A stretch of DNA of 64,000 nucleotides from NCBI RefSeq assembly GCF_916619195.1, contig NZ_CAKAKL010000001.1, positions 1,054,001 through 1,118,000 on the forward strand, read 5' to 3'. The stretch is from Inquilinus sp. Marseille-Q2685 (GTDB taxonomy: Bacteria > Pseudomonadota > Alphaproteobacteria > DSM-16000 > Inquilinaceae). The notes beneath the pieces were generated by a model that was not told the origin of the DNA, did no database searches, and saw only the letters and a program-made list of their open reading frames with translations. The position numbers and the translations under genes are program-made. Shown here piece by piece: positions 1 to 64,000 of this stretch. How positions within the stretch are numbered: the first letter of the stretch is position 1; each line of letters starts with the position of its first letter.

Positions 1-234
1 TTCCTGCGCCCGGCGCATGATCTCGAGCGCGACATAGCCGCCCATCGACAGCCCGGCCAGGGCGAAGCGCCGCGGCGCTGCGGCCAGGGCGGCCTCGGCC
101 AGCCCGGCCACGGAGTCGGACCCAGCCAGGCTGGCCACCGCCACCGGCCGCTCGGCCGAGAAGGCGTTGAGCTGCGCCGTCCACAGATCGGCGTCGCACA
201 GGAGGCCGGGCAGGAACAGGATCGGCAGGGTCAT
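1..234 (-). CDS. alpha/beta hydrolase, partial (C-terminus beyond window)
   Basis: Only the first 78 codons are inside the window; the gene runs off the left edge. The translation starts MTLPILFLPGLLCDADLW, typical of a small alpha/beta hydrolase whose first strand leads into an oxyanion region. It contains the nucleophile elbow GLSMGGY with the predicted catalytic Ser63. The ATG overlaps the TGA of the upstream isochorismatase-like gene by ATGA, so the two are probably translationally coupled. Substrate cannot be told from this fragment; esterase or hydrolase of a small ester or amide are the usual possibilities. Confidence 0.8.
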   Translation of the reverse strand, partial: MTLPILFLPGLLCDADLWTAQLNAFSAERPVAVASLAGSDSVAGLAEAALAAAPRRFALAGLSMGGYVALEIMRRAQE

Positions 235-773
235 CGCAGAAAGGCGCTGACTTTGCGGAAATCGTCGGTCGCGGCCTCGCCCAGCCATTCGAAGCAGACC
301 ATCTCGGCGGTCACGATCTCGATGCCGCCCTGCACCAGCCGAAGCTCCGCCACCGCCGTGCTGCGCGGCGCCCGCGCCGTGGTGGCATCGATCGCCACCA
401 CCGGCCGGAAGCCGGCATCATGCAGGTCGAAGGCGGTCTGCAATACGCAGACATGGCTCTCCAGGCCGCACAGCACGATCGTGCGGCGGCCGATGCCCTC
501 GAGATGGTCCAGCAGCGCCGGCTCCCCGACGGCGGAGAACCGGACCTTCGGCACCACCGGCGCATCCGGCGCCAGCGCCGTGAGATCCGGCAGCGTCGGG
601 CCCAGCCCCTTCGGGTACTGCTCGGCGAACAGCACCGGCACGTCCAGCGCCACCGCGCTGCGGATCAGCGTCTCGATGCCCTTCCGCGCCGCGGCGAAAT
701 CGTGCATCGCCGGCACCAGCTTCTCCTGCACGTCGACCACCAGAAGGACGCCGTCGTTCCGATCGAGCAGCAT
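231..773 (-). CDS. isochorismatase-family cysteine hydrolase
   Basis: 180 aa, the normal length for compact isochorismatase-like hydrolases of the YcaC/nicotinamidase superfamily. The expected catalytic triad is visible: Asp14 in LLVVDVQE, Lys76 in VVPKVRFS and Cys109 in GLESHVCVLQ. No signal peptide is seen, so it is cytosolic. It is the first gene of a two-gene minus-strand unit with the downstream alpha/beta hydrolase (ATGA overlap), which suggests a paired hydrolytic step on one compound. The conserved GLESHVCV segment fits the group that hydrolyses small amides, but the real substrate is unknown. Confidence 0.85.
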   Translation of the reverse strand: MLLDRNDGVLLVVDVQEKLVPAMHDFAAARKGIETLIRSAVALDVPVLFAEQYPKGLGPTLPDLTALAPDAPVVPKVRFSAVGEPALLDHLEGIGRRTIVLCGLESHVCVLQTAFDLHDAGFRPVVAIDATTARAPRSTAVAELRLVQGGIEIVTAEMVCFEWLGEAATDDFRKVSAFLR

Positions 774-860
774 TCGTCACCTCGTTCCCATTCGTCGCTG
801 CGGCCCTGCGAGTCGCGCCCGGCTAGGGTGAGCCATGCCCAGGAGTCTCGATAGTTTCAA

Positions 861-889
861 TTGACTTGACGCTGGTTTTTCCCATTTAA
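861..889 (+). promoter_or_regulatory. candidate sigma70-type promoter for the helicase gene
   Basis: TTGACT at 861-866 and ATTTAA at 884-889 are separated by 17 bp and lie about 50 bp upstream of the helicase start, in one of the few AT-richer stretches here. The -10 match is weak, so this is only a candidate. Confidence 0.35.
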
Positions 890-942
890 AGGGCCTGCGG
901 CGGGCCGCTCGGCGCGCCCCCATTAGGTAAGATTCCTGTACG

Positions 943-2445
<1,503 letters not shown>

Positions 2446-2533
2446 ATTACCGCACCGCCGTAACCGGCGTTGACTTCGCCCCTTCGCTTTCGGCACAAGG
2501 GGCGACGGCTCGCGTCGGAGCGTGGAAGCGGCA

Positions 2534-4888
2534 GTGAAGCGAATCAATCGGTTATCGACCTTTCTCGGCGCCGTTTCCGTGACAGCCATGCTCACGGCGA
2601 TCGGCGCCTCGGCCCAGGAACAGGCCCCCCAGCAGACGCCGCCCGCCGCACCGGCCGCGCAGCAGCAGCCCGCCGGGCAGCAGCAGCCGCCGGTGATCAG
2701 CGCCGACGAGCTGATCTACGACCAGACGCTCGGTCTCGTCACCGCCCGCGGCAAGGTCGAGATTCACCAGAATCACCAGATCGTTCGGGCCGACCAGGTC
2801 ACCTACAACCAGAAGACCCAGGTCGTCGCCGCCAGCGGCCACGTCACCATGGTGCAGCCGGGCGGCGAGGTGATGTTCGGCGACTATGCCGAGCTGACCG
2901 ATGACCTGAAGGACGGCTTCATCCAGCAGGTGTCGCTGATCCTGTCGGACAATTCGCGCATGGTCGGCAACAGCGCGGTGCGCGAGCGCGGCGAGGTCAC
3001 CACCATCGACCGCGCCGTCTACTCGCCCTGCGAGCTGTGCAAGGACGATCCGACCCAGCCACCGCTGTGGCAGATCCGGGCCGTACGGGTGACCAACGAC
3101 GCGGTGTCGAAGGACATCATCTATCACGACGCCTTCATCGACCTGTTCGGCGTGCCGCTGTTCTACACGCCCTACTTCTCGATGCCCGACCCCTCGGTCG
3201 ACCGGCGCCAGGGCTTCCTGTTCCCGACCTTCGGCGCCACCTCCGATGTCGGGCCGTTCTTCGGGCTGCAATACTACTTCGACATCTCGCCGGACCAGGA
3301 CGCCACGCTCGGCGCCCTGCTCACGCGTGATGCCGGCCCGATGTTCAGCGGCCAGTACCGCAAGCGCTTCGACAAGGGGCTCGTGACCCTCGAAGGCAGC
3401 ATCAACCAGAGCGGCTACAGCAAGATCCTGAACGACAATTCGGGACCCAACGGCACCAATCTCGACTTCCGCTCGCAGCAGGTGCGCTGGCACTTCTTCG
3501 GGTCGGCCCGCTACGACTTCGACCAGAACTGGCGGTTCGGGGCCGACATCCAGCGCACCTCGGACCGGACCTATCTCGACAACTTCAACATCTCCGGCGC
3601 CGACGTGCTGCAGAGCCGGGCCTATGCCGAGGGCTTCTACGGCCTGAGCTACATCTCGATCGAGGCGCTGGACTGGCAGGACCTGCGCACCCCGGGCACC
3701 GGGATCGGCAACAAGGGCTTCTCGCCCACCGTCCTGCCCTGGGCCCAGGCCAACTACGTCAGCGAGCCCAACACCATTCTCGGCGGCCAGTGGTTCGCCA
3801 ATGCCAGCGCCATCAGCCTGCTGCGCGACTTCGACGCGGTGACCAGCGATCCGGGCCGCGGCATCGACACCCGCCGCTTGTCCGCCCAGGTGGGCTGGCA
3901 GCGCGAGTTCTACACCGACAGCGGCATCGTGCTGAACGCGCGCACCTATCTGCGCGGCGACCTGTACCAGTCGGACGGCATGCCGGACGGCATCAACGTG
4001 GTGAACGGCGGGCCCGACGAGGTCCTGACCAAGGACGGCGTCGGCGCCGCCCGCCTGTTCCCGACGGCCACCCTGACCGCGCGCTATCCGTTCGTCGGCC
4101 AGATCGGGACTTACCAGCAGCTGCTGGAGCCGATCGTCAGCTTCAGCGCCGCGCCGAAGATCAGCAACGGCAACAAGATCCCGAACAACGACAGCGCCGA
4201 CATCGAGTTCGACGAGATCAACCTGTTCAGCGAGAACCGCTTCCCTGGCCTCGACCGGGTCGAGGGCGGCCAGCACGTCTCCTACGGCTTCCGCTACGGC
4301 CTCTATGCTCCGGACGGCGCTTCGGCGACCTTCTTCCTGGGCCAGAGCTACCGCTTCGAGGAGGATGACGACTTCCCGGAGAGCTCCGGCCTGCGCGACA
4401 AGGTGTCGGACTATGTCGGCCGCGTCACCCTGCATCCGGGGCCGTATCTGAACCTCGACTGGCGGTTCCGGCTGGACAAGGACAATTTCTACAGCCGCCG
4501 GCAATACATCCAGGCCAGCACCACCCCCGCGGATTGGCTGAACCTGAACGTCAACTACAGCCTGCTCGACGACAAGGGGCCGGACGACGACGGCAACATC
4601 TTCAACCAGCAGCAGCTCGGCGCCGGCGGCACCGCCAAGATCTCGGACTATTGGTCGGTGTCGACCGGGATGACCTACGACATCGAGGCCATGCGCCCGT
4701 TCACCTACAGCCTCGGGGCGCAGTACCAGGACGAGTGCTTCACCTTCGGCGTCACGGCGCAGCGCCGGTTCACCACCGCCGAGGATCAGAAGGAGGGTTA
4801 TTCCTTCTTCCTGACGCTGAGCCTGAAGAATCTGGGCGAGGTGCCGCTGAAGCTCAGCGGCGAGCAGAGCCGCACTCCGGGCACCTGA
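2534..4888 (+). CDS. lptD: LPS-assembly protein LptD
   Basis: About 784 aa, the usual size. It starts with a Sec signal peptide (MKRINRLSTFLGAVS and on, cleavage after ASA), a Gln/Pro linker, an OstA/LptA-like periplasmic beta-jellyroll (about residues 55-150, starting VISADELIYDQ), and a long C-terminal outer-membrane barrel rich in alternating aromatic strands. LptD with LptE inserts lipopolysaccharide into the outer leaflet. I chose the GTG at 2534 because GGAAG lies 5 nt upstream; an in-frame GTG at 2522 would add four residues. Its common neighbours surA, pdxA and ksgA are not next to it; a convergent B12 operon follows. Confidence 0.93.
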   Translation: MKRINRLSTFLGAVSVTAMLTAIGASAQEQAPQQTPPAAPAAQQQPAGQQQPPVISADELIYDQTLGLVTARGKVEIHQNHQIVRADQVTYNQKTQVVAASGHVTMVQPGGEVMFGDYAELTDDLKDGFIQQVSLILSDNSRMVGNSAVRERGEVTTIDRAVYSPCELCKDDPTQPPLWQIRAVRVTNDAVSKDIIYHDAFIDLFGVPLFYTPYFSMPDPSVDRRQGFLFPTFGATSDVGPFFGLQYYFDISPDQDATLGALLTRDAGPMFSGQYRKRFDKGLVTLEGSINQSGYSKILNDNSGPNGTNLDFRSQQVRWHFFGSARYDFDQNWRFGADIQRTSDRTYLDNFNISGADVLQSRAYAEGFYGLSYISIEALDWQDLRTPGTGIGNKGFSPTVLPWAQANYVSEPNTILGGQWFANASAISLLRDFDAVTSDPGRGIDTRRLSAQVGWQREFYTDSGIVLNARTYLRGDLYQSDGMPDGINVVNGGPDEVLTKDGVGAARLFPTATLTARYPFVGQIGTYQQLLEPIVSFSAAPKISNGNKIPNNDSADIEFDEINLFSENRFPGLDRVEGGQHVSYGFRYGLYAPDGASATFFLGQSYRFEEDDDFPESSGLRDKVSDYVGRVTLHPGPYLNLDWRFRLDKDNFYSRRQYIQASTTPADWLNLNVNYSLLDDKGPDDDGNIFNQQQLGAGGTAKISDYWSVSTGMTYDIEAMRPFTYSLGAQYQDECFTFGVTAQRRFTTAEDQKEGYSFFLTLSLKNLGEVPLKLSGEQSRTPGT

Positions 4889-4901
4889 GCGGCCGCCGGT
4901 C

Positions 4902-5696
4902 TCATGAACCGTCCCGCCCCGGCGCCGCGATGCGGGACCAGGGCAGGACATAGTCGACCCCGTCGCGTGCGCCGCGCTGCACCTCCACCGCATAGGCGCG
5001 GCGGAGATGGTCGTCGGTCAGCACCTCGACCGGCGGGCCGTCGGCCAGAACCCGGCCCTCCTGCAGCAGCCCCAGCCGGTCGCAGAATCGGCCGGCCAGC
5101 GCTAGGTCGTGCAGCACCACCAGCACGCCGGCGCCGCCCCGGGCGCGGGCCTGCAGCAGCTCCATGATCTGCAGCTGGTGGAACGGATCCAGCGCCGCCA
5201 CCGGCTCGTCCGCGAACAGCAGCGGCGCCTCGACCGCCAGCGCCCGGGCGAACAGCACCCGCATGCGCTCGCCGGCCGACAACATGGCGACCGTGCGAAG
5301 CCGCAGATGCGCCGCGTCCGCCGCGTCCAGCGCCCGCGCCACCGCCGCGTGGTCCGCCGCCGACATCCCGCCCGGGAACCGGCGGTGCGGCAGCCGCCCC
5401 AGCGCCACCAAGTGGTCGGCCCGCAGCGGCCATTGCACCTCGTCGCCCTGCATCAGCACCGCCAGGCCCCGCGCCAGCCGATCGCGGCCGAGCTGGCGCG
5501 CCGACAGGCCGTCGTAGCGGACCGTGCCCGCATCCGGCGCCTGCAACGAGGCCAGCACGCGCAGCAGCGTGGTCTTGCCGGCCCCGTTCGGGCCGATCAG
5601 TCCGACCAGCTCGCCCGGCGCCAGCGCCAGGTCGATCCCGGCGAGGACCGGCCGGCCGCCGAGGGCGAGGTGAAGGCCCGTCGCGTCGATCCGCAT
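4902..5696 (-). CDS. btuD: cobalamin ABC importer ATPase (BtuD/HmuV type)
   Basis: 264 aa, single nucleotide-binding domain. Walker A GPNGAGKT (35-42), a signature motif in the variant form LSAGE (139-143) and Walker B LLFADEP (159-165) are all present, as in FecE/BtuD/HmuV ATPases. Last gene of the btuB-F-C-D operon; its ATG overlaps the permease stop by one base (TGATG). Riboswitch control and the BtuB receptor at the front of the operon make vitamin B12 or another corrinoid the substrate rather than haem or ferric siderophore. Confidence 0.88.
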   Translation of the reverse strand: MRIDATGLHLALGGRPVLAGIDLALAPGELVGLIGPNGAGKTTLLRVLASLQAPDAGTVRYDGLSARQLGRDRLARGLAVLMQGDEVQWPLRADHLVALGRLPHRRFPGGMSAADHAAVARALDAADAAHLRLRTVAMLSAGERMRVLFARALAVEAPLLFADEPVAALDPFHQLQIMELLQARARGGAGVLVVLHDLALAGRFCDRLGLLQEGRVLADGPPVEVLTDDHLRRAYAVEVQRGARDGVDYVLPWSRIAAPGRDGS

Positions 5697-6718
5697 CAGG
5701 CGCTCCGCCGCAGCCGCCAGATCAGGCCGAACAGGAAGGGTGCGCCGATCACCGCAGTGACCACGCCCAGCTTCAGCTCCGGCTGCACCCGCACCAGCCG
5801 GAGGCCGACATCGGCCAGCAGCAGCAGCACGGCGCCGCCCAGCCCACTGACGAACAGCAGCCGCCCCGGCCGGTGCCCGACCAGCGGGCGCAGCAGATGC
5901 GGCACCACGAGGCCGACGAAGGCGATCGCCCCGGTCACCGCCACGGCGCTGCCGACCGCGAGCGCCGTGCCGGCGATCAGCTGCAGCCGCAGCCGGCCGA
6001 GGTCAAAGCCGAGGCTAGCCGCCGTGTCCTCGCCTAGGGTCAGCGCGTCCAGCGCCCGCGCCCCGGCCAGGATCAGGGCCCAGCCGACGGCCATCGGCGG
6101 CAGCACCAGCCAGACATGGTCCAGGCTGCGGTCGGCCAGCGATCCCATCAGCCAGAACACGATCTCCAGCGCGGCATAAGGGTTCGGCGACAGGTTGAGG
6201 GCCAGGGCGGTCAGGGCGCCGGCGGCGCTGCTGATGGCAACGCCGGCCAGGATCACCGTCGTGGTGCCGGCGCCGCGACGGGCCAGGGCCAGCAGCAGCA
6301 GCGTGGCCGCCACCGCCCCGGCGATGCCGCCCAGCGGCAGGGCCAGGGCGAAGCTGCCGGCGAGCCCGGTGTAGAACACCAGCACCGCGCCGAGCGCCGC
6401 CGACGCCGAGACGCCGATCACCCCGGGCTCGGCCAGCGGGTTGCGCAGCAGCCCCTGCATCGCGGCGCCGCCGATGCCGAGGCTGACCCCGACCAGCAGG
6501 CCGAGCAGCGCCCGCGGCAGCCGCAGCTCGAACAGCACCAGCGCCGGCAGGCTCTGCCGCCCGGCCAGCACGTCGCCGATCGCGACCGGCAGGTCGAGCG
6601 GCGCGTAGCCGGTGGCGACCGACCCGGCGAAGCAGGCCAGCACCGCCAGCACCAGGCCGGCGGCCAGACCCCCGTAGGATGGCGCTATGGCGCGGCGGCC
6701 TGCGGTCACAGCGGTCAC
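5696..6718 (-). CDS. btuC: cobalamin ABC importer permease (FecCD/BtuC family)
   Basis: 340 aa with about ten hydrophobic segments, the size and layout of BtuC/FecCD permeases; PHLLRPLVGHRPG near the C-terminus fits the family's ATPase-coupling region. I start it at GTG 6718, where a purine-rich ribosome site (GAGGGGAG) sits directly upstream and the GTGA overlaps the stop of the binding-protein gene; an upstream in-frame start at 6799 would add an Arg-rich, unlikely N-terminus. It forms the membrane channel for corrinoid import with BtuF and BtuD. Confidence 0.88.
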   Translation of the reverse strand: MTAVTAGRRAIAPSYGGLAAGLVLAVLACFAGSVATGYAPLDLPVAIGDVLAGRQSLPALVLFELRLPRALLGLLVGVSLGIGGAAMQGLLRNPLAEPGVIGVSASAALGAVLVFYTGLAGSFALALPLGGIAGAVAATLLLLALARRGAGTTTVILAGVAISSAAGALTALALNLSPNPYAALEIVFWLMGSLADRSLDHVWLVLPPMAVGWALILAGARALDALTLGEDTAASLGFDLGRLRLQLIAGTALAVGSAVAVTGAIAFVGLVVPHLLRPLVGHRPGRLLFVSGLGGAVLLLLADVGLRLVRVQPELKLGVVTAVIGAPFLFGLIWRLRRSA

Positions 6719-7548
6719 CTCCCCTCTCCCGTCGCCTCGCGGGCGGCGTCGGCGATCAGGGCGGCGGCCTCGGCCACCTCCGGCCCGCCGCAGGTCCACA
6801 GCCGCGACGGCACCCGGACCACGCGCAGCCCCGGCAGCGCCGCCAGGATCGGATGGTCCAGCATCGCCTCGCCCAGGGATGGCGCCCCGTTCTCCGGCTG
6901 GTTCAGGATCAGGAGCCGCACCCCGGCCAGGGCCACGGTCTCCAGCGGGATCTCGCCGTAAGCCTCCAGCCCCCGTTCGGCGGCGAGGTTGCGGACACCG
7001 GCCCGGCGCAGGATCTCGTCGACCAGCGAGCTGCGGCCGGCGGTGAAGCCGTTCGGGCGCAGCACCACTGCCAGGGGCGGCGATGCCGGGCTTCGAACGG
7101 CCGCCAGCCGGCCGTCCATCGCCGCGATCATCTGCTCGCCGCGCTCCGCCTGGCCCAGCGCCGCCGCCATCTGGCGGATCTGGGCCCGGATCCCGTCCAG
7201 GCTTTCCGGCACGCCCAGCTCCAGCAGCGGCATTCCCAGGCGGCGCAGCAGCGCCACCGTGCCGCGGGGCGTGAAGGCCCCGACCACGACCAGGTCCGGA
7301 TCCAACGCCGCGACCTCCTCCGCCAGGCCGCGATTGACCGGCACCGAGGCCGCCTCGGCCGCGACCACCGAGTTCTCCGGGTCGCGCGCCAGCCAGGTCA
7401 CCGATTGCACGTCGGCGCGGTCGGCCAGGCGCAGCACCAGCGCGTCGGCGCAGAGATTGAGGGAGACGACCCGATGCGGCCGGGCCATGGCGGGCATCGC
7501 CGCGAGACCGAGGACCAGGAGCAGCGGGATCACGGCAGGGCGGCGCAT
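6715..7548 (-). CDS. btuF: periplasmic cobalamin-binding protein (BtuF-like)
   Basis: 277 aa. An N-terminal signal peptide (MRRPAVIPLLLVLGLAAM, cleavage near AMA) is followed by a class III substrate-binding fold: RVVSLNLCADALVLRLA, then DPDLVVVGAF in the first lobe and LTPG-less C-lobe segments ending in a WTCGGP region before the last helix. It would hand corrinoid to BtuC in the periplasm. It starts only 5 nt after the btuB stop and overlaps btuC, so all four genes are one transcript under the riboswitch. Confidence 0.85.
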   Translation of the reverse strand: MRRPAVIPLLLVLGLAAMPAMARPHRVVSLNLCADALVLRLADRADVQSVTWLARDPENSVVAAEAASVPVNRGLAEEVAALDPDLVVVGAFTPRGTVALLRRLGMPLLELGVPESLDGIRAQIRQMAAALGQAERGEQMIAAMDGRLAAVRSPASPPLAVVLRPNGFTAGRSSLVDEILRRAGVRNLAAERGLEAYGEIPLETVALAGVRLLILNQPENGAPSLGEAMLDHPILAALPGLRVVRVPSRLWTCGGPEVAEAAALIADAAREATGEGR

Positions 7549-7553
7549 CGCGA

Positions 7554-9449
7554 TCAGAAGCTGACCTTCATGCCGAGATAGCCGGCCCGCCGCAGCGAGC
7601 CGTAGGACCAGACCTCCTCATAATCCTCGTCCAGCAGGTTGTCGATCCGGCCATAGACCTGCACCCTGTCGGTCACCTGGTAGGACGCCGCCAGGTTCAC
7701 CAGCGTATATCCGTCCAGCGTCACCGGCGACGAATTGTAAGCCTCGTCGAAGGCCAGGTCCTTCTGCGGACCGTTATAGTCCACGCCGAGATTGACGGTC
7801 GCCGCGCCGTCCAGGAAGCGGTAGCTGACGTCGAGGCTGGCGATGTTGCGCGGCCGGCGCACCAGCTCCGCCCCCGTCGCATCCTCCGCGTCGGTATAGG
7901 TGTAGGCGGCGCGGATGGTCAGGTCGTCGACCGGCGTCACCGACAGGCCCAGCTCCACCCCGCGCGCCGTCGCCGTGCCCGGCAGGTTGGCCGAACCCTG
8001 CCCGCTGCCGACGATCAGGTCGCCGATCCGCTGCTCGAAATACGTGGCGTCCAGCACCACACGGTCGCCCCAGATCTCCTGGTCGAAGCCGGCATCCCAG
8101 CCCTCCGCATGCTCCGGCTTCAGGTCGGGGTTGCCGCGATAGGTGTTGGTGAAGCCGTACAGCTCGAACAAGGTCGGGTTCTTCACCCCGGTGCCGTAGG
8201 AGGCGCGCAGCTTGGTGCCCGTGGCGTCGACCTTGTAGGCCGCGGTCAGGCGCCAGGTGGTGGTGTCGCGGAACAGGTCGTTCAGGTCGCGGCGCACGCT
8301 GCCGGTCAGGAACAGGCTGTCGAACAGCCCCAGCTGATATTGCCCGACCAGGCCGGTCGTGCCGATGCGGCGGCTGAAATCGGCGAAGCCGCTATCGCTG
8401 TCCGCCTGCTGCTCCTCATGGTCGACGGCGAAGGTCAGGCGGTGCTCGGCCGGCAGCAGCGCCTCGCTGTCCAGCGTCAGATTGGTCTGGTAGTCGACCC
8501 GCGTGGTCTTGCCGCGATAGCTGGCGGTGATGGCGTCGTCGCTGTCGTGATAGTCGCGGCTGTCGTCGAGATAGGACAGGCCGACGATGTGCTCCCACCG
8601 CCCGTCCAGCAGCTTCAGCCTGCCCTGGATGCGGCCCAGGAAGGTCGAGCCGTCGACATCGTCCTTGCTGTCGATCGCGCCGACGCCGCCCAGGAAGCCA
8701 TCGAGGTCGGTGTTGAAGCGCGTGGTGCGGCCGACCACGTCGATGTCGACCAACTCGCCCGGATGCAGCCCGATCTTCGCATAGACCGTGCCGTTGCGGG
8801 TGCCGTCGGCCTCGCTGCCCCGGCGCGCGGCCGAGGCGCCGTCCGTGCGCAGCCCGGCGGTGCCGATCAGGTAGTCGATGTCGTCGTTGCCGCCGCTGAC
8901 CGAGGCGTGGCCGCGCAGCGTGCCATAGCCGCCGCCTTCGACCGAGGCGGTCCCGGCGGCCGGCCCCTCGCCGCGCCGGGTGACGATGTTGACCACGCCG
9001 CCGATCGCGTCCGATCCGTACAGCGCGCTCTGCGGCCCGCGCAGCACCTCGATCCGCTCGATGTCGTCGGCCATCAGATGGGCGAAGTCGAACTCCGACT
9101 CCGATGACGGGTCGTTGACCTCGACCCCGTCGATCAGCACCAGCGTCTGGTTGCTCTCGGAGCCGCGGATGCGGATCTGCGTCGTCTGACCGGCCGGCCC
9201 GGTGCGGCTGACGGCGACGCCTGGCACCTGGCGCAGCGCGTCGGAGAGCTGGCGGATCTGCCGGTCCTCCAGCTCCTGCCGCGTGATCATGGTGACGGCG
9301 CTGCCGACCTCCGCCGACGGCGTCGGCATGCGGTTGGCGGTCACCACGATCGGCTCGAGCGTCAGGGCCGAAGGGGTGTCCTGGGCCTCTGCGGGCACGA
9401 CAGCGCCTGTCGCGAGCAGGACCAGGATGCAGCGGGACGGAACGGGCAT
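7554..9449 (-). CDS. btuB: TonB-dependent vitamin B12 receptor BtuB
   Basis: 631 aa from the ATG at 9449. Signal peptide ends near AEAQ, followed by a TonB-box-like PIVVTANR, the plug domain (RQLSDALRQVPG, RIRGSESNQTLVLIDG, VLRGPQSALYGSDAIGG) and a 22-strand barrel that ends in aromatic LGMKVSF. It imports corrinoid across the outer membrane with TonB energy. An earlier in-frame GTG at 9467 would give six more residues, but the ATG has GAGGT 6 nt upstream. The cobalamin riboswitch immediately upstream confirms the substrate class. Confidence 0.92.
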   Translation of the reverse strand: MPVPSRCILVLLATGAVVPAEAQDTPSALTLEPIVVTANRMPTPSAEVGSAVTMITRQELEDRQIRQLSDALRQVPGVAVSRTGPAGQTTQIRIRGSESNQTLVLIDGVEVNDPSSESEFDFAHLMADDIERIEVLRGPQSALYGSDAIGGVVNIVTRRGEGPAAGTASVEGGGYGTLRGHASVSGGNDDIDYLIGTAGLRTDGASAARRGSEADGTRNGTVYAKIGLHPGELVDIDVVGRTTRFNTDLDGFLGGVGAIDSKDDVDGSTFLGRIQGRLKLLDGRWEHIVGLSYLDDSRDYHDSDDAITASYRGKTTRVDYQTNLTLDSEALLPAEHRLTFAVDHEEQQADSDSGFADFSRRIGTTGLVGQYQLGLFDSLFLTGSVRRDLNDLFRDTTTWRLTAAYKVDATGTKLRASYGTGVKNPTLFELYGFTNTYRGNPDLKPEHAEGWDAGFDQEIWGDRVVLDATYFEQRIGDLIVGSGQGSANLPGTATARGVELGLSVTPVDDLTIRAAYTYTDAEDATGAELVRRPRNIASLDVSYRFLDGAATVNLGVDYNGPQKDLAFDEAYNSSPVTLDGYTLVNLAASYQVTDRVQVYGRIDNLLDEDYEEVWSYGSLRRAGYLGMKVSF

Positions 9450-9499
9450 GGAGACCTCGGGGGACACGCCTGTGGCACGTCACCGCGAACGCTGTCTCC

Positions 9500-9512
9500 C
9501 CGGCCTCGCCGG
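9500..9512 (-). promoter_or_regulatory. hairpin in btuB leader, possible riboswitch expression platform
   Basis: CCGGC-CTC-GCCGG is a perfect 5-bp stem between the riboswitch aptamer and the btuB ribosome site. No U-run follows, so it would act by sequestration rather than as an intrinsic terminator. Position is suggestive only. Confidence 0.4.
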
Positions 9513-9563
9513 TTCGGCAACCACCAGGGCACCCCGCCCGGCGTGCTCGCGCGTGACCACGAC

Positions 9564-9733
9564 CGACGGCAGGTCTCCTGGCTTGCGGGTCACGGCCTCT
9601 CCGCCGCCTTCCCGGGCCCCGAGGGGCCCAGTGGCCTGATGGCGGAGCGCTCGCCGCTCACAGTTGCGGGGGCAGCCGCAGCATTGGGCCGAGGCCCGCA
9701 CTGCGTTCCCATTTGATCCCGAAGGAACCGTCG
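9564..9733 (-). promoter_or_regulatory. cobalamin (adenosylcobalamin) riboswitch
   Basis: Read on the minus strand the segment holds the diagnostic conserved blocks in order: GGTTCC, AAATGGGAACGC, the core GCTGCCCCCGCAACTGT, the B12-box AGGCCACTG, GGGAAGGCGGC and AAGCCAGGAGACCTGCC. P1 closes by CGACGG (9728-9733) with CCGTCG (9564-9569). It controls btuB-btuF-btuC-btuD and should shut the operon when B12 is plentiful. The aptamer begins just 9 nt after the stop of the upstream LysR gene. Confidence 0.96.
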
Positions 9734-9741
9734 CGGCGAAG

Positions 9742-10767
9742 CTAGTGGGCCGCCGGCCGCGCCGTCAACAGCGCATCGAGGCCGAGCGCGGCGGCATTGG
9801 CGCCGGAATCCCGATAGGGCGGCAGCCGGTCCTCCTCGCGCAGCTCGCTGTCGCAGATCGCCACCATCCGCGGCACCCAGCGGACGACGTGGTCGACCAG
9901 GGCGCGCACCGCCGGCACCAAGCCGCGGCGCGAGGCGAACACCGCCTGCACCTCGCCCTCCGGCATACGCCAGTCCAGCAGCACATGCTCCAGCAGCCCG
10001 GCCTGCACCGCCGGCCGGCAGATATAGTCCGGCAGCAGCGCGGCGCCGAGCCCGTCGATCGCGGCCTGGCGCAGGGTGAACATGTCGTCGCTGGCCAGCC
10101 GCGGCACATGCGGCACCGACTGGGTGGCCCCGGCGGCGTCGGCCAGGGTCCAGACATGGCGGCCGTCGGCGCGATGCAGGTCGAGCGTGCCGAGGCGGAT
10201 CAGGTCGACCGGCTCCACCGGCCGGCCGACGCGGTCCAGCAGGTCCGGCGCGGCCACCACCACGGCCCGGCTGTGGGCCAGCACCCGCACCACCACGTCC
10301 GAGGGCTCGGTCGGCGGCCGGCGCACGCGGAAGGCGAGGTCGACCCGCTCCTCGATCACGTCGACGCGGCGGCCGGTCAGCTCCATCGAGATCCGCACCG
10401 CCGGATGGTCGGCCAGGAAGCTGTTGATCAGCGGCGCGATCATGGTCTGCGCCAGGATGTGCGGGCAGGTGACGCGCACCAGGCCGCTCGGCTCCGACCG
10501 CGCCTGGGCCACCGCCTGCTCCGCCGCCTCGGCCTCGGCCAGCAGCGCCTCGCAATGGCGCAGGAAGGTCTCGCCGACATCGGTCAGCGACAGCCGGCGG
10601 GTGGAGCGCTGCAGCAGCCGCACGCCCAGCTCCTCCTCCAGCGCCGCGATCCGGCGGCTCAGCCGCGACTTGGGCAGGCCCAGCGCCCGGCCGGCGGCGG
10701 TGAAGCCGCCCAGCTGCGCCACCTTGGCGAAAAGGCGGAGGTCGTTGAGGTCGAGCATGGCTTTCAT
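9742..10767 (-). CDS. LysR-family transcriptional regulator
   Basis: 341 aa. Typical N-terminal winged helix (DLNDLRLFAKVAQLGGFTAA ... KSRLSRRIAALEEELGV, about residues 5-65) and a periplasmic-binding-like effector domain (about 92-300). It is divergent from the FMN azoreductase gene, the usual LysR target layout, with a candidate operator ACGGA-N9-TCCGT between them. The C-terminal 20-30 residues are longer than in most relatives. Its 3' end abuts the B12 riboswitch, so the promoter of the btu operon either lies inside this gene or is shared with it. Confidence 0.88.
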   Translation of the reverse strand: MKAMLDLNDLRLFAKVAQLGGFTAAGRALGLPKSRLSRRIAALEEELGVRLLQRSTRRLSLTDVGETFLRHCEALLAEAEAAEQAVAQARSEPSGLVRVTCPHILAQTMIAPLINSFLADHPAVRISMELTGRRVDVIEERVDLAFRVRRPPTEPSDVVVRVLAHSRAVVVAAPDLLDRVGRPVEPVDLIRLGTLDLHRADGRHVWTLADAAGATQSVPHVPRLASDDMFTLRQAAIDGLGAALLPDYICRPAVQAGLLEHVLLDWRMPEGEVQAVFASRRGLVPAVRALVDHVVRWVPRMVAICDSELREEDRLPPYRDSGANAAALGLDALLTARPAAH

Positions 10768-10822
10768 CCGAACTGGATTGTCCCATTCATAGAACGATCC
10801 ATCGCGAAATTCCAGACTACAG

Positions 10823-10841
10823 ACGGATTACCCTCGTCCGT
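10823..10841. promoter_or_regulatory. candidate LysR operator between lysR and azoR
   Basis: Inverted repeat ACGGA (10823-10827) and TCCGT (10837-10841) with a 9-bp spacer, in the 113-bp divergent intergenic region; this fits a LysR-type binding half-site pair. No experimental support. Confidence 0.4.
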
Positions 10842-10880
10842 AAATGCAATTCCGATGTTATTTGCAACATGGAGGGGTCC

Positions 10881-11504
10881 ATGAAGATCCTGCAGATCGA
10901 TTCCAGCGTGCTCGGCGACGCCTCGGTGTCGCGCCAGCTGACCAAGGCAACCGTCGACGCCTGGAAGGCCCGCTACCCGCAGGCCGAGCTGGTGTACCGC
11001 GATCTCGCCGCCGCCCCGCCGGAGCACCTGTCGGCCGAACGCGCCGCGGTGGTCAAGTTCGGCAAGGATGCCGACCTGACGCCGGCGCAGGCCGAGGAGC
11101 GCACCTTGATCGATGCGATCGTCGGGGAGTTCCTGTCGGCCGACGTCGTGGTGATCGGCGCGCCGATGTATAACTTCACCGTGCCGACCCAGCTGAAGGC
11201 CTGGATCGACCGCCTGGCCCAGGCCGGCCGCACCTTCCGCTACACCGAGACCGGCCCGGTCGGCCTGGCTGGCGGCCGCAAGGTGATCGTGGTCTCGTCG
11301 CGCGGCGGCATCTACACCGCGGGCCTCGAGGCGCTGGATCACCAGGAGGCCTATCTACGCGCCATTCTGGGCTTCATCGGCGTCACCGACATCGACTTCG
11401 TCCGCGCCGAGGGCCTGGGCTACGGCCCGGAGCATCGCGACCGCGCGGTGGCCGAGGCACACCAGCAGGCCAAGGCCTCGCCGGATCTGGCCGCGGCCGC
11501 CTGA
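10881..11504 (+). CDS. azoR: FMN-dependent NADH azoreductase
   Basis: 207 aa, the normal AzoR/AcpD length. Flavodoxin-like fold: MKILQIDSSVLGDASVSRQL at the N-terminus, FMN-contact segment PMYNFTVPTQLKAWIDRL and a later SRGGIY loop near the flavin. These enzymes reduce quinones and azo compounds with NADH and respond to electrophile stress. The ATG at 10881 is preferred over an in-frame ATG at 10869 because GGAGGGG lies between them at ribosome-site spacing. Probably controlled by the divergent LysR. Confidence 0.92.
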   Translation: MKILQIDSSVLGDASVSRQLTKATVDAWKARYPQAELVYRDLAAAPPEHLSAERAAVVKFGKDADLTPAQAEERTLIDAIVGEFLSADVVVIGAPMYNFTVPTQLKAWIDRLAQAGRTFRYTETGPVGLAGGRKVIVVSSRGGIYTAGLEALDHQEAYLRAILGFIGVTDIDFVRAEGLGYGPEHRDRAVAEAHQQAKASPDLAAAA

Positions 11505-11515
11505 GAAGCCTGCTT

Positions 11516-11551
11516 CGCAGGTTGGGTTCGCGCCAGCGAACCCAACCTGCG
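11516..11551. terminator. bidirectional hairpin between azoR and mmsA
   Basis: A perfect 16-bp stem (starting CGCAGGTTGGGTTCGC) with a 4-nt GCCA loop sits between the two convergent genes, 12 nt after azoR and 11 nt from the mmsA stop. No T-run follows on either side, so termination may be stem-driven. Confidence 0.7.
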
Positions 11552-11561
11552 TCTGCACTGC

Positions 11562-13055
<1,494 letters not shown>

Positions 13056-13215
13056 GCTGCGCTCCTCCAGAACAGAATTTTCTCGCCGACAGGCCGGGCA
13101 GTCGCCGATTTGCCGCGCCCCTCGCGACGGGCTTGGCGGCCGGGGGCCCCCTGTCGTAACAGTCGGGCCATGCTACGGCGGCAGGCTTCGCCGGCAAAGG
13201 GTCAGGATAGGGTTC

Positions 13216-13941
13216 ATGGGTCTCGGTCTCTACGATCCGGAGCGCCGCTACCGGCGGCGCGTCTGGGGCGCGATCATCCGCGTCTTCTTCTCGATCACCG
13301 TGCTGGTGGTGGTGGCGGCCTTCGCCTATCAGATCGGGGTCGAACGGACCCGCGGCCAGATCGCGACGCTGCAGGCCCAGGTCGGCACGCTGACCCAGGA
13401 CAAGAGCGGGCTGGAGCAGGACCGGGTGCGGCTGCAGGCGGCGGCGCAGACGGCGCAGATCCAGTACCGAGAGCTGATGACCCGATTCGAGCGCGAGGTG
13501 CCCACCGGGGTCTATCGCGACCTGGCCGACAAGGTGGCGCAGCGGCTGCAGACCGGGCTCGACCCGCAGCGCCTCGCTTTCTACATCGACCAGGCCTCGG
13601 CGCCGCGCGACTGCAAGCCGGGCGAGAGCAAGCGCTTCATCCTGCCGACCCAGAACGCGACGGGATCCAACAGCTCCGTCGCCTTCGCCAACAACACCAT
13701 CGCCGTGACCGGCCGCGGCGAGAGCGCGGTGGACGACAACGGCAAGGCGCAGGCCTGGTTCGATCCGGCCAAGAGCGTGACCGTGAACTTCCGCGGCATC
13801 GACGGCAAGCAGGCCACCGCCACCGGCGTGCTGCCGCTGTTCCAGACCATCGTCATGGGCGACAAGGAGTACCGCTTCAGCCTGGTCGAGGGCGAACGCA
13901 GCTTCGTCCGCGTCACCAACGAGGTCTGCGCGTTCCCGTGA
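13216..13941 (+). CDS. membrane-anchored coiled-coil protein of unknown function
   Basis: 241 aa. A basic cytosolic N-terminus (PERRYRRR), one transmembrane segment (about residues 19-41), a Gln-rich coiled coil (about 45-90) and a soluble C-terminal domain with two late cysteines. I do not recognise the family. Its stop overlaps the GTG start of the aminoglycoside phosphotransferase (GTGA), so the two are cotranscribed and probably coupled. The topology suggests an inner-membrane protein with a periplasmic domain. Confidence 0.75.
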   Translation: MGLGLYDPERRYRRRVWGAIIRVFFSITVLVVVAAFAYQIGVERTRGQIATLQAQVGTLTQDKSGLEQDRVRLQAAAQTAQIQYRELMTRFEREVPTGVYRDLADKVAQRLQTGLDPQRLAFYIDQASAPRDCKPGESKRFILPTQNATGSNSSVAFANNTIAVTGRGESAVDDNGKAQAWFDPAKSVTVNFRGIDGKQATATGVLPLFQTIVMGDKEYRFSLVEGERSFVRVTNEVCAFP

Positions 13942-14744
13942 GCGGACCCGACCGCCTGCTGCCGCGTCTGCCCGCCGGGCGCGAGTGGATCCCCGTCCGC
14001 CACGGCGAATCCGGCGATCGGGTCTACCGCCGCAGCGACGGCGTCGCCTTCGCCAAGCTCTCCACCGGTCCCGGCGCCGCCCTGCTGGACGGTGAGCGCC
14101 GCCGCATCGACTGGCTGGCGGGATCCGGCCTTGGCTCCCCGTCGGTGCTCGACTGGACCGCGGCCGGCGACGCCGCCTGCCTGGTGATGAGCGCCGTGCC
14201 CGGCGTGCCGGCCAGCGAGCTAGCGGCGCCGGACCTCGCCCGGATCTGGCCGTCGATCGCCGAACGGATCGGGGCGCTGCACGCCCTGCCGGCCGTCGAC
14301 TGCCCGTTCGACCGCGGCTTGGTGGGCATGTTCGCCAGGGCCGAGGACGTGGTGGCGCGCGACGCGGTCAATCCCGACTTCCTGGCAGAGGAGGATCGGG
14401 ACGTCCCCTCCTCCGCCCTGCTCGACCGGCTGCGGGCGGAGCTGCCGCTTCGTCTGGCGCAGGAGGCGGCCGACCGCGTCGTCTGCCATGGCGACGCCTG
14501 CATGCCGAACCTGATGGTCGATCCGGAGACGCTGCGCTGCGTCGGGCTGATCGACCTGGGGCGGCTCGGCACGGCCGACCGCCATGTCGACCTCGCCCTG
14601 ATGCTCGCCAACGCCCGCGAGACCTGGACCGGACCGGAGCAGGAACAGGCCGCCCATGACCGCCTGTTCGAGGTCCTCGCCATCCCGCCGGATGCGGGCC
14701 GCCTCGCCTTCTATCTCCGCCTCGACCCGCTGACCTGGGGCTGA
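13938..14744 (+). CDS. APH(3'')-like aminoglycoside phosphotransferase
   Basis: 268 aa. The sequence strongly resembles the streptomycin 3''-phosphotransferase family (StrA/APH(3'')-Ib) as I know it: GESGDRVYRRSDGVAFAK at the nucleotide site, HGDACMPN (184-191, Brenner catalytic loop; the usual Pro is Ala187), IDLGRLGTADRHVDLALM with metal-binding Asp206, and the family end LAFYLRLDPLTWG. It would inactivate streptomycin by phosphorylation. Base use matches the neighbours and no mobile element is near, so it looks like an intrinsic chromosomal gene. It is cotranscribed with the coiled-coil membrane protein. GTG start by overlap. Confidence 0.88.
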   Translation: MSGPDRLLPRLPAGREWIPVRHGESGDRVYRRSDGVAFAKLSTGPGAALLDGERRRIDWLAGSGLGSPSVLDWTAAGDAACLVMSAVPGVPASELAAPDLARIWPSIAERIGALHALPAVDCPFDRGLVGMFARAEDVVARDAVNPDFLAEEDRDVPSSALLDRLRAELPLRLAQEAADRVVCHGDACMPNLMVDPETLRCVGLIDLGRLGTADRHVDLALMLANARETWTGPEQEQAAHDRLFEVLAIPPDAGRLAFYLRLDPLTWG

Positions 14745-14806
14745 CCGTCCGGTCTTTGACCGCCGCCGCATCTGGTCCAAGATCAATCGCAGGGAGGAGC
14801 CGGCCG

Positions 14807-15832
14807 ATGTCGATGGAAACGCCGAAGCCGATCTCGTCATCCGACGTGGCGTGGGAGGAATGGTCCGATATCCCCCGCTTCGTCACCCGCTATCGGCACC
14901 TGACCCGGGCCGTGCTCGGCGACGACTATCATGTCGGCGTCGCCATCGAGGAGCTGGGGCCGGGCATGCAGAGTTGCCCGGCGCATTACCACATCTTCGA
15001 AGAGGAGCATGTCTATATCCTCGAAGGCACGGTCACCGCGCGCATCGGCGCCGACCGCCATGAGATGAAGGCCGGAGACTACGTCTGCTTCCCGGCCGGG
15101 CAGAAGGCCGGGCATTGCCTGGTCAACACCGGCGACACGACCTGCCGCTATGTGGTGGTGGGCGAGAAGAACCCGAACGAGGTCTGCGTCTACACCGACA
15201 CCAACAAGGTGCTGGTGCGCCCCCTGGGGCGGCGGGCGATCTTCGACATGGCGGCGATGCGCAATTACTGGGACGGCGAGGACACCGGCCTGCCGCCGGG
15301 CGTCACCCCGCCCGCCGATGCCGCGGTGGCCGACGCCGCGGTGGCGCCGAAACCGCCGATCGCCGAGGCATCGGTCGAGTGGCACGAAGACGGCGTGCCC
15401 GGCAGCGCGCGGTTCGGCGGCCGCTCGAAGCACCTGACCCATGCGGCGGTCGGGGCGGGCTACCGGGTCGGCGTGCTGATCGAGTCGCCGGCGCCCGGCA
15501 AGCGCCTGTGCCCGACGCACTACCACATGCTGGAGGAGGAGCACGCGCTGATCCTCGAAGGGGAAGTGACGCTGATCCTCGGCGACGAGCGCCACGAGCT
15601 GAGGGCCGGCGACTATGTCTGCTTCCCTGCCGGCCGAAAGGTCGGCCATTCCTTCCTGAACAGCGGCCCCGGTCCCTGCAGATACCTCATGATCGGCGAA
15701 CGCAATCCGAACGAGGTCTGCGTCTATCCGGATTCGAACAAGATGGCGGTCGGCGCCCTGCGCACGCGCGACGACATCTTCGACATGTCGGGGCTGCGGC
15801 AGTACTGGGACGGCGAGGAGCCGCCCGGCTGA
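14807..15832 (+). CDS. tandem double-cupin protein
   Basis: 341 aa made of two near-identical halves. Each half has HYH-x4-EEEH (His60/His62/Glu-rich/His68 and His238/His240/His246), an ILEG strand, GDYVCFPAG, a later His (103 and 281) and the tail G-E-x-NPNEVCVY ... D-x2-YWDGE. The halves are joined by an Ala/Pro linker (about 165-185). The residues needed for a metal site are present in both domains. Function unknown; double cupins include oxalate decarboxylases and sugar isomerases. Start at 14807 is set by AGGGAGGAG 7 nt upstream, not the earlier in-frame ATG at 14756. Confidence 0.85.
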   Translation: MSMETPKPISSSDVAWEEWSDIPRFVTRYRHLTRAVLGDDYHVGVAIEELGPGMQSCPAHYHIFEEEHVYILEGTVTARIGADRHEMKAGDYVCFPAGQKAGHCLVNTGDTTCRYVVVGEKNPNEVCVYTDTNKVLVRPLGRRAIFDMAAMRNYWDGEDTGLPPGVTPPADAAVADAAVAPKPPIAEASVEWHEDGVPGSARFGGRSKHLTHAAVGAGYRVGVLIESPAPGKRLCPTHYHMLEEEHALILEGEVTLILGDERHELRAGDYVCFPAGRKVGHSFLNSGPGPCRYLMIGERNPNEVCVYPDSNKMAVGALRTRDDIFDMSGLRQYWDGEEPPG

Positions 15833-15953
15833 GTCTCGGCGGCTGCCGCGCCTGAGAGACGCGACCCGCGCGCCCTCCCCCGATGACATTCCACGCCTGG
15901 GCCGCCGGCAGCGGGTGTGGCCGGCCCGCAACAGAGCGTCGTTACCGCAAACT

Positions 15954-15971
15954 ATACATTTTTGTATGTAT
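15954..15971. promoter_or_regulatory. AT-rich inverted repeat upstream of porin
   Basis: ATACAT (15954-15959) and ATGTAT (15966-15971) flank TTTTGT in an AT-rich island inside a very GC-rich 300-bp gap (15833-16132). The island probably holds the porin promoter or an operator; nothing else is recognisable in the gap. Confidence 0.4.
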
Positions 15972-16132
15972 GTTACGTTTTTGCGCAGGCCTAGGGTCCC
16001 TCCTGTCTCAGGCGCCCCGGCCAGAGCGGCCACCAAGCCCGATCGACTGTGCCTTCGACGACACAGGGCTCGGCCAACGGGCGGGCGTCTCGCGTGAATC
16101 GCCCCGCGTCGGTGCGGGCAGAGGGAGGCAGA

Positions 16133-17299
16133 ATGAAGCAGGTACTGCTGGTGGGCACGGCGCTGGCCGCTGCTGCGTTGATCGGGGCCATGCCGGCGTC
16201 GGCGGCCGATGCGAATGTGACGTCCGGCCTGCAGCTGAAGATCACCGGGTTCATCGCCGCGCAGTCCGCGCTGGTGCTCACCGACACCCAACACTCGGGC
16301 TTCGACCGAGACTACGACTTTCAGTCCAACGCGCGGATGCAGTTCGACGTCAAGAATGTCACCGACTCCGGCCTGGAATATGGCGGCCGAATCCGCTTCG
16401 ACTCGGTGAATCGGCGGGACGGCGTCCAGGTCGACCGCACCTATGTCTATGTGAAGGGCAGCTTCGGCACCATCACCTTCGGCGACGGGCCGACCGTCGC
16501 CGACGACTTCGGCTATATCTACGCCCATGACGAGCTGGCCGGCGCCGTCGGTGCCGGCGGCATGGATTTCGGCGACCTGCTGGACGGCGACTTCCCCCTG
16601 GGCGGCGGCAATTTCTACTCGATCGACGCCACCTATCTCGGCGGCCTCACGAATGACGACACCCGCATCAAATACACCTCGCCGACGATCAACGGCTTCA
16701 GCTTCGGCGTCGACTTCACCCCGGTCGTGGGCGGGTCGACCCATGCCGGCCCAGGCGGCCGCAACGACCTGATCAACGACAGCAGCACGCTGTACGAGAA
16801 CGTCGTCACCGGCGGCGTCGGCTATGACGGCGACATCGGCGGCGGCGTCGGCCTGCGCCTCGCCGCCACCGCCGCCTACGGCAACGGCGTCACCACCGAC
16901 AACAATCCGGAGCATCACGACCTTGAGGCCTATACCCTCGGCGGCCGGGTGAAGTCGGGCGGCATCGCCGCCAGCGTGAACTGGACCCACTATTCCAGCC
17001 TGTACCTGACGAGCAAGCCGGTGGACACCGTCATCGGCGATCTGAGCTATCAGTGGGGTCCGTTCCTGACCTCGGTGTCCTATGCCTATACCTGGGCCGG
17101 CAACAACAACGGCCTGGAGCAGCCCTACACCGGCGCCACCAACCTGCAGGACAACCACATCGCCGGCGTGAACCTGACCTACACGCTGGCGCCGGGCCTG
17201 AACACCTATGCGGAAGTGATTTACGAGAAGCAGAACTTCCGCGAGGGCAAGGATTTCGAGAACGCCAATCTGCTGACCGGCATCAATCTGGCCTTCTGA
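16133..17299 (+). CDS. trimeric general porin
   Basis: 388 aa. Signal peptide MKQVLLVGTALAAAALIG, cleavage after ASA, then a 16-strand barrel pattern and the terminal aromatic residue (INLAF) expected for Omp85 recognition. GSFGTITFGDGPTVADDFGY is the usual porin strand-turn before the constriction loop. It should form an outer-membrane diffusion channel. Start chosen at 16133 because GAGGGAGG lies 4 nt upstream; the earlier in-frame start adds 28 non-signal residues. A strong terminator follows. Confidence 0.88.
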   Translation: MKQVLLVGTALAAAALIGAMPASAADANVTSGLQLKITGFIAAQSALVLTDTQHSGFDRDYDFQSNARMQFDVKNVTDSGLEYGGRIRFDSVNRRDGVQVDRTYVYVKGSFGTITFGDGPTVADDFGYIYAHDELAGAVGAGGMDFGDLLDGDFPLGGGNFYSIDATYLGGLTNDDTRIKYTSPTINGFSFGVDFTPVVGGSTHAGPGGRNDLINDSSTLYENVVTGGVGYDGDIGGGVGLRLAATAAYGNGVTTDNNPEHHDLEAYTLGGRVKSGGIAASVNWTHYSSLYLTSKPVDTVIGDLSYQWGPFLTSVSYAYTWAGNNNGLEQPYTGATNLQDNHIAGVNLTYTLAPGLNTYAEVIYEKQNFREGKDFENANLLTGINLAF

Positions 17300-17361
17300 G
17301 GTTCCGGGTCGACCCGGACGCGACAGACCGCTTCCTAACGGCCTCTGTCTCGTTCCCTCCT

Positions 17362-17381
17362 AGGCTGAAGATCGCGTCCGG
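17362..17381 (+). repeat. 20-bp direct repeat, left copy, flanking oxidase cluster
   Basis: AGGCTGAAGATCGCGTCCGG occurs here and again, identically and in the same orientation, at 23082-23101. Flanking bases are also similar (CC-rich before, CGAT after). The two copies bracket the whole cytochrome oxidase operon. Confidence 0.8.
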
Positions 17382-17386
17382 TCGAT

Positions 17387-17425
17387 GGGGATGCGCGGCG
17401 CTGCCGGCCGCGCATCCCCTTTTTT
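17387..17425 (+). terminator. Rho-independent terminator after porin
   Basis: Stem GGGGATGCGCGGC / GCCGCGCATCCCC (13 bp, 7-nt loop) followed directly by T6 at 17420-17425, about 88 bp after the porin stop. The clearest intrinsic terminator in the window. Confidence 0.93.
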
Positions 17426-17462
17426 CAGGGGCTTCCGGAGCATCGGATCGCAGTCACGCCGA

Positions 17463-17822
17463 TCATCGGGCCAGTTCGCAGGCCCCGACGGCGATCGCGG
17501 TCGCACCCGTCCACAGCGCGGCGACGATCGACAGCAGCGCGACGACGCGGGCGATCAGAAGCAGATGCCGCGGATCGTCGTCCGGCCCGTCGAGCCCGAC
17601 GAGCGCGGCCGGCCGGGACGGCGCCCACGCCACCGGCAGCATCGCGACGGTCGCGGCGGCAGTCAGGATCGCCGCGAGCGCGGTGGTCGCCCCCGGCGCG
17701 GCGCCGAGCGCGCAGAACCAGGTGTGGCCGAGATAGATCGCGGTGAACTGCAGGCCCCAGACGATCAGTCCCCACATCACGAAGACCAGCGTGCCGATGG
17801 TCGAAGGTTCGCGCCGCCGCAT
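17463..17822 (-). CDS. small membrane protein at end of oxidase operon
   Basis: 119 aa with three hydrophobic segments (about residues 10-30, 40-65, 88-112). It overlaps the stop of the subunit I+III gene by one base (TGATG), so it is the last gene of the oxidase operon. I do not recognise a family; by place it may be a small oxidase subunit or assembly factor, similar in position to CoxP-like genes in alternative cox operons. Confidence 0.7.
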   Translation of the reverse strand: MRRREPSTIGTLVFVMWGLIVWGLQFTAIYLGHTWFCALGAAPGATTALAAILTAAATVAMLPVAWAPSRPAALVGLDGPDDDPRHLLLIARVVALLSIVAALWTGATAIAVGACELAR

Positions 17823-20368
17823 CAGCCCGCCACCCTGGGAAAGCCGTGCACGAGCAGGAGGCCGAACACGATCTGTCCGGCGGTGTAGGCCGAGAGCAGC
17901 GCGGCGACCTCGAAGCCGACCCGCCGCTCGCGGTCAAGGCGACGGGTCGCCGCGCGGGCGACGGCGAACCCGAAGAGCATGGCGACAGCGACGGCGAGCT
18001 GGGCGTCAAGCACGCCGGCCATATAGACCATCGCGCCATAGGCGTTGTCGGTGGGGCGCAGCCCGGTTTGCCAGTGGCTGCCGATATTGAGCGCCACCGC
18101 GCCGGCGAGGCAGGCGGCGGCCAGCGCGAACAGAAGGGGTGCGCCGAAGCCGCGCCGGCCGGGTGCGGGAAGCAGCCGTCCGGCGAGGAAGGTCGCTGCG
18201 GTCCCCGCCAAGGCGAGGCCGGCGGCGGCGAAGGCCCAGGCGGGATGCGGCAGCTCCGGCGAGCCCCGCGGCGCCCAGACGTCGGGCGAGACGATCCAGA
18301 GATAGAGGTAGGAGAAGACGAAGGCGAGGTAGAGCGAGCCGGCGACGAGGATCAGCACCACCGTCGCCCACCAGGAATGGGACATCGGGCCGGTCTGGTA
18401 GGTCGGCAGGCGGATGCCGCCACCGATGTCGACGGATCGGCCGGGCGGCTTGTCGAGCGCCCAGGCCCAGACCAGGCAGGCGCCGACGGCGACGGCGCCG
18501 CAGGCGATCGCGATGGTGACCAGCTTGACGGTCAGCAGCAGGAAGAACGCTGCCGTGAACACGGCGGCGATGACATGGGCGAAGCCCGGCCCGGGCATGC
18601 GGATGACATATTGCGGCCGGCCCTCGACGGCGCTGGTGACGATGGTCTCGCGGCCGCCGGTCGGGGCATTGGGCAGGAAATGCCGGCCTTCCTTCACGTC
18701 CTCAGGCAGGTCCGGCTGGTCCCACAGCGGCTCGCGGCTCGTCACCAGCGGGATGCTGCGGGTCGAGTAGACGTCGTTTGGCAGCCACTCCAGCGTGCCC
18801 GCGCCCCAGGGATTGTCGGGCCCGCCGGAGGCGCCGACGGACGGCCGGAGGTTGCGGCAGAGATCGATCAGGAACAGCAGCACGCCGGCGGCGAGGACAT
18901 AGGCGCCGATGGTCGAGACCAGGTTCAGCGTGTTCCAGCCGAGCTCGCCGGGATAGGTCCAGACGCGCCGCGGCATCCCCAGCAGCCCCGCCAGATGCAT
19001 CGGGAAGAAGGCGATGTGGAAGCCGGTGAACATCAGCCCGAAGACCCAGCGCCCGAGGCGCTCGGACAGCATCCTCCGGCTCACCATCGGCGCCCAGTAA
19101 TAGAAGGTCGCGAACAGCGGGAACACCATCCCGCCGATCAGCACGTAATGGAGATGGGCGACGACGAAATAGCTGTCGTGCACCTGGAAGTCGACCGGGA
19201 CCAGGGCGACCATGACGCCGGTCAGCCCGCCCATCGTGAAGATGACGAGGAAGCCGAGCACGAACAGCGACGGCGTGGTGATGCGGAACCGGCCCCGGCT
19301 CGCCGCGATCGTCGCGATCCAGGAGAAGACCTGGATGCCGGACGGGATCGCCACCGCCATGCTGGCGGCGGAGAAGAAGGCCAGGCTGAGCGACGGGATG
19401 CCCGTGGTGAACATGTGGTGGACCCACAGGCCGAAGGAGAAGAAGCCGGTCCCGATCAGCGCCACCACGATCAGGTCGTGCCCCACCAGCGGCCGCCGCG
19501 CCATGGTCGATACGATCATCGAGACCAGCCCCGCCGCGGGCAGGAAGATGATGTAGACCTCGGGATGGCCGAAGAACCAGAACAGGTGCTGCCACAGCAG
19601 CGGGTCGCCGCCCTTGGCCGCGGTGAAGAAGGGCCAGCCGAAGGACCGCTCGATCTCGAGCAGCATGGTGCCGAGGATGACGGCCGGAAAGGCGAAGATG
19701 ATCATCGCCGCGAAGATCAGCATCGCCCAGGCGAAGATCGGCATCTTGGCCAGCGACATTCCCGGCGGCCGCGTCTTCAGCGTGCCGACGACGATCTCGA
19801 CCGCGCCGGCGATCGCCGAGATCTCGATGAAGCCGATGCCGAGCAGCCAGAAATCGGCGTTGTCGCCCGGCGAGAACTCCTTGAGCGTCAGCGGCGTGTA
19901 CATGAACCAGCCGCCTGACGGCGCGAGGTCGTAGAGGATGGTCGAGAAGAAGACCAGGCCGCCGACGACATAGGCCCAGATCGCGAAGGCGCTGAGCCGC
20001 GGGAACGGCAGGTCGCGGGCGGCCAGCATCTGCGGCAGCAGCATCACCCCCAGCGCTTCGACCGCCGGCACGGCGAACAGGAACATCATCGTCGTGCCGT
20101 GCATGGTGAAGATCTGGTTGTAGAGGTCCTGGCCGATCACGTCGTTCCCGGGCACGGCCAGCTGGGTGCGCATGAGCAGCCCGAGGATCCCGGCCAGCAG
20201 GAAGAACAGGAAGGCCGCCCCCAGATAGGCGATGCCGACGGTGATGTTGTTGACGTCGGAGAGGATCCGCCAGCCCCGGGGCCGTGCCCAGATCCGCAGC
20301 AGTTGGTCCTCCTCGCCCTCGGGGCGCGGCTCCGGGTTCGGCAGCTGGGTTCGGGCATCGTCCTTCAC
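17822..20368 (-). CDS. ctaD: fused cytochrome c oxidase subunit I+III
   Basis: 848 aa, GTG start immediately after the subunit II stop. Residues 1-600 are subunit I: His90 (heme a), HPEVYI with His268 and Tyr272 (cross-linked CuB ligand), HH 317-318, VAHLHYV with His405 and His407. The rest, from about 640, is subunit III. The K-channel position reads PSGIQVFSW, Gln346 where A-type oxidases have Lys, and the D-channel Asp119 is followed by FPRLSAF rather than the usual FPRxNN. This points to an alternative oxidase of the CoxN kind, still with complete heme and copper ligands. Terminal step of respiration in the inner membrane. Confidence 0.92.
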   Translation of the reverse strand: MKDDARTQLPNPEPRPEGEEDQLLRIWARPRGWRILSDVNNITVGIAYLGAAFLFFLLAGILGLLMRTQLAVPGNDVIGQDLYNQIFTMHGTTMMFLFAVPAVEALGVMLLPQMLAARDLPFPRLSAFAIWAYVVGGLVFFSTILYDLAPSGGWFMYTPLTLKEFSPGDNADFWLLGIGFIEISAIAGAVEIVVGTLKTRPPGMSLAKMPIFAWAMLIFAAMIIFAFPAVILGTMLLEIERSFGWPFFTAAKGGDPLLWQHLFWFFGHPEVYIIFLPAAGLVSMIVSTMARRPLVGHDLIVVALIGTGFFSFGLWVHHMFTTGIPSLSLAFFSAASMAVAIPSGIQVFSWIATIAASRGRFRITTPSLFVLGFLVIFTMGGLTGVMVALVPVDFQVHDSYFVVAHLHYVLIGGMVFPLFATFYYWAPMVSRRMLSERLGRWVFGLMFTGFHIAFFPMHLAGLLGMPRRVWTYPGELGWNTLNLVSTIGAYVLAAGVLLFLIDLCRNLRPSVGASGGPDNPWGAGTLEWLPNDVYSTRSIPLVTSREPLWDQPDLPEDVKEGRHFLPNAPTGGRETIVTSAVEGRPQYVIRMPGPGFAHVIAAVFTAAFFLLLTVKLVTIAIACGAVAVGACLVWAWALDKPPGRSVDIGGGIRLPTYQTGPMSHSWWATVVLILVAGSLYLAFVFSYLYLWIVSPDVWAPRGSPELPHPAWAFAAAGLALAGTAATFLAGRLLPAPGRRGFGAPLLFALAAACLAGAVALNIGSHWQTGLRPTDNAYGAMVYMAGVLDAQLAVAVAMLFGFAVARAATRRLDRERRVGFEVAALLSAYTAGQIVFGLLLVHGFPRVAG

Positions 20369-21349
20369 CTAGTCCAGCCCCTCCAGATAGGCGGCGATCG
20401 CGGCAAGGTCGTCGGGCGACAGGCTGTGGTAGGGCGGCATCAGATTGCCCGGCTTGACGTGCTGGTTGTCGGCGATCCAGCGCGCGAAGGCCTCGGCATC
20501 GTTCGGCAGCGCCGCGGCGCCGAGCGACAGGCGGCCGCCGACATGGGTCAGGTCCGGGCCGATGGTGCCGCCCGCCTCCGTGCCGCGCACGGCATGGCAG
20601 GCGCCGCAGCCGTTCCGCAGGAACAGATCCCTGCCGCGCCTCGCCGGCTCCAAGGCGGGCTCGCGGGCTGGCGCGGCCTCGGCAGCGAGCCAGGAGTCGT
20701 AGGCGTCTGGTTCGAGCGCCACGACATGCATCGACATCAGCGCATGGGCGCCGCCGCAATATTCCGCGCACTGCGCCCGGCTGACACCGGCCTCGGTGGC
20801 TTCCAGCGTCAGGGTGTTGCTGCGGCCCGGGATCATGTCGAGCTTGCCGCCCAGCTGCGGCGCCCAGAAGCTGTGGATCACATCGTCGGTTTCGAGCCGG
20901 ACGGCCACCGGCCGGCCGACCGGGAGCCGCAGCTCGTTGGCGCTGACGATCTCGCGCCCGTCGCGGTCCTGGTAGACGACCTGCCACCACCAGCGCTTGC
21001 CGGTGATCGTCACCCCCGGCCCCTCGGCGCTCCGGGACCGGGCGGCGCCCGCCTGCATCACCAGGAGGCCGTAGACCAGGAGGGCGCTCAGCACCACGAC
21101 CGGCAGCACGATGCCGCCGCCGACGACGATCCGGTCCGTGGCCAGGACCCGGCGCCAGCCGCCCGGTCCGCGCAGGGCGACGGCGGTGACGACGAGGACG
21201 AGGACCGTCACGGCGGCCGAGATGGCGGTGACGGTCCAGAACAGCGCGTCGATCTCCTGCGCCTCCGTCCCGCGCGGAACGAGCGCGGATTGGACACCCG
21301 CGCAACCGCCGGGCGGCGCGGCGCCCGCCGGTATCGCCCGGCGCCTCAT
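20369..21349 (-). CDS. ctaC: cytochrome c oxidase subunit II fused to cytochrome c
   Basis: 326 aa. Two membrane helices (about 35-58, 75-98), a cupredoxin domain with a complete CuA site (His159, then C194-x3-C198-x3-H202-x2-M205 in AQCAEYCGGAHALM), and a C-terminal cytochrome c domain with CGACH (248-252) and a later NLMPPY methionine. This is the caa3 layout, where electrons enter through a tethered heme. The ATG at 21349 overlaps the upstream cytochrome stop by ATGA; the longer upstream reading frame is out of register with the real upstream protein. Confidence 0.92.
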   Translation of the reverse strand: MRRRAIPAGAAPPGGCAGVQSALVPRGTEAQEIDALFWTVTAISAAVTVLVLVVTAVALRGPGGWRRVLATDRIVVGGGIVLPVVVLSALLVYGLLVMQAGAARSRSAEGPGVTITGKRWWWQVVYQDRDGREIVSANELRLPVGRPVAVRLETDDVIHSFWAPQLGGKLDMIPGRSNTLTLEATEAGVSRAQCAEYCGGAHALMSMHVVALEPDAYDSWLAAEAAPAREPALEPARRGRDLFLRNGCGACHAVRGTEAGGTIGPDLTHVGGRLSLGAAALPNDAEAFARWIADNQHVKPGNLMPPYHSLSPDDLAAIAAYLEGLD

Positions 21350-22443
21350 CGCGCCGCCTCGCCGGTGCCGGCCGCCATTCCGGGCCTGTCGCGGCTGGCG
21401 AAATAGGCGGCGGCGTCCTCGATCTGCCGGTCGGTCAGGCGCCCGGCGATCGGCGCCATGATCGCGCCGTAGGGGGTGCCGCCCCGGACCCCGTCGCGGA
21501 ACAGCCGCAGCTGGCCGGCGACGTACCCGGCGGACAGCCCGTCCAGCCGGGGAAACTGCGACGACCTCTGCCCGGAATGGCAGGCGAGGCAGGGCGGAAC
21601 GGCCTGCCGGGCTGCGCCGTGGAGGGCGATCGCCGCCCCTCTTTCGACCGCCTCGGGATCCCGTGCCGTGTCGCCACCGGCCGGGGGCGGCATGGCCGCG
21701 AAGTCCCGGGCCAGCCTGTCCCGTTCGCCGGGTGGCAGGCCCGCGGCGATCGCCTCCATCATGCCGCTCTGGCGCGCGCCGACGGCGTATTCCTCCAGCG
21801 CCCGCCGAAGATAGGCCTCGTTCTGCCCCTGCAGCGCCGGCGCCGGATCCGCCACCGGGACCCGGCCGGCATCGCCGTGGCACAGGGCGCAGCCGGCCGT
21901 GCCGGATCCGGCGGTCTCGCGTCCGGTCAGCGCGGCATAGTCGCCGGGCGACATGCCGGGCAGCCGGCGGAGGAAGGCGACGACCGGCCAGACCTCGTCG
22001 TCGCGGCCGTCGCCCGGCCATTGCGGCATGCCGGTGAACTTGAAGCCGTGGCGGACGATCCAGAACAGCTCCCTCGCCTCCCAGGCCGCGCCGCTGTCGT
22101 CGAGCGCAGGGGGGGCCGGAACCATGGCGGCGGCGACGGGACTCTGGCGGATTCCGGGCCCGGCGTGGCACGGCTCGCAGCCGGCGGCGAAGTGCCGGGC
22201 GCCCAGGCGGACGAGGCCGGGATCGGCGAGGTCGGGCGCCTCGATGCCGGCGCTGTGGGTGTCAACCGAGCGCCAGAGCACCAGCTTGAGCAGCCGGTCG
22301 GTCAGGGGGAGATGCCCGGCCGACGCGCCGACATTGTAGATCCCTGAGAGAACCAGAACCGCACCGAGAGCCACGGCGCCGGCCACCGCGATCAGCGCGC
22401 CGAACGCCATGGCGCGGCGGCGCGCCGCCGCAGGAACGGGCAT
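21346..22443 (-). CDS. membrane-anchored triheme cytochrome c
   Basis: 365 aa with one N-terminal membrane helix (about residues 12-36) and three heme-binding motifs: CEPCH (89-93), CALCH (185-189) and CLACH (285-289). The first domain has FKFTGMPQWP as likely Met ligand, the others later Met residues. It lies between ctaG and ctaC in the operon, overlapping ctaC by ATGA, so it is probably the electron donor to the CuA subunit, possibly from a dehydrogenase or the bc1 complex. Confidence 0.87.
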   Translation of the reverse strand: MPVPAAARRRAMAFGALIAVAGAVALGAVLVLSGIYNVGASAGHLPLTDRLLKLVLWRSVDTHSAGIEAPDLADPGLVRLGARHFAAGCEPCHAGPGIRQSPVAAAMVPAPPALDDSGAAWEARELFWIVRHGFKFTGMPQWPGDGRDDEVWPVVAFLRRLPGMSPGDYAALTGRETAGSGTAGCALCHGDAGRVPVADPAPALQGQNEAYLRRALEEYAVGARQSGMMEAIAAGLPPGERDRLARDFAAMPPPAGGDTARDPEAVERGAAIALHGAARQAVPPCLACHSGQRSSQFPRLDGLSAGYVAGQLRLFRDGVRGGTPYGAIMAPIAGRLTDRQIEDAAAYFASRDRPGMAAGTGEAAR

Positions 22444-23109
22444 CTAGCCCGCCCTCCGGGAGAATCTCCAGCCGCCGTCGCGGGCTACCGCGGCGAGCCG
22501 GCGGCGCGCGATGGCGATCGCCGCGCCCCCGTAGACCAGCGGGCAGGCCGTCAGCATCAGCAGCCCGGCGAGCTGCTGATCCTCCACCAGTGAACGCGGC
22601 GAGTCCGGATCGAAGCAGGTCGGCGGCAGCGCCGGCGATGCGAGGATTGCACGCGGCGCGAAGGTGAAGAGAACGCCGAGAAGGCAGAACAGCTTGCCGG
22701 TGGCCAGCAGCGCCGCCAGCGGCGTCCAGCCGGCGCGCCGGGCTCCACTGATCACCGCGGACCAGAACCAGAAGGCGGCCAGGACCAGCGAGACATGCAT
22801 CGCCACCGTCAGCGCCGGGCTGCGGCAGGCGGCCGCGAACACGGCCGGCAGATGCCAGCCCCAGATCAGGGCCACCTGGACGGCGGTCGCGGGAAGCAGC
22901 GGCACGGCCTTCGCCGCCCCGCGGCCGCCGGCCGAGCGATCCCACGCGGCCGCGCCCAGCGGCGCCAGCACATTCATCGCGGCGATATGCGCCGCCATAT
23001 GCTCCGTCAGAACACCATCCGAAACGAACATGGAACGGGAACACGACCATTCGAAAAACCGTTCCTGGAGCCCCTCCCCCAAGGCTGAAGATCGCGTCCG
23101 GACGATCAT
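22444..23109 (-). CDS. ctaG: cytochrome c oxidase assembly protein, CtaG (caa3 type)
   Basis: 221 aa as read from 23109, with four to five membrane helices and the family motifs HMAAHIAAMN and WGWHLPAVF; these proteins deliver copper or assist CuB insertion in caa3-type oxidases. The N-terminus is uncertain: an in-frame ATG at 23031 would remove 26 polar residues and start MFVSDGVLTEHM. The 20-bp direct repeat at 23082 falls inside the longer version. First gene of the oxidase operon. Confidence 0.82.
   Translation of the reverse strand: MIVRTRSSALGEGLQERFFEWSCSRSMFVSDGVLTEHMAAHIAAMNVLAPLGAAAWDRSAGGRGAAKAVPLLPATAVQVALIWGWHLPAVFAAACRSPALTVAMHVSLVLAAFWFWSAVISGARRAGWTPLAALLATGKLFCLLGVLFTFAPRAILASPALPPTCFDPDSPRSLVEDQQLAGLLMLTACPLVYGGAAIAIARRRLAAVARDGGWRFSRRAG
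23082..23101 (+). repeat. 20-bp direct repeat, right copy, flanking oxidase cluster
   Basis: Identical, same-orientation copy of the repeat at 17362-17381. It lies at the 5' end of ctaG, so the pair brackets the operon at 5.7 kb spacing. Confidence 0.8.
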
Positions 23110-23125
23110 GCCTCGCGGACCTCGC

Positions 23126-23179
23126 TTGACTCATATAGCTCGCCGGTTATAAGAAAAACATAGCCAACGAGTTATGAGT
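23126..23179 (+). promoter_or_regulatory. promoter and operator of the arsR operon
   Basis: TTGACT (23126-23131), 16-bp spacer, TATAAG (23148-23153). It is overlapped by an inverted repeat: ACTCATATAGCTCG (23129-23142) and CGAGTTATGAGT (23168-23179). Such a palindrome over the promoter fits autorepression by the ArsR-type regulator it precedes. Confidence 0.65.
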
Positions 23180-23183
23180 TCGG

Positions 23184-23507
23184 ATGTCGACCGCCCACGA
23201 CCTGCTCTTCAGGACGCTCGCCGACCCGACCCGGCGGGCTCTTTTCGAGCGGCTGTGCCGTGAAGGAGAGCTGACCGTCGGGACCCTGACGGCTGGCGCC
23301 GGGATCTCGCAGCCGGCGGTCTCGAAGCATCTCGGCGTCCTGAAGCAGGCCGGGCTGGTGCGGGACCGTCATGAGGGCCGCCAGACGCATTACAGCGCGC
23401 AGCGCGGCGCCCTGGCCCCCCTGGTCGACTGGACCAGCCGGATGGCCGGGTTCTGGGAAAGCCGGTTCGACGATCTCGAGGATCTGCTCAAGAGGATGGA
23501 TCAATGA
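23184..23507 (+). CDS. ArsR-family winged-helix regulator
   Basis: 107 aa, normal for the group. The N-terminal part reads LFRTLADPTRRALFERL and the recognition helix region GISQPAVSKHLGVLKQAGLV. It has no cysteine pair for metal, so it is more likely of the SdpR-like subgroup that is paired with SRPBCC proteins. The next gene overlaps by ATGA and is exactly such a protein. Confidence 0.88.
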   Translation: MSTAHDLLFRTLADPTRRALFERLCREGELTVGTLTAGAGISQPAVSKHLGVLKQAGLVRDRHEGRQTHYSAQRGALAPLVDWTSRMAGFWESRFDDLEDLLKRMDQ

Positions 23508-23935
23508 CCAATGCCGCGGCCGAAACCCGCTCCGTCGTCGTCGAACGGGAGATCCTTTATCCGCCGGAGAAGATCTGGCGCGCCCTGACGCAGCCGCACC
23601 TGATCGAGGAGTGGTTGATGAAGAACGACTTCAGCCCCGTGGTGGGCCACCGCTTCAATCTTCGCGGCGACTGGGGCGGCGTGCTGGACTGCAAGGTCCT
23701 CGCGATCGAGCCGAACCGGACGCTGTCCTACAGCTGGGACTTCGCGCATGACGATCCGGCTTACGATCTGAAGAGCGTGGTGATCTGGACCCTCACCCCG
23801 ACGAGCACGGGGACGCATCTGCGTATGGAGCAGTCGGGCTTCCGGCCGGACCAGAAGCAGGCCTATGGCGGTGCCAAGGCCGGGTGGCAGCAGTTCCTCG
23901 CCAAGCTGGAGCAGGTCCTGGCACGCCAGGAGTAA
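23504..23935 (+). CDS. SRPBCC (AHSA1-like) domain protein
   Basis: 143 aa, a single START-like fold: VVEREILYPPEKIWRALTQP at the first strand, EEWLMKNDF and TLSYSWDF later, and a C-terminal long helix (GGAKAGWQQFLAKLEQVL). Overlaps the ArsR gene by ATGA, the commonest context for this family. It may bind a hydrophobic ligand; the target is unknown. Confidence 0.88.
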   Translation: MTNAAAETRSVVVEREILYPPEKIWRALTQPHLIEEWLMKNDFSPVVGHRFNLRGDWGGVLDCKVLAIEPNRTLSYSWDFAHDDPAYDLKSVVIWTLTPTSTGTHLRMEQSGFRPDQKQAYGGAKAGWQQFLAKLEQVLARQE

Positions 23936-23978
23936 GGCCAGAGTTCCCGATCCGCCCCATCTTCGACAGGAGGTCTCA

Positions 23979-24179
23979 TTGAGCCTGTGGGTCCGGCAGA
24001 TTCACCGCTGGCTGTCCATCGCCTTCACGGCGACGGTCGTCGCCAACTTCGCGGCCATGGGGCTGGGAGAGCCTCCCGCATGGGTGGTGTACGCGCCGCT
24101 GCTGCCGCTCTTCCTGCTGCTGTTCACCGGGCTGTACATGTTCGTGCTCCCCTACGCCGCCGGGAGACGCGGCGGATGA
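23979..24179 (+). CDS. small membrane protein with TTG start
   Basis: 66 aa. Start is TTG, set by a perfect AGGAGG at 23968-23973 with 5-nt spacing; no ATG fits. Two hydrophobic segments (about residues 13-30 and 36-58) follow a basic N-terminus (LWVRQIHRWL). It is third in the ArsR-SRPBCC operon, a position it seems to hold in relatives. Function unknown. Confidence 0.65.
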   Translation: MSLWVRQIHRWLSIAFTATVVANFAAMGLGEPPAWVVYAPLLPLFLLLFTGLYMFVLPYAAGRRGG

Positions 24180-24190
24180 CCCGCCCCCAG

Positions 24191-24455
24191 CCCGGATCTC
24201 TCACACCCCCTGCGACCTGCGCCGGTTCAAAATGCCGACGGGGCAGGAGAGCGGCGCAGCGCGATGCCTTTGCATCGGGCAAGCCGTTCGACGCACCCTG
24301 TCGACATTTTCAACCGGCCCGAAGGGTCGTCTTGCGGCGGCCGCCTGCGGGGGCGGGCCGCTCAACCGTATGTCCCTATACGCTTTTCGCGTCCCGCCCC
24401 CGCATCCGACTCGCCGCAAGGCGACGCAGGGCGTAGGGGGTATGAGAGATCCGGG
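24191..24455. repeat. compound palindromic element (nested inverted repeats)
   Basis: About 265 bp with no gene. Outer arms: CCCGGATCTCTCA-type sequence at 24191-24224 and its near-perfect complement at 24421-24455 (30 of 34 matches). Second arms: GCCGGTTCAAAATGCCGAC at 24221-24240 against 24298-24318. Third: TGCGGGGGCGGG (24346-24357) against CCCGCCCCCGCA (24393-24404), a perfect 12-bp pair enclosing CGTAT/ATACG. A CGATGC-CTTT-GCATCG hairpin sits at 24262-24277. Could be a MITE-like insertion, a compound REP element or a structured RNA. Confidence 0.75.
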
Positions 24456-24653
24456 CTAGGGCGCCGCCGGGTTCTTGCCGACAACCTTCTGCAGCTCGCG
24501 GTCGACCTGGACCTTGACGTCCTGCTCGACCCGGACGTTGAGGTTGATCTCGATCGGCTTGTCCGGCGCCTCGACCCGGATCACCGGCGAGCAGGCGCCG
24601 AGCAGCGCGGCGAGAGAAAGGCCGGCGCAAGCGGCGCGGGATCGGTCGGTCAT
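24456..24653 (-). CDS. ynbE: YnbE-family small lipoprotein
   Basis: 65 aa. Signal peptide with lipobox LLGAC (Cys21), then a conserved PIEINLNVRVEQDVKVQVDR stretch (20 residues) typical of YnbE. YnbE partners YdbH in the outer membrane to make a bridge for phospholipid transport between membranes. It starts 14 nt after the ydbH stop. The third usual partner ydbL is not next to it: the compound palindrome follows instead. Confidence 0.85.
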   Translation of the reverse strand: MTDRSRAACAGLSLAALLGACSPVIRVEAPDKPIEINLNVRVEQDVKVQVDRELQKVVGKNPAAP

Positions 24654-24667
24654 CAGGCCCCTTTCCT

Positions 24668-27600
24668 TCAACACGGTGGCCCGGCCCGGCGCCCCAGCCG
24701 CTCCACATAATAGTCCCGGATGCGGTCGCCGATCCGCGCCAGCGCCAGGCTGCGCCGGGCGATGACGTAGAGCGCGCCCGACAGGTTCACGTTGAGCGCG
24801 ATCGGGAAGCCGCCATAGAGATCGGGGTTGGAGCCGCGCACCGCCAGCCGGACATTCGCCTCGCCGTCGCTGCGGCCGTCCAGCGTCGCCCGCAGCGACT
24901 GGTACTGGAAGTTGCGCAGTGACGTCATCAGCGTGTCCATGCCCGGTTCGGCGGCGGCCGCCGCCTTGATCTCGTCCGGCGCCGTCGCGCCGCCGTAGCG
25001 GATCTCGCCCGGGCCGCGCGTCGCCAGCACGCCGTTCTCGACCACGATCGTGTCGCGGTCGAGGCGGAACGGGATGGTGCCGTCGACAATGCCAGTGGCG
25101 CGGACATCGTCCAGCCCGGCCGCGGCCACGGCCCGGGCGAGGTCCAGCCCTTCGATCCGCAGCACCGAGGGCCGCCGCCGGCCGGCGCCGCCTTCGACAC
25201 TGACCTTCGCCCCGGTCCAGTCCAGCGCCAGCCGCCGCAGGTCGACGCCGCCGGCCTGGCTCCAGCCGAAGCGGGCGTCGACATCGGTCAGGGGCGGCGT
25301 CTCGTCGTCGACGAGGAAGCGGCCGATCCGGACCCGCTGCCCGGCCGGGAGGCGCAGCGGCGAGAACCGGTCGAGCCGCAGCTCGGCCGCCGCCGCCTCG
25401 GCCCGTCCCCAGGGCGTGCGGAAGGCGGCGTTGCGCAGCCGCAGGCCCAGCGAGGTCTCGGCGGCGCTGCCCCAGGCGATCCGGCCGCTGCCCTCCATCC
25501 GGCCGTCGACACAGGCCAGCGGCAGCCCGGCCAGGGCCGGCACCACGTCCTTCGGCTGCAGCCCGCGCCGCCGGAACCGCAACGGGTCCAGCACCAGGTC
25601 GAGCCCGCCGTCGCCGGTGGTCAGGTCGTGCCGGCCGGTACCGGCAGCGCGGGCCCGGCCCTCCGGATCGGTCAGCTCCGCCTCCAATGACAGGACGTCG
25701 GTGGACGCGTCGAGCCGGCTGCGCAGCTGCGCCTTCATCGGCACCACCGGATTGCCCTCGATCGCCAGCCGCGCCGCGGTGAGGGTGGCGTCGACCGGGA
25801 CTGTCGCGCCGGGGACGACCGCGGCCTCGGCGTCGACGTCCTCGACCGACAGCCCGGCATCGGGCAGCGCCAGCTTGCCGTCCGACGCGGTCAGGCGGTA
25901 GCTGCCCTCGGGCTGCGCCGCCGGGGCGATGGCGAGGACCGGGGTGGTCGCGGTCAGCCGGGTGGCGTCCGCGCCGGCGCCGATCGACAGGTCCAGGGCC
26001 AGGGCCGGCATGGCGGCCCGCACCAGGGGCGGCCGGTCGCTGTCGAGATCGGTCTCCAGCAGCGGCCTTCCCTCCGCATCCGGGCACAGCAGCGCCGATG
26101 CCGGCTGGGCCAGGCGCAGCCGCGGCGTGAAGTCCTGCGCCGGCAGGATCAGCGACAGGCACTCGCCATGCACCGGCCGCACCGTCAGGTGCTGGCCCAC
26201 GGTGTCGACGCGAACGGTGCCCTGCGCCGTGGCGTTGCCGCCCTCCTTGCCCGGCAGTCCGATGGCCGAGCTGCCCGACAGCGTCGCGGTCCAGCCGGTG
26301 TCAGTGGTCTCGCCCGACACCGTCATCGGGCCGGGGTCGATGGTCAGGCCGATCGCCTCGAAGGGATCGAGGTCCAGCACCGCCTCCGGCACCCGCACCT
26401 TGGCCTGGCCGGCATCGTTCAGCCCGAGCTCGGCGTCGATCGAGCCGGCGACGTCGAAGCCGGCGACATTGCCCCTGGTCGCGCCGGCCAGCCGGGTCCA
26501 CCAGGTGTCGGCCTCGCGGCTGAACTCCAGCCGCTGCGGACCGCCGTCGCCGGGCAGCCAGTCGAGGTCGACCGACAGCTTGCCGGAGGCGAAGCGCCCG
26601 GCCACCTTCCAGGGCCGGCTGCCCGCCAGCGTCAGCGTGCCGCCGGACAGATCGATGGTGGCGCTCAGCTGCCCGGTCTGCAGCGCCACGCCGGTGCCCG
26701 CCTGGACTCCGTCGGTCGAGACCCGGATGAAGCCGTCGGCCAGCAGCTTCGGCAGCTCGTCCAGGCTGGGCAGGCCGGGCGTGCGCAGCGTCAGCCAGGC
26801 ATTGACGTTGGCCTTGCCGGTGACGCCGCCCTCGAAGCCCAGGGCCGGCGCCACCGCGCCGAGATTGTCGGCGGCGACCTGCAGCGCCAGGTCCGTGCCC
26901 TCGCCCTGCTTCGCCCCCTGCAGCTGCAGCCCCAGGCTGCCGTCGCCGCTGCCGATCTTGGCGCCGATGATCAGCTGCTGCAGCCGCTGCAGCGTGCCGT
27001 TGCCCTGCACGCCAAAATCGCGGAACCGGGCGGCGCCGCGCTCGACCTCGGCGACCGTCAGCGCGCCCTGGATCTCGCCGCTGCTGTCGCGCTCGCCGCC
27101 ATAGGCGATCCAGCCGCTGACCCCGTTCAGCGCCAGCCCTTCCGACCGGAAGCTCGCCTGCTCCAGCTGCACGCCGCCATAGACCTGGCCCTCGGGCGTG
27201 TTGGTCAGGTCGAACTTGGCCTGGGCCACGCCGCCGGCGCCGGCCGGGCGCAGCTTTCCGCTCCACACCAGCCGCCCCAGCTCGTTCACCGCGCCTTCGG
27301 CCTCGACCGGGGTCTGGATCCGGCCCCAGGGGGTGTCGATCACGATCGTGCTGTCGCGCACCGAGATGGTCTGGAACGGAATCGCGCCCAGCCCCCGCCT
27401 CCTCCCCGCCGCCGCCCTCCAGCACCTCCATCCGCGGCAGCTCCAGCGTGCCGGACCGGTCGATGCCGAGGCGGATCGACACGCCGGACAGCTCGATCGA
27501 GGACAGGTGGCCTTCGCGGATCAGCGTCCAGGGGTTGAAGCCGAGGGAGATGCGGTCGATCGTGATCCGCCCCTCCGCCACCGCGATCCCGCCGATCTCG

Positions 27601-27791
27601 GCCGAGCCGAGATCGACGCTGGACACGGTCAGCCGCTCGACCGGCACGCCCTCGGCCCGGAGCCGGGCGATCGCCTCCGCCTCCACCCAGCCGGGCAGCA
27701 GCTGCCGCCCGGCGATGGCGAGCCCGACCAGGGCAGCAAGCAGCGCCGAGAGGCCGATGGCCCAGCGGCGGCGGGGGAGGAATCGCGCCAT
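24668..27791 (-). pseudogene. ydbH: ydbH (AsmA-like intermembrane lipid bridge), frameshifted
   Basis: The N-terminal part (27791 to about 27395) reads MARFLPRRRWAIGLSALLAA, an inner-membrane anchor, then beta-strand repeats ending LELPRMEVLEGGGGEE. The rest (about 27400 to 24668) continues in another frame from AIPFQTISVRDSTIVIDTP and has the YdbH C-terminal domain (about 890 aa) up to GRRAGPPC. The total span is 3124 nt, one more than a multiple of three, and the break lies in a G-rich run (GCGGGGAGG). It is either a true frameshift or a sequencing indel; if a GTG at 27361 is used, a truncated protein without membrane anchor could be made. Confidence 0.85.
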
Positions 27792-27838
27792 TCCGCCACT
27801 CTAACCGAGGCGGACCGCCGGGACAGCAGGTGAGATGC

Positions 27839-29266
27839 TCAGTACGAGGGGGAAGGCTCCGCCTGCGGCGCGGCGCAGGCCGCGCGGAACAGCAGCGGCG
27901 CCGCGACGATGGCCGTGACCAGAAAGGCGGCACCGCCGGCGCCGAAGGCCCAGGCGTAGCCGTCGACGGCATCCGGCCGGGCCGCGGCAACGGACATCAG
28001 CGCGGCCAGCCCGACGGTCGGCCCCAGCTCCATCGCCGGGTTCATCACGCCGCCGGCGAGGCCGGCCTGCTGCTGCGGCACGTTCATCGTCGACAGCACG
28101 GCGGAGCCGGAGAACATCAGCGATAGGCCGGCGGCGAGCAGGACCATGCCCGGCAGCAGGCCGGCGGCATAGCCCGTGTCGTGGCCGAGGCTGGCGAGGA
28201 GCCCCAGCCCGCCGGCCGCGACCAGCAGGCCCGCCACGGTGACCCGCGCGGGGCCGAAGCGGCCGACCAGGGCCGGCGCGACGTGGTTCGTCGCCATCAG
28301 GGCGACGGCGAAGGGCAGGAAGGCGAGCGCTGTGGCCAGCGGTGTCCATGCCCTCGCGCCCTGGAGATACAGCGACAGGATGAACTCGATCAGGGCGGAG
28401 CCGGCGGCCGCGAGCAGCATGCCGAGCAGCCCGGTGACGCGGCAGCCGCTCGCCAGGAAGCCAGGCGGCAGCAGCGGGTCCCGGACGATGCGCTCGACGC
28501 CCAGGAACCCGGCCAGCAGCGCGGCGCCGGCGGCCAGCGGTCCCCACACGCCGGCGGACGACCAAGGATGCTCGCCGCTCGCGATCAGGCCGTAGCTCGC
28601 CAGCACGATGCCCGCGGTGGCCAGCAGCGCCCCGGCCGGATCCAGGCCCGGCCGGTGGGCGGACGCATCGGCCCGGCCGGCCGGCAGCAGGCCCCGCGTC
28701 GACGCCAGCCCGGCCAGGGCGACCAGGACCGGGACGGCGAACATCCAGCGCCACGACACCCAGGTGGTCAGGATGCCCGAGGCGACGAATCCCAGGATCG
28801 CGCCGAGGACCGACACGCCGCCCCAGGCCGCCATCGCCCTTCCATAGGCCGCGGACTCCGGGAACAGCGCGCGCAGCACCGCCATCGCGGCAGGCGCCGT
28901 CAGCGCGCCGCCGACGCCCTGGGCGAAGCGCGCCCCGACCAGCACCGCGAAGCCGGGGGCCGCGGCGGCCGCCAGGGAGGCGGCGCCGAACAGGGTCAGC
29001 CCCAGGGCGAAGATGCGCCGCCCGCCGTAGCGGTCCGCCAGCCGTCCGCCGAACAGCAGCAGCCCGCTGAACGGCAGGCCGTAGGCCACCTGCAGCAGCA
29101 GCAGGTCCGCCGGGATCAGGGCGAACTCGGCGGCGATCCGGGGCAGCGGCACCATGATCAGGGCGATGGTGAAGATCAGCGTCCCCTGCACCACTGCGAG
29201 GATGGTGAAGCCGATCCTCGTCCTCGATGGCGAGGCGGCGTCATCGGACGATCGATGTGCGGTCAT
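27839..29266 (-). CDS. MFS exporter, DHA2/EmrB-like
   Basis: 475 aa from 29266, 14 hydrophobic segments. Family marks: GGRLADRYGGRR in the first loop, RFAQGVGGALTAPAAMAVL in helix 4-5 and GAILGFVASGILTTWVSWRWMF (14-TM drug/proton antiporter motif C region). Exporter of drugs or toxic compounds in the inner membrane. The start at 29266 has TCTGGAG 7 nt upstream; the longer in-frame start at 29326 lies inside a palindrome. A perfect 11-bp inverted repeat is the likely operator. Confidence 0.87.
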   Translation of the reverse strand: MTAHRSSDDAASPSRTRIGFTILAVVQGTLIFTIALIMVPLPRIAAEFALIPADLLLLQVAYGLPFSGLLLFGGRLADRYGGRRIFALGLTLFGAASLAAAAAPGFAVLVGARFAQGVGGALTAPAAMAVLRALFPESAAYGRAMAAWGGVSVLGAILGFVASGILTTWVSWRWMFAVPVLVALAGLASTRGLLPAGRADASAHRPGLDPAGALLATAGIVLASYGLIASGEHPWSSAGVWGPLAAGAALLAGFLGVERIVRDPLLPPGFLASGCRVTGLLGMLLAAAGSALIEFILSLYLQGARAWTPLATALAFLPFAVALMATNHVAPALVGRFGPARVTVAGLLVAAGGLGLLASLGHDTGYAAGLLPGMVLLAAGLSLMFSGSAVLSTMNVPQQQAGLAGGVMNPAMELGPTVGLAALMSVAAARPDAVDGYAWAFGAGGAAFLVTAIVAAPLLFRAACAAPQAEPSPSY

Positions 29267-29316
29267 TCCGTGTCTCCAGAAGCTGGGCCCGACCCTCGGG
29301 CCGGAATCTGTCGACA

Positions 29317-29344
29317 TATCATTCAATAAAACAATTGAATGATA
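29317..29344. promoter_or_regulatory. perfect palindromic operator upstream of MFS gene
   Basis: TATCATTCAAT (29317-29327) and ATTGAATGATA (29334-29344), perfect 11-bp arms with 6-bp spacer in an AT-rich patch about 50 bp upstream of the MFS start. Looks like a TetR or MarR site, though no such regulator gene is adjacent. Confidence 0.65.
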
Positions 29345-29362
29345 AAGATTAAACAGTTGTCC

Positions 29363-29507
29363 TGAGGCCGTTTTGAAACCCGCCGCGACGAGTCAGCTGG
29401 CGTGGTTTTCGAGAACCGGAGCGCAGCGGACGTTCAAGTCCGTGAGCACCGGAAGCGCAGAAAACCGCGTCAGATGGCCGCCGCAGTGGAGTTTCGGGAC
29501 GGCCTCA
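29363..29507 (+). repeat. dispersed hairpin element, copy 1 of 4
   Basis: 145 bp. Core GAGAACCGGAGCGCAGCGGA ... GTCCGTGAGCACCGGAAGCG is shared with 41221, 44004 and 47450. Terminal arms TGAGGCCGT-N3-GAAAC (from 29363) and the complement ending ACGGCCTCA (29499-29507) pair across the element. Its last three bases are the stop codon of the minus-strand antiporter gene. Confidence 0.8.
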
Positions 29508-32024
29508 CACGGCCTCCTCCTCCCCCAGCGCCGATATGGTCCGCTCGGTCTCGGCGCTGCGGGCGCGGGCGATCTCGGCGATGGTGCGGCGCAGGTCGGG
29601 ATGGGCGCTGGCCAGCACCGACAGGTCGCGGGCGGTCAGGGCCAGGAGCTTGCAGAAGGCGATGGCGGTCACCGTGGCGGTGCGGCGGCCGCTGATCAGC
29701 AGCGCCATCTCGCCGAAGAAGTCGCCGCGGCCGAGCCGGAACTTGCGCCCGCCGCGGCCGATCTCGACCGCGCCGGAGGAGATGAAATACATGGTGTCGC
29801 CGCGGTCGCCGGCCTGGACGATGGTCTCGCCCGGCACCGCGAAGATCGGCTTCAGCAGCTTGCAGATCTGCTCGATCCGCTCCTCCGACAGGCCCTGGAA
29901 GAACGGCAGGCGCCGCACCAGCTCGGCGGTGCCGAGGCCGAGGTCCAGCTGCGGCCGGCGCTGCAGCGTCTCGTACAGCCGGCCGACGTCGCGCTGCAGG
30001 TCCTCGTAGATCTCGCCGCTGATGAACTGCTGGTTGCGCAGCTCGTCGTATTCCGCCGATTCCAGCCGCAGCGCCGCCCAGCGCAGGAAGCGCTCGGACA
30101 TCCGCCGCTCATAGTCAGGATATTGCAGCCGCAGCGCCTCGATCGCGGCGATGATGGCGTCGAGCCGCGTGGTCAGCACCGCGTCGAGCGACTGCCACAC
30201 CTCGGCGCCCAGCAGCCGGCGCATCTCGGCCTCGGCGTGGCGCTTCAGCATCTCGATCATCATCCGCGCCACCTTCAGCATCTCCAGCCGGTCGGCGATG
30301 CGGCTGGACAGCGGCCCCTCCCAGCCGGTGCTGCGCTGCAGGAGGATGGCGAGGCGGAAGCCGGGCCCAAAATCGATGTTGCGGGAGGCCGCGGCGAGAT
30401 AGCCGGCGCGGCCGCCGGTCATCGCCGCGTCGTGCAGCCGCCCGACCTGGGCCAGCAGGTCGGCGGTGGTGCGGCGCGACATCAGCTTCTGGTCGAAATG
30501 CTCGACCACCAGGTCGCGCTCGCGGTTGGCCAGCGCCATCAGACCCATCCGCTCGCGCTCCTTCGGGTCGAGCATGAAGGGCCGGCTGGCCAGGCCGCTG
30601 AGCCGGCTGCGATAGGCCTCGGCCGCCTCCTTCGCCACCTCCGGCGACAGGTGCTGCTCCGCGCCGATCTCCTCGATCCGCTCGGCGATGCCCTCGCGCG
30701 CCTGGTGCAGGGCGCGGTCGCGCAGCGCCAGTTCGGTCGCGCTCAGCGCGTTCAGGCCCAGCGACCGCATCACCATCCGCAGCGTGGTGGCGTTGATCAG
30801 CAGGGTCCACAGCACGAAGCCGGTGGCCAGGACCACCACGAAATGCGTCGCCTCGGTGCCGAGCAGCGGGTTCTCGCTGACCGCCAGCGCCAGGGCCAGG
30901 GTGACGGCGCCGCGCAGGCCGCCCCACAGGATGACCAGGCGGTAGGGCGTGCTGACCGGCTGCGCCACCTTGAGCCAGGTCAGCAGCGGCAGCAGCCCCC
31001 ACAGCACGATGGCGCGGGCGATGAAGGCGGCGGAGACCAGCACCAGCAGCAGGACGCCGTCCTCGACCGTGGCGTCGCGCAAGAACTCCGGCACCAGCAT
31101 GGCGGCGAAGATGAAGATCAGGGTCGAGGCGCAGAAGCCGAGCAGCGCCCACACCTTCTCCAGCCCCTCCCAGCCCTCGGCCGAGATCCGCACCCGGCCG
31201 GTGGAGCCCACCACCAGCGCCACCGTCACCACCGCGACCACGCCGGAGACGTGCAGGTAGCGCTCGGCCACGACATAGGCGATGTAGGGCAGCGCCAGGG
31301 TGAAGGCGACCTCGGCCACCGGGTAGCGATTCAGCGGCCGCATCACCATGAAGGCCAGCCGCCCGGCGATGAAGCCGAACAGCCCGCCGCCGATGAAGAA
31401 GCGCAGGAACAACAGCGGCGCGCCGGCGGCATCGCCCTCGGCGTGGCCGGCGCCGGCGGTCAGCAGGCCGACCAGCACGATGTAGAGGGTGATGGCGGCG
31501 GCGTCGTTCAGCAGGCTCTCGCCTTCGACCAGGATGGTCAGGCGCCGCGGCGCGCCGGCGTCGCGGAAGATGCCGATCACCGCCGCCGGGTCGGTGGTTG
31601 CGACGATGGCGCCCAGCAGCAGGCACAGCACCAGGCTGTGGCTCGACGTGCCCCACAGCGCGATCCCGACCACCAGGCTGCACACCAGCACGGCGACCAC
31701 GGCGAGGGTCAGGATCGTCGCCCCGTCATCCATCATCCGCCGCACATCCATGTGCAGCCCGGCCTCGAACAGCAGGATCGGCAGGAAGATGTGCAGGATG
31801 GCCTCGGACCGGATCTCGCCGCCGGTCACCGCATGGGCGAATTCGGAGAGCGGCCCGCCGCCGCCGATCGCGCCGGTGACGCTGCCGATGCTGCCGATGG
31901 CGATGCCGAGCGCGGCGATCAGCACCGAATGCGGCAGCGACAGGCGTGTGGCGAGCGGCTGCAGCAGCGCCACCAGCACGATCAGGACGGATATGGCGAG
32001 CACCGCCAGGGCGATATCGGGCAT
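29505..32024 (-). CDS. CPA1 Na+/H+ antiporter with cyclic-nucleotide-binding domain
   Basis: 839 aa. N-terminal half (about residues 1-410) has 12-13 helices with the CPA1 ion site region (FEAGLHMDVRR, AVVATTDPAAVIGIF). A hydrophilic helical linker follows, then a C-terminal cNMP domain (about 700-815: PGETIVQAGDRGDTMYFISS, GDFFGEMALLISGRRTATVTA with the phosphate-binding Arg). Such antiporters exchange Na+ or K+ for H+ and may be gated by cAMP. Its stop codon is the right end of the hairpin repeat at 29363-29507. Confidence 0.9.
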   Translation of the reverse strand: MPDIALAVLAISVLIVLVALLQPLATRLSLPHSVLIAALGIAIGSIGSVTGAIGGGGPLSEFAHAVTGGEIRSEAILHIFLPILLFEAGLHMDVRRMMDDGATILTLAVVAVLVCSLVVGIALWGTSSHSLVLCLLLGAIVATTDPAAVIGIFRDAGAPRRLTILVEGESLLNDAAAITLYIVLVGLLTAGAGHAEGDAAGAPLLFLRFFIGGGLFGFIAGRLAFMVMRPLNRYPVAEVAFTLALPYIAYVVAERYLHVSGVVAVVTVALVVGSTGRVRISAEGWEGLEKVWALLGFCASTLIFIFAAMLVPEFLRDATVEDGVLLLVLVSAAFIARAIVLWGLLPLLTWLKVAQPVSTPYRLVILWGGLRGAVTLALALAVSENPLLGTEATHFVVVLATGFVLWTLLINATTLRMVMRSLGLNALSATELALRDRALHQAREGIAERIEEIGAEQHLSPEVAKEAAEAYRSRLSGLASRPFMLDPKERERMGLMALANRERDLVVEHFDQKLMSRRTTADLLAQVGRLHDAAMTGGRAGYLAAASRNIDFGPGFRLAILLQRSTGWEGPLSSRIADRLEMLKVARMMIEMLKRHAEAEMRRLLGAEVWQSLDAVLTTRLDAIIAAIEALRLQYPDYERRMSERFLRWAALRLESAEYDELRNQQFISGEIYEDLQRDVGRLYETLQRRPQLDLGLGTAELVRRLPFFQGLSEERIEQICKLLKPIFAVPGETIVQAGDRGDTMYFISSGAVEIGRGGRKFRLGRGDFFGEMALLISGRRTATVTAIAFCKLLALTARDLSVLASAHPDLRRTIAEIARARSAETERTISALGEEEAV

Positions 32025-32160
32025 GGCTTCCCATCGGCAGAGTCGGGCGTCCCCCCGCCCGGCCCCGCGATACTACACGACCCGCGCCGCCTGTCGCCGG
32101 TGATGGCGGTCACTGTTGGCGAAAGCAGCGGCTTTCACGCGGCCTCTCCCACCCCTCCTC

Positions 32161-32258
32161 CGTCATTGCGACCCCGGCCTTGAGCCCGGGGGAGCAATCC
32201 AGGGCCGTTTGGCCTGGCCCTGGATCGCTTCGTCGGCTTCGCCTCCTCGCGATGACGG
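32161..32258. repeat. REP-like long hairpin (CATTGCGA / TCGCGATGAC type)
   Basis: GTCATTGCGA at 32162 and TCGCGATGAC at 32247 pair across ATCCAGGGCC / GGCCCTGGAT inner arms. This type of hairpin is widespread in alphaproteobacterial genomes. It fills the 260-bp gap between the antiporter gene and pdxY together with nothing else recognisable. Confidence 0.7.
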
Positions 32259-32284
32259 TCGGGGGAATGGCGAGGTCGGAATCC

Positions 32285-33157
32285 CTACCCCTGCACCTTC
32301 GTCACCTCGAACCTCTCCGGCGGGTTGGCGATGGCGTCCTGGGCGGCCACCAGCTGGATCTCGCGCTTACCCGACAGATGCGTCGCCTCCATCACCGCAT
32401 AGACGGTGCCGGCGGTGCGGCCCAGCGCGAGGCCCGGGTCGCCGCTGCGCAGGTAATGCGCCAGGAACAGCGCCGCGGTGATGTCGCCCGAACCGTTGAC
32501 GGTGATCGGCAGCCGCGGCGTCGCCACGATCCACGCCCCCTCCGGCGCCACCGCCAGCATCTCGATCACCCCCTCCGGCGCGTCGCCACGGGTCAGGCTG
32601 GTGACCAGCACGATCCTCGGCCCGGTCGCCTGCACCGTGCGGGCAGCCTCCAGCGCGTCGGCCAGCGTCGCCACCGCGCGCCCCTGCGCGCTGAAGCCGG
32701 ACAGGTATTCGAGCTCGAACTGGTTCGGGGTGATGATGTCGGCCTGCGGCACCGCCCGGTCGCGCATGAACTCCGGCAGGCCGGGGCGGACGAAGAAGCC
32801 GCGGCCGACATCGCCCAGCACCGGGTCGCAGCAATAGATCGCCTTCGGGTTGGCGGCCTTCACCTTGGCCACCGCGTCGAGCACGACATGGCCCAGCGAG
32901 ACGTCGCCCATATAGCCCGACAGCACGGCATCGCAGCCCGGCAGCACGCCGCGCTCCTCCACCCCGCGCAGCACCTCGGCGATCTGGTCGGCCGGCAGCA
33001 CAGGCCCGCGGAAGCTGCCATAGCCGGTGTGGTTCGAGAAATGCACGGTCAGCACCGGCCAGACGTCGATGCTGAGGCGCTGGAGCGGGAACACCGCGGC
33101 GCTGTTGCCGACATGGCCGTAGGCGACGGAGGACTGGATCGACAGGATGGCGGTCAC
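32285..33157 (-). CDS. pdxY: pyridoxal kinase PdxY
   Basis: 290 aa ribokinase-like kinase of B6 salvage; ATP-dependent phosphorylation of pyridoxal. Seen: [20 protein letters not shown] at the substrate site, [26 protein letters not shown] and the anion-hole motif NGSGD with catalytic Asp225. The MocR-type regulator lies just upstream in the same direction, 120 nt away with a hairpin between. Confidence 0.93.
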
Positions 33158-33220
33158 GGGGCGGCTTTCTGGTTGCGGGCGGCTAGGAATAGGCGAAGAG
33201 GCGGCGGGAGACGATACCCC

Positions 33221-33249
33221 TTGCCTCTCCCGCCAGGCGGGAGAGGCAA
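33221..33249. repeat. 14-bp perfect hairpin between mocR and pdxY
   Basis: TTGCCTCTCCCGCC / GGCGGGAGAGGCAA with one unpaired base between the arms. Sits in the 120-bp gap between regulator and kinase; may be a terminator or RNA-stability hairpin. Confidence 0.6.
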
Positions 33250-33277
33250 TGTGAGAGGATGCCAGACAGCGGTGTCA

Positions 33278-34660
33278 TCACGCCGCGGCCAGGCTCAAAT
33301 CCGGATCGCTCCGCAGCAGATCCACCAGCGCGCGCAGCCCCCGTTCCAGCTCCTCGGCGTCGGCGGCGGCGGTCAGGGTGATGCGCATGGCGTGCGGCGC
33401 CTCGGCTCGGCCGGGCACGAACAGCTCGGTGGAGGTCATGGCCAGGCCGCGCTGCCGCGCCGCCGCCACCACGTCCTGCGCCCGCCACGGCTCCGGCAGC
33501 TCGAGCCATATGTGGAAGCAGCCGGGCTTGGTGTGCCAGGTCAGCCCCTCCAGCGCCCGCGCCGCCACGGCCTGGCGCGCCTTGGTCTCGCGCCGGATGC
33601 GGTCGGCCAGCACGTCGCAGGTGCCGTCCTCGATCCAGTCGGCCACGATCTGCCCCATCACCGACGGCGCCATCCAGTTGGTGGCGCGAGCGGCGGAGCT
33701 GAAGCGCCCCAGCCGGTCGGACGGCATCGCGGCGAAGCCGATGCGCAGCGACGGCGCCATGCTCTTCGACGCCGCGGTGATGTAGATGCTGCGCTCCGGC
33801 GCGAAGCTGGACAGCGCCGGCGGCGGGTCCTCGGCGATGGTGCCGTAGATGTCGTCCTCGATGATGGTGATGCCGAGGTCGCGGCACAGCTCGGCGATCG
33901 CCTTCCTGCGTTCGACCGACATGGTCTTGGTGGTCGGGTTGTGCAGCGTCGGGGTGGTGTACAGGAGCCGCGCGCCCGAGGCGCGGGCCGCGGCCTCCAG
34001 CGCCTCCGGCGTCATCCCCTCCCCGTCCATCGCCCCCGGCCGCAGCGACAGGCGCAGCAGGCTGGACAGGGCGCGGACGCCGGACCAGGTCAGCTCCTCC
34101 ACCAGGATCGGGTCGCCGGGGTCGCTGAACGCCATCAGCGCGGCGGTGATGGCGTGCTCGGCACCGCTGGTGACCAGCACCCGCTCGGGCCCGACCTCGA
34201 TGCCGCGGCGGCGGATCCATTGCGCCCCGGCGGCGCGGTGCTCCCACCGCCCGGTATGGGCCTGGTAGTTGATCAGCTCGCCCAGCGCGTTGGACCCGGC
34301 GATGCGGCGCATGGCCTCGGCGTATTCCGGGGCGATGACATGGGTGGGCGGCCGGTTGACGCCCAGCTCGATGGTCTGCGGCCCGCCGACGGCGGGCATG
34401 TCCAGCGTGGCCTGGGACCGGGCGCCGGCCTTGACGAAGCTGCCGCGCCCGACCTCGCCGGCGACCAGGCCGCGGCGCTCGGCCTCGGCATAGGCGCGGC
34501 TGACGGTGCCGACGGTGACGCCGAGCCGCCAGGCGAGGTCGCGATGGGTGGGCAGCCGTTCGCCGACCTTCAGCCGGCCGGCATAGACGTCCTCGGCGAT
34601 GGCGTCGGCGATGCGGAGATATTTCGGCCCCGCGCGGTCGACCAGCGACGGCATCCACAT
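33278..34660 (-). CDS. MocR-type (GntR/aminotransferase) regulator, PtsJ/PdxR-like
   Basis: 460 aa. GntR winged helix at 10-80 (LPTHRDLAWRLGVTVGTVSR), then a fold-type I aminotransferase domain with NPTT, IIEDDIYG and PLP-lysine 299 in TAASKSMAPSLRIGF. MocR proteins bind pyridoxal phosphate and regulate B6 synthesis or salvage (PdxR, PtsJ). The neighbouring pdxY gene makes this role likely. The ATG at 34660 has AAGGAGG at correct spacing; a longer frame to 34813 is not needed. Confidence 0.9.
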   Translation of the reverse strand: MWMPSLVDRAGPKYLRIADAIAEDVYAGRLKVGERLPTHRDLAWRLGVTVGTVSRAYAEAERRGLVAGEVGRGSFVKAGARSQATLDMPAVGGPQTIELGVNRPPTHVIAPEYAEAMRRIAGSNALGELINYQAHTGRWEHRAAGAQWIRRRGIEVGPERVLVTSGAEHAITAALMAFSDPGDPILVEELTWSGVRALSSLLRLSLRPGAMDGEGMTPEALEAAARASGARLLYTTPTLHNPTTKTMSVERRKAIAELCRDLGITIIEDDIYGTIAEDPPPALSSFAPERSIYITAASKSMAPSLRIGFAAMPSDRLGRFSSAARATNWMAPSVMGQIVADWIEDGTCDVLADRIRRETKARQAVAARALEGLTWHTKPGCFHIWLELPEPWRAQDVVAAARQRGLAMTSTELFVPGRAEAPHAMRITLTAAADAEELERGLRALVDLLRSDPDLSLAAA

Positions 34661-34686
34661 GGCGGCCTCCTTGCTTGGCGCGATTG

Positions 34687-34737
34687 TGTCCCGATTGTCT
34701 CGATCCGTATCAGAGCACGATCGGGACAATCGGGACA
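34687..34737. promoter_or_regulatory. inverted-repeat operator of the MocR gene
   Basis: TGTCCCGATTGTCTCGATC (34687-34705) and its complement GATCGGGACAATCGGGACA (34719-34737), 18 of 19 matches, 13-bp spacer. Each arm itself holds two copies of TTGTC(C/T)CGA, as expected for a MocR dimer that contacts repeated half-sites. The rest of the 34738-34891 gap shows nothing more. Confidence 0.6.
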
Positions 34738-34891
34738 AGGAGGGGTGCGATGCACGGGGAGCGGGGCTGGATTGTCGGGAGCCGGATAGAAAGCGTTCGA
34801 TGGAACAAGGCAATCAGGCCGTGACCCCATAAACGCGAACGGCTGAGATTTGTGGAAAGCGGTCGTACCGACAGTCGCTAGCCAATGACAG

Positions 34892-35878
34892 CTAAGCGCC
34901 AGCCCCCCTCTTGCGCGGAGAGCGACGCGCGGCCTTCTTCGTAACCGCGCCCGACGGCTCGGGCAGGGACGGGCGCTGGTTCGCCGCAAGTTCGCGCGGT
35001 ACCCAGGCGGCGACCGCATCTATGAATGCGCGCACCTGCGGCGGCAAGAATGTGCGCTCAGGGTAGACGAGCGCGATCTGCAATTCGGTGCCGACGACGC
35101 CGGCGAGCACCTGCACGAGCGCGCCGCTCTCGAGGTGCGGCGCCACGAGGGCGCGCGGGAGGAGCGCGATGCCGAGCCCGCCCACGGCAGCGTCACACAA
35201 GAGGTCGATGTCATTCGAGAAGAATGCGCCGTCGACGTGGATCTTGCCTCCGGAGACAACGGGCCAGTGGGTCTCCGGCAGCTCGCCGCGCGCGAAGCCG
35301 AGGAGACAGCGGTGGTTCCGGAGATCGCGGCGCGTGCGCGGCGCACCGCGATCGGCGAGGTAGGCGGGCGATGCGACGGCGATCATCGGATCGCGGAAGA
35401 GCGTACGCGCGATGAGGCCGGGCTGGATCTGGCTGCTAGCGCGGAGCGCGACGTCGTAGCCGTCGCGGAGGATGTCAACGAGCTGGCTCGACGTGTGGAC
35501 ATGGACGCGCAGCTCGGGATAGCGCGTCGCGAACTCGCAGAGCATCGCATGGAAGCTGGCGCTCATCATCGGCGGCACTGAGACGCGCAAATCGCCGCGC
35601 ACGACATCGTCGGTTATCCGCACGCTCTGCTCGGCGAGGCGCACGGCCTCAAGCGCGATGCAGGCCTGCCGATAGAACACCTCACCGACATCGGTGAGGA
35701 CGAGGCTTCGCGTGGTGCGGCGGAGGAGACGCGTGCCGAGACGCTCCTCGAGGCGAGCGAGGCGGCGGCTCACGGTCGCGCGCGGGACGCGTAGCTCGGC
35801 GGCGGCGCGTGAGAGGGATTTGGCGTCGACCGTCTTGGTGAAGGCGACGAGTTCCGAGGTTTCCACGGGATCGCTCAT
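34892..35878 (-). CDS. LysR-family transcriptional regulator
   Basis: 328 aa from the ATG at 35878. Winged helix at residues 1-60 (LVAFTKTVDAKSLSRAAAEL, RATVSRRLARLEERLG) and effector domain to about 295; the last 20 residues are Lys/Arg-rich (KKAARRSPRKRG). It is divergent from the NmrA-like gene and probably regulates it. Codon use is somewhat less GC-biased than in most of the window. The reading frame extends 90 codons upstream but that part is not LysR-like. Confidence 0.88.
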   Translation of the reverse strand: MSDPVETSELVAFTKTVDAKSLSRAAAELRVPRATVSRRLARLEERLGTRLLRRTTRSLVLTDVGEVFYRQACIALEAVRLAEQSVRITDDVVRGDLRVSVPPMMSASFHAMLCEFATRYPELRVHVHTSSQLVDILRDGYDVALRASSQIQPGLIARTLFRDPMIAVASPAYLADRGAPRTRRDLRNHRCLLGFARGELPETHWPVVSGGKIHVDGAFFSNDIDLLCDAAVGGLGIALLPRALVAPHLESGALVQVLAGVVGTELQIALVYPERTFLPPQVRAFIDAVAAWVPRELAANQRPSLPEPSGAVTKKAARRSPRKRGAGA

Positions 35879-36020
35879 ATGAATCAAAATATAGCGAATG
35901 ATGCCAACTGTTGAAGCAGTGTTACGAATTTCGATCAGGCGCAAGATGCTCTCGAAGATTCCGACAGGAGCGCTCCCGCGTATACGCGAACGCCTGAAGC
36001 CGAAACAGAAAGAGCTGAAA

Positions 36021-36938
36021 ATGATATCCAACGACAAGAAACTGATCGCCGTGTTCGGCGCAACGGGAAACCAGGGAGCCGGCGTGGTGCGCGCCCTGAA
36101 GGCCAAGAGCCAATTCAAGGTGCGCGCGCTCTCGCGCGCCCCGGGCAAGTATCAAGGCCTCGCCGACGAAGTTGTCGCAGCGGATCTGGAACGGCCAGAG
36201 ACGCTTGCAGCGGCACTCGAAGGCGCGCACGGCGTCTTTCTCGTCACCAATTTCTGGCAAGAAGGCACAGATGAAATCCGGCAGGCGACAACGGCAGTTC
36301 AGGCCGCGAAAGCTGCGGGCATCAACCATCTGATCTGGTCGACTCTTCCCGATGTCGAGGCGATCAGCGGCGGCAAGATCAACGCCCCCCAGTTCGCCGG
36401 GAAGGCGAAGGTTGATTCGATCGTAAAAGATGCTGGATTTCCGTACCACACCTTCGTCATGCCGCCTTGCTACTATCAGAACTTCTCGGGGGAATTCGGT
36501 CCGCAAAAGCAACCCGACGGAAGCTTTGGCTGGGTGCTGCCCATAGATCCAGCTGTGCGTTGCTTTCACATGGGTGACATCAGCGAGCTCGGCAACATCG
36601 TGGCCGGCGCGTTCGCTCACCCGGATGAAACTGGCAATGGCGCGTATCTGCCGTTGGTCGGCGACTTCCTGAGCTTCAACGACATCGTCGGCACGTTGAG
36701 ACAGCAGGGCCATGAGCTCTCGTTCACCCGGGTCCCTCAGGAGATCTTCGCAGGCTTCTTCCCCGGGGCCGCTGCGCTAGGCGAGACGTTGGCCTACTTC
36801 GAGACTTATACCTACCTCGGTCCGCGTTCATTCGACGATGAGATCGCGCTTGCAAACAAAGTGGCAGGCAAGAAGCCGGCTACATTTGCAACATGGGCGT
36901 GGGAGAATTTTCGGCTCAAGGCAGTTGATCATGCTTGA
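36021..36938 (+). CDS. NmrA-like NAD(P)-binding protein
   Basis: 305 aa atypical short-chain dehydrogenase fold. IAVFGATGNQGAGVVRAL is the Rossmann dinucleotide motif (GATGNQG), then RALSRAPG, and HLIWSTLPDV in the family core; the catalytic Tyr-x3-Lys of classical SDRs is absent, as in NmrA/HSCARG redox sensors. The ATG at 36021 is chosen over the in-frame ATG at 35898, which would overlap the promoter area. Divergent LysR upstream. AT-richer codons than neighbours suggest transfer of the pair. Confidence 0.87.
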   Translation: MISNDKKLIAVFGATGNQGAGVVRALKAKSQFKVRALSRAPGKYQGLADEVVAADLERPETLAAALEGAHGVFLVTNFWQEGTDEIRQATTAVQAAKAAGINHLIWSTLPDVEAISGGKINAPQFAGKAKVDSIVKDAGFPYHTFVMPPCYYQNFSGEFGPQKQPDGSFGWVLPIDPAVRCFHMGDISELGNIVAGAFAHPDETGNGAYLPLVGDFLSFNDIVGTLRQQGHELSFTRVPQEIFAGFFPGAAALGETLAYFETYTYLGPRSFDDEIALANKVAGKKPATFATWAWENFRLKAVDHA

Positions 36939-37052
36939 GCCATCACGGCGAGCGGCCGGCGAAGACGTTACGGAGATCGTCACCGACGACGCCCGCAGTC
37001 ATGATCAAAAAGCATGTTTTCGGCACTGACCTACGAGAATGGAGCGCTGCCC

Positions 37053-38132
37053 TCACCCCCTCCCCTGTGGCGTCCGCGAACGAAACGGGCCGATGGTCAA
37101 GACCGCCGGCGGCACCTCCAGCTCCTGCCCCGGACCGGCGCCGTCGCACTCCCGCCGCACCTCTCTCGGCGCCATGTCGAACTGGGCCCGGAAGCGGCGG
37201 TTGAAGGGGGACAGGGCGCGGAACCCCCAGGGGAAGGCCACCCCGGGGATCGAGAGGGGCCGCCACGCCGGGGCCGCCAGCATCTTCCGGCACTCCTCCA
37301 CCCGGCGCCGGCCGATCCAGCCGGCCACCCCGATGCCGGTCTCCGCGAACAGCATCTCCAGCTTGCGGCGCGACAGGTGCAGCCACTCGGCCACCTCGTC
37401 CACGCTCAGCCGCGGGTCCTGCAGCCGGCTCTCGATATAGGCGCAGGCCTCCGGCAGCGATGCGGGGCGCGCGCCGTTGCGGCCGGAGGCCCGCGCGGCC
37501 GAGGCCGGGCCGAAGGCCAGCGCGACCAGGCGGCAGATCGAATCCTGGATCCGGTGCTGCATCGGCCGCGCCAGGCCGCCGCATTCGCGCCAGGTCGTCT
37601 GCAGCAGGCTCAGCAGCAGGGCGCCGGTGCCGTGCCGGCTGCCGATCCCCTGCCCGATCGAGAGGTCGGGCGCGACCAGCATCGGCTCGAGGATATGGCG
37701 CGGCAGGCTCCACACCTGCACATGCGGGTCGTCCAGCCCGACCTCCTCGAAGGGCAGCGCGGCGTCCGTCAGCGTCATCTCCCCGAACCGCCGGTGAAAC
37801 GTCCGGCCAGCTTGGCTGACACGCCCGACGCCGTAGATCTGCAGGGTGAGGTTGTAGCCGTCCCACCCGTCCCCGGCGGGGTCGCACCCGGCCCCGATCA
37901 GGCGGGCCCCGCTGTGCTGGCACTCGCTCGCCTGCCCGTCCGCGAAGCTGCGGACGACCAAGCGGCCATGCACCGCCCCGCCGTCGACCGGCTCCGCCTT
38001 CGTCAGACCGGGATAGAGATGGCGGAGCGCCGTCCGCCAGTAGTCCCCCCGCTCCGGTTCCGGCACCGAATCGGTCGTCCAGATCTCCTCCGCCTTCCTG
38101 GCGGAGACCCGCAGTGACCGCTGATCGAGCAT
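37053..38132 (-). CDS. AraC-family transcriptional regulator
   Basis: 359 aa. N-terminal sensing domain of the AraC-binding-like type (about 1-220) and a C-terminal HTH pair: SVDEVAEWLHLSRRKLEMLF and VAFPWGFRALSPFNRRFRAQF. Start at 38132 is preferred (AGGA upstream, LDQRSLRVSAR start) to the longer frame reaching 38285. No obvious target gene is next to it; both neighbours are over 100 bp away. Confidence 0.85.
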   Translation of the reverse strand: MLDQRSLRVSARKAEEIWTTDSVPEPERGDYWRTALRHLYPGLTKAEPVDGGAVHGRLVVRSFADGQASECQHSGARLIGAGCDPAGDGWDGYNLTLQIYGVGRVSQAGRTFHRRFGEMTLTDAALPFEEVGLDDPHVQVWSLPRHILEPMLVAPDLSIGQGIGSRHGTGALLLSLLQTTWRECGGLARPMQHRIQDSICRLVALAFGPASAARASGRNGARPASLPEACAYIESRLQDPRLSVDEVAEWLHLSRRKLEMLFAETGIGVAGWIGRRRVEECRKMLAAPAWRPLSIPGVAFPWGFRALSPFNRRFRAQFDMAPREVRRECDGAGPGQELEVPPAVLTIGPFRSRTPQGRG

Positions 38133-38462
38133 CGGCTGTCCTGACCCTTGTGGCCACATCGCCGGCCGGGCCGGGCGGATGCGGATGGTTGACGGGATTC
38201 GAACGCCACCATCCTGGACCTGGGTTCGACCGAATGCTCTCCCGGCTTCGGGTCGCCGACCGCGCCGTCGCGGGCCGGACGACATAGATTATATCGGATC
38301 GCCGCAAAGGAAAGGGCAGGTGAAGTTGATAGAACTATATTCTTTATTTTAGGAATACTGACATTTTCTCACCCAGGCCGGGATCGACCTTACATGGATC
38401 GCGGCGACACCATCGGGATATCCGCGAATACTCGCCGTCCGCCTTCGAGGTCGCCGCCCCGC
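38133..38462. other. 330-bp intergenic region without a gene
   Basis: Contains a hairpin GGATGGT-N18-ACCATCC (about 38179-38211) and, around 38320-38350, an AT-rich stretch (GAACTATATTCTTTATTTTA) that could hold a promoter for the AraC gene. No coding potential seen on either strand. Confidence 0.5.
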
Positions 38463-39104
38463 CTATGACTGGCCGAAGCCCCCGGCCAGCCGTTCGGCGT
38501 CGCCGGGCACGACCCGGGTGCTGTTGCCGACGACCTTGCCGTCCTGGGTGAAATAGATCGTCCCGCCCGCCGTGTAGACCGGGCCGCAGACCGTGGACGC
38601 GTTCTCGGAATAGCACAGCTTCCCGTTCGCCACGGACCAGCGGCCGACGAACGATCGCCGCCCGTCCTTGTAGTAGTACTGGCCGTCCGGGCGATAGTAC
38701 TCGACCCACGGGTCGCCCGCCCGCAGCCTCCCCGTATCGATGGCGTAGCGGGCATAGACCGTCCGGTTCGACAGCAGGGAGACGATCTGCTCGGTGGAAA
38801 CCGGGGTTCCTGCGGCGGACACCGGGGTCGCCGCGGCGGGAGCCGGGGTCCGCGGAGCGGAGGTCGACGGCACCGGAGCGAAGACCGGGCTGCCCGCCGC
38901 GGAGACCGGGGTCCCGGGCGTGACCAGCACGACCTGCGTCCCCGGGTTGATCCCCGGCCCCGGCGTGATGATCGGGGTTCCTTCGGGGACGATCACGGTG
39001 GACCCCGCGGTTTCGACCGCGACGGTCTCCTGCCGCGGCGCGGGCTGGCCGCAGGCCGACAGAACCAGGGCGGCCGCCGCGGATGTGATGAACGCGTGTC
39101 TCAT
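38463..39104 (-). CDS. putative secreted lipoprotein with low-complexity linker
   Basis: 213 aa. Signal peptide and lipobox LVLSAC (Cys18), a Pro/Thr/Ala/Gly-rich linker with repeated GTPV/TPVSAAG units (about 40-105), then a folded C-terminal domain with GDPWVEYYRPDGQYYYKDGR, WSVANGKLCY and a disulfide-capable Cys pair. The C-terminal part resembles small domains that read as WxxxxGxxCY. Function unknown. GGGAGGG lies 5 nt before the ATG. First of a run of four secreted-protein genes. Confidence 0.75.
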   Translation of the reverse strand: MRHAFITSAAAALVLSACGQPAPRQETVAVETAGSTVIVPEGTPIITPGPGINPGTQVVLVTPGTPVSAAGSPVFAPVPSTSAPRTPAPAAATPVSAAGTPVSTEQIVSLLSNRTVYARYAIDTGRLRAGDPWVEYYRPDGQYYYKDGRRSFVGRWSVANGKLCYSENASTVCGPVYTAGGTIYFTQDGKVVGNSTRVVPGDAERLAGGFGQS

Positions 39105-39327
39105 CGTCCCTCCCGGACCCGGCCTCGCCGCGCGCCATGCATCGCCTCGCCTGCCGCCCCGGCCCCGGCCGCCTGTCCCGGACGCTCCGCCGCGAAGGGC
39201 GGCCCGCGACCGAAGCGCCTGGCTCCGGCGGCGAGAGCGGCGCCGGCCACCAGCCCGGGAGACGGTTCGGCACCGGCCCGGATCGGCATCGCGGCCGCAT
39301 CTCTTCTCATGGTGGATCATGATCGAT

Positions 39328-39380
39328 GATGCCGGCCGGTTCTGTGCAGATCGCGAAACGGATGGCGCAATCTGCGCAAA
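39328..39380. repeat. palindromic repeat, copy 1 (secreted-protein cluster)
   Basis: Matches 40804-40857 at most positions (GCCGGCCGGTTCTG ... AATCTGCGCAAA). Contains TGTGCAGAT and ATCTGCGCA as near-complementary arms. It lies between the lipoprotein gene (upstream side) and the end of the 39393 gene. Confidence 0.75.
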
Positions 39381-39392
39381 CCTGCCCGGGAC

Positions 39393-39980
39393 TCAGTTGC
39401 GGAAGGCGCTGCCGGCGCTCCTGGAGAAGCCGCCGCCGAACGCGGTCCCGGTCCCGTCCCTCGAGGTCGATGTGGCGCGCGACGACGAGATCCCGGACGA
39501 CAGGGCGGACGTGCCGTCCGGCCCGGCGGTGCCGCCGCCGACCGTGATGCCGGAATTCGACCCGGACGCATCGGCATCGCCGACGACCGCGGCGCCGCCC
39601 ATGCTGGTCGAGACGCTCATGCCCCCGGCGCCGGTCACATGCACCGGGCCGGACGTGTCGTTGACGTTCAGCGCGCCGCTGACGCCGAAGCTGGAGCTGG
39701 CGCCCAGCGAGGCCGCGAAGCCGCCGGGGTCGCCGCTGGCCGTCGCCAAGCCGTTCGATGCGGCGCCGCTGAACCCGGCCGCGTTGTCGGTCGAGGCGGT
39801 GCTCGCGCCGATCCCGGTGCCGAAGCCCTCGGCGGTGCCGGCGGCGCCGCCGCTGCTCACCGTTCCGGCGGTGCCCAGGCTGCCACCGCGGCTGATCGAA
39901 TGCGAGATATCGAAGGCGGCCGCCGGACCACCCGCGAGGCAGAGAGCGACGGCCGAGGTCAGGAAGACGGATCTGTTCAT
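39393..39980 (-). CDS. secreted Gly/Ala/Ser-rich protein A
   Basis: 195 aa. Clear signal peptide (MNRSVFLTSAVALCLAGG, cleavage after AAA), then FDISHSISRGGSLG and a low-complexity body of Gly, Ala, Ser and Thr with no cysteine and no membrane segment. A paralog lies just upstream at 40122-40712, with the same signal-FD(I/L)S start and GFGTGIG/GVGTGVG pattern. Composition recalls secreted matrix, adhesive or fibre proteins, but no family is recognised. Confidence 0.72.
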   Translation of the reverse strand: MNRSVFLTSAVALCLAGGPAAAFDISHSISRGGSLGTAGTVSSGGAAGTAEGFGTGIGASTASTDNAAGFSGAASNGLATASGDPGGFAASLGASSSFGVSGALNVNDTSGPVHVTGAGGMSVSTSMGGAAVVGDADASGSNSGITVGGGTAGPDGTSALSSGISSSRATSTSRDGTGTAFGGGFSRSAGSAFRN

Positions 39981-40069
39981 GACCCTGGTCTCCAGTTGTG
40001 GAAGGCGTGGCCCGCCCCGCCTGGATCCTGGCCCGGGCAGTCCGGGACGGGTTCGGCGGGAACGGGGGG

Positions 40070-40099
40070 GGGCCGGCGCAGCCCATGGCGCGCCGGCCC
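40070..40099 (-). terminator. hairpin after secreted protein B gene
   Basis: GGGCCGGCGC (40070-40079) and GCGCCGGCCC (40090-40099), a perfect 10-bp stem with 10-nt loop, about 20 bp after the stop on the minus strand. No T-run. Confidence 0.5.
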
Positions 40100-40121
40100 T
40101 TGTGAACGGTCGGCCGCGGCA

Positions 40122-40712
40122 TCAGTCCCGCGACGCCGTGCCCTCTCCGGTCGCCTCGCCACGGCCGGTGGCCGCAGCCGAGCCGCCCTCGGACGTCGCC
40201 TGGGCCCGGCTGTCGCCGATGGCGCTGGCGGACGCCGAGGTGCCGTCCACGTTGGCGCTGCCCGAACCCAGCCCAAGGCCGGATCCCTCGCCCAAGGCGG
40301 ACGCAGCCCCCTGCGATGCCGCGGTGCCGTTGCCGAAGGCGCTGCCCAGGCCGCCGGCCTCGGTCGACCGGGTCGCACCGCTCAGGTCGTTCTCGTTGGT
40401 GCCGAAGCCGAGCCCGTCCGCCATGCCGTGGCTGACGCTCCGGGCGGTGCCACCGAGAACGCTGTCCACCGCGGAGGAGCCGGACGCGAAGGCCCCGCCC
40501 GAGCCGGTCGCGGTGTTGGTGCCTGCGGTGCCGATGCCCACGCCGGTGCCCACGCCTTCGCCCTGGGCGGCCCCGAGCGCATTCGACACAGTGGAAGCCG
40601 CCCCGCTGCCGTCACCCGAGGCGCCGGCATTGCTCAAATCGAAGGCGAAGGCAGAGCCGCCGCCGATGATCAGGATCGATGAGGCCAGAAGCGCCATACG
40701 AAGCTTCTTCAA
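40122..40712 (-). CDS. secreted Gly/Ala/Ser-rich protein B
   Basis: 196 aa. TTG start, chosen because GAGGAG is 8 nt upstream and gives a proper Lys-Lys signal peptide (LKKLRMALLASSILIIGG, cleavage after AFA); an internal ATG at 40697 is possible. The mature part begins FDLSNAGASG and is nearly all Gly, Ala, Ser, Thr. Paralog of the next gene (39393-39980), so a tandem duplication. A 54-bp palindromic repeat lies about 90 bp upstream. Confidence 0.72.
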   Translation of the reverse strand: MKKLRMALLASSILIIGGGSAFAFDLSNAGASGDGSGAASTVSNALGAAQGEGVGTGVGIGTAGTNTATGSGGAFASGSSAVDSVLGGTARSVSHGMADGLGFGTNENDLSGATRSTEAGGLGSAFGNGTAASQGAASALGEGSGLGLGSGSANVDGTSASASAIGDSRAQATSEGGSAAATGRGEATGEGTASRD

Positions 40713-41220
40713 TTCTCACTCTCCTCTTGACACATACACTCTCTCATCAAGGGCACCTGCCCCTGGTGAGGTGATTGTTCATCACGCCCGGATCATGACA
40801 GCCGATGGCCGGCCGGTTCTGCGCAGATCACGAACCGGACGGAGCGATCTGCGCAAATTTCGGATGATTCTCCAAAAATTCATGAACCGCCTTGCAATCA
40901 GTCCGCGGCTTCAGCGGCACTCGTGATGCGATCGAACCCGCAGAACGCAATCATTCCGAAATAGCGTTCTCAGGAGTCCTCGAATGAATGGCAGCAACCT
41001 CGTTTGGCAACTGCAAGTCCTATCGTGGAATGTTCCCATCCAAGCGAAGCGACAACGCGATTCGCGATAATACTGCCTGGTTTCTGCCGCCATCGCCCTC
41101 GGCGTTCGTCGCTGAAACATCCAGGCGCGGGACCAACCCGGGTGCGGCCGCTACGCCCGGACGGCCGAGAATTCGGGGCGATGGAGGGGAACGCGCATTC
41201 GGTCACGTTCGTTAGTAGAT
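40713..41220. other. 508-bp intergenic region with a palindromic repeat
   Basis: Between the minus-strand secreted protein B gene and the plus-strand 41397 gene. It holds the repeat at 40804-40857; no open frame here looks real (the minus-strand frame 40970-41599 is Arg-rich and unlike a protein). The GC content is lower than average around 40850-41000. I see no RNA gene. Confidence 0.5.
40804..40857. repeat. palindromic repeat, copy 2 (secreted-protein cluster)
   Basis: Perfect inverted arms TGCGCAGATC (40820-40829) and GATCTGCGCA (40846-40855), with a further pair CCGGTTC/GAACCGG (40813-40819, 40832-40838). Same-orientation copy at 39328-39380. It lies about 90 bp upstream of the TTG start of secreted protein B. 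Confidence 0.8.
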
Positions 41221-41367
41221 GAACGTTCAAAAAAAACGCTGGCGCGAGTCGGCTGGTGGTGGGTCCGAGAACCGGTGCGCAGCGGATATGAGGTCCGCGA
41301 ACGCCGGAAGCTTCGAGGCCGCCGCCGGTCGGCCGCGCCAGTTTGCGTTCCAGATGGGTTTCCGTTC
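41221..41367 (+). repeat. dispersed hairpin element, copy 2 of 4
   Basis: 147 bp, the most diverged copy. Core GAGAACCGGTGCGCAGCGGA ... GGTCCGCGAACGCCGGAAGC; terminal arms GAACG...AACGC at the left and GCGTT...CGTTC at the right still pair. Ends 30 bp before the start of the 41397 gene and just upstream of its ribosome site. Confidence 0.7.
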
Positions 41368-41396
41368 GCGGGCGGTCCTGTTCAGGAGAAGTCAGC

Positions 41397-41993
41397 ATGC
41401 TGCGGATCCTCTTCGTCGCCTCGCTCCTCGCGGTTCCGGCCGGGCCATGCCTGGCGCAATCGACGTCGAGCGCCAACGCCACCGGCAGCGCCAATTCCAG
41501 CGCCGTCAACAATGCGGGGGCCACGGCCGGCGCCATCTCGGCCGGCGGCACCGTGAGCATCGTCAACGGCGCGCCGGGCGACAGCACCTTGAGATACAAG
41601 GGGGCCTACACCGTCAACAACGTGCCGGACGTGGTCGCGCCCGGCCTGACGGCGGGGCTGAACACATGCGCCGGCTCCTACGCCGCGGGCGTGGCCGTTG
41701 CCGGATTCGGCCTGACCGGGGGCGGCACCGTCGTCGACGAGGGATGCGAACGCCGGAACATGGCCGCCGTGCTGCAGCAGATGGGCGAAGCCGACGCGGC
41801 GCGCGAGGTGCTGTGCGAGGACGACGTGGTGCGGTCGGCCTTCGCCCGGGTCGGCCGCCCGTGCATCATCGACCGTCCGAAGGTGGCGACGGTCTCCGCA
41901 CTGCCGGCCGCCGCGGCCCTGCCCCCCGCGCCGCCTCCCGTCGTGGCGATGCAGCCCATCGTCAGCCGGGGCGATCCCGGTTATGGCCGATGA
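41397..41993 (+). CDS. secreted Ser/Ala/Asn-rich protein C
   Basis: 198 aa. Signal peptide MLRILFVASLLAVPAG, cleavage after LAQ; an Ala/Ser/Asn-rich segment like the two Gly-rich paralogs (TSSANATGSANSSAV), then a folded part YKGAYTVNNVPDVVAPGLTA with Cys pairs (CAGSYA, GCERRN, VLCEDD, RPCII). That folded part is a conserved pattern in small alphaproteobacterial exported proteins that I recognise only as uncharacterised. Start set by CAGGAG 8 nt upstream. Confidence 0.72.
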   Translation: MLRILFVASLLAVPAGPCLAQSTSSANATGSANSSAVNNAGATAGAISAGGTVSIVNGAPGDSTLRYKGAYTVNNVPDVVAPGLTAGLNTCAGSYAAGVAVAGFGLTGGGTVVDEGCERRNMAAVLQQMGEADAAREVLCEDDVVRSAFARVGRPCIIDRPKVATVSALPAAAALPPAPPPVVAMQPIVSRGDPGYGR

Positions 41994-42072
41994 CCGTGCC
42001 GACCGGACACTCGATCCCGGTGAACACAATGTTCATTGCTTAACCGGCCGCGGCTAGTTCATGATATGTTCC

Positions 42073-42827
42073 ATGAACGAGCCGCACTCCGTCTCCCCGC
42101 CTGCCGCCGCACCGGGCCTCACTCAGGCCGAGGCCGAGCAGGCCGCGCGCATGCTTGACCGGCTGGCCGAGATGGCGATGGAGCAGGCGGAGGCGATGCA
42201 CCGGGCCACCATGGCCGCCGTCCAGGCCGACGACGCCGCCAGGGCCAAGGAGTATGGTCTGGCCTTCGACCGCGCCGGCCGTGCCGTCCGCCACATGCTG
42301 GCGCTCAAGCTCCACCTCGCCCGCAAGCGCCAGGAAATGGCGGAGAAGGCCGCTGTCCACGCCCGCGACAGCGCCGCGGCCAAGGAGACCCGCCGCTTCC
42401 GGGTAGCCCGCGCCATCGCCTGCTCGGTCGCCGCCAACCGCGACCTCGACGCCGAGACCTGCGAGGCGCAGATCGCCGCGATGTGGCGGCGGCTGGTCGA
42501 CGATCCGGGAATCGACGCCGACCTCTCCCGTTCCGGGCATGCGCTGGAGGAGATCGTCTTCCACCTCTGCCGCGACATGGGCATCCGCCCCGACCCGGCC
42601 TGGATCAACCCGGACTATTCCGGCGCCGACTGGTTCGGACGGCGGAAGAAGCCCAAGGACGGAGAGGACAAGCCCCCCGCTCTTGGTGGCCGGAGGAAGG
42701 CCCGGACACCGCCCGCTACTGGCATCTCGACGAAAGCGACAAGATCCCGGTCCAGGGCTGGTACGACATCGAAACCGGCCAACGCCTCGACCGCGCCCCC
42801 TGGCTGCTCAAGCCCGGCGGCGGCTGA
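42073..42827 (+). pseudogene. hypothetical protein with apparent -1 frameshift
   Basis: The first 200 codons (Ala/Glu-rich, helical; EYGLAFDRAGRAVRHMLALK, LARKRQEMAEKAAVH) continue in a second frame as SWWPEEGPDTARYWHLDESD to PWLLKPGGG, which ends at the stop at 42827. The switch lies at C6 (42674-42679): one extra C restores 251 codons in a single frame. Without correction the gene reads a Pro/Ser/Arg-rich artificial tail. Either an assembly error or a true loss. Family unknown; start 42061 or 42073. Confidence 0.7.
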
Positions 42828-42879
42828 CCCGCCGACCGCCCACGCTCGCCTGCCATTCCCCACCCGGCCTTCCCACACT

Positions 42880-42915
42880 CCCCCTCCCCTTGCGGGAGGG
42901 GACAAGGGGGAGGGG
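42880..42915. terminator. hairpin between convergent 42073 gene and hbd
   Basis: CCCCCTCCCC (42880-42889) and GGGGGAGGGG (42906-42915) form a perfect 10-bp stem between the two convergent genes. No T-run. Confidence 0.55.
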
Positions 42916-42967
42916 TCTGCGCGCGTCCGCCGTCAGGCGGCCGCGCCGGGTGTGTTCTCGGATGGTC

Positions 42968-43840
42968 TCACCGCGTGGGGACCGGCACGTCCTTGGAATA
43001 GTCGTAGAAGCCGCGCTTGGTCTTGCGGCCGAGCCAGCCGGCCTCGACGTATTTCACCAGCAGCGGACAAGGCCGGTACTTGCTGTCGGCCAGCCCGTCG
43101 TAGAGCACGTTCATGATCGACAGGCAGGTGTCGAGGCCGATGAAGTCGGCCAGCTCCAGCGGGCCCATCGGGTGGTTGGCGCCCAGCTTCATCGAGGTGT
43201 CGATCGCCTCGACCGACCCCACCCCCTCGTAGAGGGTGTAGACCGCCTCGTTGATCATCGGCAGCAGGATGCGGTTGACGATGAAGGCCGGGAAATCCTC
43301 GGACACCGCCGGGGTCTTGCCCAGCTTCAGCGCCAGGTCGCGGATCGCCTCGTAGGTGGCGTCGTCGGTGGCGATGCCGCGGATGATCTCCACCAGCTTC
43401 ATCACCGGCACGGGGTTCATGAAATGCATGCCGATGAAGCGCTCGGGCCGGTCGGTCGTGGCCGCGAGGCGGGTGATCGAGATCGAGCTGGTGTTGGTCG
43501 CCACCATCGCCCGCTCGTTCAGATGGGGCACCAGCTGCTTGAAGATCTCGCGCTTGATCGGCTCGCTCTCGGTCGCCGCCTCGATCACCAGGTCGCAATC
43601 CTTGAACGCCTGGTACTCCGACGCCGTGTGGATCCGGGCCAGCACCGCCGGCTTCTCCTCGGCGGTCAGCTTGCCGCGGCCGATCAGGCGGTCGACATGG
43701 CCTTCGATCGACTCCCGCGCCCGCTCCAGGGCTTTCGGATCGACGTCCAGGAGCCGGATGGTGAAGCCGCTCTGGGCGCCGACCTGGGCAATGCCGCTGC
43801 CCATCTGCCCTGCGCCGATGACGCCGATCGTCTGGATCAT
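42968..43840 (-). CDS. hbd: 3-hydroxybutyryl-CoA dehydrogenase
   Basis: 290 aa from 43840. Rossmann motif GVIGAGQMGSGIAQVGAQSG, LLDVDPKALERA, then NTSSISITRLA and HFMNPVPVMKLVEII with the catalytic His of the HFMNP motif; C-terminal helical domain NFxINPLxGxL-like (GPLELADFIGLDTCL). Oxidises 3-hydroxybutyryl-CoA with NAD(P) in short-chain fatty acid or polyhydroxybutyrate metabolism. The longer upstream frame to 44065 is not Hbd-like. Confidence 0.92.
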   Translation of the reverse strand: MIQTIGVIGAGQMGSGIAQVGAQSGFTIRLLDVDPKALERARESIEGHVDRLIGRGKLTAEEKPAVLARIHTASEYQAFKDCDLVIEAATESEPIKREIFKQLVPHLNERAMVATNTSSISITRLAATTDRPERFIGMHFMNPVPVMKLVEIIRGIATDDATYEAIRDLALKLGKTPAVSEDFPAFIVNRILLPMINEAVYTLYEGVGSVEAIDTSMKLGANHPMGPLELADFIGLDTCLSIMNVLYDGLADSKYRPCPLLVKYVEAGWLGRKTKRGFYDYSKDVPVPTR

Positions 43841-44003
43841 GCCTGGGTTCCGCTCCGAACGTCCCTGTCCCGCCGGCCGCCCGCATTGGTGCGGTGCAGC
43901 AAAGAGGTCGAACGATAGTGATGTCCGACAGAGCTTGTCAACGCGACTGCCGCCGGCGCAAGCATCTTGCCCAAGCTCTGGGCAGATCGGCTCGAAGCCC
44001 GTG

Positions 44004-44141
44004 CGAGAGCGCGCCTGATGCGAGCCGGATGGCGGTGGTTTCGAGAACCGGAGCGCAGCGGACATGAGGGTCCGTGAGCACCGGAAGCGCAGAAACCGCC
44101 GTCAGGCGGCCGCAGCAGGTGCGTTATCGCGCGGGCGCTCA
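44004..44141 (+). repeat. dispersed hairpin element, copy 3 of 4
   Basis: 138 bp. Core GAGAACCGGAGCGCAGCGGA ... GTCCGTGAGCACCGGAAGCG, closing arms GAGAGCGCGC and GCGCGGGCGCTC. Lies in the 298-bp gap upstream of hbd and ends in the stop codon (TCA) of the PduO gene. Confidence 0.8.
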
Positions 44142-44717
44142 TCGGTGCGCCCCGGGGACCCACAGCACATCCTCCTTGCCGTCGCCGTTCAGATGGCGGG
44201 CCAGAACGAACAGGTGGTCGGACAGGCGGTTGGCGTATTTCAGCGCCTCGGGGTTGACCGGCTCCGCCGCGCCGAGGGCCGAGACCAGCCGCTCCGCCCG
44301 GCGTACCACGGTGCGGGCATGGTGCAGATGGGCCGAGGCGGCGCTGCCGCCCGGCAGCACGAAGCTGTTCAGCGGCGCCAGGGACGCGTTCATGGCGTCG
44401 ATCTCGCGCTCCAGCCGCTCCACCTGCGCCGCCGTGACCCGCAGCGGGGGATATTTCGGCGCCGGCTCCTCCGGCGTCGCCAGGTCGGCGCCGAGATCGA
44501 ACAGATCGTTCTGGATCCGGCCGAGCATGGCGTCGGCTTCGCCCCCCGGATCGGATCGGGCCGTCTGCAGCCGGGCCAGGCCGATCACGGCATTGGCCTC
44601 GTCCACCGTGCCGAAGGCCTCGACCCGCAGGTCGTGCTTGGCCACGCGCCGGCCGCCGACCAGCGAGGTCTGCCCGGCGTCGCCGCCGCGGGTGTAGATC
44701 CGGGTCAGCGTGACCAT
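44139..44717 (-). CDS. pduO: PduO-type cob(I)alamin adenosyltransferase
   Basis: 192 aa. RIYTRGGDAGQTSLVGGRRV at the ATP site, FGTVDEANAVIG, then FVLPGGSAASAHLHHARTVV and RRAERL; these are the PduO signatures. Converts cob(I)alamin to adenosylcobalamin, in keeping with the B12 uptake operon elsewhere in the window. Followed downstream (5' to 3') by the hairpin element and preceded by the twin-membrane protein, which is its usual neighbour in alphaproteobacteria. Confidence 0.92.
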   Translation of the reverse strand: MVTLTRIYTRGGDAGQTSLVGGRRVAKHDLRVEAFGTVDEANAVIGLARLQTARSDPGGEADAMLGRIQNDLFDLGADLATPEEPAPKYPPLRVTAAQVERLEREIDAMNASLAPLNSFVLPGGSAASAHLHHARTVVRRAERLVSALGAAEPVNPEALKYANRLSDHLFVLARHLNGDGKEDVLWVPGAHR

Positions 44718-44739
44718 GGCTGCCGCAGGGCCGGGTCGC

Positions 44740-44931
44740 TCAGGCGGTCCACAGGGCCAGCACGAAGAACAGGATGGCCAGGGCCTGGAAGCCGATGCGG
44801 GCCTGCATCAGCTTGTTGCCCCACTTCCGGTTGAACGGCCCGTTCTGGGCCATCCCGAACACGCCGGTCGCGAGCGAGGCGACCACCCCGAGCATGCAGA
44901 CCACGGCCAGGACGAGAAAGACGATGCTCAT
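44740..44931 (-). CDS. twin-transmembrane (HIG1-like) small protein
   Basis: 63 aa with two membrane helices (about residues 3-28 and 42-62) joined by FNRKWGNKLMQARIG. The family is known as twin transmembrane protein and is regularly next to PduO in this class. 22 bp upstream of pduO, so cotranscribed. Function unknown; HIG1 domains in mitochondria help assemble respiratory complexes. Confidence 0.82.
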   Translation of the reverse strand: MSIVFLVLAVVCMLGVVASLATGVFGMAQNGPFNRKWGNKLMQARIGFQALAILFFVLALWTA

Positions 44932-44999
44932 GCAAGGACTATAGGGCGCGCCCGGGGCGTCGCCCAGAGCGATTGCGCGAAACCGTCATCGACCGGGGA

Positions 45000-46136
45000 T
45001 CAGCCCGGGCGGCGGCGCGGCACCGGCACATCCGCGGCACCGGGCGGCGGCGGCCGGGTCGCGGGCGTCGCGGCGCCCTGGGCCGGGTGGGCCGCGGCCA
45101 CGACCGGCCGGGACCGCGGCGGCGGCACGGTGATGGGCGCCGGCCCCGTCGCCGGGGCGTCTGCCCGGGGCAGCAGCGCCTCCACCGCCGGCGGCTGCAC
45201 GAAGGCCGCGGGCGGCACGTTGATCAGCGATTCCGGACCCGCCGGCGCGGGCGCTGCCGCCGCGGGAGTCGGGGCGGCCGACGCGACCGGCGCCGCGGGC
45301 GCAGCCGCCGGTGCGGGCGCTGCGGGCGGCGCCGCAGCGACGGCGACCGGCTGGCCCGAGCCCGGGCGTGGCCGCGGCGCCGGAACGGCCGGGGGCGAGG
45401 TCAGCACCCGCAGGCTCGGGTCGATCCCGACCAGGGGCGCGGCCGGCTGCGGGGCGGCCGCCGCGGCGGAAGCCGGGCCGCCTGCGGCCGGCCGGGCGCG
45501 CGGCACGGGCGCCTGGGTCGGGCCTGCGGCCGCCGGCTCGGGCGCGACGGGGGCATCCGGCCGGGCCAGCGGCTTCGGCGCCTGGAACGGCGCCCGCGGC
45601 AGCGCCGCCACCTGGGTCTCCTTCGGCGGTGCGGCGGCATCGCGCGCGGGGGCCTGGGGCGCCACGCCGCGGGCCGGCGCCGCCGGCGCGGCCGCCGCCC
45701 CGGCCTCCTCCCCCCCCTCGTCCTCGGAATTCTGGACCGGCCGCGACTGGGCCACGACCTTGGGCCGCACCGCCGGTTCCTCCGGCGACGGGTCGACCGG
45801 GGCGGCCTGGGCCGCGTCGATCGAGGCGTTCAGCGCCCAGCGCTGGGCGCCGACACGGCAGCCCACGGCCTGTCCTTCCTGGCCCTGGCGGCCGATGCGG
45901 AAGACGCGGCAGACGCGCGGCGAGGTCTGGGTCTTGATCACGGTGACGGAGAGGCCGGAAGGCAGGCGTTTCGGCGCGTTGGTCCGTTCGGTCTCGAGGA
46001 TGCGCTGCAGCGCCCGCATGTCGTCCGCCGACAGGTTGCCGAGATCGACTGCCGCCCCAGCCGGCCCGGCCAGGGCCAGCAGCAGCAGCGCCGCGCCGCC
46101 TGTCGTCGCGATCCGACCGATCCCCACCTGCCGCAC
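45000..46136 (-). CDS. exported Pro/Ala-rich protein with small N-terminal domain
   Basis: 378 aa. GTG start at 46136, chosen because AAGGAG lies 6 nt upstream; a TTG at 46142 is too close to it. Signal peptide (ATTGGAALLLLALAG, cleavage after AGA), then a folded region LSADDMRALQRILETE, RVCRVFRIG, VGCRVGAQRW (one Cys pair), then a long Pro/Ala/Arg low-complexity tail. The tail length suggests a wall- or membrane-spanning linker. Family not recognised. Confidence 0.65.
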   Translation of the reverse strand: MRQVGIGRIATTGGAALLLLALAGPAGAAVDLGNLSADDMRALQRILETERTNAPKRLPSGLSVTVIKTQTSPRVCRVFRIGRQGQEGQAVGCRVGAQRWALNASIDAAQAAPVDPSPEEPAVRPKVVAQSRPVQNSEDEGGEEAGAAAAPAAPARGVAPQAPARDAAAPPKETQVAALPRAPFQAPKPLARPDAPVAPEPAAAGPTQAPVPRARPAAGGPASAAAAAPQPAAPLVGIDPSLRVLTSPPAVPAPRPRPGSGQPVAVAAAPPAAPAPAAAPAAPVASAAPTPAAAAPAPAGPESLINVPPAAFVQPPAVEALLPRADAPATGPAPITVPPPRSRPVVAAAHPAQGAATPATRPPPPGAADVPVPRRRPG

Positions 46137-46290
46137 CCGCAACTCCTTTCATCCCCGATCCGGCCGTCGAGGCCGCGGTCGCGCCAAGGTAAGCCTTCCC
46201 GCCGCCGGTTGCACGCCTCCCGTGCCGGCCCGGACCCGGCGCCGAAGGATCGTCGTTTCCCGGGCGCCCGACATGCTCTAGACCGGGACC

Positions 46291-47190
46291 ATGAGCCTGC
46301 TCGACCGAATCCGCACCTGCACCGCCCATGATCCCGCCCGGCTGCGTCCGTGGCGGATCGGCGACGCTGTCGCCGGCTGGGTCACCCCGCCCGTGGCCGA
46401 CCTGCTCGACCGGCGGCCCGGGCCGCTGCGGCCGGACGGGCGCGGCTGGCGGCTGGACGGGCGCGGCTGGCGGCTGGACGAGCGCCTGTCCGGGCCCGAG
46501 GCGCGGGCCGAGGCGCTGGAGGAGGTCACCGACCGGCTGATCGAGGCCGGGCTGGTGCGCAAGCGCCGGAACGAGCGCTATCCGGTGCTGGCCGAATGGG
46601 GCGCGCCGCTTCTGGCCACGGTCGATCGCGGCGCCGCCGTGGCGCTGGGCATCAAGTCCTTCGGCATCCATCTCAACGGCCTGGTCGAGGCGCCGGACGG
46701 CCCGCTGCTGTGGATCGCGAAGCGCGCGGCCGACCGGGCGCTGGCGCCCGGCAAGCTCGACAACATCGTCGCCGGCGGCCAGCCGGACGGGCTGAGCCTG
46801 GCCGAGAACGTGGTCAAGGAATGCGCCGAGGAAGCCGCGATCCCGCCGGAGCTGGCACGGCAGGCGGTGCCGACCGGCGCCATCACCTACATGATGGAGA
46901 CGGCCGAGGGCCTGCGCCGGGACACGCTGTTCGTCTACGACCTGGCGCTGGCGCCCGGCTTCGCGCCGCGCAACACCGACGGCGAGGTCGAAAGCTTCGA
47001 GCGCTGGCCGCTGGCGACGGTGCTGGAGCGGGTGCGCGACACCGAGGACTTCAAGTTCAACGTCGCCCTGGTGATCATCGATCTGGCGATCCGGCGCGGG
47101 GTCGTGGGGCCGGACATGCCGGATTATCTGGCGCTGTGCCGCGGCCTGCGCGAGCCTACGGATCCGCCCTCCGGCGGCGGCGCCCGCTGA
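46291..47190 (+). CDS. Nudix hydrolase with N-terminal DUF4743-like domain
   Basis: 299 aa. N-terminal alpha/beta domain (about 1-105) as in eukaryote-like thiamine-pyrophosphokinase-associated Nudix proteins, then a Nudix domain with the box GGQPDG-x8-KECAEEAAI near residues 160-185. Likely hydrolyses a nucleotide or thiamine-type diphosphate. A 21-bp tandem duplication (46435-46476) adds DGRGWRL twice at residues 49-62. Divergent from the Pro/Ala-rich gene. Confidence 0.85.
   Translation: MSLLDRIRTCTAHDPARLRPWRIGDAVAGWVTPPVADLLDRRPGPLRPDGRGWRLDGRGWRLDERLSGPEARAEALEEVTDRLIEAGLVRKRRNERYPVLAEWGAPLLATVDRGAAVALGIKSFGIHLNGLVEAPDGPLLWIAKRAADRALAPGKLDNIVAGGQPDGLSLAENVVKECAEEAAIPPELARQAVPTGAITYMMETAEGLRRDTLFVYDLALAPGFAPRNTDGEVESFERWPLATVLERVRDTEDFKFNVALVIIDLAIRRGVVGPDMPDYLALCRGLREPTDPPSGGGAR
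46435..46476 (+). repeat. 21-bp tandem duplication inside Nudix gene
   Basis: GACGGGCGCGGCTGGCGGCT begins each of two perfect 21-bp units, giving DGRGWRL-DGRGWRL followed by a partial third unit DERL. In frame, so it does not break the gene. Confidence 0.9.
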
Positions 47191-47246
47191 CCGGAACAAA
47201 CATCGTTGCGTGGCGTTCAACAGCCAATGTCGACCCTGGAGCCTCC

Positions 47247-47441
47247 ATGCGATTCCTGCCGCTCGCCCTCGCCCTGGCCCTTCCGGTTGCCGCCTGCGGC
47301 GGCGGCAGCCACACGCCGCCGCCCGGCCGCGCCGGCGCGACGACGGGGCAGGAGCTGATCGACCTGGACAACGCCTATCGCCAGGGCGCGATCACCCAGG
47401 ACGAGTACGAAGAGCAGCGCGAGAAGATCCTGGACCGATAG
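47247..47441 (+). CDS. small SHOCT-domain lipoprotein
   Basis: 64 aa. Signal peptide with lipobox LPVAAC (Cys17), a Gly/Pro linker, then the SHOCT-like helix pair LIDLDNAYRQGAITQDEYEE. SHOCT domains mediate oligomerisation or regulate partner proteins. Its stop is 9 bp before the hairpin element. ATG start; few alternatives. Confidence 0.75.
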   Translation: MRFLPLALALALPVAACGGGSHTPPPGRAGATTGQELIDLDNAYRQGAITQDEYEEQREKILDR

Positions 47442-47449
47442 GCGGCGTC

Positions 47450-47594
47450 AGAGACCGTCTGGAAATGCGCTGGCGTGAGTCGGCTGGCGGTGGTTTCGAG
47501 AACCGGCGCGCAGCGGACGTTATAGTCCGTGAGCACCGGAAGCGCAGAAACCGCCGTCAGGTGGCCGCGCCAGTAGCATTTGCAGACGGTCTCT
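47450..47594 (+). repeat. dispersed hairpin element, copy 4 of 4 (best preserved ends)
   Basis: 145 bp between the convergent SHOCT and GNAT genes. Outer arms AGAGACCGTCT (47450-47460) and AGACGGTCTCT (47584-47594) are perfect 11-bp complements; inner arms CTGGCG / CGCCAG and GGCGGTGGTTTC / GAAACCGCCGTC also pair. Ends inside the GNAT stop codon. Confidence 0.85.
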
Positions 47595-48054
47595 ACAGCC
47601 GCCCGCGATAGACGATGAATCCCGAGCGGTCGGCCACATTTTCGTAGAGCCGCATCGCGGTCTGGTTGGTCTCGTGCGTCTGCCAGTAGACGCGGGTGAC
47701 GCCGGCGGCCCTGGCCTGTTCGTACACGCCTTCGATCAGCGCCTTGCCGATGCCCCGGCCGCGCGCCGCCGCGCTGGTGAACAGGTCCTGCAGATAGCAG
47801 GTCGGGCCCAGCATGGTGGTGCTGCGGTGGAACAGGTAATGGGTCAGGCCCAGCAACTGCCCGTCGACCTCCGCCACCAGCGCATGCACCGGCTCATAGG
47901 CGTCGAAGAAGCGCGCCCAGGTGGCCCGCGTGATCTCGGCGGGCAGCGCGGTCTCACCGACGCGGCCGTAGAACTCGTTGTAGCCGTCCCACAGCGGCAG
48001 CCACTGGTCGAAATCTGTCGGTCGGACGAAGCGGATCGTCGGTGCGGCGGTCAT
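47593..48054 (-). CDS. GNAT acetyltransferase
   Basis: 153 aa. GNAT fold with LYLQDLFT-like beta4 (CYLQDLFT), the acetyl-CoA P-loop RGRGIGKALIE and the C-terminal helix NQTAMRLYENVA. N-terminal RPTDFDQWLPLWDGYNEFYG fits the aminoglycoside or amino-acid acetyltransferase groups with a wide aromatic pocket; substrate unknown. ATG at 48054. The stop codon falls in the hairpin element. Confidence 0.88.
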   Translation of the reverse strand: MTAAPTIRFVRPTDFDQWLPLWDGYNEFYGRVGETALPAEITRATWARFFDAYEPVHALVAEVDGQLLGLTHYLFHRSTTMLGPTCYLQDLFTSAAARGRGIGKALIEGVYEQARAAGVTRVYWQTHETNQTAMRLYENVADRSGFIVYRGRL

Positions 48055-48089
48055 ATCGGCTCCGGAGTCGATGGGTCCAGCGGCCGATG

Positions 48090-48947
48090 CTAGTCCGGAA
48101 ACCCGGCCAGCGCCCGCACCTCGGCGGCGGAGCTGCCCTGCGCCCGGTAGGCGCGGATCGACGCTGCGTCGCTGCGCTTGGCCAGGCGCTTGCCGGCCGC
48201 ATCGGTCAGCAGCGCGTGGTGGCGCCACACCGGCACCCGGTATCCGAGCAGCGCCTGCAGCAGCCGGTGGACATGGGTGGCCTCGAACAGGTCAAGGCCG
48301 CGGGTGACGACGGTGACGCCCTGGATCTCGTCGTCCACCGTCACTGCCAGGTGATAGCTGGTCGGCGTCTCCTTGCGCGCCAGCACCACGTCGCCCTGCC
48401 GTTCCGGCCGCGCCACCTGCTCGCCGGCCAGCTCGTCGGTCCACCATAGCGGCCCGGCGCGCCGAATCGCCTCGGCCATGTCGAGTCGCAGCGCGTAGGG
48501 ACGGCCTTCGGCCAGGCGGCCGGCCCGTTCCCGCGGCGACAGGCGGCGGCAGGTGCCGGGATAGAGCGGCGATCCGTCCGGCGTGTCCGCCGGGCCGTGC
48601 GGCGCGCTCTGCATCGCCGCGATCTCGGCCAGGATCTCGCGCCGGGTGCAGAAGCAGGGATAGATCAGCCCCTGCCCTTCCAGCACGGCGAGCGCCGAGC
48701 GGTAGTCGTCCCAGTGGTCCGACTGGCGCCGCACCGGCCCGTCCCAGTCGAGGCCGAGCCAGGCCAGGTCCTCCAGGATCGCAGCCTCGAATTCCGGCCG
48801 GCAGCGGCCCTGGTCGATGTCCTCGATCCGCAGCAGGAAACGCCCGCCCGCCTCACGCGCGCGGCGCCAGCCGGCCAGCGCCGAATGGGCGTGGCCGAGA
48901 TGCAGGAAGCCGGTCGGGCTGGGGGCGAAGCGGGTCACGACGGTCAT
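48090..48947 (-). CDS. gluQ: glutamyl-Q tRNA(Asp) synthetase
   Basis: 285 aa, truncated GluRS-like enzyme. Class I HIGH-type motif FAPSPTGFLHLGHAHSAL, zinc-binding CFC...C, KMSKS-type motif KRLAKRSD. It charges glutamate onto queuosine 34 of tRNA-Asp. Lacks the GluRS anticodon-binding domain, as expected. Starts at 48947; the frame to 49871 is not coding. Confidence 0.92.
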   Translation of the reverse strand: MTVVTRFAPSPTGFLHLGHAHSALAGWRRAREAGGRFLLRIEDIDQGRCRPEFEAAILEDLAWLGLDWDGPVRRQSDHWDDYRSALAVLEGQGLIYPCFCTRREILAEIAAMQSAPHGPADTPDGSPLYPGTCRRLSPRERAGRLAEGRPYALRLDMAEAIRRAGPLWWTDELAGEQVARPERQGDVVLARKETPTSYHLAVTVDDEIQGVTVVTRGLDLFEATHVHRLLQALLGYRVPVWRHHALLTDAAGKRLAKRSDAASIRAYRAQGSSAAEVRALAGFPD

Positions 48948-49013
48948 GGCTGACAGCACTAAGGAACCTCGGCCGCGGTTGACAAGAGACGGCGGCGCCG
49001 GAACAGATGGCGC

Positions 49014-49709
49014 ATGGATACGACCCGCCCCTCCTCCGGCCGCACCCTCTTCGGCCCCCGCCTCGCCCCGGCCAGCGGCCGCGCGCCCAAGGCCCTGGTC
49101 GTCCTGCTGCACGGTGTCGGCGCCGACGGGCAGGACCTGATCGGGCTGGCGCCGCATTGGGCCGCCCACCTGCCCGAGGCCGAGTTCCTGGCGCCGGACG
49201 GGCCGGAGCCCTGCGACATGGCGCCCTACGGCCGGCAATGGTTCAGCCTGCAGGACCGGACGGCCTCGGTGATGGAGGCCGGGCTGCAGGCGACGCTGCC
49301 GGTCCTGAACGGCTTCCTCGACCAGGCGCTGGCGGAGCGCGGCCTGACCGACGCCGACCTGGCGCTGGTCGGCTTCAGCCAGGGCACCATGACCTCGCTC
49401 TACACCGCCTTGCGGCGGCCGCGACCCTGCGCCGCGGTGATCGGCTATTCCGGCGCGCTGCTGGGCGCCCAGGCCCTGGCCCGCGACATCGTCTCGCGCC
49501 CGCCGGTGCTTCTGGTGCATGGCGAGGACGACCCGGTGGTGCCGTTCGCCGCCATGGCCGCGGCGGCCCAGGCGCTGCGCGGCGCCGGGGTGGATGTGGA
49601 GACCCTGGCCCGGCCCGGCCTGGGCCACGGCATCGATCCCGAGGGCCTGGTCGCCGGTCTCGCCGCGCTGCGCCGGCACCTGCCGCAGGCGGCGAGCGGA
49701 GCGGCGTGA
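49014..49709 (+). CDS. phospholipase/carboxylesterase (YpfH-like alpha/beta hydrolase)
   Basis: 231 aa. Nucleophile elbow GFSQGTM (Ser122), acid Asp in LLVHGEDDPVVPF and His205 in GLGHGI. The GVGADGQDLIGLAP motif near the N-terminus places it in the phospholipase/carboxylesterase family with YpfH. Cytosolic; substrates are short-chain esters. Divergent from gluQ with a 66-bp gap. Confidence 0.9.
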   Translation: MDTTRPSSGRTLFGPRLAPASGRAPKALVVLLHGVGADGQDLIGLAPHWAAHLPEAEFLAPDGPEPCDMAPYGRQWFSLQDRTASVMEAGLQATLPVLNGFLDQALAERGLTDADLALVGFSQGTMTSLYTALRRPRPCAAVIGYSGALLGAQALARDIVSRPPVLLVHGEDDPVVPFAAMAAAAQALRGAGVDVETLARPGLGHGIDPEGLVAGLAALRRHLPQAASGAA

Positions 49710-49827
49710 CGAGATCGTGACATTTCCTGCCCTTTGGGCGCAGGATATTGCGTCAAGTGCGCTTCTGCGGTTATCCATGGGCGCATCCGCGACCCCGCGG
49801 GACACGAGGTGATGGCGAAGGAGTGGG

Positions 49828-50391
49828 ATGGTGTCTCCCCCACCCGACAACTGCCCGGCTCTCGTCCTCAACGCCGACTTCCGTCCGTTGAGTTACTTCC
49901 CGCTGTCCCTGTGGCCCTGGTACGAGGCGATCAAGGCGGTCTTCCTCGACCGGGTGAACATCATCGCCGAATACGACCGGGTGGTGCGCAGCCCGTCCTT
50001 CGAGATGCGGCTGCCCAGCGTGATCTCGCTGAAGGAGTACATCCCCTCGGCGCGGCGCCCCGCCTTCACCCGGTTCAACGTGTTCCTGCGCGACCGGTTC
50101 AGCTGCCAGTACTGCGGCGGGCGCTTCCCGTCGCAGGAGCTGACCTTCGACCATGTCGTGCCGCGCGCCCGCGGCGGGCGCACCAGCTGGACCAACGTGG
50201 TCGCGGCCTGCTCGGCCTGCAACCTGCGCAAGGGGCACCAGATGCCCGACCATTGCGGCATGCACCCTTTGACGCCCCCGCAACAGCCCACGACCTATGA
50301 GCTGCAGGAGAATGGGCGGGCGTTTCCGCCCAATTTTCTGCACCAGAGCTGGCGCGACTTCCTGTACTGGGACACCGAGCTGGAACATTGA
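49828..50391 (+). CDS. HNH endonuclease
   Basis: 187 aa. NADFRPLSYFPLSLWPWYEA at the N-terminus, zinc ribbon CQYCGG ... CSACN and the HNH core FDHVVPRARGG-x3-WTNVVAACSACNLRK. A very common chromosomal single-gene HNH in alphaproteobacteria, likely housekeeping rather than a selfish homing enzyme. AAGGAG at 49817 lies upstream of the ATG. A strong hairpin follows. Confidence 0.9.
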   Translation: MVSPPPDNCPALVLNADFRPLSYFPLSLWPWYEAIKAVFLDRVNIIAEYDRVVRSPSFEMRLPSVISLKEYIPSARRPAFTRFNVFLRDRFSCQYCGGRFPSQELTFDHVVPRARGGRTSWTNVVAACSACNLRKGHQMPDHCGMHPLTPPQQPTTYELQENGRAFPPNFLHQSWRDFLYWDTELEH

Positions 50392-50425
50392 GCGTCGGGT
50401 TCGCGGGCCGCGAACCCGACGCTCA
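50389..50425. terminator. bidirectional hairpin between HNH gene and creA
   Basis: TGAGCGTCGGGTTCGC and GCGAACCCGACGCTCA, a perfect 16-bp stem with 5-nt loop GGGCC, overlapping the stop of the HNH gene and the last codons of creA. No T-run. Confidence 0.65.
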
Positions 50426-50908
50426 CTTGCCCGGCGCCGGCTCCTGTGCCCACGGCATCACCGGCACCGCCGCCACGCTGTTCATCGGCGAGCCGTCGAC
50501 CAGCTTGGTCGAATAGGACAGGTAGACCAGCGTGTTGCGCGGCCGGTCGTACATCCGCACCACCTGCGTCTCCTTGAACAGGATCGAGGTCGAGCTGTCG
50601 AACACCTCCTTCTGCCGGTCGATGCGGTCCGGCAGGGTGATCGGGCCGACCTGGCGGCAGGCGAGCGCGAAGCGCGACGGGTCCTCGGCCAGGCCGAGCC
50701 AGCCGGAGACGCCGCCGGTGCGGGCCTGGCTGAGATAGCAGGCGACGCCCGGGATGTCGGGGTCGGTGAAGGCCTCGACGCAGACCTTGTGGTCCGGGCC
50801 GATCAGCTTGAAGGCGGTGTTGACGCAGCCGACATCCTCGGCCCGGGCGCCGGAGGCGGCGAGCAGCGCCGCCGCGGCCACGACGAAGGCGGGCAGCCGC
50901 ATGGTCAC
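50423..50908 (-). CDS. creA: CreA family periplasmic protein
   Basis: 161 aa. Signal peptide ([15 protein letters not shown], cleavage after ARA), then [34 protein letters not shown] and [16 protein letters not shown], the CreA pattern. Function unknown. GTG start at 50908 overlaps the coq7 stop (GTGA); an ATG two codons later is also possible. Confidence 0.88.
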
Positions 50909-51456
50909 ACCCGCTCGGACAGCCAGATCGCGGTGCGCGTCGCCGCCTTCACCGCGCCGGACAGCAGGCGGTAGCCCGGCGCCTGCTCGGCCTCGTGCTC
51001 CAGGCCGATGTCGCGATGCTCCAGCTCCTCCGCCCGGAAGCGCTCGATCACCGCCTTCAGCTCCGGCTCGTCCTCGCCCAGCGCCTCGGCCTGGCGGGCA
51101 TAGTGGTCGTCGATCACCTCCTCGACCGCCACCGTGCAGGCCATGGCCGCGCGGTCGCCCAGCAGCGCGGTGGCCGCGCCCATCGCGAAGGCGCCGACAT
51201 GCCAGAGCGGGTGCAGCAGCGTCGGGCGCACGCCGCGCTCCGCCACCAGCCGGTCGAAGGTCTCGAGATGCTCGCGCTCCTGCTCCGCCATATGCTCAAT
51301 CACCGGCCCCTTGGGGCCGCGGCCGAGCACGGCGAGCTGGCCTTCATAGATGCGCTTGGCGCCGTATTCGCCGGCATGGTCGACCCGGATCATGCGGGCG
51401 ATCCGCTCGCGGCGGGAAAGATCGCCCGGCAGGGCGCGGCGGCGGGAGACGGTCAT
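50905..51456 (-). CDS. coq7: demethoxyubiquinone hydroxylase Coq7
   Basis: 183 aa diiron enzyme of ubiquinone biosynthesis (C6 hydroxylation). Ligands in the two halves: Glu30 (HAGEYGA), E60-x2-H63 (EQEREH), then VEEVIDDHY at 111-119 and EELEH with His147. The N-terminal start [10 protein letters not shown] and the [10 protein letters not shown] motif match the family. Overlaps dsbB and creA at both ends, so it is in one minus-strand unit. Expressed in membrane or membrane-near cytosol. Confidence 0.92.
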
Positions 51457-51947
51457 GCGGCCCTCGAACGGATCGCGGCGGCCAGCAGGACGAGCCCGGC
51501 GACCACCGACAGGATGGCGTTATATCCCGCCATCGAGATGCCGAACAGGACGAAGCCCGGCACGTCGCAGCGCACCACCGGCGCGTTCAGCAGCTGGTCG
51601 CGCAGGGAGGCGACGTCGCCATTGCCGAGGGAGATGGTGCTGGTGCAGGCGGTGAAGCCCGGAAACCAGCCATATTCCACGCCGGCGTGATAGGCCGCGA
51701 GCAGGCCGCCGAGCAGGATCACCAGACCCGCGAGCAGCACCAGAACGCGCCGCGCCGGGCGAATCACCGCCGCCAGCACACCGAGCGCAATCGCGGCCCC
51801 CCAGGGCCAGCGCTGGTACAGGCAGAGCTCGCAGGGCTGCAGCCCGCCGAGATACTGCGAGGCGAGCACGGTGCCCAGCACCACGATGCCGAGGGCGGCG
51901 GTGAGCCAGGAGAGGAGGTCGAGGCGGCGCAACATGGCGCGGATCAT
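51453..51947 (-). CDS. dsbB: disulfide bond formation protein DsbB
   Basis: 164 aa, four membrane helices. Redox-active cysteine pairs C39-x2-C42 (CELC) near the first periplasmic loop and C101/C127 in the second loop. It re-oxidises DsbA with ubiquinone, which makes its coupling with coq7 (overlap) sensible. Confidence 0.9.
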   Translation of the reverse strand: MIRAMLRRLDLLSWLTAALGIVVLGTVLASQYLGGLQPCELCLYQRWPWGAAIALGVLAAVIRPARRVLVLLAGLVILLGGLLAAYHAGVEYGWFPGFTACTSTISLGNGDVASLRDQLLNAPVVRCDVPGFVLFGISMAGYNAILSVVAGLVLLAAAIRSRAA

Positions 51948-51988
51948 GCCGCGCGGCCAGTGCGCCGCCTAGCGCCCAAATGTCGCGA

Positions 51989-52951
51989 TCAGCCGCCCAG
52001 CAGCCGGGCCTGGAAGGCGGCGTCGAGATTGCTGCCGGTGATCACCGTCGCCACCCGGCGGCCGGCAAAGCGGTCGCGGTTGGTCATCACCGCCGCCAGG
52101 CCGGCGGCGCCGGAGGGTTCCGCCAGCACCCCGGCGGTGCGCAGCAGCAGCCGGGCCGCGTCGAGGATGGCGTCGTCGTCCACCAGCAGGATCTCGTCGA
52201 CGCAGGCCCGCAGCTGGGCCACGGCCGAGGGCACCGGGCGGGCGATGGCCATGCCGTCGGCGATGGTATCGGTGCCCGGCGTGTCGATCGCGCGGCCCGC
52301 CGCGAAGGATTGCGCCATGGCGGGCGCCCCGCGCGCCACCACGCCGACGATCCGCACCTGGGGCAGATGAGCCTTGAACCAGGAGCCGATGCCGGTCGCC
52401 AGCGCGCCGTCGCCGATCTGGACCACAACATCGTCGACCTCATGGCCGGCGGCGGTCAGCTCCTGCGCGATCACGCCGGCCCCGGCGGAGATCACCGGGT
52501 GGCCGCCGTCCTCGACGAACAGCGCCCCCGTCTCCGCGGCGATGCGGCGGGCCAGGTCCTTGCCCGCTCCGTCCTCCGGGTCGGCCAGCCGCACCGTGGC
52601 GCCGAGCCGGCGCATCGCCTCGAGCTTCAGCGGATTGGCCCAGGCCGGCGCCAGGATGGTGGCGGCAATGCCGCGCCGGGCGGCCGCCCGCGCCAGCCCC
52701 TGGCCGAAATTGCCGCTGGAGGTGGCGACCACGGCAGCAGGGCGCGGGTCGAGGGCCGCCATCACGGCCTCCGTGCCGCGCCCCTTGAAGGAGCGGATCG
52801 GGTTCAGCGTCTCGACCTTCAGCAGGCAGGCACAGCCCAGCGCCTCGTCCAGCGCGCCGTGCCGCATCGCCGGCGAATCGAGGAAGACGGGGTCGATCGC
52901 GGCCCGGGCGGCAAGGATCTGCTGCGGCGTGATCGGTGGTTGCGCGTCCAT
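51989..52951 (-). CDS. threonine/serine dehydratase-like PLP enzyme
   Basis: 320 aa fold-type II PLP enzyme. PLP-lysine 56 in NPIRSFKGRG, glycine-rich phosphate loop SSGNFGQGLA, late QIGDGAL. Resembles threonine dehydratases, diaminopropionate ammonia-lyase or related catabolic lyases; no regulatory ACT domain. The divergent Lrp regulator (97 bp away) suggests amino acid-dependent control. Confidence 0.88.
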   Translation of the reverse strand: MDAQPPITPQQILAARAAIDPVFLDSPAMRHGALDEALGCACLLKVETLNPIRSFKGRGTEAVMAALDPRPAAVVATSSGNFGQGLARAAARRGIAATILAPAWANPLKLEAMRRLGATVRLADPEDGAGKDLARRIAAETGALFVEDGGHPVISAGAGVIAQELTAAGHEVDDVVVQIGDGALATGIGSWFKAHLPQVRIVGVVARGAPAMAQSFAAGRAIDTPGTDTIADGMAIARPVPSAVAQLRACVDEILLVDDDAILDAARLLLRTAGVLAEPSGAAGLAAVMTNRDRFAGRRVATVITGSNLDAAFQARLLGG

Positions 52952-53041
52952 GGATCGTCTCCCGGTTGAGATGCCGGGACTCTAGCCGCCGCCGCTCCGG
53001 CTGTTGTTGAAATGTCATGCGCCGATGCGCAAAATTCTTGC

Positions 53042-53527
53042 ATGAGCACCAACCCCGCCCTCGACCGCCTCGACCACAAGCTGCTGGCGCTGCTGCAGGC
53101 CGACAGCGGCCGGACGCTGGAGGAGCTTGGCCACACGGTCGGCCTGTCGCCCAGCGCGGTGCAGCGCCGGATCGCCCGCTACCGCGCCGACGGCCTGCTG
53201 CTGCGGCAGATCGCTGTGCTTGATCCGGGACGGCTCGGCGGCGTGGTGCTGGCCGCGGTGTTCGTGACGCTGGAGCAGGAATCGGTTGCCCTGCACCGCG
53301 CCTTCAAGGACCGCATGCGGGCGGCGCCGGAGGTGCAGCAATGCTACGACCTGGCCGGCAGCCGGGATTATCTGGTGATCATCGCCGTCACCGGCATGCG
53401 GGCCAGTCGCGAGGCCGTCGACCGGCTGTTCATGACCGATCCGAACATCCGGCGCTTCGACACCCATTTCGTGTTCGACGCGGTGAAGACCGGCCTGGCC
53501 CTGCCGACCGCCGGCACCGAAGGTTGA
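53042..53527 (+). CDS. Lrp/AsnC-family regulator
   Basis: 161 aa. Winged helix (LDRLDHKLLALLQADSGRTL ... SAVQRRIARYRADGL) and RAM domain with HRAFKDRMRAAPEVQQCYDL, GSRDYLVIIAV. It is divergent from the PLP dehydratase and most likely responds to the amino acid that enzyme degrades. ATG at 53042 chosen over 53012. Confidence 0.9.
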   Translation: MSTNPALDRLDHKLLALLQADSGRTLEELGHTVGLSPSAVQRRIARYRADGLLLRQIAVLDPGRLGGVVLAAVFVTLEQESVALHRAFKDRMRAAPEVQQCYDLAGSRDYLVIIAVTGMRASREAVDRLFMTDPNIRRFDTHFVFDAVKTGLALPTAGTEG

Positions 53528-53544
53528 GCAGCCGCGCAATTTCG

Positions 53545-53572
53545 TTGACGGGACTCCGCCGCTCCCTATGAT
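53545..53572 (+). promoter_or_regulatory. promoter of tRNA-Leu
   Basis: TTGACG (53545-53550), 16-bp spacer, TATGAT (53567-53572), 10 bp before the tRNA 5' end. GC-rich discriminator follows (GCGGCCCC), as in stringently controlled stable-RNA promoters. Confidence 0.8.
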
Positions 53573-53582
53573 GCGGCCCCGC

Positions 53583-53669
53583 GCGGGCGTGGCGGAATTG
53601 GCAGACGCGCTGGACTCAAAATCCAGTTCTGGTGACAGAGTGTCGGTTCGACCCCGACCGCCCGCACCA
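53583..53669 (+). tRNA. tRNA-Leu (anticodon CAA)
   Basis: 87 nt with encoded CCA. Acceptor GCGGGCG / CGCCCGC, anticodon arm CTGGA-CTCAAAA-TCCAG giving anticodon CAA, long variable arm (class II), T arm GTCGG-TTCGACC-CCGAC. Reads UUG. Confidence 0.97.
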
Positions 53670-53791
53670 CCACCCAGCTTTATGGTTCCTTCGGGAACAC
53701 CAGGTACCAGAACAGCGCCACCTCGTGCCGCAGCGCGAGAAGTCACAGTTCGAGACATCGGCAGCCGACAGACGGTCTGTCGTCTCGATGA

Positions 53792-54451
53792 TCATTTCGG
53801 GCGATCCGCGTCCCGTTCCGGCGCCAGTTCGCGCAGCGCCATGCGCTTATAGGTCTCGACCAGCGCGTCGCCCTCGTCGCGGCCGACCGAGATGGCGAGC
53901 CGCATCGTCGCCTCGCCCAGCTGCATCGCCAGGAAGGCACGGATGAACTGCCCGGCCCGGTCGGCGCCGGGGTCGATCCGGGCCAGCACCTCGGCCAGGA
54001 CCCTGCCGTTGATTCGGCTGTCCTCCAGGTCGATCTCGCGCAGCCCCTTGTCGGCCTGCAGGCCCGACCAGATGTCGCGCATCACCGGTTCGGCCAGGAA
54101 CAGCCCGTAATAAGTATCGATCAGCCGGCCGAAGGCATCGCGCAGCCCGGCAGCGTCGCGCACGCCCCGCAGTCCCTCCTCGATGCAGGCCCGCCCCTCG
54201 GCGTTGATGCGCTCGGCCAGGGTGCGGATGATCGCCGCCTTGTCCGGGAAGTACTGATACAGCGAACCGATCGAGATGCCGGCCTTCGCCGCCACCTCGG
54301 CCATGCGCAGCGCGTCGCTGCCCTGCGCCGCGATCAGCTCCGTCGCCACCGCCAGGATCCGCTCCACCCGCTCGCGGCTGCGGCGCTGGCTCGGCGCGCG
54401 GCGCAGCGGGCCCGCCGGATCGGCGGCCTGGGTGGTGGCAGAACTGGCCAT
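53792..54451 (-). CDS. TetR-family regulator
   Basis: 219 aa. HTH (about 30-75: RILAVATELIAAQGSDALRM ... GISIGSLYQYFPDKAAIIRT) and a helical ligand domain. Divergent from a DUF1772 gene; the shared region holds nested inverted repeats (see 54484-54529), its likely operators. Confidence 0.9.
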   Translation of the reverse strand: MASSATTQAADPAGPLRRAPSQRRSRERVERILAVATELIAAQGSDALRMAEVAAKAGISIGSLYQYFPDKAAIIRTLAERINAEGRACIEEGLRGVRDAAGLRDAFGRLIDTYYGLFLAEPVMRDIWSGLQADKGLREIDLEDSRINGRVLAEVLARIDPGADRAGQFIRAFLAMQLGEATMRLAISVGRDEGDALVETYKRMALRELAPERDADRPK

Positions 54452-54483
54452 GACGGGTCCTCGCAAATCCTCTTGACGCAACG

Positions 54484-54529
54484 AATGTGAGGAATTATCA
54501 CTTTCAAAGAAGTGACAAACACTCACATT
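54484..54529. promoter_or_regulatory. nested inverted repeats between TetR and DUF1772 genes
   Basis: Outer AATGTGAG (54484-54491) and CTCACATT (54522-54529); inner TCACTT (54498-54503) and AAGTGA (54510-54515). Both are perfect. Centred in the AT-rich divergent promoter region; a two-operator TetR site is likely. Confidence 0.7.
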
Positions 54530-54625
54530 AAGAGCGATCATGGCCCCGTGGGCGAGTGTGATGCAAGCACGCAAGCCGCTGAGTCGCCGGATCCCTCCCC
54601 TGCCACCCGACGACGGAGAGCTGAA

Positions 54626-55126
54626 ATGGGCGAGCGTCTGATGTCGGTCCTGGTGCTGCTGTCGGCGCTGGGCTCCGGCCTGGTCGGCGGCATCTTCTTC
54701 GCCTTCTCGACCTTCGTGATGGGCGCCCTCGCCCGACTGCCGGCGCCGCAGGGGATCTCCGCCATGCAGTCGATCAACATCGTGGTGCTGAATCCGGTCT
54801 TCCTCGGTGCCTTCATGGGCACCGCGGCGCTGTGCATCATCGTGGCGATCGGAGCCCTGCTCGGCTGGGCCGGGCCCCACCCGACCCTGGTGCTGGCCGG
54901 GGCCGCGCTCTATGTCATCGGCAACATCGCGGTGACGATGGCGGGCAACGTGCCGCTGAACAATGCCCTGGCGGCGGTCGAACCGGCCAGCACCGAAGGC
55001 GCCGCCGTCTGGGCCCGCTATCTCTCGACCTGGACCGCCTGGAACCATGTGCGCACGGCGACTGGCGCGGCAGCCGCGGCCTGCTTCATCATCGCCTGGC
55101 GCTGGCCCGCCGCGGCCCCGGCCTGA
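54626..55126 (+). CDS. DUF1772 (anthrone oxygenase-like) membrane protein
   Basis: 166 aa with four hydrophobic segments; GGIFFAFSTFVMGAL and QSINIVVLNPVFLGAF, VPLNNALAAV, TWTAWNHVRT are the DUF1772 motifs. The family includes fungal anthrone oxygenases, but bacterial members are uncharacterised. Likely target of the divergent TetR. ATG at 54626 preceded by GGAGAG. Confidence 0.85.
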   Translation: MGERLMSVLVLLSALGSGLVGGIFFAFSTFVMGALARLPAPQGISAMQSINIVVLNPVFLGAFMGTAALCIIVAIGALLGWAGPHPTLVLAGAALYVIGNIAVTMAGNVPLNNALAAVEPASTEGAAVWARYLSTWTAWNHVRTATGAAAAACFIIAWRWPAAAPA

Positions 55127-55225
55127 TCGGCGGCATCCGCGCGTCATCCCGGGAACTCGCGGACGCCCGGAGCGGTTCGCCAGAGAGGGCGGCAGCCCGC
55201 CGGATAAACGTGGTGGAGGCCAAAA

Positions 55226-55807
55226 ATGCAGAAGCCGTTGCAGCTTTCCTTCAAGAACATCGAAGGATCGGACGCCATGAAGGCGATGGTGCGCGACCGC
55301 GTCGACCGGCTCGACCGGCTCTATCCCAACCTGAGCGGCTGCCGCGTGGTGATCGAAGCCCCCCATCGTCCGGCCCGCGGGGGCGCAAGGCCGCCGCTCG
55401 GCATCGCGGTCGAGGCCGAGATCCCGGGCAAGCCCAAGATCGTGGTCAAGGATATGGAGGAGCGGCGCAATTCGCGGGACCAGGCTGCCGTGGTCAACCG
55501 CAGCTTTGACGTTGTGGAGCGGAAGCTGGACGAAGCCTCCAACATCGCCCAGGGCGAGGTGAAGACGCATGAGGCGGCGGGCGAGACCGGGACGATCACC
55601 CGCCTGTTCCCCGAGCAGAGCTATGGCTTCGTCGAGGCCAAGGCGGCCGGCAGCCTCTATTTCACCCGCAACGCCGTGGTCGACGGCCGCTTCGACGAGC
55701 TGGCGGTCGGCATGATGGTGCACCTGACCCGGGCCACCGGCGAAGGCCCGATGGGCCCGCAGGCCAGCTCCATCCGCCTGCTCGGAGCCGACCGCAGCAG
55801 CGAATGA
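55226..55807 (+). CDS. HPF/RaiA ribosome-associated domain fused to cold-shock domain
   Basis: 193 aa. N-terminal HPF/RaiA fold (about 1-110: LQLSFKNIEGSDAMKAMVRD, VVIEAPHRP, VVKDMEERRNS), then a cold-shock/OB domain (about 120-185: TGTITRLFPEQSYGFVEAKA, SLYFTRNAV). It would bind ribosomes and RNA under stress. The fusion is known in alphaproteobacteria but less common than plain HPF. GGAGG is 8 nt upstream of the ATG. Confidence 0.85.
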   Translation: MQKPLQLSFKNIEGSDAMKAMVRDRVDRLDRLYPNLSGCRVVIEAPHRPARGGARPPLGIAVEAEIPGKPKIVVKDMEERRNSRDQAAVVNRSFDVVERKLDEASNIAQGEVKTHEAAGETGTITRLFPEQSYGFVEAKAAGSLYFTRNAVVDGRFDELAVGMMVHLTRATGEGPMGPQASSIRLLGADRSSE

Positions 55808-55816
55808 GGCTGCGGC

Positions 55817-56404
55817 TCAGGCTTTCGCCAGCCCGCCGACGATCAGCGCGGCCAGGGCCGCCGTGGCCCTCGTCTCGTCCATCCGCCCGCGCAGCATGTC
55901 GCGCGAGATCGCCTCCGCCGCGCCGATCAGGCCGACGCAGCGAAGGTGCAACTCGTCGGGCGGCAGGGCCGAATACGGCGCCAGCGCGTCCTGGTAGAAG
56001 GCGACGTAGCGGTCCAGCAGCCGCTGGTGGAACGCCTCCATCTGCCCGTCGCCGCTCAGCGCGGCGGTGATGGCGTGCGCCTCCGGCCCGGCGGTGAGAT
56101 AGCAGGCCATGTAGGCGCCGCTCATCACCCGGGCGACATCCTCGAGCCGCCGCGGCGTGCGCTCGAGTGCCTGCAGCAGCGCCGCCACCTGATGGTCATC
56201 GATGCGCTCGTAGAGGGCGATCAGCAGCCCGGAGCGGGTGCCGAAATGCTCATATGCGATCGGCTTGCTGACGCCGGCGCGCTCGGCGAGACGGCCGAGG
56301 GTCAGCGCGTCGGTCCCCTCCTCGCGCACGATCGCAAGCGCGGTGTCGAGCAGCTGGTCGCGCCGCTCCGCCTTCGGCAGCTTCCTGGCTGGGGCTGGGC
56401 TCAT
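55817..56404 (-). CDS. TetR-family regulator
   Basis: 195 aa from 56404 (CAGGAG just upstream; the longer frame to 56521 lies over the operator). HTH: LLDTALAIVREEGTDALTLG, RAGVSKPIAYEHFGTRSGLL. Divergent from a decayed oxidoreductase, probably its former target, with the palindrome AACTTAC-N5-GTAAGTT between them. Confidence 0.88.
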   Translation of the reverse strand: MSPAPARKLPKAERRDQLLDTALAIVREEGTDALTLGRLAERAGVSKPIAYEHFGTRSGLLIALYERIDDHQVAALLQALERTPRRLEDVARVMSGAYMACYLTAGPEAHAITAALSGDGQMEAFHQRLLDRYVAFYQDALAPYSALPPDELHLRCVGLIGAAEAISRDMLRGRMDETRATAALAALIVGGLAKA

Positions 56405-56462
56405 CTCCTGATCCGCGCTCCTCGGCCGGGCTGCTCGCCCCGTCCCTGAAATTACCACCGGC

Positions 56463-56481
56463 AACTTACCAGATGTAAGTT
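56463..56481. promoter_or_regulatory. TetR operator candidate
   Basis: AACTTAC (56463-56469) and GTAAGTT (56475-56481), perfect 7-bp arms with 5-bp spacer, 59 bp upstream of the TetR start. Confidence 0.65.
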
Positions 56482-56529
56482 CACTCGGCCGACTGCAAGG
56501 GCGGGCCGGTCCGAGCCTCATCGGGAGCC

Positions 56530-56655
56530 ATGGTAATGCCCGTGACCCGGCAGAAACCAGTTCTCGTCATCGGCGGATCCGGCGTCGTCGGCGCCCGCGC
56601 CGCCGAGACGCCGCCCCGGCTGCGATCTGGAGCGGCCGTCCCGCCGGCGGATTGA
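56530..56655 (+). pseudogene. remnant of an NAD(P)-binding oxidoreductase
   Basis: 41 codons only. It starts MVMPVTRQKPVLVIGGSGVV and continues GARAAETPPRLRSGAA before a TGA. The IGGSGVVGARAA motif is the dinucleotide-binding start of saccharopine dehydrogenase-like oxidoreductases, which would need some 350 aa more. The rest is missing or out of frame. GGGAG lies upstream, and the TetR operator precedes it. Confidence 0.7.
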
Positions 56656-56874
56656 GAGGTCGGCCCTCACCCGCCAAACGGGAGATCTGTGGTCAAAAAT
56701 TGTGCCGCCTTCCCAAAGCGGTAACCACGGCCGGCAGCCGGCCGGACCGCGTTGCAAATCACCATGCATATGGCTATAGGCTGAAGTGTTCGCGCACGGG
56801 GCCGGAACGGTTTCGGACCGGTCCTCCCAAGCTTTCATGTAGCTGTCCGTCCTTTTCAACAGCGCTGGTGATTC

Positions 56875-57915
56875 ATGTACCGTACTTTTGACGACAATCT
56901 CGTCGACCTGAACGGCAAGGTCCTATTCGTCACGGGCGGCACCGGCTCCTTCGGGCGCAAATTCGTTTCCACCATCCTGCAGCGCTATCGTCCGCGGAAG
57001 CTGATCATCTTCTCGCGCGACGAGCTGAAGCAGTACGACATGCAGAACGCCGTGCGGGCCGCCTACCCGGCCGAGGTCCACAGCTGCATGCGCTTCTTCA
57101 TCGGCGACGTGCGCGACCGCGAGCGGCTGGCGCTGGCCACCCGCGGCGTCGACTACATCATCCATGCGGCGGCGCTGAAGCAGGTTCCGGCGGCGGAGCA
57201 CAACCCGTCGGAATGCATCCACACCAACATCATGGGCGCCGAGAACGTGGTCTGGGCGGCGCTGCAGAACCGGGTCAAGAAGGTCATCGCCCTGTCGACC
57301 GACAAGGCCTGCAATCCGGTCAACCTGTACGGCGCCACCAAGCTGGCGTCGGACAAGACCTTCGTTGCCGCCAACAACCTGTCGGGCGACATCGGCACCC
57401 GCTTCGCCGTGGTCCGCTACGGCAACGTCGTCGGCTCGCGCGGCAGCGTCGTGCCGTTCTTCCGCCAGCTTCTGGAGCAGAAGGCGGAATACCTGCCGAT
57501 CACCGACGACCGCATGACCCGGTTCTGGATCACGCTGCAGCAGGGCGTGAACTTCGTGCTGTCGAACTTCGAGATCATGCGCGGCGGCGAGATCTTCGTG
57601 CCGAAGATCCCGAGCATGAAGATCACCGAGCTGGCCCGCGCCCTGGCGCCGAAGCTGCCGCACCGCACCGTCGGCATCCGGCCGGGCGAGAAGCTGCACG
57701 AGGCGATGATCGCGGTCGACGATGCCCATGCGACGGTGGAGCTGCCGGACCGCTACGTGATCGAGCCGCAGTTCGGCGAATACACCCGCACCTCCTTCAC
57801 CGAGGAGGGCGGCGGCCGGCCGGTGCCCGACCGCTTCAGCTACTGCAGCGACAACAACACCGAATGGCTGGACGACCGCGGGCTGCTGGAGATCCTGGAG
57901 CGGCACGCGAACTGA
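56875..57915 (+). CDS. pseB: UDP-N-acetylglucosamine 4,6-dehydratase PseB
   Basis: 346 aa extended SDR. TGGTGSFG dinucleotide motif (20-27), catalytic segment STDKACNPVNLYGATK with Thr142, Asp143, Lys144, Tyr152 and Lys156, which is the inverting-dehydratase (FlaA1/PseB) set. First step of pseudaminic-acid or related dideoxy-sugar synthesis from UDP-GlcNAc. Followed directly by pseC. Confidence 0.92.
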   Translation: MYRTFDDNLVDLNGKVLFVTGGTGSFGRKFVSTILQRYRPRKLIIFSRDELKQYDMQNAVRAAYPAEVHSCMRFFIGDVRDRERLALATRGVDYIIHAAALKQVPAAEHNPSECIHTNIMGAENVVWAALQNRVKKVIALSTDKACNPVNLYGATKLASDKTFVAANNLSGDIGTRFAVVRYGNVVGSRGSVVPFFRQLLEQKAEYLPITDDRMTRFWITLQQGVNFVLSNFEIMRGGEIFVPKIPSMKITELARALAPKLPHRTVGIRPGEKLHEAMIAVDDAHATVELPDRYVIEPQFGEYTRTSFTEEGGGRPVPDRFSYCSDNNTEWLDDRGLLEILERHAN

Positions 57916-57979
57916 CGGCCCGCCGGGGCCGTCTCCCCGTCCCCTTCCCCGAGGCCCGCGCGGTTCGGAGGCGATCATC

Positions 57980-59191
57980 GTGACCTTCCTGCCCTATGGC
58001 CGCCAGTACATCGACCAGGACGACATCGACGCCGTCGCCCGGGCGCTGCAGGCCGACTACCTGACCACCGGCCCGACGGTCGGCGAGTTCGAGCGCGCCT
58101 TCTGCGCCGCCACCGGCGCGCCCTTCGCGGCCGCCTGCTCGAACGGCACAGCGGCGCTGCATCTGGCGACGCTGGCGCTCGGTCTCGGGCCCGGCGATGT
58201 CTGCATCGTCCCGGCCGTGACCTTCCTGGCCACCGCCAACTGCGCCCGCTATGTCGGCGCCGACGTGGTCTTCGCCGATGTCGACCCGGAGACCGGGCTG
58301 ATGCGGCCGGAGGACCTGGAGGCGGCGATCGCCCGGATCCCGCAGATCCATCCGGAGGGCCGGTTCCGTGCCGCCCTGCCGGTGCATCTGGCCGGCCAGA
58401 CCGTGGCCCTGGCGCCGATTTCCGAGATCGCCCGCCGGCATGGCGCCTTCGTGATCGAGGATGCCTGCCACGCGCTGGGCACCGAATACGAGATGGCGGG
58501 GGGCCGGGTCCAGGTCGGCACCTGCACCCATTCCGACCTCGCCTGCTTCTCCTTCCATCCGGTCAAGACCATCGCGCTGGGCGAGGGCGGCATGGTCACC
58601 TCGGCCGATCCGGCGCTGCAGCAGAAGCTGGCGCGGCAGCGCTCGCACGGCATGACCCGGGACCCGGACGCCTTCATCAACACCGATCTGGCGGTCGACC
58701 CTGCCCAGGCCGGGGTGAACCCCTGGTATTACGAGATGCAGGAGATCGGCTTCAACTACCGGCTGACCGACATCCAGGCGGCGCTCGGTATCAGCCAGCT
58801 GCGCAAGCTGGACTGGTTCAAGGCCCGGCGCCGGGCGCTGGCCGCGCGCTACGACGACGCGCTGGCGCCACTGGCCCCGGCGGTGCGGCCGATCGCCAAG
58901 GCGCCCGGCTGCGACCCGGTGCTGCATCTCTACGAGGTGCTGATCGACTTCGCCGCGATCGGCCAGACCCGCGGCCAGGTGGTGCGCGCCCTGCACGCCA
59001 GGGGGATCGGCACCCAGGTACACTACATTCCGGTGAACCGGCAGCCCTATTACGAGGAGCTCTACGGCCGCCGGCCCCTGCCCGGTGCCGAGTCCTTCTA
59101 CGCCCGCTGCCTGTCGCTGCCGCTGTTCCCGGCCATGCAGGACGGCGATGTCGAACGCGTGGTCAGCGCCCTGAGGGAAGTGATCGGCTAG
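57980..59191 (+). CDS. pseC: UDP-4-amino-4,6-dideoxy-L-AltNAc transaminase PseC
   Basis: 403 aa DegT/DnrJ-family aminotransferase. PLP-lysine 196 in SFHPVKTIALGEGGMV, DACHALG Asp ligand, PAVTFLATANC at the substrate site. Transfers amino group to the 4-keto sugar made by PseB. GTG start with CGGAG 9 nt upstream. The remaining pseudaminic acid genes (pseH, pseG, pseI, pseF) are not in the window, so the product may be another diaminodideoxy sugar or the pathway is split. Confidence 0.92.
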   Translation: MTFLPYGRQYIDQDDIDAVARALQADYLTTGPTVGEFERAFCAATGAPFAAACSNGTAALHLATLALGLGPGDVCIVPAVTFLATANCARYVGADVVFADVDPETGLMRPEDLEAAIARIPQIHPEGRFRAALPVHLAGQTVALAPISEIARRHGAFVIEDACHALGTEYEMAGGRVQVGTCTHSDLACFSFHPVKTIALGEGGMVTSADPALQQKLARQRSHGMTRDPDAFINTDLAVDPAQAGVNPWYYEMQEIGFNYRLTDIQAALGISQLRKLDWFKARRRALAARYDDALAPLAPAVRPIAKAPGCDPVLHLYEVLIDFAAIGQTRGQVVRALHARGIGTQVHYIPVNRQPYYEELYGRRPLPGAESFYARCLSLPLFPAMQDGDVERVVSALREVIG

Positions 59192-59197
59192 GCTGTC

Positions 59198-59845
59198 CTA
59201 AAGGAACCCGTGCAGCCACAGCGCGGCGACGAACAGCAGGACCCCGAGGTCGAGCCGCCACAGCGCCAGCTCGCCAAGCGCGAGCCGGCCGCGGCCGGAC
59301 AGAATGGCAGCGAAGGGCAGGCGCGAGGTGCGGCGGGCGAAGTCGCCCCAGGCAGGCCCCAGCCGCGCCGCCCGCTTGCGGTCGATCGAGACCATGCCGT
59401 TCACGGCGGTGACCAGGATGGCGCCGAACAGCAGCACCCCGGCCCAATGGCCGTTCACCGTCAGATGCGCCAGCGCCCAGAGCGTGAACGCCCACAGCAT
59501 CGGGTGGCGGGTGATGCGGGTGATGCCGGCGACCGGAAGCTCGCTGCCCAGCCGCTCCGCCCCCACCTGGGTCGGGTTGGATGGACCGAGGCTGTAAGCC
59601 AGTAGCACGAAGCCGAGCAGGACCAGCACCGCCGGCACCCAGAAGGGCGCCGGGTCCCACAGCGGATCGTAAGGCGCGCCGCGATAGGCGAGGATCAGCC
59701 AGACCAGGCCGACGGCGCTGAGCGCCGAGAACAGGCCGCGATAGCCCATCTCCCCCAGCCGCACAGCCAGGGCGGGGCGGAGGGGACCGGCGACGCCGAG
59801 ATGCAGCACCACCCAGAACAGCGCGGCGAGGGCGAGGGAAAGCAT
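59198..59845 (-). CDS. nnrU: NnrU-family membrane protein
   Basis: 215 aa, six hydrophobic segments. Typical NnrU motifs: GEMGYRGLFSALSAVGLVWL, ITRHPMLWAFTLWALAHL, IDRKRAARLGPAWGDF. Related to isoprenylcysteine carboxyl methyltransferases and to a membrane protein needed for denitrification; function elsewhere unclear. Only 6 bp from the convergent pseC stop. Divergent from a TetR. Confidence 0.88.
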   Translation of the reverse strand: MLSLALAALFWVVLHLGVAGPLRPALAVRLGEMGYRGLFSALSAVGLVWLILAYRGAPYDPLWDPAPFWVPAVLVLLGFVLLAYSLGPSNPTQVGAERLGSELPVAGITRITRHPMLWAFTLWALAHLTVNGHWAGVLLFGAILVTAVNGMVSIDRKRAARLGPAWGDFARRTSRLPFAAILSGRGRLALGELALWRLDLGVLLFVAALWLHGFL

Positions 59846-59879
59846 CGTTGCGGCCTTTACAGCAGGACCGATCCGGTCG

Positions 59880-59925
59880 ATGTTGACATTAGCAACATAA
59901 GGTTGGATGTGGACCGTGTCAACAT
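59880..59925. promoter_or_regulatory. TetR operator candidates near tetR start
   Basis: ATGTTGACA (59880-59888) and TGTCAACAT (59917-59925), perfect 9-bp arms; within it ATGTTG-N7-CAACAT (59880-59898). The right arm lies in the first TetR codons. Also covers the nnrU promoter side. Confidence 0.6.
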
Positions 59926-60512
59926 CGGAACGGGGCGGGCAGCCCTACCATCATGGCGACCTGCGCCGGGCACTGGTGACGGCGGCGCGCGAGATCCTGG
60001 AAGAGGCCGGGCCGGAATCGCTGAGCCTGCGCGACGTCGCCCGCCGCGTCGGCGTCTCGCACAACGCGCCCTACCGGCATTTCCCGACCCGGCAGGCGCT
60101 GCTGGCCGCGGTGGCGGCGGACGGATTCGCCATTCTGTCCGCCCGGCTGGCGAAGATCCCGGCAGGGTCCGGGATGGCGGCGGGGTTCCGCGGCTATCTC
60201 GGCTTCGCGCGGGAGCAGCCGGGGCTGTACCGGCTGATGTTCGACGGCGGGCTGCGGAAATCGGCCGACCCGGCCCTGTGGACCGTGGGCGAGCGCGCCT
60301 ATGACGGGCTGCGCCAGGCTGTCCTGAGCCTGGCGCCGGGGGCGGACCGGGCCGCGGTGGTGGCCGCCTGGGCTCAGTTGCACGGCTTGGCGTTGCTGAT
60401 CATCTCCGGCCAGTTGGCCGACGACTTGGTGAGCGACAGCGGGCTGGACGCGCTGGCCGGCCGGGTGGGGGCGATCCTGGAGGCCGGGCTGCGCGGCGCC
60501 GGCGCACCCTGA
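59907..60512 (+). CDS. TetR-family regulator with WHG-like C-terminal domain
   Basis: 201 aa. HTH with YHHGDLRRALVTAAREILEE and VSHNAPYRHFPTRQALLAAV; C-terminal domain ends with WAQLHGLALLIISGQL (WHG type). Divergent from nnrU, likely autoregulated through the palindromes at 59880-59925. Confidence 0.9.
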   Translation: MWTVSTSERGGQPYHHGDLRRALVTAAREILEEAGPESLSLRDVARRVGVSHNAPYRHFPTRQALLAAVAADGFAILSARLAKIPAGSGMAAGFRGYLGFAREQPGLYRLMFDGGLRKSADPALWTVGERAYDGLRQAVLSLAPGADRAAVVAAWAQLHGLALLIISGQLADDLVSDSGLDALAGRVGAILEAGLRGAGAP

Positions 60513-60668
60513 AACGGCCGAATCGGAAATAGAACAGAAATTCTGAATTGCGTTGCCATTAAAAATCCTGTTCAATTCCAGCGATCGAACGACTTCGGCG
60601 CCGGACCCGGGCGGACGCCCCTCCCCGGCCCCGATGAATCGGGCGACGAAACCGAGGGAGGACCAGGA

Positions 60669-61622
60669 ATGCTTCGGACATTGCTGTGCGGCGCGGCCAT
60701 GGGCGCCGCCATGGTGCTGGGCCTGGCGGCCGCGTCCCAGGCGGCGCAGGCGGCCAATGAGCGCTTCGTGCTGATCAGCCACGCGCCCGATTCCGACAGC
60801 TGGTGGAACACGATCAAGACCGCGATCCGCGAGGCGGGGCAGCAGGTCGGCGCCACCGTGGACTACCAGAACCCGTCGACCGGCGACCTCGCCGACATGG
60901 CCCGCATCCTGCAGCAGGCCACCGCGTCGAAGCCCGCCGGCATCATCATCACCATCGCCGATTTCGACGTGCTGAAGGGCCCGATCACCGATGCGGTGAA
61001 GAAGGGCATCCCGGTCATCACCATCAACTCCGGCACGGCGGAGCAGAGCAAAGAGCTCGGCGCGCTGATGCATATCGGCCAGCCGGAATACGACGCCGGC
61101 AAGGGCGCGGGCGAGAAGGCCAAGGCCGCCGGCGTCACCAAGTTCCTCTGCGTCAACCACTACATCACCAACCCTGCCTCGGTGGAGCGCTGCCAGGGCT
61201 TCGCCGACGCGCTCGGCGTGCCGCTGGGCAACCAGATGATCGATTCGGGCATGGATCCGGGCGAGGTGCAAACCAAGGTCTCGGCCTATCTGCGCGCCAA
61301 CCCGGACACCAACGGCATCCTGACCCTCGGCCCGAACTCGGCCGAGCCGACCATCGCGGTGCTGCAGGCCAACAAGCAGGCCGGCAAGATCTTCTTCGCC
61401 ACTTTCGACCTGAGCGCCGCGATCGCTGCCGGCATCAAGGACGGCACGGTGACTTTCGCCATCGACCAGCAGCCCTATCTGCAGGGGTATCTGCCGGTGG
61501 TGCTGCTGGCGAACTACGTCCGCTACGGCGTGATCCCCAGCAACAACATCAACTCCGGCCCCGGCTTCATCACCAAGGACAACATCGCCCTGGTCGAAAA
61601 GCTGGCCGGCGAATACCGGTAA
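60669..61622 (+). CDS. sugar ABC transporter periplasmic binding protein (RbsB/FrcB class)
   Basis: 317 aa. Signal peptide (LLCGAAMGAAMVLGLAAAS, cleavage near QAA), then a type I periplasmic-binding fold: ISHAPDSDSWWNTIKTAIRE, ILQQATASKPAGIIITIADF, GIPVITINSGTAEQS, GILTLGPNSAEPTIAVL. Binds a monosaccharide or polyol; the neighbours suggest fructose or inositol. AGGGAGGACC lies upstream. First gene of the importer operon; a REP-like hairpin separates it from the permease. Confidence 0.9.
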   Translation: MLRTLLCGAAMGAAMVLGLAAASQAAQAANERFVLISHAPDSDSWWNTIKTAIREAGQQVGATVDYQNPSTGDLADMARILQQATASKPAGIIITIADFDVLKGPITDAVKKGIPVITINSGTAEQSKELGALMHIGQPEYDAGKGAGEKAKAAGVTKFLCVNHYITNPASVERCQGFADALGVPLGNQMIDSGMDPGEVQTKVSAYLRANPDTNGILTLGPNSAEPTIAVLQANKQAGKIFFATFDLSAAIAAGIKDGTVTFAIDQQPYLQGYLPVVLLANYVRYGVIPSNNINSGPGFITKDNIALVEKLAGEYR

Positions 61623-61655
61623 GTTCAAGAACTCCTACCCACTCCGTAACTTTTC

Positions 61656-61737
61656 CTGTCATGCCCGGGCTTGACCCGGGCATCCAGAGACTGTCGAGAC
61701 CCTCTGGATTGCCGGGTCAAGCCCGGCAATGACAGGG
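61656..61737. repeat. REP-like hairpin between binding protein and permease
   Basis: CCTGTCATGCCCGGGCTTGA ... TCTGGATTGCCGGGTCAAGC, two palindromic arms of the common alphaproteobacterial CCCGGGCTTGACCCGGG type, themselves mutually inverted. Sits in a 190-bp intra-operon gap. A sister element is at 63803-63883. Confidence 0.85.
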
Positions 61738-61813
61738 AAGGAACGAGGACTCCCGGAGACGCCCCGGCCCCCGACCGGCCCCCCCTCTTCCCGCCCCAAG
61801 CCCGGAAGACGCC

Positions 61814-62962
61814 ATGACCACCCTCCAGACAGACACCAGGATGCCGCAGGGCCGGGCGCCCGGTCCGCGCCCCGCGGGCGACGAACGGCTGCGCTCGGTC
61901 TCCCTAGCCTCGCGCCTGCTCTCGCGCCCCGAGCTCGGCGCCATGGCCGGCACCGTGCTGGTCTTCGTCTTCTTCGGTCTCACCGCCGGCGGCTCTGGCA
62001 TGTTCAGCGCCGACGGCATCTCGAACTGGCTGGTGGTCTCGGCCCAACTCGGCATCCTCGCGGTCGGCGCCAGCCTGCTGATGATCGCCGGCGAGTTCGA
62101 CCTGTCGATCGGCTCGATGATCGGCTTCGCCGGCATGATGATCGCGATCCCGACCGTGTTCTTCGGCTGGCCGGTCTGGCTGTCGCTGGTCTTCGCCTTC
62201 GCCGGCGCCCTCGCCATCGGCGCCCTGAACGGTTGGCTGGTGGTGCGCACCGGCCTGCCCAGCTTCATCGTCAGCCTGGCTTTCCTGTTCATCCTGCGCG
62301 GCATGACCATCGCGCTGTCGATCCTGTTCACCAACCGCACCATCGTCGGCGGCGTCAAGGACCCGGCGGCGGCCGACTGGCTGGCGCCGCTGTTCACCGG
62401 CACGGTGCTGGACGGGCTCTACCGCTGGGCCGGCGGCATCGGCCTGATCGACACCTTCCCGGACGGCAGCCCGGTCGTCCCCGGCCTGCCAGTGCTGGTG
62501 GTGTGGTGGCTGGCGCTGACCGCGATCGGCGCCTGGATCCTGCTTCGCACCCGCTTCGGCAACTGGATCTTCGCCGTCGGCGGCGACAACACCGCGGCGC
62601 GCAACATGGGCGTGCCGGTCGGCCGGGTGAAGGTTCTGCTGTTCATGGGCACCGCCTTCTGCGCCACCGTCTTCGCCGCCTGCCAGGTGATGGAGTTCGG
62701 CTCCGCCGCCGCCGACCGCGGCCTGTTGAAGGAGTTCGAGGCCATCATCGCCGTGGTGATCGGCGGCACGCTGCTGACCGGCGGCTACGGCTCGGTGATT
62801 GGCGCCGCCTTCGGCGCGCTGATCTTCGGCGTGGTGCAGATGGGCATCTTCTACTCCGGCGTGAACACCGACTGGTTCAAGGTCTTCCTCGGGGTGATGC
62901 TGCTGCTGGCTGTGATCGTGAACAACTACATCCGCCGCAAGGTGACGGGAGGCCGGTCGTGA
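61814..62962 (+). CDS. sugar ABC transporter permease (RbsC/FrcC class)
   Basis: 382 aa, about ten membrane helices. [20 protein letters not shown] near residues 70-95 is the RbsC-family motif ([16 protein letters not shown]), followed by [16 protein letters not shown] and [20 protein letters not shown] late. Inner-membrane channel for the sugar. GTGA overlap with the ATPase gene. Confidence 0.92.
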
Positions 62963-63783
62963 ACGCCCAATCCACTCCGCCCGCCGGGGCCGCGCCCCTC
63001 GTCGAGCTGCGCGGCGTCTGCAAGTATTTCGGCTCGGTGGTGGCGCTGAAGGACATCACCATCTCGGTCCGCCCCGGCGAGGTGCTGGCCCTCTTGGGCG
63101 ACAATGGCGCCGGCAAATCGACCCTGATCAAGACCCTGGCCGGCGTGCACCAGCCCAGCGAAGGCCAGATGCTGGTGGAAGGCCGCGAGGTGCGTTTCAC
63201 CTCGCCGCGCCACGCGCTCGACCACGGCATCGCCACGGTCTACCAGGACCTGGCGATGGTGCCGCTGATGAGTATCACCCGGAACTTCTTCATGGGCCGC
63301 GAGCCGACGGTCGGCTGGGGCCCGACCCGGCGCATCGACATGGACAAGGCCAACGCCATCGCCCGCGCGGCGATGCGCGAGATCGGCATCGACGTGCGCG
63401 ACCCCGGCCAGGCGGTCGGCACCCTGTCGGGCGGCGAGCGGCAATGCGTCGCCATCGCCCGGGCCGTGCATTTCGGCGCCAAGGTGCTGATCCTGGACGA
63501 GCCGACCTCGGCCCTCGGCGTCAAGCAGGCCTCGGTGGTGCTGCGCTACATCGTGCAGGCGCGGGCGCGGGGCCTGGGGGTGATCTTCATCACCCACAAC
63601 GTCCACCACGCCTATCCGGTGGCCGACACCTTCACCCTGCTGAACCGCGGCCGCTGCCTCGGCACCTTCCCGAAGAGCGAGATCAGCCGCGAGCAGGTGC
63701 TGGAGATGATGGCCGGCGGCCAGGAACTGGCCAGCCTGACCGCCGAACTGGCCGAGTTCGAACGCAGCGACGCGGCGGCGTAG
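62959..63783 (+). CDS. sugar ABC transporter ATPase, single-domain (FrcA-like)
   Basis: 274 aa, one nucleotide-binding domain where RbsA-type importers have two. Walker A GDNGAGKS (47-54), signature LSGGE (156-160), Walker [11 protein letters not shown] with Asp180-Glu181, and H-loop [14 protein letters not shown] start by overlap with the permease. The single-domain form with a downstream Gfo/Idh gene matches FrcABC-like fructose/inositol systems. Confidence 0.9.
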
Positions 63784-63802
63784 GGCTTTCTGTTTGCCCT
63801 TT

Positions 63803-63883
63803 CCTGTCATTGCCGGGCTTGACCCGGCAATCCAATGGGTGGCGCCGCCTTCTGGATGCCCGGGTCAAGCCCGGACATGACAG
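63803..63883. repeat. REP-like hairpin after sugar ATPase gene
   Basis: CTGTCATTGCCGGGCTTGAC ... GCCCGGGTCAAGCCCGGACA, same family as 61656-61737, 20 bp after the ATPase stop. May serve as an RNA-end stabiliser or terminator. Confidence 0.85.
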
Positions 63884-63954
63884 AAAAGAACCAGCAGAAG
63901 CAGCACTCTTTGAACGCTCCCCACCAGGGCACAAAGGCGGATCGAGGTTCCAGA

Positions 63955-64000
63955 ATGACCAGCAGCATCGGCGTCGGGCTGATCGGCACCGGCTTCATGG
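63955..64000 (+). CDS. Gfo/Idh/MocA-type oxidoreductase, partial (N-terminus only)
   Basis: Only 15 codons inside the window: MTSSIGVGLIGTGFM, the NAD(P)-binding GxGxxG start of Gfo/Idh/MocA enzymes (GLIGTGFMG). Next in line after the sugar importer, so it probably oxidises the imported sugar or inositol. Runs off the right edge. Confidence 0.7.
   Translation, partial: MTSSIGVGLIGTGFM

Follow-up and report, generated by a model that had tools for sequence, protein, structure and literature searches.

Integron attC sites are variable in sequence and share a conserved, strand-specific asymmetric hairpin that lies directly behind a gene with its folding strand antisense to that gene; they carry conserved core sites at both ends and are served by an integrase. 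Among the palindromic repeats of alphaproteobacteria, Bru-RS1 and Bru-RS2 of Brucella are presented in passages of three reports as repeats of 103-106 bp occurring in tens of copies (PMC2266754, PMC10800456, PMC2267715). The GTAG/CGTC-tagged REP elements, in the words of a passage of PMC3733652, are extragenic palindromes of 20-40 bp that bear the tag at one end and are common in alphaproteobacteria, and in passages of PMC5082802 Br-REP1 and Br-REP2 of Bradyrhizobium are repeats of 3' regions, one of them lying in overlapping 3' UTRs of convergent genes.

Here we describe an element of Inquilinus sp. Marseille-Q2685 found in four copies in the window (the whole stretch of 64,000 nucleotides that was analysed). 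It is a short mobile DNA hairpin, dispersed in many alphaproteobacterial genomes and mostly located right behind the stop codons of genes, and it appears to be a non-autonomous, MITE-like element of about 143-145 bp. The initial annotation of this DNA had overlooked that a stop codon abuts the element, that its orientation is one-sided, that an insertion sequence (IS) resembles it at the ends, that the core is widespread and that one strand is favoured.

Results

Copies and anatomy of the element

The four copies listed in the initial annotation all exist (Table 1), and the complementarity claimed for the arms within each of them holds for three, the outer arms of copy 41221 having ceased to pair well. 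The arms of the copies at 29363 and 47450 differ in sequence and each set stays complementary, as had been noted, but the ends assigned to the fourth copy (44004-44141) had to be revised on both sides; the last three bases, 44139-44141, are the stop codon of the right-hand gene. Copy 47450 as given folds at -104.6 kcal/mol, and together with 10-nt flanks at -120.2 kcal/mol, 13.5 standard deviations below dinucleotide shuffles (z -13.5). Elements of the genus start near GAGACCGTTTGGAAATGC and end with its complement. In their centre, two direct GAGNACCGGA(A)GCGCAG copies, a repeat recognised by eye, are opposed in the hairpin and produce asymmetric internal loops; of the 115 genus copies, 104 retain both core halves and 82 have a 2-nt bulge in the 3' arm. 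The core of ~50 nt is found elsewhere in alphaproteobacteria behind different arms, and the columns that do not vary in the alignment lie at the apex.

Table 1. Coordinates of the element copies in the window and of adjoining features.
Feature	Position	Strand	Remark
Copy 47450, as first annotated	47450..47594	+	core strand +; empty site in two sister species
Copy 47450, 5' arm	47451..47497	+	terminal GAGACCGTCTGG similar to resident IS ends
Copy 47450, core	47498..47547	+	GAGAACCGG..GCGCAG - hairpin - GTCCGTGAGCACCGGAAGCGCAG; two direct GAGNACCGGA(A)GCGCAG copies facing (repeat by eye)
Copy 47450, 3' arm	47548..47593	+	complement of 5' arm (folding)
TCA, left target copy at 47450	47448..47450		empty sites in sister species
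TAG stop, right-hand gene of copy 47450	47593..47595	-	frame open 696 nt; one base from element end
TAG stop, left-hand frame of copy 47450	47439..47441	+	frame open 1107 nt
Copy 2	29364..29506	+	stop of right-hand - gene at 29505-29507, formed with the element's GA
Copy 3	41221..41367	+	decayed, outer arms unpaired; right-hand gene called on +, contrary to docking rule
Copy 4	43996..44138 (approximate)	+	right-hand - gene has its stop at 44139-44141

That the element was not recognised as a named family from its sequence agrees with our searches: in the whole window no Rfam family reached its gathering threshold on the element, and at E values up to 5 ten loci gave a single overlap, mir-981 on L056, with 17.3 bits against a threshold of 51. 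No description of the element was found among the matches listed in searches of the open-access literature or in passages of open-access articles (PMC2267715, PMC2266754, PMC10800456, PMC5082802, PMC12306157, PMC3733652, PMC10969869), and an older name may exist; the core letters used as a text query gave, judged by title, no relevant report among the matches listed. Elsewhere in the window, Rfam identified a cobalamin riboswitch (9551-9746, - strand, 115.6 bits) and a tRNA gene (53583-53666, + strand, 57.4 bits).

Distribution in the genus, the family and the class

A count of copies genome-wide and in relatives, suggested as a check when the element was first noticed, gave 50 core-pattern matches in the own genome, 33 forward and 17 reverse, so that the uniform orientation reported for the four copies is true inside the window but not of the genome. 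A similarity search of the same genome found at least 40 places at 84-100% identity (40 of 87 candidates scored), plus four second-strand matches. The other five genomes of the genus contained 68, 38, 17, 27 and 24 core matches with a slightly different pattern. The element was present in 6/6 genomes of the genus and in 0/11 of other genera in the family, and the core pattern read backwards had no match in the own genome and class sample, in four Mesorhizobium genomes or in the five other genus genomes, both of which argue for an occurrence beyond chance.

Of 385 genomes sampled from the class, 8 contained the core, the own genome counted; in one class-level genome the core matches were weak. 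Since the search patterns need near-exact cores, remote members are undercounted. Plasmids carry cores flanked by other arms in Bosea, Phyllobacterium, Sphingobium, Shinella, Ensifer and Agrobacterium/Allorhizobium, and in at least 119 stretches of named genomes, including Mesorhizobium, Devosia, Ochrobactrum, Novosphingobium, Stappia and Asticcacaulis, a taxon list that is a lower bound as the scan covered the GTAC core variant only. Four Mesorhizobium genomes carried 10, 43, 39 and 33 exact cores. In this Mesorhizobium type (type A), the tips differ between places around GGTGTGTTGAGATTCA; the tip duplexes have energies between -10.7 and -43.0 kcal/mol, pairing being good in most and poor in a few (51 pairs among the matches listed), and a GAG/ATC mismatch is retained in 40 of 45 elements. 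Phages gave no match in 50,697 records at E 1e-5. A 1.9-Mb genome (G161; L065, L072, L075, L081 and L084) contained 30 core matches in elements with the ends GAGGCCATTTCAAAAC; ten of its cores among the matches listed are nearly identical, possibly through a recent expansion. Divergent relatives with AT-richer arms and the same hairpin fold were seen in G026 (L042, L048 and L054).

Covariation and strand polarity of the hairpin

A lack of covariation in copies outside the window had been named as grounds for rejecting the initial reading, but covariation was present when diverse elements were aligned. In alignment A1, which comprises 87 of 104 diverse elements (the other 17, being second copies, truncated or rearranged, were left out by eye), 20 of 26 pairs showed double changes that keep the pair, and 92.1% of the pair cells were standard; shuffled alignments reached 78.9% and slid ones no more than 43.0%. 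Both sides had changed in 303 cells versus 77.5 in shuffles, and helices 1, 2 and 4, which lie inside the tips, covaried as well. One G.U pair was invariant (87/87); as the non-genus elements had been found by core patterns, invariance of the core is partly built in among them, the outer stems lying outside the patterns. Across all 104 elements, 91.4% of the cells were standard, double changes were found in 19 of 24 pairs, and 352 cells had changed on both sides (97.2 when shuffled). Arms paired better with their own partner than with those of foreign elements, falling below the 5% quantile of mismatched partners in 62/104 (outer arms) and 52/104 (middle arms). In the orthologous pair L047/L055, compensated and uncompensated differences, scored by eye, are both present. 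Stems beyond the core covary and the core keeps its asymmetric internal loops. A hairpin that is conserved among copies at unrelated sites points most simply to a need during propagation, on one strand.

The mismatches of the hairpin are polarised such that the core strand folds better. At the Watson-Crick consensus columns of the 115 genus copies, 199 G.T stood against 43 A.C mismatches on the core strand, and in the 45 type-A elements, i.e. those with both anchors from 124 core matches among the matches listed, the ratio was 94 to 28; in the 104 diverse elements it was 129 to 30. With the pair set predicted from the opposite strand, the lean was weaker (54 vs 28 in the genus, 45 vs 22 in type A). 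The fold energy was lower on the core strand in 57 of 57 rows, a set that includes one place twice. As G.T and A.C cells share ancestry and are not independent, p values overstate the polarity, and the stronger argument is the common direction of the lean in the two groups and with the two pair sets. Strand-biased mutation may be an alternative source of the polarity. The initial annotation had taken compensatory change as a sign of selection on a folded strand, a view in line with both the covariation and the G.T/A.C polarity.

Docking at stop codons

In 104 of the 115 genus copies, stop codons fall on one or both ends of the element: on the 3' end only in 84, on the 5' end only in 12 and on both in 8, leaving 11 with none. 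When stops of frames no shorter than 240 nt are counted, the 3' end is overlapped in 92/115 copies and the 5' end in 20/115; the background, taken from offsets more than 9 nt away, averages 0.67 and 0.84 per offset. Among the 92, the element completes the stop in 35, with a G in 19 and with GA in 16; at docking sites the stop is retained through the duplication or through the terminal G/GA of the element. Relative to the gene whose stop it adjoins, the core strand is mostly antisense and, for this reason, an RNA of the favoured strand is putative. In the window, three of the four copies follow this docking rule, the exception being 41221. Copies that would place the favoured strand in the mRNA right after a stop are rare, and one-sidedness was greater among copies without identical flanking 3-mers (50 vs 3) than among those with them (34 vs 9; Fisher p 0.03), which favours loss after insertion; insertion preference may also be a source of the orientation.

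The same arrangement was seen beyond the genus. In named genomes, a home-made gene caller placed the right-hand neighbour on the opposite strand in 87/105 elements (114 of 119 loci used, GC above 0.56), and the deposited annotation of plasmids did so in 13 of 17 distinct loci (L347 and L349 counted once; L060 is without annotation). Judged by stops alone in 109 elements, the right-hand peak, with 62 stops, lies 50-52 nt behind the core and is accompanied by smaller clusters of 17 at 39-41 and of 14 at 30 (within a full-length arm), and the left-hand peak at 58-60 holds 16; in wider windows a stop lay to the right in 71, to the left in 36, on both sides in 24 and on neither in 26. Over 800 kb of this genome, neighbouring genes form 338 co-directional, 114 convergent and 107 divergent pairs, a background against which convergent sites are at most mildly enriched.

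Docking counts were obtained with a second home-made caller and a caller-free stop-codon scan. A first caller was discarded as it chose antisense frames that contradict known reading frames; the second missed the left frame at 47450 and ended the left gene at 47190. Replication direction was rejected as a cause of the orientation, 14 versus 11 elements lying on the GC-skew strands (25 elements of the own genome on two contigs with weak skew).

Mobility, empty sites and a resident insertion sequence

The same genome carries four copies of an 896-bp IS5-type insertion sequence, identical two by two in the comparison made, whose transposase frame of 276 aa contains DUF4096 and DDE_Tnp_1 and which we take to belong to the IS1031-type group of the IS5 family. 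The IS ends GAGTCCGTTTGGAAACGG/GAGCCTGTTTGGAAACAG differ from the element end GAGACCGTTTGGAAATGC by 3 and 5 mismatches in 18 (genus elements only), so that within the genus the terminal repeats match those of a full-length resident IS, as in MITEs. Three of the four IS copies have identical TNA flanks on both sides, the fourth TGA and TAA.

Empty sites were found in sister species. At the 47450 site, G005 and G004 are empty and read through TCA-CAGCC; the duplication is imperfect here since the right side reads TACAGCC, and the right-hand stop is TGA in the empty sites and TAG in the occupied one. At the L002 place, G000 has TCA-element-TCAG, G005 and G003 have a single CTCAG, and G001 and G002 carry other inserts; several further base differences to the left of the element count against this empty site. 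At the L009 place, G000 has TGA-element-TGAG, G003 and G001 have a single TGAG and G002 agrees on the left side. Empty sites thus reveal a 3-bp TNA duplication at C-TNA-G, as expected of a MITE, at two loci (TCA or TGA), and an imperfect one at 47450. Of the 115 genus copies, 47 have the same 3-mer on both sides, versus 24.4 for shuffled partners (maximum 34); the two 3-mers differ in 68, which counts against duplication. Together, empty sites, target duplications and the match of its ends make the genus element a MITE in the usual sense, and the MITE-like nature proposed in the initial annotation is borne out by these sites and by the TNA flanks of the IS copies. A single orthologous pair was present among the 57 rows compared (56 distinct places, one of them occurring twice), which makes high turnover seem likely.

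Outside the genus, two Mesorhizobium genomes with 39 and 33 cores had no DUF4096 match, which counts against the same helper, and PF13340 matches were found in the other two of the four Mesorhizobium genomes. In those with matches, 6 of 15 loci had a motif 4 mismatches from the type-A end, in a fixed place and without an inverted partner, and none of the 15 PF13340 loci had matching Mesorhizobium-type ends on both sides.

Other palindromic repeats (TGCCGGGCTTGACCCGGCA..., CGTCATTGCGAG...) occupy L227 of G003, orthologous to the 47450 place, and L296 and L297, orthologous to the L002 place. As sister species carry repeats resembling CGTC-type REPs there, the same 3' intergenic sites look like they accept several kinds of repeats.

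Discussion

We consider it probable that the element is MITE-like and moved in trans by an IS of the resident type, with a strand-specific fold needed for propagation and loss of wrongly oriented copies. The transposase of the resident IS type would act on the element in trans, and the core strand would have to fold, as single-stranded DNA or as RNA, for the element to propagate. Such a need could explain how the fold is inherited through copies at unrelated sites. Copies that place the strongly folding strand in the mRNA directly behind a stop codon would be lost more often.

A wider version of this reading, which we hold only tentatively, is that of a mobile family common to the Alphaproteobacteria whose substrate would be a strand-specific single-stranded hairpin. 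The core would be recognised, the tips would be exchanged or drift to fit the resident transposase, and insertion or survival would be linked to stop codons, the folding strand lying on the gene's template side; the logic would resemble that of attC or REP systems, in an element unrelated to them.

The orientation and position of the elements and the stronger fold of the core strand could also be those of a one-way insulator kept by the host, in which the RNA fold of the core strand would stop convergent or antisense transcripts before they reach the 3' end of the abutting gene and the opposite strand, with its A.C gaps, would let the gene's own transcript pass. This is unlikely, as none of 115 copies has a T tract (6 of 8 within 16 nt) behind the end of the core strand and 3 have one behind that of the other strand, which also makes a standard intrinsic terminator unlikely, and as one orthologous pair in 57 rows indicates conservation between copies and not of sites. 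An ordinary MITE, in which the covariation of the tips would reflect both ends tracking a changing transposase specificity, would account for the resemblance of the genus ends to the resident IS and for arm tips in some other taxa that resemble IS5-type ends; we regard it as distinctly unlikely because the covariation extends to stems inside the tips and because the core stays the same as the tips change. Template switching, a known process at imperfect palindromes, could copy arm onto arm and yield covariation by mutation only, in agreement with outer arms that vary by place and mostly still match. It is very unlikely to suffice, however, since asymmetries beside covarying pairs persist (the GAG/ATC mismatch in 40/45 type-A elements, the bulge in 82/115 and the unequal core halves in 104/115 copies) and since it predicts neither the G.T/A.C polarity nor the one-sided docking. 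An immobile structured RNA gene or 3' UTR motif of the conventional kind, to which the covariation, the conserved internal loops and the invariant G.U pair (87/87) would be suited, is hardly credible in view of the empty sites, the duplications and the high copy number.

The element offers many independent insertions in which strand-specific selection can be read. It makes directly testable why palindromic repeats gather behind genes, whether a folded single strand can be required by an element with DDE-type duplications, and in what way mobile DNA that keeps or supplies a stop codon spares its target. A covariance model of the core could also help to annotate alphaproteobacterial genomes.

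With regard to known systems, the element is an extragenic palindromic repeat like the GTAG/CGTC-tagged REPs but, at ~143-145 bp and with the ends GAGACC/GGTCTC or type A, lies outside them as the cited passage defines them. With Br-REP1 and Br-REP2 it shares a location in 3' regions, but their consensus, in the passages cited for them, is shorter and different. Like Bru-RS1 and Bru-RS2, it is an alphaproteobacterial palindromic repeat in tens of copies, and its family also occurs in Ochrobactrum/Brucella records; it differs from them in the length given in those passages, and may or may not be related to them. MITEs of IS5-family IS1031-type elements share with it the short length, the terminal inverted repeats like those of a resident IS and the TNA duplication, whereas the present element is one covarying hairpin throughout, has a core common to several orders, shows strand polarity and docks one-sidedly at stop codons. 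By analogy, it may be likened to attC in having a variable sequence and a conserved strand-specific hairpin with asymmetric features behind a gene, the folding strand being antisense to that gene, but in contrast to attC it is conserved at the apex and not at the ends, occurs as dispersed single copies and is flanked by target duplications.
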